Positions 1 through 30,675 of a stretch of DNA of 30,675 bases are shown here, in pieces. Under the pieces are notes generated by a model, which made no database searches, was not told the origin of the DNA, and was given only the letters and a program-made list of their open reading frames with translations. Both the position numbers and the translations under genes were made by a program. Origin of the DNA: Thermoflexales bacterium (GTDB taxonomy: Bacteria; Chloroflexota; Anaerolineae; Fen-1058); contig JAFGFO010000412.1 of assembly GCA_016931085.1 (NCBI GenBank), positions 1 to 30,675 on the forward strand, read 5' to 3'. Each line of letters opens with the position of its first letter. Position 1 is the stretch's first letter.

Positions 1-3000
1 ATTCTGAGCGACAACAAGTCCGGGCCGGGCGACACGGCCGAGCGCTATCACACCACGTTTACGGACAACGCCGTGGGCTGGCGGCACGTCAGCCTGCCCT
101 GGAACGCCTTCTACCGGGGCGGCTGGCAGCCGGACGGCGCGCCTGACGATGGCCTGAGCCTGACCGAGATGTGGGCCTATGCCATCGCCTTCCCCGATGG
201 CGCCAGCGGCACGATCTATATCGACGACGTGGCGCTCATGGGGGCTGGCCAGGTCGAGTTGAAGGCCGGGTTCGACAGCCAGCAGTACACGGTGAACGAG
301 GGCGAGCCGGCCACGCTGGCCGTCCAGCTCAACATGACGGCCACTTATCCCGTCACTGTGAGCTACGCCGTCACGAGCGGCACGGCCTTGGCCGGCCAGG
401 ACTTGACTGCCACGACGGGCCTGCTCGTCTTCCCGGCCGGCACGCTCTCGCGGACGATCGTGGTGCAGACCATCGACGACGACGAAATCGAGGACGACGA
501 GACCTTCGTGGTCAATCTATCGAACCCTGTCAGCGTCACGCTGGGCGCCAGGAGCCAGGCGACTGTGGTGATCAGGGCCAACGACCGCCCGGTCCAGCCG
601 TGCGGCGGCAAGGCGCTGATGGTGGACGACTTTGAGGACGGCCAACTGCCGCGCGGCCAAGACGCCAACGGCCTCGATATCGGCTACGTTGTCTTTGGCA
701 ATTTCCCGGCGGCCACGGTCGCCATCACGACGGCGCAGGTGGCTGTGGACGATTCCCTCGCGATACCTGGCCAACTCAAGCCTAACACGCTCCTGAAAGC
801 GGACTATAACGTGGTCGGCTGGGGCGGCTTTACGCACGCCTTTGCCAACGACGCGCTCGACACCTGGGTCAGCCAGGACTGGAGCATGTACGAGGGCTTG
901 AGCTTTTGGTTCTATGGCAGCAACAGCGGCGCCCAGATCCAGGTGGAAATCTTTGACAATCGCAGCCCCGGCTCCACCGCAGACGATGCCGAGCGTTGGT
1001 ACTATCGCTTTGCCGATAACTTTATCGGCTGGCGTTTCTTGGGCATCCCGTTTGCCGACTTTGCGCGCCGTACCGACTGGCAGCCAGCCGGCGCGCCGGC
1101 CGACGGCGTGCTGAACCTGACGGCAGTGTGGGGTTATGCTTTTAGCTTCCCGGCCGACGTGGGTGCCCGCACAAATTACGTGGACGACGTCAAGGTCGGC
1201 CCCATCGTCCGGCAGACTATCGTGGACGACTTTGAAAGCGGCCTGCCTTACGGGCGCGATGCCGACAACATGGAGCTTGGCTTCTTCACCTGGGGCGATC
1301 CTGGCTCGACGGTCACCTTCACGACCGCCTCTGTGACGCCGACCGGGCCGTTGGCCCTGCCCTGCCAGGCCGCGCCGAACACCGTCTTCCAGTTGGACAG
1401 CACGGTCGCGAGCTGGGGTGGCCTTACGCACCACCTCGAGAACGCCGCCGTGGACGCCTGGGCGCCTCAGGACTGGAGCACGTACGAGGGGATCGCCTTC
1501 TGGCTGTACGGGACGAACAGCGGCGTCAGCCTGTTCTTTGAAGTCCAGGACAATCGCAATCCCAATTCCACCAAGGACGACACCGAGATCTGGACTTTCC
1601 CCTTCCCCGACGACTTTAGTGGTTGGCGCTACGTCGAGATCCCGTTCAACAAGTTCACCCGCAAAGAGATCGGCAACGGCGCCCCTAACGACGGCTTTGG
1701 CCGCACCGAGGTGCACGGCTGGGCGTTTGGAACGCTGGCCACCGGCGGAGCGCAGAGGCGTTACCTGGACGACGTGACGCTTTATGGCTACAAGGTGGTG
1801 GATGTGCCGCTGGCGGTGAGCTTTGCCGCGATCGAGCACACGGTGGGCGAGGGCGGCACGGCCGCTATCACGGTCACGCTCAACAAAGCGCCCACCCAGA
1901 CCGTCACCGTGGATTACGCCACGAAGGACAGCCGGGCGACGCCTGGCCGGGACTATACCCCCGTGGCAGGCCGGCTGACGTTTGACGCCGGCGTGACCGA
2001 GCAGACCTTCTCTGTGACCACCCTCGAGGATAGCAAGGCCGAGGGGGACGAAAGGATCGCGCTGCTCCTGTCCAACCCGGTGGGCGCCGTGCTGGGCGCG
2101 CGGCTCAGGGCGGCCCTGACCATCCGGGATAACGACACGCCCGACCCGGCTATGCTGTTCGACGTCGAACAAGCCGGGGCGATGGCAGCCGATGGCCTGG
2201 TCACGCTCAACTTGGACGAGCTGCGGGCCGGCACGCCGATGGCCTTGCCAGGCCAGGGCGCTTACGAAAACGTGCTCAAGGCGAGCTACACAGGGCCGGG
2301 CCAGTTCGGCCGCACATTTGGCGCGCCGCAGGACTGGAGCGGCTACCAGGGCCTCAGCTTCTGGTACTATGGCTCGCGCAGCGGCAACACGGTCACGCTA
2401 GAAGTGGCGGATAACAAAACGAGCACCACGGCCGCTGTGGCCCCGCAGGACTGGCAGATCGTCTGGAGCGACGAGTTCGACGACCCGGCCGGCACGCCGC
2501 CCAACCCGGCCAACTGGACGCACGAAATCGGCGATGGTTTCCTGAACGAGGCCGCTTTCAACGGCTGGGGCAACGGCGAGTTCGAATACTATACCACCAG
2601 CACCGACAACGCCGCGACGGACGGCCAGGGCAGCCTGGTGATCACGGCCAAGCCGACGAACCCGGCCACGAACGACCTGGCCTGCTGGTACGGTATGTGC
2701 GATTACACCTCGGCTCGCCTGATCTCGGCTGGCAAGGCGGAATTCGCCTACGGCCGGGTGGAGGCTCGCCTCAAGCTGCCCTTTGGCCAGGGGCTGTGGC
2801 CAGCCTTCTGGATGCTGGGCAACGACATCGGCCAGGTCGGCTGGCCGCAGTCCGGCGAGATCGACGTCATGGAAAACATCGGCCGCGAGCCAACCATCGC
2901 GCACGGCACGATCCACGGGCCGGGCTACTCGGGCGGCAACGGCATCGGCGGCGGCTATACCCTGCCGGCCGGCACCGTCTCGAGCGACTTTCACACCTAC

Positions 3001-3864
3001 GCGGTCGATTGGACGCCCACCCACATCACCTGGACGGTGGACGGCAACACTTACTTTGTGGTCACGTCCACCCATCCCAGGATCTCTGACTGGGTCTTTG
3101 ACCATCCCTTCTACATCATCATGAACGTCGCGGTGGGCGGCACCTGGCCAGGTTCGCCCGATGCGAGCACGACTTTCCCACAGACGATGATGGTCGATTA
3201 CGTGCGCGTCTCCCAGGCCGTGGATACGGCCGAGGTGTTCGAGGCGAGCTTTACCGACGACTTTGAAGGCTGGCAGCAGGTCTTTATCCCCTTCTCCCAG
3301 TTCGCGCGGAGCGCCAACCAGGCCGCCGGCGCGCCCGACGATGGCCTTGGCCTGGACGAGGTCTGGGGCTTGCACTTCAAGGTCGGCAGCAGCGGCACGT
3401 TCTGGATGGACCAGGTCAAGCTGTCCAACGCCGCGCCCAGCCTGACGCTCGTGAAGGACGTGACGCCCACTTTGGACGTGGCGCCGGGCGGCCTCGTCAC
3501 CTACACTATCACCATCAGCAATGGCGGCGACAGCCCGGCCATCGGCGTGGTGATGAGCGACACGCTGCCGGCCCAGCTCACGTTCGACGCCTGGGTGCAG
3601 CAGGGTTCGGCGCTGCTGCCAGGCCCGTCTGGCAACACGATCGCGTGGGGGCCGTGGCCTGTGCCCGCTGGGCAGAGTTACACGCTTCGCTTTACCGCTG
3701 TTGTGACGGACGATGCCGGTTACTACCGGACCGCCGTCACCAACACGGCCCGCTTTGCCTCCACGAACGCCGGCAGCGGGGCCGACGACGCGGTCTTTAG
3801 CATCGGCGAGCCTCCCGCCAGGCGCTACGATATCTTCCTGCCGCTCGTGATGAAAAACTTCTAG
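1..3864 (+). CDS. Secreted multidomain GH16 beta-glucanase (laminarinase type), 5' end outside window
   Basis: The reading frame is open from base 1, so the N-terminus and any signal peptide lie upstream; the GTG at 73 is internal. Order of modules by base position: end of a CBM11/CIA30-like beta-sandwich (1-237), Calx-beta (about 268-591), CBM-like module (618-1203), CBM-like module (1216-1790), Calx-beta (about 1816-2145), left half of a fourth CBM-like module (2152-2440), GH16 catalytic domain (about 2443-3213), right half of that module (3220-3429), DUF11-type module (3430-3795), and a terminal tail YDIFLPLVMKNF. The GH16 catalytic signature E-I-D-V-M-E is at 2857-2874, with nucleophile and acid/base at its two glutamates by family knowledge. 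It should hydrolyse beta-1,3- or mixed-linkage glucan outside the cell; laminarin is inferred from motif and neighbours. The modules suggest substrate binding and display at the cell surface. Confidence 0.9.
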   Translation: MLSDNKSGPGDTAERYHTTFTDNAVGWRHVSLPWNAFYRGGWQPDGAPDDGLSLTEMWAYAIAFPDGASGTIYIDDVALMGAGQVELKAGFDSQQYTVNEGEPATLAVQLNMTATYPVTVSYAVTSGTALAGQDLTATTGLLVFPAGTLSRTIVVQTIDDDEIEDDETFVVNLSNPVSVTLGARSQATVVIRANDRPVQPCGGKALMVDDFEDGQLPRGQDANGLDIGYVVFGNFPAATVAITTAQVAVDDSLAIPGQLKPNTLLKADYNVVGWGGFTHAFANDALDTWVSQDWSMYEGLSFWFYGSNSGAQIQVEIFDNRSPGSTADDAERWYYRFADNFIGWRFLGIPFADFARRTDWQPAGAPADGVLNLTAVWGYAFSFPADVGARTNYVDDVKVGPIVRQTIVDDFESGLPYGRDADNMELGFFTWGDPGSTVTFTTASVTPTGPLALPCQAAPNTVFQLDSTVASWGGLTHHLENAAVDAWAPQDWSTYEGIAFWLYGTNSGVSLFFEVQDNRNPNSTKDDTEIWTFPFPDDFSGWRYVEIPFNKFTRKEIGNGAPNDGFGRTEVHGWAFGTLATGGAQRRYLDDVTLYGYKVVDVPLAVSFAAIEHTVGEGGTAAITVTLNKAPTQTVTVDYATKDSRATPGRDYTPVAGRLTFDAGVTEQTFSVTTLEDSKAEGDERIALLLSNPVGAVLGARLRAALTIRDNDTPDPAMLFDVEQAGAMAADGLVTLNLDELRAGTPMALPGQGAYENVLKASYTGPGQFGRTFGAPQDWSGYQGLSFWYYGSRSGNTVTLEVADNKTSTTAAVAPQDWQIVWSDEFDDPAGTPPNPANWTHEIGDGFLNEAAFNGWGNGEFEYYTTSTDNAATDGQGSLVITAKPTNPATNDLACWYGMCDYTSARLISAGKAEFAYGRVEARLKLPFGQGLWPAFWMLGNDIGQVGWPQSGEIDVMENIGREPTIAHGTIHGPGYSGGNGIGGGYTLPAGTVSSDFHTYAVDWTPTHITWTVDGNTYFVVTSTHPRISDWVFDHPFYIIMNVAVGGTWPGSPDASTTFPQTMMVDYVRVSQAVDTAEVFEASFTDDFEGWQQVFIPFSQFARSANQAAGAPDDGLGLDEVWGLHFKVGSSGTFWMDQVKLSNAAPSLTLVKDVTPTLDVAPGGLVTYTITISNGGDSPAIGVVMSDTLPAQLTFDAWVQQGSALLPGPSGNTIAWGPWPVPAGQSYTLRFTAVVTDDAGYYRTAVTNTARFASTNAGSGADDAVFSIGEPPARRYDIFLPLVMKNF

Positions 3865-3876
3865 TCATCCAATTCT

Positions 3877-3908
3877 GCTCGGCCTGGATCGCCAGATCCA
3901 GGCCGGGC
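3877..3908 (+). terminator. Hairpin after the GH16 gene
   Basis: A perfect 11-bp stem (CGGCCTGGATC at 3880-3890 with its complement at 3895-3905, loop GCCA), extended to 14 bp by a GU and two GC pairs, starts 13 bases after the stop codon. It has no T-run behind it, so a Rho-independent terminator is only partly supported; mRNA 3'-end protection is the alternative. Confidence 0.55.
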
Positions 3909-3921
3909 GAGGATCTGTTCC

Positions 3922-3983
3922 GAGACCAGCCCCTAAAGGTCTTGGGCTATAAGAATAGCCTTAAACCTTTAGGGTCTGGTCTC
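3922..3983. repeat. Long imperfect palindrome (dispersed-element candidate)
   Basis: Arms of 19 bases at 3922-3940 (GAGACCAGCCCCTAAAGGT) and 3965-3983 are complementary with one mismatch. Inside, GGCTA/TAGCC forms a second stem around the loop TAAGAA (3945-3960). The core GGGCTAT-N4-ATAGCCTT (3944-3962) recurs at 26209-26227. The element lies between the GH16 terminator hairpin and the promoter at 4008. Confidence 0.8.
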
Positions 3984-4007
3984 AAACACCCGCGCGCGTT
4001 TTCACTC

Positions 4008-4036
4008 TTGGCATTTTGGCGTTTTTGCGTTACAAT
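4008..4036 (+). promoter_or_regulatory. Sigma70-type promoter for the phosphorylase genes
   Basis: TTGGCA (4008-4013), 17-base spacer, TACAAT (4031-4036). Each box differs from consensus at one position and the spacing is ideal. Transcription would start near 4043, giving a short leader that carries AGGAG (4050-4054) just before the ATG at 4059. The same transcript could continue through GH94, GH3 and GH1, as no other strong promoter is visible between them. Confidence 0.75.
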
Positions 4037-4058
4037 CATGCAGATGTCTAGGAGTTCT

Positions 4059-7000
4059 ATGCCAGATTCACCCTTCGATGCAAGCGGCCGCTTTGTCATT
4101 CCAGGCTATGCGGCTGCCCGCCCCTTCGCCAGTTTTTTGCCCGGCATCGCCGGCCCCAACGGCATCCCCATGTGGGTCCTGTACGTCAACCGCGGCCAGG
4201 CCGTGGCCAGCTTTGGCATCCAAGACAAAGACAGCCCCGTGATAGAGTTCCAGCCGGCCAATAAGGCGTACATGCAGACGCCCTATACTGGCTTCCGAAC
4301 TTTTATCAAGCTGGCCCGCGGCGGCCAGCACTGCTTCTACGAGCCATTTTCTCCCTGGCAGCGTCCCGCCTCGGCGCGCCAGCACATGGCCATCGGGATG
4401 AACGAGCTCGAGCTGCAAGAGACCGACCCCGGCCGTGGCCTGCAGGTGAACGTCCTGTATTTCACGCTGCCCGGCGAAGACATCGCCGCCCTCGTGCGCA
4501 GCGTCAGGCTGAAAAACATCGCCCAGGAGCCGCTCGAGCTGGAACTGCTGGATGGCTTGCCGGCGGTGATCCCCTACGGCGTGACGAACGAACAGCTCAA
4601 GGCGATCGGCCGCACCATCGAGGCCTGGATGGAGGTCGTCAACTGGGAGAGCCACGTGCCCTTTTACCGCCTACCGACCAGGGCCGCCGACGTGGCCCAG
4701 GTTGAGGCCGTCCAGGCCGGCCACTTTGCGCTGTCCTTCACCACTTGCCAGGGCCAATCCCAATTGCTGCCCGTTTTGGTCGACCCCACCGTCGTCTTCG
4801 GGCCGAACACCGCCCTGAGCGCGCCGGACAACTTCCTCGCCCGCCCGCTGGCCGAGCTGCTGGCCAGCCGCCAGATCGCGGTCGGCCGGACGCCGTGTGG
4901 CTTTTTCGCTGCCTCCGCCAGCCTGGCTCCCTCCGAGGAGATCGCGCTGGTCACCGTCGTCGGCCACAGCGGCAGCCTTCAACACCTGGCGCGGCGTTAC
5001 GAGCGGCTGCTCAGCCCGGCCTATATCGACGCCAAGCGGCGCGAGGGGAACGAGCTGATCCGGCAACTGACGGACGTGGTGGTCACCCACACGAGCTCGC
5101 CCACCTTCGACGCCTACTGCCGCCAAACGTTTCTGGACAACGTGATGCGCGGCGGCTGGCCGCTGCTGCTGGGAGATGCGAAGCACCCGTTGGTGTATCA
5201 CGTCTACTCCCGTAAGCACGGCGACCTGGAGCGCGATTACAACAACTTTTTCCTGGCCGCCGAGTACTATTCGCAGGGCAACGGGAACTATCGCGACGTC
5301 AACCAGAACCGCCGCTGTGACGTCCTGCTCAACCCCGGCGTGGGAGACTATAACGTGCGGGCCTTTGTCAGCCTGCTGCAGGCCGACGGCTATAACCCAC
5401 TGGTGGTGCTCGGCAGCCAGTTGACGCTGCCGGCCGAGGCGCGCGCCGCCGTGCTGGCGCAGGTGGCACAGCCCGAACATCTGGAACCCGCCCTTTCCCA
5501 CCCGTTTACGCCCGGCAGCCTGCTCAAGTACATCGACGATCGCCAGCTCGCGCTGCGCGTGTCGAGGGACGAATTCCTGCGACTCGCGCTCAAGGACGCC
5601 GAGCAGCACTTTGAAGCCGAATTCGGCGAGGGCTATTGGATAGACCACTGGACGTACATTATGGACATGGTCGAGACCTTCCTGGCCGTTTACCCCGAGC
5701 GCCAGGACGAGCTGTTGTTTGGAGATCCGAGCCTGCCCTTCTTTGACAGCCCGGCCGTCGTGCGCCGGCGGAGCCACAAGTACGTTCTGGCCGGCGGCCG
5801 GGGACGCCAGGTCGACGCCGTGGTCGAGGACGAGGAAAAAGCGACCCTGATCGCCCGCCGCTCCGAGCTGCCCAAGCTGGTGCGCGTGGAGAACGGGCTG
5901 GGCGCCGTCTACCGCACCAGCCTGTTTGCCAAGCTGCTGAGCCTGGCGCTGCTCAAGTTCGCGACGATGGACCCGGCGGGGATGGGGATCGAAATGGAGG
6001 CCAACAAGCCCGGCTGGTGCGATGCCATGAACGGGCTGCCGAGCCTGTTCGGATCGTCGCTGCCCGAAAGCTACGAGCTCGTGCGGCTGCTGGCGTTTTT
6101 GCGCTCAGCCATCCAAGACAAGGTCAACTATAGACTCGATTGGCCGGTGGAGTTGTGCCGCCTGCTGCGGCGCGTCGTCGAGCAGGTGAAGGCTTACAAT
6201 CACTCGGCCGCCCCCGAGCGCGATTGGGTGTATTGGGACGCCGTGGCCAGCGCGCGCGAGGACTACCGTGACAGCATACGCCTGGGATTTGGCGGCGAAA
6301 CGCAGCCTCTCGATAGGGCCGAGCTGGCCGAATTCCTGGGCCTGGCTTTGGCCAAGGTGCAGGCGGGGCTCGAGCGGGCGGCCGGCCTGAGCGACGGCGT
6401 GCCCCCGACCTACTTTTCTTACCAGGTCGAGGATTATGAACCTGTCCTGGCTGCGGACGGAACCCCTCGGCACGACGCCCAGGGGCGGCCGCATATCCGC
6501 CCCCTGCGTTTCAAGCCGGCCGCCCTACCGCTCTACCTGGAGGGACCGGCGCGGGCGCTCAAGGTGCAGACGGACCAGGCCGCCGCGCGCCGCCTGTACG
6601 AGCAGGTCAAGGCCAGCCCGCTGTTCGACCGCAAGCTGGGCATGTACCGGCTGAACGCCTCGCTGGCCGGCCAGCCGCACGACATCGGCCGGGCGCGCGC
6701 CTTTACGCCCGGTTGGCTGGAAAACGAATCGATCTGGCTGCACATGGAGTACAAGTACATGCTGGCCGTGCTCCAGGCCGGGCTGTACGACGAGTTCTTC
6801 CAGGATTTCAAAACGGCCCTGATCCCCTTCCAGGACCCGGCCGTCTACGGGCGCAGCCCGCTGGAGAACTCGTCCTTCCTCGTCAGCAGCGCCCATCCGG
6901 ACGAGTCGCTCCACGGGGCCGGCTTTGTCGCGCGCCTCAGCGGCTCCACGGCCGAGTTCCTGAGCATGTGGACGACCATGATGGCCGGCCCCAAGCCCTT

Positions 7001-7310
7001 CCGGGTGCAGGACGGGCAATTGTGCCTGGCGCTCAAGCCCGCCCTGCCGGCATGGCTGTTTGACGCGGAGGGGACGATCGCTTTCCGTTTCCTGGGAAGC
7101 TGCACCGTCAGCTATCATAACCCGGACAGGCTGGACACGTTCAGGAAGGGTGTCCGCCTGGGCAAGTTGACCCTCCACACCAGGGCCGGCCAGACCGTCG
7201 AGTATGCCGGCGGCCTGATCCGGGCGCCGCACGCCGCCATGGTGCGCCAGGGCGAGGTAGATACGATCCATGTCAGCGTAGAATGCGGCACGTTGGGATC
7301 TTGGACCTGA
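4059..7310 (+). CDS. Large inverting beta-glucan/oligoglucan phosphorylase (GH94/GH149/GH161 superfamily)
   Basis: The predicted 1083-aa protein has no signal peptide and should act in the cytoplasm, splitting a beta-glucan oligomer with phosphate to give glucose-1-phosphate. It begins with a conserved block containing SFLPGIAGPNGIPMW and YVNRGQ (N-terminal beta-sandwich) and ends in an (alpha/alpha)6-barrel. Asp529 in YWIDHWTY is the candidate general acid. ENESIWLHM (from residue 888) and LSGSTAE (960-966) occupy the places of the phosphate-site motifs ENGAxFxH and TGSASW of ordinary GH94 enzymes. The length of nearly 1100 residues fits GH149/GH161 beta-1,3-glucan phosphorylases or the SOGP branch rather than cellobiose phosphorylase (about 800). 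Beta-1,3 specificity is inferred from the GH16 neighbour. Start 4059 was chosen because AGGAG at 4050-4054 precedes it; the frame is open back to 3942, but that start would lie upstream of the promoter. Confidence 0.85.
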   Translation: MPDSPFDASGRFVIPGYAAARPFASFLPGIAGPNGIPMWVLYVNRGQAVASFGIQDKDSPVIEFQPANKAYMQTPYTGFRTFIKLARGGQHCFYEPFSPWQRPASARQHMAIGMNELELQETDPGRGLQVNVLYFTLPGEDIAALVRSVRLKNIAQEPLELELLDGLPAVIPYGVTNEQLKAIGRTIEAWMEVVNWESHVPFYRLPTRAADVAQVEAVQAGHFALSFTTCQGQSQLLPVLVDPTVVFGPNTALSAPDNFLARPLAELLASRQIAVGRTPCGFFAASASLAPSEEIALVTVVGHSGSLQHLARRYERLLSPAYIDAKRREGNELIRQLTDVVVTHTSSPTFDAYCRQTFLDNVMRGGWPLLLGDAKHPLVYHVYSRKHGDLERDYNNFFLAAEYYSQGNGNYRDVNQNRRCDVLLNPGVGDYNVRAFVSLLQADGYNPLVVLGSQLTLPAEARAAVLAQVAQPEHLEPALSHPFTPGSLLKYIDDRQLALRVSRDEFLRLALKDAEQHFEAEFGEGYWIDHWTYIMDMVETFLAVYPERQDELLFGDPSLPFFDSPAVVRRRSHKYVLAGGRGRQVDAVVEDEEKATLIARRSELPKLVRVENGLGAVYRTSLFAKLLSLALLKFATMDPAGMGIEMEANKPGWCDAMNGLPSLFGSSLPESYELVRLLAFLRSAIQDKVNYRLDWPVELCRLLRRVVEQVKAYNHSAAPERDWVYWDAVASAREDYRDSIRLGFGGETQPLDRAELAEFLGLALAKVQAGLERAAGLSDGVPPTYFSYQVEDYEPVLAADGTPRHDAQGRPHIRPLRFKPAALPLYLEGPARALKVQTDQAAARRLYEQVKASPLFDRKLGMYRLNASLAGQPHDIGRARAFTPGWLENESIWLHMEYKYMLAVLQAGLYDEFFQDFKTALIPFQDPAVYGRSPLENSSFLVSSAHPDESLHGAGFVARLSGSTAEFLSMWTTMMAGPKPFRVQDGQLCLALKPALPAWLFDAEGTIAFRFLGSCTVSYHNPDRLDTFRKGVRLGKLTLHTRAGQTVEYAGGLIRAPHAAMVRQGEVDTIHVSVECGTLGSWT

Positions 7311-7342
7311 AACATGAAACCCTAAACCTGAAACCTGAAACC
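7306..7342 (+). repeat. Degenerate heptamer tandem repeat, unit CCTGAAA
   Basis: Five contiguous 7-bp units (CCTGAAA, CATGAAA, CCCTAAA, CCTGAAA, CCTGAAA) plus CC. The stop codon TGA of the upstream phosphorylase is inside unit 1. The tract fills the gap to the next gene's ribosome binding site. Confidence 0.8.
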
Positions 7343-7360
7343 AATTCCATGGAGCTGAGT

Positions 7361-10195
7361 GTGACAAACGACACGGTTCAAAACTGGCAGTTCATCGACG
7401 ACAAGGGCACGTTCGTGCTGGCCGACCCGCACAAGCACAGTTATCTCTATTTCCCCCTGGTGGGCGAGCACGGCCTGATCTCGTCGATCACGCCAACCCT
7501 GCACGGCGACGTCAAGACCGGCCAAAACACCTTCTTGACCCTGCCGGTGTCTGTGGAAGATTTGCACATCTCGCGCGCGGCGCGCAACTTTTGGGTCAAC
7601 GTGGAGGGCGCGCCATCAGGAAATGGCGATGGCGCACCATTTCTTAATGGCACACCATTTCTTAATGGTGCTTGGTCCGTCGCCGGCAACTCGGCTCCCC
7701 AGGTGGGGCGCAATTTCACGGCCGGCGAGGCGGAGCAGGTGAGCCTGGAGGCGGGCTTCCTGTGGCACAAGATCACACGTCGTAACGCGCAGCTTGGGCT
7801 GCGGGCCGAAATCACCAACTTTGTCCCCGCCGGCCAGGAGCCGGTCGAGCTGATGCGCGTGACCTTGGTGAACGAGGGGGGGCACGCCTTGAGCCTGACC
7901 CCCACAGCGGCCATCCCGATCTATGGCCGCTCGGCCGATGACCTGCGCGACCACCGCCACGTCACGTCGCTGCTGCACCGCGTTCGTACCCACACCCACG
8001 GCGTCAGCGTCCGGCCCACCTTGTCCTTCGACGAGCGCGGCCACCGGCCCAACACGGTCGCCTACGCCGTCTTGGGCGCGGAAGGCGATGGCACGCCCCC
8101 CCAAAGCTTTTTCCCCCTCGTCGAAGAATTCATCGGCGAGGGCGGCACCTTGGACTGGCCGCAGGCAGTCGTCCAACCCGCCCAGGCGGGCTGCCCGGCC
8201 GGGTACGCCTTCGCGGGCTTTGAGGCGATGGGGGCGTTGCGCTTTAGACCCGTGACGCTCGAGCCGGGCGCGCGCAAGTCCTTTATCCTCGTCATGGCGG
8301 TGATAGAGCAAGACGCCGACCTCGACACCGCCCTGGCCGCCTTGGGCCAGGCCTACGGGAGCGAGGCGCGCTTCGAGGCCGAGCTGGAGCGCAACCGGGC
8401 CTACTGGCAGCCCAAGGTCGAGTCACTCGCCTTTTACACCGGGAACGAGCGTTTCGACAACTGGATGCGCTGGGTGAGCGTGCAGCCGGTGCTGCGCCGG
8501 CTGTGCGGCAACTCTTTCCTGCCTTACCACGACTATGGGCGAGGCGGCCGCGGCTGGCGAGATTTGTGGCAAGACAGCCTGGCCCTGTTGATGATGGAAG
8601 GCTCCAACGTCGGCGAGCTGCTGGAGCGCTACTACGCCGGCGTTCGCCTGGACGGCAGCAACGCCACGATCATCGGCGCCAGGCCGGGCGAGTTCAAGGC
8701 CGACCGCAACAACATCCCCCGCGTGTGGATGGATCACGGCGCGTGGCCGTTTCTCACGACCCAACTCTACGTCGACCAGAGCGGCGACCTGGCCTTCCTG
8801 CTCCGGCAGCAGCCCTATTTCAAGGACGCCTTTGTCGACCGGGCCAGGGCGATCGACGCGGAGTGGGAGCCGGCCCAGGGCACTTGCCAGCGCACGGCCG
8901 ACAGCCAGGTCTACCAGGGGACGATCCTGGAGCACCTCCTGATCCAGCACATGACGAGTTTTTTCAACGTGGGCGAGCACAATTGTATGCGCCTGGAGGG
9001 GGCGGACTGGAACGACGGCATGGACATGGCGACCAGGCGCGGCGAAAGCGTGGCCTTCACGGCGCTGTACGCCAGCAACCTGCGCCAGTTGAGCCGCCTG
9101 GTGCTGGAGCTGGGCCGACTGGACGTCGGCGAGGTGGAGCTGGCTGTCGAGGTGATGCACTTGCTGGATACGCTCGACCGGCGGGTGGATTATGCCTCGC
9201 CGGCTGCCAGGCAAGAACGCCTGGCCGCTTACTGCGAGTGCTGCCGGCACACGCTCTCAGGTGAAAAGACCACCGTTTCTCTCCAGGCCCTGGCCGGCGA
9301 CCTGGCTGCCAAGGCGGACTGGCTTTACGAGCACCTGCGCGCGAGTGCTTGGGTGCAAGGCCAGGCCGGCTACGGCTGGTTCAACGGCTATTACGACGAC
9401 GACGGCCAACGACTCGAAGGCGATCACCCCAACGGTGTGCGCATGACGCTGAGCGGCCAGGTGTTTACGCTGATGGGCGGCATAGCCACCGCCGAGCAAG
9501 CCCAGGCCATGATAGCCGCCGCCGATCGCTACTTGCTGGACGGCCGGGTGGGGGGCTATCGCCTGAACACGGACTTTGGCGCTGTCTTGCTCAATATGGG
9601 GCGTTGTTTTGGCTTCGCCTTTGGCCACAAGGAAAACGGCGCCATGTTTAGCCACATGGCCGTGATGTACGCCTACGCGCTGTACGAGCGCGGCTTTGCT
9701 CGCCACGGCTACCGGGTGCTGGACGGCATCTACCAACACTGCCAGGATATGGCGCTCAGCCGGATGTACCCAGGCATCCCCGAGTACGTCAACAGCAAAG
9801 GGCGCGGGATGTACACTTACCTGACCGGCTCGGCCAGTTGGTACCTGTTGACCATGTTGACCCAGGCCTTTGGCGTCAAGGGCAGCCTGGGCGATTTGGC
9901 GCTGAAGCCTCGCCTGGTGCGCGAGCAGTTCGACGCCGAGGGCCAGGCCAGGATTTACAGCCTGTTTGCCGGCAAGCGCTTGGAGGTGGTCTATCACAAC
10001 CCGGCCCACCTGGACTATGGGCAGTACGAGATCGAGGCGGTCGCCTTGGACGGCGTGTCGCTCCAAGTGGAATGGCAGGGCCAGGCGGCTGTCTTGCCCC
10101 GCCAACGGATCGCCGCCTCGGCTGGCCAATCCGTGCGCCTCGACGTCACGCTTGGTAGGGGCGGTTCGCGAACCGCCCCTACGGAACACGAATAA
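7361..10195 (+). CDS. GH94 glycoside phosphorylase, probably laminaribiose-type disaccharide phosphorylase
   Basis: A cytoplasmic 944-aa inverting phosphorylase: N-terminal beta-sandwich, linker helices, (alpha/alpha)6-barrel and C-terminal beta domain. GADWNDGMD carries the general-acid aspartate (Asp552, codon 9014-9016). ENGAMFSH (from Glu758) and TGSASW (822-827) are the phosphate-binding motifs. Length and the N-terminal blocks (NFWV.VEG, GRSADDLRDHRHVTSLLHR) resemble laminaribiose phosphorylases more than cellobiose phosphorylases; the specificity is an inference supported by GH16 and the long phosphorylase next door. The GTG at 7361 is preferred because GGAG (7351-7354) lies six bases upstream; ATG 7349 or 7283 (overlapping the previous gene) are alternatives without a Shine-Dalgarno. 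Odd points are an in-frame palindromic insertion (7610-7670) and a C-terminus rewritten by a 28-bp dispersed palindrome. Confidence 0.88.
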   Translation: MTNDTVQNWQFIDDKGTFVLADPHKHSYLYFPLVGEHGLISSITPTLHGDVKTGQNTFLTLPVSVEDLHISRAARNFWVNVEGAPSGNGDGAPFLNGTPFLNGAWSVAGNSAPQVGRNFTAGEAEQVSLEAGFLWHKITRRNAQLGLRAEITNFVPAGQEPVELMRVTLVNEGGHALSLTPTAAIPIYGRSADDLRDHRHVTSLLHRVRTHTHGVSVRPTLSFDERGHRPNTVAYAVLGAEGDGTPPQSFFPLVEEFIGEGGTLDWPQAVVQPAQAGCPAGYAFAGFEAMGALRFRPVTLEPGARKSFILVMAVIEQDADLDTALAALGQAYGSEARFEAELERNRAYWQPKVESLAFYTGNERFDNWMRWVSVQPVLRRLCGNSFLPYHDYGRGGRGWRDLWQDSLALLMMEGSNVGELLERYYAGVRLDGSNATIIGARPGEFKADRNNIPRVWMDHGAWPFLTTQLYVDQSGDLAFLLRQQPYFKDAFVDRARAIDAEWEPAQGTCQRTADSQVYQGTILEHLLIQHMTSFFNVGEHNCMRLEGADWNDGMDMATRRGESVAFTALYASNLRQLSRLVLELGRLDVGEVELAVEVMHLLDTLDRRVDYASPAARQERLAAYCECCRHTLSGEKTTVSLQALAGDLAAKADWLYEHLRASAWVQGQAGYGWFNGYYDDDGQRLEGDHPNGVRMTLSGQVFTLMGGIATAEQAQAMIAAADRYLLDGRVGGYRLNTDFGAVLLNMGRCFGFAFGHKENGAMFSHMAVMYAYALYERGFARHGYRVLDGIYQHCQDMALSRMYPGIPEYVNSKGRGMYTYLTGSASWYLLTMLTQAFGVKGSLGDLALKPRLVREQFDAEGQARIYSLFAGKRLEVVYHNPAHLDYGQYEIEAVALDGVSLQVEWQGQAAVLPRQRIAASAGQSVRLDVTLGRGGSRTAPTEHE
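7610..7670. repeat. In-frame cluster of small palindromes inside the GH94 gene
   Basis: CACCATTTCTTAATGG occurs twice (7635-7650, 7653-7668), the second copy closing as CACCATT-TCTT-AATGGTG; just before it GCGCCAT (7610-7616) pairs with ATGGCGC (7629-7635). The block encodes a low-complexity stretch (APSGNGDGAPFLNGTPFLNG) that interrupts the otherwise conserved sequence between NFWVNVEG and AWS. It keeps the frame open. Confidence 0.75.
10155..10182. repeat. Perfect 28-bp palindrome at the GH94 3' end
   Basis: The left half is GTAGGGGCGGTTCG and the right half is its exact reverse complement. It is translated as GRGGSRTAPT just before the stop codon. From general knowledge, this type of palindrome is dispersed in many environmental bacterial genomes and gives recurrent 'GGSRTAPT' tails; here it may also act as a hairpin between GH94 and GH3. 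Confidence 0.85.
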
Positions 10196-10206
10196 CAGGA
10201 GAAATC

Positions 10207-12876
10207 GTGGACATTGAAGGCTTGATCGCTCAACTGACGCTGGAAGAAAAAGTGTCTCTGCTGGCCGGCGCCGACCTGTGGCATACCGTGCCCGTCGAGC
10301 GCCTGGGCATCCCGGTCCTCAAGCTGACCGACGGGCCGGCCGGCGCGCGGGGCGCCGAGTCGAGCACGGCGCCCACCTCGGCCTCGTTCCCGCCCGGCGT
10401 GGCCTTGGGCGCCACCTGGAATACCGCCCTGGTCGAGCGGGTGGGCGCCGCGCTGGGAGAGGAAACCAGGGCTAAGAGCGCCCACGTCCTGCTGGCGCCC
10501 ACGGTGAACATTCACCGCTCCCCACTCGCCGGGCGCAATTTCGAGTGCTATTCCGAAGACCCGTACCTGTCTGGCTGCATGGCCGCTGCCTACATCAAGG
10601 GACTGCAAAGCCAGCGGGTAGGCGCCTGCATCAAGCACTTTGTGTGCAACGATTCCGAGTTCGAACGCCAGACGATCAATTCCGTGGTGAGCAGCCGGGC
10701 CCTGCACGAGATTTACCTGGCGCCTTTCCGCCTTGCCATCCAAAGATCCCATCCATGGTCGCTGATGTCAGCTTATAACAAGGTCAATGGCGTCTCTTGC
10801 AGCGAGAACAGCTATCTCTTGCTCGAGCTTTTAAAGAGTGAGTGGGGCTTTGATGGCCTGGTCATGTCGGACTGGGCCGGCACCTACAGCCCTAACGTCG
10901 CCCCAGCCGGCCTGGACCTGGAAATGCCAGGCCCGGCGCGCTGGATGGGCCAGTACGCCCTCGACGCCGTCACATCGGGCCGGCTCAGCCAGGCGGCGCT
11001 TGACGATAAGGTGCGCCGCCTGCTGCGCACCATGGAGCGGGTGGGGGCGTTCGAGCAGCCCGAGCTGCGCCCCGAGCAGTCGATCGACAAGCCCGAGCAC
11101 CGCCGCCTGGCGCGCGAGGCCGGGGGCGAGGCGATCGTGCTGCTGAAAAACGCGGGCGCTATCTTGCCGTTGGGCCAGCTCAAATCCATCGCCGTCATCG
11201 GCTCCAACGCTCGCTGGCCGGCCGTCCAGGGTGGAGGCAGCATCCGCGTCACGCCTCACTACGTCGTCTCTCCCCTGGAAGGCATCCAGGCGGCGGCCGG
11301 CAGCCAGATTGAGGTGCGCTACGCGCTGGGCTGCCCCATCTATCGCGCCACACCCCTGCTCGACCGGAATTGGCTGAAGGCGGCTGACGGGCGGCCGGGC
11401 TTTGACGTGGAATTGTACGACAACACGGACTTGTCGGGCGAGCCGGCGGTCAGGACCTTCACGCCCAGGGCCGACGTCGCCTTGTCGAACGATTTCGTGG
11501 CCGGCGTCAACCCGGCCAGCTTCTCCGTTCGCCTGTCGGCCACGCTGACGCCGCCCGAAGGGGGCGCGTATACCTTGAGCCTGGCCGGCAACGGGCTGAA
11601 CCGCGTGCTGATCGACGCCCGCCTGCTCATCGACAACTGGAGCCACCAGTCCAATCTCGACCTGCCGCCCTGGGGGCTGCCAGAGCACAAGGCCGAGATC
11701 GAGCTGGCCGCCGGCCAGCCGTATCACCTGGTGGTCGAATACAGTTGGGAAGGGGATAACCTGTGGCGCTCGGTGCGCCTTGGCTGCTGGCCGCGCTTGC
11801 CGGCCGACCCGATCACCGAGGCGGCCGCGCTGGCCGGCCAATCGGACGTGGCCGTGGTGTTCGCCGGGCTGACGGACGAATGGGAGAGCGAAGGCTACGA
11901 CCGGCCCGACATGCGGCTGCCTGGAAAGCAGGCCGAGCTGATCGAGCAGGTGGCGGCCGCCAATCCCAACACCATCGTCGTCCTCAACGCCGGCTCGCCA
12001 GTCCAGATGGAGTGGTTGGACAAGGTGGCGGCCGTGCTCCAGGCGTGGTACCTTGGCCAGGAAGGCGGCAACGCCGTGGCCGACGTCCTGTTTGGCCGCG
12101 TCAACCCTTCCGGCAAGCTGCCGACGACTTTCCCCAAGCGCTTGCAGGATAACCCGGCCTATATCAATTACCCCGGCGAGAACGGCCAGGTGCACTACGG
12201 AGAGGGGATCTGGGTCGGTTACCGCTACTATGACAAGAAAGACGTCGAAGCCCTGTTCCCCTTCGGCCACGGCCTGTCTTATACGACTTTCGCTTACCGG
12301 GACCTGGCTATCGAGCTTGGCCAAGACCAGGTCCGCGTCAGCCTGGAGCTTCAGAACACCGGCTCGCGCGCCGGCCAGGAAGTGGTGCAGGTGTACGTCC
12401 GCGACGTCGAATGCAGCCTGGCCCGCCCCGAAAAGGAGCTCAAAGCCTTTGCCAAGGTGCCCCTCCACGCCGGGCAGAGCAAGACGGTCTCCTTCACACT
12501 CGAACGGGACGCGTTGTCTTTCTACGACGATGCTCGCCGGGCGTGGGTGGCCGAGGCGGGCGCCTTCGAGGTGTTGGTCGGCAGCTCCACGCGCGACATC
12601 CGCTTGAGCGGACGCTTCGAGTGGACGGGCGAGCGGCTCGCTTTGCACGCGGGCATGACCCTCAAAGCCTTGCTGGACGACGAGCGAGGCCAGGCCGTGT
12701 TGGAAAAGCACCTGGGGGCGCTCCTGTCGCACCCGCAGATCCCGCGCGCCATGCATTACCCGCTGGCGTACATCGCGCGTTTCGCACCCCAGGTCCTGAC
12801 GCCCGAAATGTTGGCCGCCATCGACGCCGACCTGGCAGCGACTCCCCTCTCCCCGCTGGGGAGAGGGCAGGGGTGA
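10207..12876 (+). CDS. GH3 beta-glucosidase with inserted PA14 domain
   Basis: The 889-aa enzyme has the GH3 N-terminal barrel (LKLTDGPAGARG, APTVNIHRSPLAGRNFE), with nucleophile Asp222 in VMSDWAG. The (alpha/beta)6 sandwich is interrupted by a PA14 domain at about 396-528. The sandwich resumes with EWESEGYDR (Glu560/Glu562 region), where the acid/base of PA14-type GH3 enzymes lies. A fibronectin III-like domain (about 695-800) and a short helical tail (812-889) follow. No signal peptide is visible. It should release glucose from the non-reducing end of beta-gluco-oligosaccharides; PA14 domains in related yeast and bacterial enzymes narrow the pocket to short substrates. The GTG start follows AGGAG (10197-10201) at five bases. 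The last residues, TPLSPLGRGQG, are encoded by a dispersed palindrome and are probably not ancestral. Confidence 0.93.
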   Translation: MDIEGLIAQLTLEEKVSLLAGADLWHTVPVERLGIPVLKLTDGPAGARGAESSTAPTSASFPPGVALGATWNTALVERVGAALGEETRAKSAHVLLAPTVNIHRSPLAGRNFECYSEDPYLSGCMAAAYIKGLQSQRVGACIKHFVCNDSEFERQTINSVVSSRALHEIYLAPFRLAIQRSHPWSLMSAYNKVNGVSCSENSYLLLELLKSEWGFDGLVMSDWAGTYSPNVAPAGLDLEMPGPARWMGQYALDAVTSGRLSQAALDDKVRRLLRTMERVGAFEQPELRPEQSIDKPEHRRLAREAGGEAIVLLKNAGAILPLGQLKSIAVIGSNARWPAVQGGGSIRVTPHYVVSPLEGIQAAAGSQIEVRYALGCPIYRATPLLDRNWLKAADGRPGFDVELYDNTDLSGEPAVRTFTPRADVALSNDFVAGVNPASFSVRLSATLTPPEGGAYTLSLAGNGLNRVLIDARLLIDNWSHQSNLDLPPWGLPEHKAEIELAAGQPYHLVVEYSWEGDNLWRSVRLGCWPRLPADPITEAAALAGQSDVAVVFAGLTDEWESEGYDRPDMRLPGKQAELIEQVAAANPNTIVVLNAGSPVQMEWLDKVAAVLQAWYLGQEGGNAVADVLFGRVNPSGKLPTTFPKRLQDNPAYINYPGENGQVHYGEGIWVGYRYYDKKDVEALFPFGHGLSYTTFAYRDLAIELGQDQVRVSLELQNTGSRAGQEVVQVYVRDVECSLARPEKELKAFAKVPLHAGQSKTVSFTLERDALSFYDDARRAWVAEAGAFEVLVGSSTRDIRLSGRFEWTGERLALHAGMTLKALLDDERGQAVLEKHLGALLSHPQIPRAMHYPLAYIARFAPQVLTPEMLAAIDADLAATPLSPLGRGQG

Positions 12877-12880
12877 GGGG
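12845..12880. repeat. GC-rich dispersed palindrome spanning the GH3 stop codon
   Basis: CTCTCCCC (12847-12854) pairs with GGGGAGAG (12858-12865) around a 3-base loop, with two more GC pairs outside, followed by CAGGGGTGAGGGG, which contains the TGA stop. The pattern is the familiar CCCTCTCCCC/GGGGAGAGGG element of environmental genomes. It may serve as a weak terminator; there is no T-run. Confidence 0.75.
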
Positions 12881-12935
12881 CGAAGCTGGCAAGTGTCGTA
12901 CTATCGCCAATTAACAATTGACACTGGAGTCTGAC

Positions 12936-14291
12936 ATGAATAACTTGACTTTTCCGCCCGGCTTTATGTGGGGGGCGGCCACGGCATCGTACCAGATCGA
13001 AGGAGGGTGGAACGAGGACGGCAAGGGCGAGTCGGTTTGGGATCGCTTCGCGCACACGCCAGGCATGGTTCAAAATGGCGACACGGGCGACGTGGCCTGT
13101 GACCATTACCATCGCTGGGCGCGGGACGTGCAGCTCATGCGAGAGCTGGGGCTGAAGGCCTATCGCTTTTCCATCGGCTGGCCGCGCATCTTGCCCAACG
13201 GGCGCGGCCCCCTCAACCAGCCTGGCCTGGATTTCTACAGCCGCCTGGTGGACAAGCTGCTGGAGGCAGGCATCACCCCCTTCGCCACGCTCAACCATTG
13301 GGACATGCCCCAGGCCCTGCTCGACGAGGGCGGCTGGCCCGAACGCGCCACCACCGAGGCCTTTGTCGAGTACGCCGACGTGGTCACCCGTCACCTGGGA
13401 GACCGGGTCAAGCGTTGGGCCACGCACAACGAGCCCTTGGTGATCGCTTTTGAAGGCTACTGCTGGGGCAGCCAACCGCCGGGACAGCGCGGTAACGAGC
13501 CGGCCGGCCTGGCCGCCTGCCATCACTTGCTGCTGTCTCACGGCATGGCCGTGCCGGTCATCCGGCGCAACAGCCCTGGCTGCGAGGTGGGCATCGTGCT
13601 GTGTCTCACGCACAGTGACGTGCTCTCACCCGGCCGGGCCAATCTGGAAGCCTGCCGCCAATACGATGGCTTGTTCAATCGCTGGTACCTGGACCCGCTT
13701 TACGGCCGGCATTACCCGGCCGACATGGTGGCCTATTACACGGCCCGCGGGGTGTTGCCCCCTGGTGGGCCAGGCTTTGTGCAGGCCGGCGACATGGACA
13801 CCATCGCCACGCCGACCGATTTTTTGGGCGTCAACTATTACACGCGAGCTGTCGCGCGTGACGGGAACGTTTCCGCTTTTTCCCCCAACGCCGCTTCCAC
13901 AAGCACCGAGATGGGCTGGGAGATTTACCCCCACGGGCTTTATTGCTTGCTCAACCGCTTGCATTTCGAGTACCGGCCGGCCAGGCTTTACGTCACCGAA
14001 AACGGCGCGGCCTACAGCGACGGGCCGGACGAGAGCGGGCGCGTGCGTGACCAGCGCCGCCTGGAGTACCTGCGCGATCACTTTACGGCCTCTCACCGCG
14101 CCATCCAAAACGGCGTGCCGTTGGCCGGCTATTTCGTCTGGTCGCTGCTGGACAATTTTGAGTGGGCCAAGGGTTATTCTCAACGCTTTGGCATCGTCTG
14201 GGTCGATTACGAGACCCAGGCGCGTTATCTCAAGGACAGCGCGCTGTGGTATAAAGAGCTCATTGCCCAAAACGGCCTCCCACAGCCCTGA
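12936..14291 (+). CDS. GH1 beta-glucosidase
   Basis: A typical full-length (451 aa) GH1 (beta/alpha)8 enzyme: FMWGAATASYQIEG at the N-terminus, acid/base Glu166 in THNEP, nucleophile Glu355 in YVTENGA, and WSLLDNFEWAKGY near the C-terminus for glycone binding. It has no signal peptide, so it acts inside the cell on beta-glucosides such as cellobiose or laminaribiose; GH1 enzymes are often broad in aglycone and some also take beta-galactosides. ATG 12936 is chosen because GGAG (12926-12929) lies six bases upstream; an in-frame TTG at 12918 has no such support. The gene follows GH3 by 59 bases with no clear promoter, so co-transcription with the phosphorylase genes is likely. Confidence 0.95.
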   Translation: MNNLTFPPGFMWGAATASYQIEGGWNEDGKGESVWDRFAHTPGMVQNGDTGDVACDHYHRWARDVQLMRELGLKAYRFSIGWPRILPNGRGPLNQPGLDFYSRLVDKLLEAGITPFATLNHWDMPQALLDEGGWPERATTEAFVEYADVVTRHLGDRVKRWATHNEPLVIAFEGYCWGSQPPGQRGNEPAGLAACHHLLLSHGMAVPVIRRNSPGCEVGIVLCLTHSDVLSPGRANLEACRQYDGLFNRWYLDPLYGRHYPADMVAYYTARGVLPPGGPGFVQAGDMDTIATPTDFLGVNYYTRAVARDGNVSAFSPNAASTSTEMGWEIYPHGLYCLLNRLHFEYRPARLYVTENGAAYSDGPDESGRVRDQRRLEYLRDHFTASHRAIQNGVPLAGYFVWSLLDNFEWAKGYSQRFGIVWVDYETQARYLKDSALWYKELIAQNGLPQP

Positions 14292-14313
14292 AAGACTCGC
14301 TTGAAAAATTCGT

Positions 14314-15720
14314 ATGAACCGCACAGAGCGCCAAGGCGGTGAAAAAGGTTCTGTTTCAGTGAGCTCATCCCGACCCGAGACTCGCCTGCGCTTCAACGCT
14401 CGCCTCTTGCCCGTCGTGCTCGTCGTGATGGTGGGGCTGCAATTGAGCTACCCCTATCGAGGCTGGATGATCCTACTGGTCGGCCTGGGCCTGGCCTGGG
14501 CTATCTCCTTCGTATGGGCGCGTTCTCTTAAAAATGGCCTTGGCCTGGTGCGCGAGATGCGCTATGGCTGGACCCAGGTGGGCGACCGGCTGCTGGAGCG
14601 CTTCACGCTGACGAATCGCGGCGCGTTCCCGGCGGCGTGGGTGGAGGTGGCCGATCATTCTACCTTGCCCGATTACTACGCCAGCCGGGTCACGGGCGCG
14701 GACAGCGGGGGGAGCAATGTGTGGCACGTCGACGGCATCTGCACGCGCCGTGGACTGTACAGCCTGGGCCCCACAAGCTTGAAAAGCGGCGATCCCCTGG
14801 GGCTGTATACCGTCAGCCTGCACTATTCGGAGACGAGCGTCCTGCTGGTGATGCCGCCGGTCGTCCCCCTGCCGGCGATCGCGATCACGCCAGGTGGCCG
14901 GGCCGGCGAGGGACGCCGCCGGCTCGACGACGCGCTCGAGCGCACCATCAGTGTGGCTGGCGTGCGCCAATACCAACCCGGCGACCATCCCGGCTGGATT
15001 CACTGGCCCACTTCGGCGCGCCGTGACGAGTTGTTCGTGCGCGTCTTTGACAGCACGCCCTCCAGCGACTGTTGGATCTTTCTCGACCTGGATCAAAGCG
15101 TCCAGCTCGGCCAGGGCTGGGACTCGACGGAGGAGCACGGGGTGATCCTGGCCGCTTCGCTGGCAGACCGCGAGCTGCGCGCCGGACGAGCGTTGGGATT
15201 GGCGGCGAATGGCGCGGGGCTGGTCTGGCTGCCGCCACGGGGGGGAGATGCCCAACGCATGCAGGCCCTGCGCGCGCTGGCGCTGGTCAAGCCCGGCCCG
15301 CACCCGCTGCACGAGCTGCTCGAACGAGCGCGGCCAGCCCTCAAGCAGCGCTCGAGCGTCGTCATCATCACCCCGGCCACCGACCGGGGAGAGCACGATT
15401 GGGTGGAAGCCCTCGTCCCCTTGCTGCGGCGCGGCACGGCCCCGACCGTGCTGCTGCTGGATCCTCTCTCCTTTGCCAGCCCAGCCGAAGCCATGCCTGG
15501 CCCAGGCGTTGGCGCGGAAAAGACCGCCCAAGCCGTGAAAGGGACCACGGCGCTGTTGACTGATCTGGGCGTGGCGCATTATCTCATCACCCGTGACGTG
15601 CTCGACCGGCCCGAGGCTCGCCCTGGCCGCCTGGGACGCGTGGAGTGGCGCGTTTCGGCCACCGGGCGCGCTACGGCGATCCAACGCCAGGATACGGGCT
15701 GGAGGAGCTTGGGGCAATGA
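14314..15720 (+). CDS. DUF58 domain membrane protein (MoxR/TgpA-associated)
   Basis: The 468-aa protein has two N-terminal hydrophobic segments (about residues 30-67) followed by a cytoplasmic domain carrying the DUF58 signature VRQYQPGDHPGWIHWPTSAR (from residue 217), a von Willebrand A-related fold. The family usually forms a gene set with a MoxR AAA+ ATPase and a TgpA-like transglutaminase and is thought to help assemble or activate an envelope complex; its biochemistry is unknown. Here only the transglutaminase partner is adjacent: the stop codon overlaps the next ATG as ATGA. The start is uncertain, as ATG 14314 lacks a clear ribosome binding site and GTG 14359 is an in-frame alternative that would remove a poorly conserved-looking polar leader. 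The gene is separated from GH1 by 22 bases, but its function is probably unrelated to glucan use. Confidence 0.85.
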   Translation: MNRTERQGGEKGSVSVSSSRPETRLRFNARLLPVVLVVMVGLQLSYPYRGWMILLVGLGLAWAISFVWARSLKNGLGLVREMRYGWTQVGDRLLERFTLTNRGAFPAAWVEVADHSTLPDYYASRVTGADSGGSNVWHVDGICTRRGLYSLGPTSLKSGDPLGLYTVSLHYSETSVLLVMPPVVPLPAIAITPGGRAGEGRRRLDDALERTISVAGVRQYQPGDHPGWIHWPTSARRDELFVRVFDSTPSSDCWIFLDLDQSVQLGQGWDSTEEHGVILAASLADRELRAGRALGLAANGAGLVWLPPRGGDAQRMQALRALALVKPGPHPLHELLERARPALKQRSSVVIITPATDRGEHDWVEALVPLLRRGTAPTVLLLDPLSFASPAEAMPGPGVGAEKTAQAVKGTTALLTDLGVAHYLITRDVLDRPEARPGRLGRVEWRVSATGRATAIQRQDTGWRSLGQ

Positions 15721-18080
15721 GTACCCAGTTGGCGCGTTTCGTAGCCTGGCTGGTCCGCCGGGCGGGCGTGCAGACCCTGTTGGCGCTGGCACTGTTGTTG
15801 GCCGCGCTGGGCAGCGTGTGCCTGGGGCTAGCGGGTGTGCTGCGGGGAGTGGACGTCGGGCTGATGCTGGTGGCGGTTACGGCCGGCGTGCTGCTGGGCT
15901 GGCTGTTGGCCAAATCGCCTCTGCCGGGCTGTTTGGGAGGGGGGCTGGCTTTGATCCTGGGCGTCGAGTGGCTCTTTGTGCGCGTAGGCCAGTTGGGGGG
16001 ATCGCTCCGTGACCTGCTGCGCGCCTTGCTCGAGCTGCTTGGGCATCTGGCGCAGTGGCCTTTTGGCCGGTGGCCGGATTGGACCCCAGCCTCGCGTGCC
16101 CTGCAAGCCTTGGTCAAGTTGGTGAGCGGCGCCGCTGTCCTGGCGGGCCGCATGTTCGACTGGCTGCGGGCGCTGGCGGCCGGGCAAACGGCTTTTGACC
16201 CGGTGGCGGTGGTGCTGGTGTGGGGTATTGTGGTGTGGATGATGGCGTTTTGGGCCAGTTGGGCCGTGCGCCGGCACGCCTGGGTGCTGCCAGGGCTCAT
16301 CCCGGCGGCCGGCCTGCTGGTCTTTACCCTCTCCTACACCTGGGCGCCGGCTCACCATTTGGCCGTGATGGTCGGCGCGATGTGGCTGCTCCAGGCCCTG
16401 GCCCAACACGCGGCTCGCGAGCGCCGCTGGGCAGCCGAGAGGGTCGATTTTTCGCTCGACATCCGGCACGAATTGGCCGTGGCGGCAATCGCTCTCTCGC
16501 TGCTGATCGTGGTGGCCGCCCTGTGGCTGCCGTCGCTGTCTGTGAAGCGCGTGGTTGAAATAGCCCAAGACGTGTTCGGCCGGCCCGAAGGCCAGGCCAG
16601 CCAGGTGGCTGATTCGCTCGGCCTGGAGCGCCAGCCTGATCCGATCGGCTTTTTTAGCCAGGCGAGCACGGGCGGCCTGCCGCGCAGTCACTTGCTCGGC
16701 TCCAGCCCAGAGTTGTCCAGGCAACTCGTGATGCGCGTCCATCTCGAAGGATTGACCCCCATCCGGGCCACCGGCGTGGACGCCGCCAGCTTGATGCACG
16801 TCCCGCACTATTACTGGCGCGGCATCAGCTACGACGTCTATACGGGCATCGGCTGGCGCACGAGTGATATCACTACGCTTGGATACACCGCCGGCGAGAT
16901 GACGCTATCGCCGCCGGACTCTCAGCGCGTGGTGCGGCAAAAGGTCGAGGCGCTCGGCGGTTTAGGCGGGACCTTGTACGCGGCCGGAGAATTGCTGGCG
17001 GCCGATCACGACTATAGCATCGCGTGGCGAACGTCACGCGATGCCTTTGGCGCTTACGTCAACTCGGCGGATTATTGGGCCGACTCGCTGGTGCCTGCAG
17101 CCAGCGAGGAGCAGTTGCGCGGCAGCGGGGGGGATTACCCAGACTGGGTGCGCGAGCGTTATCTCGCCCTCCCGGATCGTGTCCCCCAACGGGTTGTGGC
17201 GTTGGGGCGTGACCTGACGGCGGCCGAGCCTACGCCCTACGATCGAGCCCTGGCCATCGAGCGCTACCTGCGCGCGTTTACCTACACGCTGGACCTGCCG
17301 GCACCGCCCGCCAACCGTGACGTGGCCGATTACTTTCTGTTCGATTTGAAACGGGGCTATTGCGACTATTACGCCACGGCCATGGTCGTGCTGGCGCGGG
17401 CGGCCGGCCTGCCGGCCCGCCTGGTGACCGGCTACGCCAGCGGGAGTTACGACGCGACCGAGGCTCGCTTCATCGTCACCGAGGCCGATGCTCACGCCTG
17501 GGTCGAGGTCTATTTCCCCGGCTATGGCTGGATCGAGTTTGAGCCGACCGCTGCCCTGCCGGCCCGCGACCGCTCCGGCGACTTGCGCCACTCGCCCATC
17601 GCACCCTTGCCAACCCGCTCGCCGCTGGCCGGCCAACGCCCTGGGCCGAATTGGCCGGCGCTGCCGGGCGTGCCGGGCGTGCTGGCGCTCGTGCTGGTGG
17701 GGAGCGCAGCCTGGTGGCTCACGGACGATTGGCGTTTGAGCCGCAAGGCTCCTATGGCCGTTATAGCGGCGCTTTATCGCCGCTTGGGCCGCCACGGACA
17801 GCGCCTGGCCGTGCCGCCCAGGGTGGGCAGCACCCCTCACGAGTTCGCCGCCGAGTTGGCCGATCGCGTGGCCAGGCTGGCCAGCGGCCGGCGTTACGCC
17901 CGGCTCGTGGCGGCCGCTCCCCAAGAAGTCGGCCGGCTGACCGCCCTGTACACGCGCGGCTTGTACAGCCCCCACGCGCCCGGGGCGGCCGAGAGGGCCG
18001 AGGCGCTGCGCACCTGGCGAAGGCTGCGCCAACGCCTCTGGCTGAGCTGGGCCTGGCAGAAACTCAGCCAGAGGCGTTAG
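15717..18080 (+). CDS. TgpA-like membrane transglutaminase (DUF3488-transglutaminase-DUF4129)
   Basis: The 787-aa protein begins with a cluster of about six to eight hydrophobic helices (residues about 18-280), continues with an extracytoplasmic transglutaminase-like domain, a further membrane helix (about 648-670) and a cytoplasmic DUF4129-type tail. Candidate catalytic residues are Cys549 in KRGYCDYYATAMV and His593 in ADAHAWVEVYF. The third position is Glu609 in FEPT, where many papain-fold transglutaminases have Asp; Glu is common in the TgpA branch. TgpA-type proteins are envelope proteins with demonstrated transglutaminase activity in Pseudomonas; the substrate here is unknown. The start overlaps the DUF58 stop (ATGA), implying translational coupling. 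The last twelve codons lie in a perfect 16-bp inverted repeat. Confidence 0.88.
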   Translation: MSTQLARFVAWLVRRAGVQTLLALALLLAALGSVCLGLAGVLRGVDVGLMLVAVTAGVLLGWLLAKSPLPGCLGGGLALILGVEWLFVRVGQLGGSLRDLLRALLELLGHLAQWPFGRWPDWTPASRALQALVKLVSGAAVLAGRMFDWLRALAAGQTAFDPVAVVLVWGIVVWMMAFWASWAVRRHAWVLPGLIPAAGLLVFTLSYTWAPAHHLAVMVGAMWLLQALAQHAARERRWAAERVDFSLDIRHELAVAAIALSLLIVVAALWLPSLSVKRVVEIAQDVFGRPEGQASQVADSLGLERQPDPIGFFSQASTGGLPRSHLLGSSPELSRQLVMRVHLEGLTPIRATGVDAASLMHVPHYYWRGISYDVYTGIGWRTSDITTLGYTAGEMTLSPPDSQRVVRQKVEALGGLGGTLYAAGELLAADHDYSIAWRTSRDAFGAYVNSADYWADSLVPAASEEQLRGSGGDYPDWVRERYLALPDRVPQRVVALGRDLTAAEPTPYDRALAIERYLRAFTYTLDLPAPPANRDVADYFLFDLKRGYCDYYATAMVVLARAAGLPARLVTGYASGSYDATEARFIVTEADAHAWVEVYFPGYGWIEFEPTAALPARDRSGDLRHSPIAPLPTRSPLAGQRPGPNWPALPGVPGVLALVLVGSAAWWLTDDWRLSRKAPMAVIAALYRRLGRHGQRLAVPPRVGSTPHEFAAELADRVARLASGRRYARLVAAAPQEVGRLTALYTRGLYSPHAPGAAERAEALRTWRRLRQRLWLSWAWQKLSQRR
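18031..18078 (+). terminator. Perfect 16-bp hairpin spanning the end of the transglutaminase gene
   Basis: AACGCCTCTGGCTGAG (18031-18046) and its exact complement (18063-18078) enclose a 16-base loop; the stem ends two bases before the end of the stop codon. The RNA would be a very stable hairpin, but it is followed by AGAAAACC rather than U residues, so it is a terminator or 3'-stabiliser candidate only. Confidence 0.6.
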
Positions 18081-18104
18081 AAAACCGTAAGCTACGAACG
18101 GTGG

Positions 18105-18132
18105 TTACGTTTTACATTTCACGTTTTACGTT
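18105..18132. repeat. Heptamer tandem repeat, unit TTACGTT
   Basis: Four contiguous 7-bp units (TTACGTT, TTACATT, TCACGTT, TTACGTT) lie 24 bases after the transglutaminase stop. The rest of the 235-base intergenic region holds only the promoter and leader described below. Confidence 0.7.
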
Positions 18133-18188
18133 TTGCCACACGGACGGCCCGCACAAAACCTTGAACACACCCCCTGCCCAACCTTAAC

Positions 18189-18217
18189 TTGTATTTGTTT
18201 AAACAAAAGATTATAAT
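18189..18217 (+). promoter_or_regulatory. Promoter of the kinase-like gene
   Basis: TTGTAT (18189-18194), 17-base spacer, and a perfect TATAAT (18212-18217) in an AT-rich island within GC-rich DNA. The transcript would start near 18224, leaving a leader of about 92 bases before the ATG at 18316. Confidence 0.7.
18194..18207. promoter_or_regulatory. Candidate operator: 14-bp perfect palindrome in the promoter spacer
   Basis: TTTGTTTAAACAAA is its own reverse complement and lies between the -35 and -10 boxes, the position where a dimeric repressor would block RNA polymerase. No regulator gene is adjacent. Because the sequence is AT-rich, a chance palindrome cannot be excluded. Confidence 0.45.
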
Positions 18218-18237
18218 ATACATAACGTCGAAGCTTG

Positions 18238-18290
18238 GTTTTGAGCAGCCAACTTGCGAGTTGGTCACTGCCCAAAGCTCAAAAACAGTG
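18238..18290 (+). promoter_or_regulatory. Structured 5' leader of the kinase-like gene
   Basis: TTTTGAGC (18239-18246) pairs with GCTCAAAA (18277-18284) around an inner hairpin CCAACT-TGCG-AGTTGG (18249-18264). CACTG (18266-18270) can also pair with CAGTG (18286-18290), which crosses the outer stem, allowing either a pseudoknot or two alternative folds. It resembles no riboswitch family that I recognise. Confidence 0.4.
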
Positions 18291-18315
18291 CCGTTGTGTT
18301 ATACATGAGGAAAAC

Positions 18316-20766
18316 ATGAGTTTCACTCATACCCCCCAGCAGTTCGGGCAGTACGAGATCGTCAAGCCGCTCGGTTCCGGCTTGTACGGAGACGTGTTCC
18401 TGGCTCGAGATTTCGCGCACGGGCAGCAGTTCGCGCTCAAGATCCTCAAGCGCGAATGGATGAACGAATGGAAGTTCGTCCAGAACCTCCAGCAAGAAGT
18501 GCGCTCCGCGCACGCTTTCCAGCACCCCAACATCGTCGCCATTCACGATCACGGCGAATCGAAGGGCCGCTTTTACATCGCGGCCGAGTACATCCCCGGC
18601 GGGGACCTGGCCGAGCGTCTCAAGACGGGCGCCTTGTCCCCCGAGCACACGGCCACTTTTATGCGCCAACTGGCCTCGGCCCTGGATTACGTGCACGAGC
18701 AGGGTGCTGTTCACTATGGTCTCAAGCCGTCGAATATCCTGTTTCGCGGCACGCCAGGCGAACAGGAGCACGTGGTGGTGGTCGATTTTGGCATCGCCGC
18801 CGCCCAACAGGCCAGCAATATCCCCCGCGTCACGATGCTGCTGGGGACAAGCCCCTACGTGGCGCCCGAACAACTGTCACGCCCCAAAGACGCTGACCGG
18901 CGGGCTGATGTGTACGCACTGGGGGTGATCGCCTACCAGGTGCTCACCGGCGAGTTGCCGTTCAAGCCCGGTCTTGACCATGACGCTGATATGCAAGCTC
19001 GCCAGTCATTCAACGATCATGCTCTGCATCGGGATGTTCGCGAGGTCATCTCGAGAGCATTGAGCCACAACCCGGACGAGCGCTATGCTTCGGCCGGGTC
19101 ATTCGCCCAGGCACTCGACAAGGCCATCGACACCTGGCAGGGTGAGAGCGGCCACCACGATTCCATGATGGAGTTGAGTGGCAAAGCCACCTATGCCATG
19201 GATAAAAAACGCTGGCCCGAGGCGGCCGAGTATTGGAGAAAATACCTCGACATGCTGCCCAACTCGACCCTGGCCAAGTCGCAGTTGGCTATGGTAGAGC
19301 GCGAGATGAGGTTGGAGCAGTTGTGGTCGGCTGTCGAGCAAAGCGAGGCCGGTCGAGATTGGGACAGCGCGACCACGGCTCTGCGCGAGCTCTTGGAGAC
19401 GATCCCCCAGGCGGCCTCGGAGCAGAGGCAGCAGGCTAGAGACAAGCTGGGGCAGCTCCAAACGCAAGCAGAGTTTGAAGCCTTTTATGTCCAGGCCAAG
19501 GTCGCGCTGAACAAGAATGAGCCGAGCCAGGCCATCGAGCTGCTTCAGCATCTCCTCGAACGTGCGCCGGCCTATCCGGGCGCGAGTGAATTGTTGAACG
19601 AGGCTCGCGCCAGGAACGTGATCAAGCTCAAGGACGAGGCCCTCTTTGCGATTGGCGAGGGCAAACGCGAGCACGCTATGCAACTGGTGAGCCAGATCAA
19701 GCAGCTCGATCCCAACAACCACGTGTGCAACAAGGACATGTTGGCCAGGATCGACGCGGGTATCAAGCGCCTGGCCGAGGAGGAAGCGCACGCCAAGGAC
19801 CTGGCTGAAGAAGAAGAGCGCGCCAGGCGACTGGCTGAGCAGGCCCGCCTGAAACAGTTGGCCATAGAAGAGCTGCGCAAACGGCGCGAGCGCGTGATCC
19901 TCATCGGTGGAGGGGTGATCACCGCGCTGACCGCCTTGGCCGTGTTCATATCCATCCAATATGCCACGTTCAAATCGGCCTCGCCGGCATTGACTGTGAC
20001 CCCCACGAGCGCCGAGGTGGCCGTCTTGCCTACGAGTGAGCCGAGCCAAACCACGGCAGCCGCAGCGCCCGCCACGTCCCAACCCACCGCCACGTCCCAA
20101 CCTACCGTCACGCCCCAACCCACCGCCACCCCCCAACCCACCGTCACGCCCCAGCCTACCGATACGCCGGCGCCTTCGGCCACCGCCACGCCGGCGCCTT
20201 CGGCCACTTCTTCGGCCGCGGCGGTGGTGTCAAGTGGGGGAACCGAGCTGCGCCCGGGTGCTACCGAATGGTGGTTCCCGGACCAGACCTTAGCGGCCGG
20301 TACGGAGCTGGAGCTTGCCGGCTATGATCCACACTTTGCGGATTGGGTGTACGTTCGCGCGCCGGGCGGGGCCGAGGGCTGGACCCAGATCGCCAATTTG
20401 GAGCTCCATCGCGAATTGACTGCTTTGCCTGTCGTTACTCCACGGCCCACCCTGACGCCTGTGCCCACCCTGCTGCCACCGGTCTCTTGCCAGGGCGGCG
20501 CACTGAAGCTAGCCTCTTGGCCGGTGGGCAGTGTCTGCAACGCCGGTGGTGGATGGACGGCCACGATCTATGCAGAGGGCCGGGGCGGCGATTGTCTCTA
20601 TACTTATCTGTGGAATGGAGAGATCAAGGCTGGGCCGATGACTGGCTCGGCCAAGTTTGACATCCGGGTAGCGGCCGGCCCGCTGTTGGGCAAGGTGGCC
20701 GTGACCTCGGCCGGGCAGCTCGCGGAAGAGGGGATCTACCTGGAACCGCCGGCGTGCATCCCGTAG
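18316..20766 (+). CDS. Membrane-anchored Ser/Thr kinase-like protein, probable pseudokinase
   Basis: The 816-aa protein has an N-terminal Pknb/Hanks-type kinase domain (about 10-280): glycine loop LGSGLYGDVF, ATP-binding Lys42 in FALKIL, DFG at 157-159, and APE in YVAPEQ. The catalytic loop reads HYGLKPSN, so the HRD aspartate is Gly135 (codon GGT at 18718-18720), which by family knowledge should abolish or strongly reduce phosphotransfer. A TPR-like helical region (about 285-470), a charged coiled coil (about 480-525), one transmembrane helix (527-550), a PT-rich linker (576-635), an SH3-like region and a second PT linker with a C-terminal domain follow, the latter parts outside the cell. 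It could be an ATP-binding scaffold that senses an outside signal. ATG 18316 follows GAGG (18307-18310) at five bases. The gene converges with a histidine kinase and a PP2C phosphatase. Confidence 0.88.
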   Translation: MSFTHTPQQFGQYEIVKPLGSGLYGDVFLARDFAHGQQFALKILKREWMNEWKFVQNLQQEVRSAHAFQHPNIVAIHDHGESKGRFYIAAEYIPGGDLAERLKTGALSPEHTATFMRQLASALDYVHEQGAVHYGLKPSNILFRGTPGEQEHVVVVDFGIAAAQQASNIPRVTMLLGTSPYVAPEQLSRPKDADRRADVYALGVIAYQVLTGELPFKPGLDHDADMQARQSFNDHALHRDVREVISRALSHNPDERYASAGSFAQALDKAIDTWQGESGHHDSMMELSGKATYAMDKKRWPEAAEYWRKYLDMLPNSTLAKSQLAMVEREMRLEQLWSAVEQSEAGRDWDSATTALRELLETIPQAASEQRQQARDKLGQLQTQAEFEAFYVQAKVALNKNEPSQAIELLQHLLERAPAYPGASELLNEARARNVIKLKDEALFAIGEGKREHAMQLVSQIKQLDPNNHVCNKDMLARIDAGIKRLAEEEAHAKDLAEEEERARRLAEQARLKQLAIEELRKRRERVILIGGGVITALTALAVFISIQYATFKSASPALTVTPTSAEVAVLPTSEPSQTTAAAAPATSQPTATSQPTVTPQPTATPQPTVTPQPTDTPAPSATATPAPSATSSAAAVVSSGGTELRPGATEWWFPDQTLAAGTELELAGYDPHFADWVYVRAPGGAEGWTQIANLELHRELTALPVVTPRPTLTPVPTLLPPVSCQGGALKLASWPVGSVCNAGGGWTATIYAEGRGGDCLYTYLWNGEIKAGPMTGSAKFDIRVAAGPLLGKVAVTSAGQLAEEGIYLEPPACIP
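20078..20207. repeat. Tandem repeats coding the PT-rich linker
   Basis: Five 18-bp units (consensus CCCAACCYACCGYCACGC, 20078-20167) are followed by two copies of a unit with 24-bp period containing CCGGCGCCTTCGGCCAC. They encode TxQPT and TPAPSA repeats, a flexible extracellular linker whose length could vary between strains. Confidence 0.85.
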
Positions 20767-20791
20767 CGGCACGCGCTTCCTTACTCCCAAG

Positions 20792-20812
20792 CTCTCCCAT
20801 CAAGGGGGAGGG
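20792..20812. terminator. Hairpin between convergent kinase and histidine-kinase genes
   Basis: CTCTCCC-ATCAAGG-GGGAGGG forms a five-pair GC stem (20794-20798 with 20806-20810) plus weaker outer pairs. It overlaps the last codons and stop of the - strand histidine kinase and follows the + strand kinase stop by 26 bases, so it could end both transcripts. It matches the common CTCTCCCATCAAGGGGGAG dispersed element. Confidence 0.5.
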
Positions 20813-21888
20813 ATGACTGCTGACGGCAGCTCCAACTCTATCACAAGCCCGGGTCCGTCTTCGCGATTGAACGCCCGGCACGCACCGCCGACACTCCAGA
20901 CGAGTGTCGCGATCATGGCCAGGCCTAACCCCATGCCTTCAACCTGCCCAGTTGAAAACTTGTCGGCCTGGTAATAGGGTGTCCACAGCAGCGCCAACTG
21001 TTCCGGCGAAAGACTCACGCCATCGTCTTTGATCTGGATAAGACTGCGTTCCTCGCCCTGGACAATGTGAATGTCCACCGTGGGCGATTTCTTGGGGTGG
21101 AATTTCTGGGCATTCTCCAAAACTTCCCACAGAATCCGCTCAATGCTTTGTTGTGAAAGTGTTAGCTGCCTCGCGTTGTCTTCGACGTGCAAGTTTACAG
21201 CGTGCAAGTTCAGCTCCTGGCTGATCTGGTCGACGATAGCTTTGAGCTCAGATAAGCGGCAGCCTTCGCCGGCCGAGGCTGTAACGGGGGCCTCCAGGTA
21301 GCGGACGATGTCTTCGATTTCGTGGTACAAGCGCTGGGCGCCCTCGAAGGCTTCCTGGATGAATAGTGCAACATCCTGCTGGGGTATGCTGTCTATATTG
21401 CGGGCCACAAACATCAGGCCGCTGTACAAGGGCACCAGGGGGGTGCGCAACTTGTGCGAAACCAGGGCGTTAAAGCGCTTGAGCCGGTCCTGCAAGCGAG
21501 TTCTTTCGGTAATATCCTTGAGATGGACGATGCGCCCCGCCTCCTCATCTAACCCGGCCGGGATGTCGAGCAACTCCACTTGTAAGAAAAAGGCGTTGGC
21601 GGTGGGCGTCTCTGGACGCACCAGGTAAAGCGGTACCACGATGTCGCCGGCAAAGCTCTTTTGAGGCCACGATTCCCAGGCGGCCTCAGGCTCGCAATGA
21701 TATTGCCGCTCTACTAACACTTTGAAGGTTTGAGCCGGTATAGGTGACTCTTGACCTAGTCCCAGGTACAGGCGCGCCTGGGCATTGGCATACGTCACTT
21801 GCTCGTGCTTGTCTATGATCACGTACCCATCCCCGGCGCGTGAAAACAGGTAGCGAAACATGGCTTCCGATGCTCTCAAATCCGCCAT
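20800..21888 (-). CDS. Soluble PAS-domain histidine kinase
   Basis: The 362-aa protein has no membrane segment. A PAS domain (about 5-130) is followed by a HisKA dimerisation helix with phospho-acceptor candidate His145 in VSHKLRTPL and a GHKL ATPase domain (about 235-355) with the N-box VLENAQKFHP, G1 box IKDDG and G2 box GMGLGLAM. The residue after the histidine is Lys, whereas classical HisKA proteins have Glu or Asp there acting as general base. No receiver domain and no response regulator gene are nearby, so its partner is unknown. It sits 99 bases downstream of the GAF-PP2C gene on the same strand and probably shares its transcript. ATG at 21888 is preceded by AGGA at a short spacing. 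The last residues IPPP come from a dispersed palindrome. Confidence 0.88.
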   Translation of the reverse strand: MADLRASEAMFRYLFSRAGDGYVIIDKHEQVTYANAQARLYLGLGQESPIPAQTFKVLVERQYHCEPEAAWESWPQKSFAGDIVVPLYLVRPETPTANAFFLQVELLDIPAGLDEEAGRIVHLKDITERTRLQDRLKRFNALVSHKLRTPLVPLYSGLMFVARNIDSIPQQDVALFIQEAFEGAQRLYHEIEDIVRYLEAPVTASAGEGCRLSELKAIVDQISQELNLHAVNLHVEDNARQLTLSQQSIERILWEVLENAQKFHPKKSPTVDIHIVQGEERSLIQIKDDGVSLSPEQLALLWTPYYQADKFSTGQVEGMGLGLAMIATLVWSVGGACRAFNREDGPGLVIELELPSAVIPPP

Positions 21889-21926
21889 TTGTCCTGCACC
21901 TCACAAGTCTATCCGCTAATTCTCGC

Positions 21927-21973
21927 GAATCAACACGAATGATTTAAAAATGAGTGAAAATTCGTGTGCATTC
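21927..21973. repeat. Imperfect inverted repeat between PP2C and histidine-kinase genes
   Basis: GAATCAACACGAAT (21927-21940) and ATTCGTGTGCATTC (21960-21973) are complementary at 12 of 14 positions around a 19-base AT-rich loop. ATTCGTG motifs of this kind recur in intergenic DNA of environmental genomes. It may be a terminator or processing site for the upstream gene. Confidence 0.6.
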
Positions 21974-21987
21974 GTGGATGAAATTCT

Positions 21988-24510
21988 TTATTTTATCCCA
22001 ATGACGACGATGGTCATATCATCGTGCTGGTCTGCTTCTCCCACAAAAGCCCGCACATCGTGCAGGATCCACTCGATGACCAGGGGAGCGCTAAAGGGCT
22101 GCTCCTGGGAGGCTATGGTTGCCACGCGCGCCAACAGCCGGTCAAAGCCGTACATTTCCTGGCTGTCGTTCATCGCCTCGACAATGCCATCGCTGCAAAA
22201 GACGAACACATCACCGGCCTGGATGCTGAGCTGTTGTTCCGTGTATACGGCATCCTCGAGCATGCCCAGCGGCATTCCGCCGATGTCTACCAGTGCACAC
22301 TGGCCGTCGCGCAGCAGCAGCGGGGCGACAAAGCCGGCGTTGGCGGCTGCCACGCGCTGCTTCTGCCTGTCAAAGATGGCGATGCAGCAGGCCGAGTTGA
22401 GGCGGCTGCGCCGCCCGTGGGGCGTCAAGACCTGGTTGACTTGGGTGAGCAACTTGCGCGGCGCGTTGTCCGTCAGCATGACGGCGTCCAAAGTGCCCGT
22501 GGTCACCGCCATCATCAGGGCGGCCGGCATCCCCTTGCCCGACACATCGCCGACGGCCACGCCGAGCTTGCCCTCGGGCAGCGGATAGTATTGGAAAAAA
22601 TCCCCCCCCACTTCACGGGCAGGCAGCGAATAGCCGGCCACTTCGAACGAGGGCACCTCGGGTGCCGCCGCCGGGAGCAAGCTCATCTGGGTTCGCCGCG
22701 CGATCTCGAGCTCTTGCTCGATTTGCGTGATCTCGATCTCGTACAGGCGCGCATTCTCGACGGCCACCGCCACCTGCGTCGCAAACGCTTTCAGCAGCGA
22801 GAGATCCACTTCGCTGTACGTATTCAGCGTGTAACTCTTGATGCTCAACATCCCGGCGACCTGGCCCTTGGCCATCAGAGGCATGCCGATCCACGAGAGG
22901 GTGGATTCCCCATCGATGTGCGCCCAGCGAGGGTCGCTGGCCGTGTCGCTGATGACCATGACCTCGCCTGTGTCTATCACCTGCTTCAAGGTTGAAAATC
23001 GATCCAGGGGCAGGCTGCTGGCTGACTTTTCCTCAGCGTCGTAACCGGGGGCGCGCCGCGCCCGCGCGTATAAATGATCTCCCTTGCGCCACCAGACGGT
23101 CGCCCCATCGTAGGGCAGGACCCGGTGCAATTCATCCAAGATCCGCACCAGCACTTCGTCCAGGTCGAGCGTGCTGCCGACGACGTTCGACACTTCCCGC
23201 AGCGTGTCGGCCAGCCGCCGCGCCTGCTGTTCCTGCTCGTAAGCCTGGGCGTTGGCCACCGCGGCGGCAATCTGCGCGCTGACGATGCGACACAGGTCCA
23301 GCTCCTCCGGCGCCCAGAAGCGCTGCCGCTTGATGGCGTCCATGCCGATCGAGCCGATCGCTTTGCCTTGCACGACCAGCGGCGCCAGCAGGATCGATTG
23401 GATGTTAAGCTTGAGCAAGAGCGAGCGCGACGAGCCCATCCGTTCGTCGTGCTCCAGGTCGTCGACCGCCACCGGGTGCTGCATGTCGATCACCTCACGC
23501 ACGGCCGGATAGTCCAGGACAAACTCCAATCCCATCGCCCCGGTGTCCGGGTATTCGGCCACCACTCGCCCGCGCTCTTGGGTCTTGTTGAACAGCACCA
23601 ATCCGCAGTGGTCGACGTTGAACAGATGGCCCAATTCCTCCATGGCCATTTTGAGCACTTGTTCCAACTGGAGCGAGGACGAGATGGCCGTGGACAACTG
23701 CTGTGCCTGGGTCAGCGCGGCGGCGCGCCGTTTCTGGGTGTTGTACAGGCGGGCGTTATCGATCGCCACGGCGACCTGGTAAGCGAATGAGGCCAGCGCG
23801 GCCACGTCATCGCGGTTATAGCGATAAGGCTCGTAATGGCTGGCATAGATCAGCCCGATCGCTTGCTCGTGCGCCAGCAGCGGCGCGCCAAGCCACGAGC
23901 GCGGCATGGCCTCGCGCTGCGCGACGTGAAAAGCCTCAGAAGTCCGCTGCACGTCGAATACAAGCGCCGGCTGCTTGGTCTGCAAGATTTGCTTGAGAAC
24001 GGGGTGCTCCTCGATCGAGAAACTGCGCCAGGTCAACTCCGGGTCGGCGTGGGCACGTAGTCTCAGACGTTCCCCTTCCACGAGCAAAAGGCCGCTGCTG
24101 CTGCAATCCACCAATGCCCCGGCTTGCTCCAGGATGATGCCCAATATGGTGTCAAGCTCCAATGAGGAGCTGACCAGGCTCGCCACCGTGTTCAGTGTAG
24201 CATCCAGGAAACGGTAACGCACGATCGACAAGCCAACTGTCACGGTCAAGGTCAACGGGAGCAGGACACTCCACACCACTCGTAGGTACAGATACCAGCC
24301 TTCCGCCTGGGCCTGCATCTCGAGGATCGTGCTGCCAAGGCCAAGGATATAATAAACGCTGAACCCGAACAGCAGCACCCGCATTTGCTGGCGTTGGCCG
24401 GGGTTGCCGGCCGGGACGCGGCGATAGTTTTCCCATAGAGCCAGCAGCAGCAGCGCTATCGATGTGGTTTGCAAGATGCCTAGCCAGATATTAGTTGTCT
24501 CGGACAACTG
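21988..24510 (-). CDS. Three-GAF/PP2C (SpoIIE-type) phosphatase, C-terminal part of a frameshifted gene
   Basis: This part (840 aa) begins in the last membrane helices of a 7TM-type sensor, then has three GAF domains (about 24190-23750, 23700-23240 and 23200-22740), a short coiled linker (EIEITQIEQELEIARR) and a PP2C/SpoIIE phosphatase domain (about 22700-21995). Metal-binding aspartates are seen in REVGGDFF, GDVSGKGMPAAL, FCSDGIVEA and HDDMTIVVI. RsbU-like enzymes of this layout dephosphorylate Ser/Thr residues, often on anti-sigma antagonists. The upstream continuation is in another frame (the 24480-25274 gene); a one-base loss at about 24510 separates them. The same frame stays open to 24879, but that extra stretch is an arginine- and proline-rich shadow of the membrane domain and is not real protein. 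The intact protein would be about 1095 aa. Confidence 0.85.
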   Translation of the reverse strand, partial: QLSETTNIWLGILQTTSIALLLLALWENYRRVPAGNPGQRQQMRVLLFGFSVYYILGLGSTILEMQAQAEGWYLYLRVVWSVLLPLTLTVTVGLSIVRYRFLDATLNTVASLVSSSLELDTILGIILEQAGALVDCSSSGLLLVEGERLRLRAHADPELTWRSFSIEEHPVLKQILQTKQPALVFDVQRTSEAFHVAQREAMPRSWLGAPLLAHEQAIGLIYASHYEPYRYNRDDVAALASFAYQVAVAIDNARLYNTQKRRAAALTQAQQLSTAISSSLQLEQVLKMAMEELGHLFNVDHCGLVLFNKTQERGRVVAEYPDTGAMGLEFVLDYPAVREVIDMQHPVAVDDLEHDERMGSSRSLLLKLNIQSILLAPLVVQGKAIGSIGMDAIKRQRFWAPEELDLCRIVSAQIAAAVANAQAYEQEQQARRLADTLREVSNVVGSTLDLDEVLVRILDELHRVLPYDGATVWWRKGDHLYARARRAPGYDAEEKSASSLPLDRFSTLKQVIDTGEVMVISDTASDPRWAHIDGESTLSWIGMPLMAKGQVAGMLSIKSYTLNTYSEVDLSLLKAFATQVAVAVENARLYEIEITQIEQELEIARRTQMSLLPAAAPEVPSFEVAGYSLPAREVGGDFFQYYPLPEGKLGVAVGDVSGKGMPAALMMAVTTGTLDAVMLTDNAPRKLLTQVNQVLTPHGRRSRLNSACCIAIFDRQKQRVAAANAGFVAPLLLRDGQCALVDIGGMPLGMLEDAVYTEQQLSIQAGDVFVFCSDGIVEAMNDSQEMYGFDRLLARVATIASQEQPFSAPLVIEWILHDVRAFVGEADQHDDMTIVVIGIK

Positions 24511-25274
24511 GCGATGTAGACAAAATTCTGCAGCTGAACCAGGGTCAGGCCGGTGAAGAACACCAGCAAGGCGGGAAGCGCCAGCAGACTGGCGTAGATG
24601 GCGGGGATTTGCCAGCGGCCCCAGTCTGCCCAGCGGGCCGGGTTGAGCAGTGTATCGTGCCCGTGGCTCAAGCGGTGCAGGTAGACCACCACGCCCGCGG
24701 CCGTCAGGAGATTGGCCGCCAGACTTATTTCTATCCACCACCTGTATTCCTTGATAGGCCCCACGAGCGCAGACAGCAGCAGCGACACGAGTGCGCCGAT
24801 CACCGTGATGCGCGCAACTTGGCCGGCCGGCAAGCCGCGCGGGCGCAAGAGAGCTACGCCGAGGAAATAGACACCCCAAGGCACCAGCAGCCCCATCAGT
24901 ATCCCCAGTATGCCACCGCTGCCCACAAAATAAATGGTTATCGCATCGAATACAAGCAGCCCGACCAACAAGCCATTACGAAACACGCGCAGTGGCAGGC
25001 GGGTGTGTTTGGGGTAGATCAACACAAAGTGCAGCATGGCCGCCAGAGCAAAAAACTGGGACAGCAGCTCCAAGTAGGCGGCCACCCGTGCGATGGGGGA
25101 GCTGGCCAGGCTGGATCCGATGAGTGTTAATAGAGTGGGCAGTTGTGGCAGGATGAGAATCGCGGCAAACAGTTGATTGGCGCGCCGGCGAGGAGCCAAC
25201 AGCAGGATATAGCCCCCCATCAGCACGTTAAGCCCGATATTCACCGGGGCCAGCAACAGGTAATGTCCGTCCAT
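24480..25274 (-). CDS. 7TM sensor domain, N-terminal part of the frameshifted GAF/PP2C gene
   Basis: This 264-aa product is nearly all hydrophobic helices (for example NVLMGGYILLLA, FFALAAMLHFVLIYP, LLVGLLVFDAITIYFV, LLLSALVGPIKEY) and matches the N-terminal membrane region seen in 7TM histidine kinases and phosphatases. It ends with out-of-frame residues SCPRQLISG; a -1 shift at 24510 would continue as QLSETTNIWLGILQTT, the next helix, in the GAF/PP2C frame. It was most likely one gene, with a base missing from a short C run (GCCCAG to GCCAG on the coding strand). Its ATG is three bases after the stop of the DinB-TPR gene, suggesting coupled translation. Whether the shift is a real mutation or an assembly error cannot be decided here. 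Confidence 0.8.
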   Translation of the reverse strand: MDGHYLLLAPVNIGLNVLMGGYILLLAPRRRANQLFAAILILPQLPTLLTLIGSSLASSPIARVAAYLELLSQFFALAAMLHFVLIYPKHTRLPLRVFRNGLLVGLLVFDAITIYFVGSGGILGILMGLLVPWGVYFLGVALLRPRGLPAGQVARITVIGALVSLLLSALVGPIKEYRWWIEISLAANLLTAAGVVVYLHRLSHGHDTLLNPARWADWGRWQIPAIYASLLALPALLVFFTGLTLVQLQNFVYIASCPRQLISG

Positions 25275-25277
25275 ATA

Positions 25278-25997
25278 TCAGCTATACAACGCCTGGTAGG
25301 CTGGCTCCTCGCGAATGGAAGCGAAATCGGGATCTTGTTTCGACCACTCGACCAAATCCGGGCGTGCCTTGAGCGCCTCGCCCAGGCAGGCAATGGCCTG
25401 GTCTTTGTCGCCGGCCAGCGCATAGCCGCAGGCCAGGTTGTACGTCACGGTCCCCTGCCAACTGGGCGACTCGTCGAGCGCTGCCAACGCGCGGGCGGCT
25501 GCTTCTTGCAGTTGAATCGCTGCCTCCGCCTGGCCCCGCTCGGCGTACAGCGCGGCCAGGTGAGACACGGGATGGATGTATGTGTTGCCGACGATATCCT
25601 TCCAGAGGGGCCGCCCTTGCAGCCAGGCGAAGCGCTGCGGGTCGCTCAACTCGTCGGCGGTCGCGGCCTGGATGTGTTCGACGATCTCACGCCGCGCGCG
25701 CTCCCCTGCCTGGAGCACCTCGTCCCAGGATTGGTTTCGATAGAGGGCAAAGATCTCGGCGTTCAACTCGTCGATGTCGCCGTCATAGGCTGGCGGCGTT
25801 TCGTCCCGCCGGGCCACCCCCAGCCTGTGCGCCGTGCGCACTTGCCATTCGACACAATGGGCAAAGGTATCTTTGGCCGACCAACGATCTGGCGCGCCGG
25901 CCGCCGAGCGCTCCTCGTCACTCAGGCTGGCGACAAACTTGCGCTCTTCTTCGTGAGCTTGCTCGGTTAGCTCGATCAGTTTGCTTTTGATGTCCAC
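25278..25997 (-). CDS. DinB/ClbS-like protein with C-terminal TPR
   Basis: The 239-aa cytoplasmic protein starts with a four-helix DinB-superfamily domain (about 1-150): KSKLIELTEQAHEEE, WSAKDTFAHCVEWQ and HPVSHLAALY. His47, His142 and His146 are positioned like the metal-binding histidines of the superfamily. A TPR unit (about 183-216, YNLACGYALAGDKDQAIACL) and a terminal stretch typical of TPR proteins (DPDFASIREEPAYQAL) follow. DinB-fold proteins include thiol-dependent transferases and the DUF1706/ClbS group; no reaction can be assigned here. The GTG start at 25997 is fixed by AGGAGG six bases upstream; the frame is open to 26069. A TACAAT box (26025-26030, reverse strand) is a possible -10, but its -35 is poor. 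It is the first gene of the - strand run with the phosphatase and histidine kinase. Confidence 0.85.
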   Translation of the reverse strand: MDIKSKLIELTEQAHEEERKFVASLSDEERSAAGAPDRWSAKDTFAHCVEWQVRTAHRLGVARRDETPPAYDGDIDELNAEIFALYRNQSWDEVLQAGERARREIVEHIQAATADELSDPQRFAWLQGRPLWKDIVGNTYIHPVSHLAALYAERGQAEAAIQLQEAAARALAALDESPSWQGTVTYNLACGYALAGDKDQAIACLGEALKARPDLVEWSKQDPDFASIREEPAYQALYS

Positions 25998-26003
25998 CTG
26001 AAT

Positions 26004-26009
26004 CCTCCT
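26004..26009 (-). promoter_or_regulatory. Shine-Dalgarno AGGAGG of the DinB-TPR gene
   Basis: A full consensus AGGAGG on the - strand, six bases before GTG 25997. It decides the start against the longer frame beginning at 26069. Confidence 0.85.
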
Positions 26010-26141
26010 TTTGTTTGTATGCCTATTGTACCACTGTAATCCAAACAACGGTAGTGGCGGCGCGGTCAAATTTAGGGGGCGAACGGTCAGGGGGAGACCA
26101 CGGCACGGTGTATGGCTTCAAATGCTCTTGCGAAATGCCAG

Positions 26142-26169
26142 TTGCCGCCAGCCAAAAGTGGAGTATAAT
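26142..26169 (+). promoter_or_regulatory. Promoter of the HEAT-repeat gene
   Basis: TTGCCG (26142-26147), 16-base spacer, perfect TATAAT (26164-26169). It faces right, away from the DinB-TPR gene, within the 254-base divergent intergenic region. Transcription from near 26176 would place the hairpins at 26171-26238 largely in the leader. Confidence 0.6.
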
Positions 26170-26170
26170 G

Positions 26171-26238
26171 GGATTTAGACTGAAAGCCTAAATCCTTAAG
26201 AGGAAACCGGGCTATCGGGATAGCCTTCCGGTTTCTCC
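26171..26238 (+). promoter_or_regulatory. Double-hairpin leader before the HEAT-repeat gene
   Basis: First stem: GGATTTAG (26171-26178) with CTAAATCC (26188-26195). Second, nested element: GAAACCGG (26203-26210) with CCGGTTTC (26228-26235), enclosing GGCTAT-CGGG-ATAGCC (26210-26225). The second loop shares the 19-base pattern GGGCTAT-N4-ATAGCCTT with the palindrome at 3922-3983. It could be a dispersed element or a conserved regulatory RNA. Confidence 0.5.
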
Positions 26239-26251
26239 ATAATAGGTCAAG

Positions 26252-27901
26252 ATGTCACAAGTCTTTTTGCAACAGGCCATAGCGGCCATCAAGAGTGGGC
26301 GGAAAGCCGAGGCCAGGCGACTCCTCGTCGAGGCGCTGGCGGCGGACGCGCGCAATACGCAGGCATGGCTGTGGATGACCGAAGCGGTCGAAAGCGAGCA
26401 GGAGCGCTTACGCTGCCTGCAAAAAGTGCTCGAAATCGACCCTCTCCATCCAGGTGCACTGCGGGGGATGCAGCTCTTGCAGGCCAGGTCGGCTGCCGCG
26501 CCGCCTGCCGCGCCCCCGCCAGACAGCACAGCGGCCGAGGAGGGCGCGGAGGAGGAGGTCGAGCCGGAGCAAGAAGCCCTGGCCGAATCGCAGCCGCCTG
26601 TCACACCCGATGAGCTCAAGGCCATGGTCGCTGCCCTGCAAGCCGAGGACGCTGGGACGCGTGCCGAGGCAGCCGAGACGCTGGTCAAGCTGGGCCGCGT
26701 GGCGGTCAGGCCACTGGCGACGGCGCTGAGAAGCATGAACCTGGACCTGCGCCAGGCCGCGGCTGAGGCCTTGGGCCAGATCGGCGACCCGCGCGCGATC
26801 AGGGCGCTCGCTGTTGCCTCGCGCGGTCGAGGCAAGCGTGCGCGGCTGGCGGCCGCCCAGGCCTTGGGCCAGATCGGCGACCCGCGCGCCGTCGAGCCGC
26901 TCATCGCTGCCCTGGAAGACCAGGACAGCGACGTGCGCCAGGTGGCCGCCGGGGCCTTGCGCAAGATCGGGCCGCCGGCCCTGCGCCCACTTGCCGCCGC
27001 GCTGCAGGGCAGCAATAACCGGAGCGTGCACAAGGCCGCCGCCGGGGTGCTGGCCAGCATGGGGGCGCCAGCGGTGGACGTGCTGCTGCCGGTCTTGCAG
27101 CACTGGGACAAGCACGTGCGCCAGGTGGCGGCCGAGGCCTTGGACGAGCTGGGCTGGCAGCCAGACAGCGGCAAGAGCGAGGCGATTTACCGGATTGCCA
27201 AGGACGAATGGGAGCGCTGCGCTGAGATCGGCGCCCCGGCACTCGAGCTGCTCATCGCCGTCATGCAGGACCTGGACAGCAGCGTGCGCCTTGGCGCCAT
27301 CACCGCCCTGGAGAAAAGCGCTGACCCGCGCGCGGCCGAGTCGCTCGTGACGGCTATGAGGGACAAGGACAGCAAGGTGCGCCAGGCCTCCGCCGAGGCG
27401 CTGGTGAGGGTGGGCCAGGCGGCGACCGAGCCGCTCCTCGACGGTCTGCGGCGCTGGAACAGCCACCATATCCGCCAACGAATCGCGGACGTGCTTGACG
27501 AGATCGGCTGGCAGCCCGGCCAGGACGAGACGGCCGCCGTGTACTGGATCGCCAAGGGCGAGTGGGACAAGTGCGCCGGGATCGGTCCGGCGGCGCTCGG
27601 CCCGCTCGTCGCCACGCTGCGCGATCCGGACAGCGGCGTCCGCTGGGCAGCCGCCGATCTACTGGACCAACTCGAGTGGCGGCCGGCTGACAGCGAGATC
27701 GGCGCCACGTATTGGATCGCCAAGACGGACTGGAACAAGTGCGTCCACATCGGCCAGCCCGCCGTGGGGCCGCTCATCGCCGCCCTGCGCGACCGCGAAG
27801 CTTGGATCCAGCAGGCCGCCGTTGGCGCGCTGGAGAGAATCGGCACGCCAGAAGCCACCGAAGCCGTCGAGGACTGGCGGCGCCAGCGCATAGCGCGCTG
27901 A
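26252..27901 (+). CDS. HEAT-repeat protein with W-P/WIAK modules
   Basis: The 549-aa cytoplasmic protein starts with a TPR-like pair of helices (about 1-75), a Pro/Glu-rich linker (about 80-115), then HEAT repeats to the C-terminus, with typical units such as VRQVAAGALRKIG and LRQAAAEALGQIGDPRA. Three larger units begin at Trp302, Trp420 and Trp476 and follow the pattern GW.P....A.Y.IAK.EW..C..IG..A..PL. HEAT solenoids bind proteins or, in the lyase branch, phycobilins; phycobilin lyase activity is not suggested by the context. No catalytic motif is visible, so a scaffold role is the safest reading. ATG 26252 follows AGGT (26244-26247). The stop lies four bases from the stop of the convergent peptidase gene. 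Confidence 0.88.
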   Translation: MSQVFLQQAIAAIKSGRKAEARRLLVEALAADARNTQAWLWMTEAVESEQERLRCLQKVLEIDPLHPGALRGMQLLQARSAAAPPAAPPPDSTAAEEGAEEEVEPEQEALAESQPPVTPDELKAMVAALQAEDAGTRAEAAETLVKLGRVAVRPLATALRSMNLDLRQAAAEALGQIGDPRAIRALAVASRGRGKRARLAAAQALGQIGDPRAVEPLIAALEDQDSDVRQVAAGALRKIGPPALRPLAAALQGSNNRSVHKAAAGVLASMGAPAVDVLLPVLQHWDKHVRQVAAEALDELGWQPDSGKSEAIYRIAKDEWERCAEIGAPALELLIAVMQDLDSSVRLGAITALEKSADPRAAESLVTAMRDKDSKVRQASAEALVRVGQAATEPLLDGLRRWNSHHIRQRIADVLDEIGWQPGQDETAAVYWIAKGEWDKCAGIGPAALGPLVATLRDPDSGVRWAAADLLDQLEWRPADSEIGATYWIAKTDWNKCVHIGQPAVGPLIAALRDREAWIQQAAVGALERIGTPEATEAVEDWRRQRIAR

Positions 27902-27905
27902 TCCC

Positions 27906-30675
27906 CTACTTCAGTACCACCGGCAGGTAAATCCTGTGCCAGATCGCCTCGACCGTCGTCGTCAGCACGACCTGCGCCGAGCGGCTCGCATTGCCCCGCG
28001 AGGTGACCGTCACAGTGACCGCCGCGCTCGCGCCGGCCGGCGCATTGGCCGGGACACTCACGACCACGGCGACAAGCTGGCCGGCCAGCTCGCCCAAGGT
28101 CAAGACGCTCGTCGGCAGGCTCACACCCCAGGCCGGGTCGCTGCTAGTATGGCTCACGTCGAAGGTATCGGTCGTGGTGCCGGTGTTGGTCACGCGCAGG
28201 GTATAGCTCACCACCTGGCCGGGCAAGGCGCTTTGGCCGGGCGTGTTTGGAACCACCAGTACCCCCAGCGCATAGTATTCACCCTTGTCGGTGGTGATCG
28301 AAACATTGCCGGCCGCGTCGGCTGCCTGGAAGAGGGTCTCGATTCGCCCACCGGCCGTCAGCGCAGTGCCGTTCCACGTCAGCCCGTCGCCGGCCGGCGA
28401 CAGCTCGAGCGATTTCCACGCGCCATTCCCGTCGGTGTAGGCCACTATCACGCGGCTGACGCCGGAACGGCTGTCTTCCACACGCGCGCTAAAAACCCAC
28501 TGGCCAGCCGGTGACAACTCGACTGTGCTGGTAAAGATCTGCGGCGGCCCGAAATCGTCTGTTACGTCGGACCACAACACCTGGTAGGTCTGGCTGTCGT
28601 AGACTCGCTCGACCGGCTGCGTGCCGCTGTAGAACTGGCCGGCGTAGACGACCAGTCGCTCCGAAATGCCCTCACCTGTTTCCAGCCGGTTGACGATGCC
28701 CAGCGTGGTGGGATACCAGCCCTCGAAGGGGTAGGGGGGTTCAGACAGGGCTGTGTCGCTGACCGGCCGGGCGATGACCGGGTCGAAGGGGGTGTCCAGG
28801 CTGTATGTCCCGCCCACCAGCAGCACGCCGTGCGCCATGCAGCCTGCGCAGGGCGGCTCGAGATAGCGCCCGGTGCGCGGTTGCGTGGGCCGGCCAGCCG
28901 GTGCGGAGACCTCGTCGGCGATGTGGTAGTAGCGGCCGATCGGCGTGTCGACCGCTTCCGGTGCCAGCGCCAAGGTGTGCGTTTCCACCTGCAGGGCGTC
29001 GATCTGGCTTGCCCTGGCTTGTGTCACGCTGCCGGGGGCGTTCTTTAGCCCCACTCGCCTGGACGAGGCCGGCAACTGCACGCGCTGCATCGGCAGGCCG
29101 TACAGCGTGGCCTCGGCCAGCACCTTGATGTCGTATTCGCCGTAACCGCTGCCGCCCGCGCTGTTGCGATAGCGCTGCTTGGCGGCCACCAGGGCCGCCC
29201 CCAGCGGCCTGGAGGCCAGCTCCTCGACGAAAAAGGCGTGCAGTTGTTCTGAAAAGGCCAGCCCTTCGTCGGTGCCGTAACCGTAGCCGGTGTTGGCCAG
29301 GTAGGCCGCGCCCTGCCCCTGCCATGCCTGGACAAAGTCATAGCCCCAGTCGGGGACGCTCGAGCTTCCGTCCGGCTCGGCATCGGCGTCGGGCACGTTC
29401 AGCCCGCTGTGGCAGCCGACCGTCTGCACCAGCGTGCCGCCCATGTACAGGCCAGCGGCTGGGATTTCCCCGCTGCGCAGCAGGTCGACCGTCTCGGTGA
29501 CCAGCGCGGGTTGGAGCGAGCGCTGGTTAAAGTGGGCGTTGAGCGAGCTGAGACCGTAGGGCGCGGCTGGGCCAAACAGATAGTCGCGCAAATCCTGGGC
29601 GTTCCAGTCGTCGCCGATCAGCCCGTCGACCGCCAGGTTGTGCGTGACGCTCCACGTGGCGCTGATGGCCTGCGACATGTCGCTCAAAAAGTCGTAACCG
29701 GCCACCAGGCCGCGCGCCGGGTGAATAGTGGGCCTGGCCAGGTAGGCGTCCACCGCGCCCGCCACTTCGCTGGGTGACTCGACCAGGCGCCCCACCGCGT
29801 AATGCGGGACAAAGGTCAAGCGCCCCAGGCCCAGCTCGCCGCGCAGGCTTGCGTAATAGTCCTGGGTCAAGATAAACCCGCCTCGCAGCGCGCTGCCCGT
29901 GGGCGATTCGCCCGTGGTGTGGGCGTTGTATTCGGCCTCGTTGGCGATGGAGGCCGTGTCTACCAGCCGGTAAAAAGGCGCGATGTTGTCGCTGCCGGCG
30001 ATGACGAGGTAGTGGATGGCCGGGTGGGCGCTGAGCGTGTCTGAGATGACGCCCTTGATGGCGTAGGCAACCGCGTTGGCGGCCGCCGCGCTGCACGTGT
30101 TGGCGTCCCACTGCATGTAGGCCTCGACCACCCCAGGGCTGCTTTCCAGTGGCAGCACCAACCCGCCGGTGGCTTGGGCCAGTTCGACCGTCTTGCTGTG
30201 CACCAGGCGGGCCGCCTCCAGGCCGTAGAACTGCTCCCAGCGGTCGAAATTGCTCAGGATCAGCGTGGTGATGACGCCCCCAGCCTGCACCGGCGTGGAG
30301 AACGCGCCGGAGGCGGCCGGCAAGTCGCGCTGGCAGTCGTCGGTGGCGGCTGGCGGGGCCAGGCTCACTTCCAGTTGGTAGGGCGTGTCCGGGTCGTGCG
30401 CGCCGTTGTGGCCCACCACGACCAGGTAGTAGTAGCCCGGCCCGCGCAACGCGCGCACGGTGCTTGCCTCTGTAACTGTGCCACGTTGGAGAGATACATC
30501 GAGGATATTGCCGACGTCGAGGATGTTGCCGACGTCGAGGATGTTGCCGACATCGAGGATGTTGCCGACGTCGAGGATGTTGCCGACATCGAGGATGTTG
30601 CCGACGTCGAGGATGTTGCCGACGTCGAGGATGTTGCCGACGTCGAGGATGTTGCCGACGTCGAGGATGTTGCCA
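27906..30675 (-). CDS. Secreted C25-like (gingipain-type, clan CD) cysteine peptidase, N-terminus outside window
   Basis: The frame is open to the window edge, so signal peptide and start are missing; the GTG at 30458 is probably internal. From the N-terminal side: GNILDV hexapeptide repeats (30675-30501), a PPC-like beta domain (about 30475-30340, YYYLVVVGHNGAHDPDTPYQLEV), and a caspase-fold peptidase region with HYLVIAGSDNIAPF, candidate His in LNAHFNQ (29532-29534) and candidate Cys in TVGCHSGLNVPD (29412-29414). Downstream are beta-sandwich regions, a NEW3/DUF11-like module and the tail IWHRIYLPVVLK. Clan CD enzymes use a His/Cys dyad; cleavage specificity cannot be predicted. The tail matches that of the GH16 protein (FLPLVMKNF), suggesting a shared route to the surface. 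It may be a processing protease for envelope proteins. Confidence 0.82.
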   Translation of the reverse strand, partial: GNILDVGNILDVGNILDVGNILDVGNILDVGNILDVGNILDVGNILDVGNILDVGNILDVSLQRGTVTEASTVRALRGPGYYYLVVVGHNGAHDPDTPYQLEVSLAPPAATDDCQRDLPAASGAFSTPVQAGGVITTLILSNFDRWEQFYGLEAARLVHSKTVELAQATGGLVLPLESSPGVVEAYMQWDANTCSAAAANAVAYAIKGVISDTLSAHPAIHYLVIAGSDNIAPFYRLVDTASIANEAEYNAHTTGESPTGSALRGGFILTQDYYASLRGELGLGRLTFVPHYAVGRLVESPSEVAGAVDAYLARPTIHPARGLVAGYDFLSDMSQAISATWSVTHNLAVDGLIGDDWNAQDLRDYLFGPAAPYGLSSLNAHFNQRSLQPALVTETVDLLRSGEIPAAGLYMGGTLVQTVGCHSGLNVPDADAEPDGSSSVPDWGYDFVQAWQGQGAAYLANTGYGYGTDEGLAFSEQLHAFFVEELASRPLGAALVAAKQRYRNSAGGSGYGEYDIKVLAEATLYGLPMQRVQLPASSRRVGLKNAPGSVTQARASQIDALQVETHTLALAPEAVDTPIGRYYHIADEVSAPAGRPTQPRTGRYLEPPCAGCMAHGVLLVGGTYSLDTPFDPVIARPVSDTALSEPPYPFEGWYPTTLGIVNRLETGEGISERLVVYAGQFYSGTQPVERVYDSQTYQVLWSDVTDDFGPPQIFTSTVELSPAGQWVFSARVEDSRSGVSRVIVAYTDGNGAWKSLELSPAGDGLTWNGTALTAGGRIETLFQAADAAGNVSITTDKGEYYALGVLVVPNTPGQSALPGQVVSYTLRVTNTGTTTDTFDVSHTSSDPAWGVSLPTSVLTLGELAGQLVAVVVSVPANAPAGASAAVTVTVTSRGNASRSAQVVLTTTVEAIWHRIYLPVVLK
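30501..30675. repeat. 18-bp tandem repeat encoding GNILDV
   Basis: Nine full copies and 13 bases of a tenth of GAGGATGTTGCCGACGTC (+ strand). On the - strand each copy reads Gly-Asn-Ile-Leu-Asp-Val in frame with the peptidase. The three variant bases inside the full copies (one AAT for AAC, two GAT for GAC) are all silent in that frame. The array reaches the end of the window, so its total copy number is unknown. Confidence 0.92.

Follow-up and report, generated by a model that had tools for sequence, protein, structure and literature searches.

A GH16 domain of laminarinase type set within a split CBM11-type module of a multimodular protein from a Thermoflexales bacterium

Domain architecture and gene neighborhood

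The window, i.e. the whole stretch of 30,675 nucleotides analyzed here, opens with a gene for a multimodular protein that comprises CBM11 modules, Calx-beta domains, a nested CBM11/GH16 unit, DUF11, and a C-terminal LPLV-type tail (Table 1). Pfam detected five CBM_11 stretches in this protein. Aligned on its own, the third module resembles CtCBM11, the CBM11 of Clostridium thermocellum endoglucanase H (1v0a), weakly (E 0.03), but the match is clear within profile A2 (E 1e-8).

Downstream on the same strand lie genes encoding (i) a GH149-like protein (84.7 bits, far below the equivalog cut-off of 1150); (ii) a GH94-type protein (80.6 bits, cut-off 27); (iii) a GH3 protein with PA14; and (iv) a GH1 beta-glucosidase (586.1 bits, cut-off 478.5). 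These neighbors suggest that beta-glucan oligosaccharides are utilized through phosphorolysis or hydrolysis. When six neighbor proteins were searched for in ten related loci (L001-L008, L044, and L048) at E ≤ 1e-5, the sole match was a GH3 in L044, a locus with CBM11 and GH16 in tandem; the eight nested loci (L001-L008), of which some are short, gave no match. As the neighbors were not detected in these loci, the gene context provides local support only.

Table 1 Features of the reading frame at the start of the window
Feature	Position (nt)	Strand	Remarks
Whole reading frame	1..3864	+	Frame +1, open; 1287 aa; 5′ end beyond the window
First CBM11 module, C-terminal part only	1..237	+	Cut by the window edge; from sequence
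Second CBM11 module, intact	589..1191	+	Residues 197-397; best CBM_11 stretch (Pfam)
Third CBM11 module, intact	1198..1797	+	Comparator of the first-pass annotation
Host CBM11, N-half	2152..2424	+	Residues 718-808; ends DNKTS
CCGCAGGACTGG, copy 1	2326..2337	+	Encodes PQDW of the conserved CBM11 QDWS motif
Left junction linker TTAAVAPQDW	2425..2454	+	Residues 809-818; carries second copy of the 12-base repeat
CCGCAGGACTGG, copy 2	2443..2454	+	In left junction; judged to be chance
Inserted GH16 domain, laminarinase type	2455..3216	+	Residues 819-1072
Catalytic motif EIDVME	2857..2874	+	Residues 953-958
Right junction, short	3217..3225	+	Residues 1073-1075
Host CBM11, C-half	3226..3429	+	Residues 1076-1143; begins TAEVFEASF

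A complete GH16 domain interrupts the host module

The first-pass annotation of this DNA had proposed that the fourth CBM-like module is split by a GH16 domain, and this was borne out: a complete GH16 domain interrupts a CBM11-type module. Both peptides named as the ends of the break are present, with LEVADNKTS ending at residue 808 (nt 2424) and FEASFTDDFEGWQQVFIPFSQF coming after GH16, and so are their equivalents in the third module (FEVQDNRNPNS and WTFPFPDDFSGWRYVEIPFNKF). In the fragment encoded by 2152-3429, PF03425 (CBM11) matched with 69.1 bits (cut-off 27) in two stretches, the better of which places fragment residues 357-424 on profile positions 108-179. The left junction comprises residues 804-818 (DNKTS-TTAAVAPQDW), and the right one lies at residues 1073-1076. 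PF00722 (GH16) matched fragment residues 147-351 with 101.3 bits (cut-off 22), and by comparison with solved GH16 chains the domain extends over residues from about 102 to 355. The motif ExDxxE is present as EIDVME, and its E, D, and E were found in all 120 aligned rows of the relatives described below, the window's included. The available part of a study on GH16 subfamilies gives the pattern WPA ... WXX ... WPX for GH16_3, the laminarinase subfamily (PMC6827312); the window's domain carries WPA, WML, and WPQ, the Q being outside the letters given there for the third motif.

A protein search returned 3501 sequences. Among the best 120 of these, which were examined, GH16 lay in the same loop in every case (119 relatives and the window's own protein); the first-pass annotation had proposed a search of this kind. 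The relatives share 49-63% identity, and the insertion site and both halves are kept in 120/120. From 150 modules, sampled out of the 375 intact ones in these 120 proteins, a profile was built that matches the nested proteins in two pieces. Coverage of its 172 positions was counted in 140 nested sequences (the 120 listed, including the window's, plus 20 loci). The N-half covers positions 89-100 in 93-100% of sequences and is nil by 106; the C-half is at 0-2% before position 103 and at least 94% from 104 to 125, the range printed. Together, the flanks cover one CBM11 profile, and since the coverage of the two halves meets at the break, little or nothing of the module is lost there. At the level of sequence, the nested arrangement, its conservation, and the intact catalytic residues are thereby established.

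A further interruption, within the N-half, was seen in 4 of 20 distinct nested loci (L004, L113, L115, and L116); on the N-half profile it lies at about positions 45-51. The second insert of L116, from an actinobacterial genome, consists of three S-layer homology repeats (107.2 bits); those of the other three loci gave no Pfam match at E ≤ 0.01. None of the 120 listed proteins, when aligned, showed an N-half insert of 15 residues or more relative to the window.

The 12-base repeat at the left junction

A 12-base sequence, CCGCAGGACTGG, had been put forward as a possible trace of recombination. It occurs exactly twice, as had been stated, whereas dinucleotide shuffling of the window gives an expectation of 0.01. 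Each copy codes for PQDW, which the protein contains three times, and the probability of identical codons for the two is 0.13 under the codon usage of seven ORFs of the window. In total, 15 distinct repeated 12-mers were counted in the gene, versus 8.4 ± 4.5 (range 0-24) in 200 synonymous shuffles. The junction peptide varies: GPSGW (13), GPAGW (9), DPAEW (5), and others were found in the corresponding columns of the 120 aligned rows, where APQDW occurs once (the window's own row) and Q at that place three times. The linkers belong to a longer TTAxV type (74 rows), a shorter DPGP type (43), or other types (3). Had the founding event left this trace, most relatives should show it, yet they do not; the recombination trace is not supported. 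The repeat is unremarkable and best explained by chance.

The junction of the relative L001 reads PPQDW. PQDW thus recurs there; the recombination trace was nevertheless rejected as unneeded.

Predicted structure and covariation

An AlphaFold2 model of the 426-residue fragment encoded by 2152-3429 formed one confident body (mean pLDDT 89.9, pTM 0.87). Confidence was high in both halves of the host, and the only segment below 50 pLDDT, residues 131-138, lies within GH16. Covariation was computed from the aligned nested regions of all 120 proteins (effective number about 42), counting couplings with z > 4 as strong. Such couplings linked the N-half and the C-half in 11 of 5280 pairs, about seven times as frequently as the N-half and GH16 (6 of 19840); GH16 and the C-half were linked in 3 of 16367. 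Within domains, they were found in 11 of 2775 pairs (N-half), 49 of 29427 (GH16), and 4 of 1830 (C-half). Ancestry is common to all regions, so relatedness alone does not account for the contrast. The strongest couplings between the halves cluster in few columns (model residues 43, 410, and 425); when all pairs are considered, couplings between the halves exceed those of GH16/C-half only slightly (p 0.003, with pairs that are not independent). For the couplings between halves, nested modules and a set of 422 intact ones are also correlated (rho 0.35), perhaps partly through shared column variability. Model confidence and covariation together point to strand pairing between the two halves. The structure prediction proposed in the first-pass annotation thus did not yield unpaired flanks, as judged by these two measures.

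As a natural tandem control, we modeled L044, a protein from Chloroflexota in which GH16 comes after an intact CBM11. The two domains each fold (mean pLDDT 86.6), but the model has a pTM of 0.57, and linker residues 193-215 are below 50 pLDDT. Its alignment (39 rows, 2 of them spanning both domains) was less well paired than that of the nested fragment, and because so few spanning rows by themselves lower the pTM of the control, the contrast of 0.87 and 0.57 is suggestive and not proof; it agrees with a nested arrangement that is rigid and a tandem one that is flexible. A fixed placement of the active site with respect to the host is a prediction, as are a single folded host and a rigid orientation of GH16.

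Fold searches (PDB by Foldseek and VIA-align; a viral library) returned rows that were GH16 or unspecific, so the host sandwich could not be placed by structure; CBM11 was absent among the 50 rows shown per search, which is uninformative either way.

Distribution among genomes

For a species scan, one genome per species was used and the best 80 loci were kept among the matches listed. Eight of these were nested (L001-L008), two were tandem (L044 and L048), and the rest were without a CBM11 match in the GH16 frame. Within phyla, at least 7 of 400 sampled genomes of Chloroflexota were nested, one being the centre genome known to be nested beforehand (E ≤ 1e-30; 48 genomes matched; loci read at 30 places, the rest judged by query range), as were at least 6 of 396 in Actinomycetota, centre genome included (E ≤ 1e-70; all 18 places read); these are lower bounds because at most four candidates were scored per genome. 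In the phylum of L030, an Acidobacteria MAG, 1 of 237 genomes was nested (E ≤ 1e-50; four places read, the rest by query range); this single case could be a binning error. At E ≤ 1e-50, no place with both flanks was found in Bacteroidota (phylum of L056; 238 genomes; four places read), Bacillota (phylum of L054; 239 genomes; four read), or the phylum of L038 (Burkholderiales; 239 genomes; two read), the rest being judged by query range. The same was found at E ≤ 1e-80, by query range alone, in the phyla of L040 (Gemmatimonadetes; 111 genomes) and L041 (Methylacidimicrobium; 106 genomes). A few places in Bacteroidota extend past GH16 on the C side, as judged by query range. Since L007 (relative at 8634-9878 of this locus) is a named strain, Agromyces bracchium JCM 11433, the nested arrangement is not limited to metagenome assemblies.

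Position of the insert relative to the host cleft

On the alignment with CtCBM11 (1v0a), the insertion site falls within SINGVGDGE, a few residues before Asp99 (counted by eye). The ligand cleft of CtCBM11 is lined by what we take to be Tyr22, Tyr53, Asp99, Arg126, Asp128, Tyr129, Asp146, and Tyr152; if this list is right, GH16 is located at the edge of the host cleft. Mapped by eye, the position of Tyr53 is aromatic in nested hosts and the others are mostly changed. At the position aligned to Arg126, S (87%) is found in nested hosts versus K (53%) as the commonest residue in intact modules. Nested hosts have lost W58 and G60 (84% and 97% in the intact profile), as well as the WGG stretch that intact modules carry. 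Beside the junction, E107, R108, and F109 are present in 95-96% of nested hosts compared with 77%, 70%, and 34% of intact modules. The motifs QDWS, FW.YG, GW, F.R, and GAP.DG are kept about equally in both.

Phylogeny of host and insert

A tree of host modules was computed from 45 nested rows (out of 140) and 72 intact modules (out of 422) of the same and related proteins, with columns 96-110 omitted and three long rows flagged. The host modules formed one side of a branch against the intact modules (100/100). One clade of hosts is consistent with a single origin; the arrangement probably arose once and was then kept.

For GH16, a first tree of 108 sampled rows (45 nested, 2 tandem, and 61 without CBM11) placed six non-nested rows (L032, L045, L066, L088, L089, and L090) among the nested ones. 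In a second tree, with five long or odd rows removed (L066, L096, L105, L108, and L128), the 45 nested rows grouped with 6 non-nested ones (95/81). Treating the nested GH16 domains as one clade gave a log-likelihood lower by 62.4, and the AU test was borderline (p 0.0501), so guest exchange or later release is possible. No divergent host was found in the six loci first named; other binding domains or none were recognised by eye. The tandem GH16 domains of L044 and L048 fall outside the nested group. A strictly single origin of the insert was not adopted, as the inserts form nearly, not strictly, one group. The simplest history, we infer, is that GH16 entered a single CBM11 lineage once, that the arrangement then spread within phyla and from one to another, and that a few GH16 domains were later freed or exchanged.

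Interpretation

We consider it probable that the gene belongs to a conserved family of nested secreted glucanases whose host presents GH16 in a fixed orientation. It would encode a secreted, multimodular endo-beta-1,3(4)-glucanase with the whole GH16 domain set in one loop of a CBM11-type beta-sandwich. This host would fold from two sequence halves pairing across the insert, so that GH16 would be held by two short connections and not by one flexible tether. The intact CBM11 modules would most likely serve to bind beta-glucan, and the nested host may hold GH16 beside its own cleft so as to feed the active site with a chain that is bound or lies close by. The resulting oligosaccharides could then pass to the neighboring phosphorylase-like, GH3, and GH1 enzymes. 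We infer secretion of the window's protein (its N-terminus lies beyond the window) and likewise its substrate, glucan binding by any module, and the feeding of chains.

The host could instead be a structural clamp that no longer binds sugar but stabilises or presents GH16, leaving any binding to the intact copies. The serine at the Arg126-aligned position and the loss of W58 and G60 would fit this reading, and a junction side (E107, R108, F109) more conserved than in intact modules is expected of a structural seat, but the five CBM11 motifs listed above are about as well preserved as in uninterrupted modules; we regard it as possible, though rather doubtful. Unlikely in our judgment is a neutral insertion, tolerated as the ends of GH16 lie close together and without advantage over a tethered enzyme. 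The conservation of site and halves in all 120 listed proteins at such divergence tells against it, as does the finding that, among the loci read, only L044 and L048 were tandem CBM11-GH16, with GH16 domains outside the nested group. In its favor, deletion of CBM112 from a GH26 left kinetic parameters unchanged, according to the available part of that study (PMC13357471), and the six non-nested rows within the GH16 tree indicate that the insert may sometimes have been released.

It is very improbable that the flanks are two CBM-like fragments unrelated to each other and left behind by recombination. The 12-base repeat, the PQDW at the L001 junction, and the divergence of the host N-half from intact modules could be taken to speak for it, but the halves jointly cover one profile, covary more than flank and insert do, form one clade, and are both modeled with high confidence. 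Returning to the reading of a host that orients its enzyme, a tentative and somewhat unlikely extension is that nested-host CBM11 modules are a distinct subfamily serving as a dedicated socket scaffold, with GH16 in one loop and a second loop able to take another domain, as with the S-layer homology repeats of L116. If so, one small sandwich could serve both to attach the protein to the cell envelope and to keep the catalyst at a defined angle. The tandem proteins L044 and L048 are natural comparators from the same phylum, and fixed versus tethered catalysis can therefore be tested with matched constructs.

Comparison with known systems

A plain domain list (CBM11 plus GH16) conceals the nesting. 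The insert shares catalytic domain and fold with GH16 laminarinases and beta-1,3-glucanases (2hyk, 3atg, 3azx from Thermotoga maritima, and 2vy0 from Pyrococcus furiosus); unlike in the nested protein, their matches span GH16 only, and no alignment shown covers the whole host. The host belongs to the same family as CtCBM11 (1v0a, 2lro) by the profile of intact modules (E 1e-8), but CtCBM11 is contiguous whereas the host is split, and most cleft residues of the list given above differ. In the literature searched, which lacked most subscription journals, no glycoside hydrolase inside a CBM was found, and the word "inserted" is absent from the available part of the GH16 subfamily paper (PMC6827312).

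Why binding modules and enzymes nest was called poorly understood in the accessible text of a 2026 study of the reverse case (PMC13357471). As far as the available parts of the sources go, binding modules nested with glycoside hydrolase catalytic domains include two CBM4 in GH10 and CBM58 in GH13 SusG (PMC7848910), CBM4 in GH148 EngU (PMC5725463), and CBM112 in GH26 (PMC13357471). In these four, the enzyme is split and the CBM inserted there, whereas in the present protein it is the CBM that is split, around an uninterrupted GH16. Toxoplasma laforin likewise builds a CBM from separated sequence halves, a split CBM20 that is reported to bind carbohydrate, although in the portion of the paper available its inserts are low-confidence model regions and not a catalytic domain (PMC9254107). 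CE20 esterases also pair a beta-sandwich with a catalytic domain by insertion, an ancillary domain placed over the catalytic one, but the enzyme is the host there, according to the accessible text (PMC12313940). The arrangement described here is real and conserved, undescribed in the literature searched, and opposite in polarity to the nested pairs described there, and it represents a large conserved natural family that reverses the CBM-in-enzyme cases.

Architecture of related loci and neighboring sequences

In the locus L116, the CBM11-type host carries, besides GH16, a second insert in the half that precedes the GH16 domain (N-half), namely three S-layer homology repeats. The N-halves of L113, L115, and L004 are broken at the same site by other stretches, for which a Pfam search at E ≤ 0.01 returned no match.

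Coordinates of features in the window and in loci from genome scans (numbered within each locus)
Feature	Coordinates	Strand
Nested host, GH16 and three S-layer homology repeats	L116:1501-3345	-
Nested host, N-half broken by short RGNG-type stretch	L113:1150-2751	-
Nested host, N-half broken by short RGNG-type stretch	L115:1051-2655	+
Nested host, N-half broken by ~150 residues, helical-looking by eye	L004:1517-3250	+
Natural tandem counterpart, intact CBM11 then GH16	L044:8358-9743	
Natural tandem counterpart, intact CBM11 then GH16	L048:2736-4121	
C-terminal tail, last residues IFLPLVMKNF	window 3820-3861	
1122-aa protein, partial GH149 match	window 3942-7310	

By a simple pattern, 62 of the 120 listed proteins (the best 120 of 3501, the window's own included) have an LPLV-type C-terminal end similar to the tail in the table; this tail is perhaps a sorting or anchoring signal. 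The downstream 1122-aa protein matched GH149 beta-1,3-glucan phosphorylase partially (84.7 bits vs. a cut-off of 1150) and nothing in Pfam at E ≤ 0.001; it possibly represents a divergent phosphorylase family.

A GH3 beta-glucosidase-type enzyme is fused to the nested CBM11/GH16 in homologues P0017, P0063, and P0079 and, according to precomputed domains, likewise in P0021 and P0085, which places endo- and exo-type domains on a single chain.
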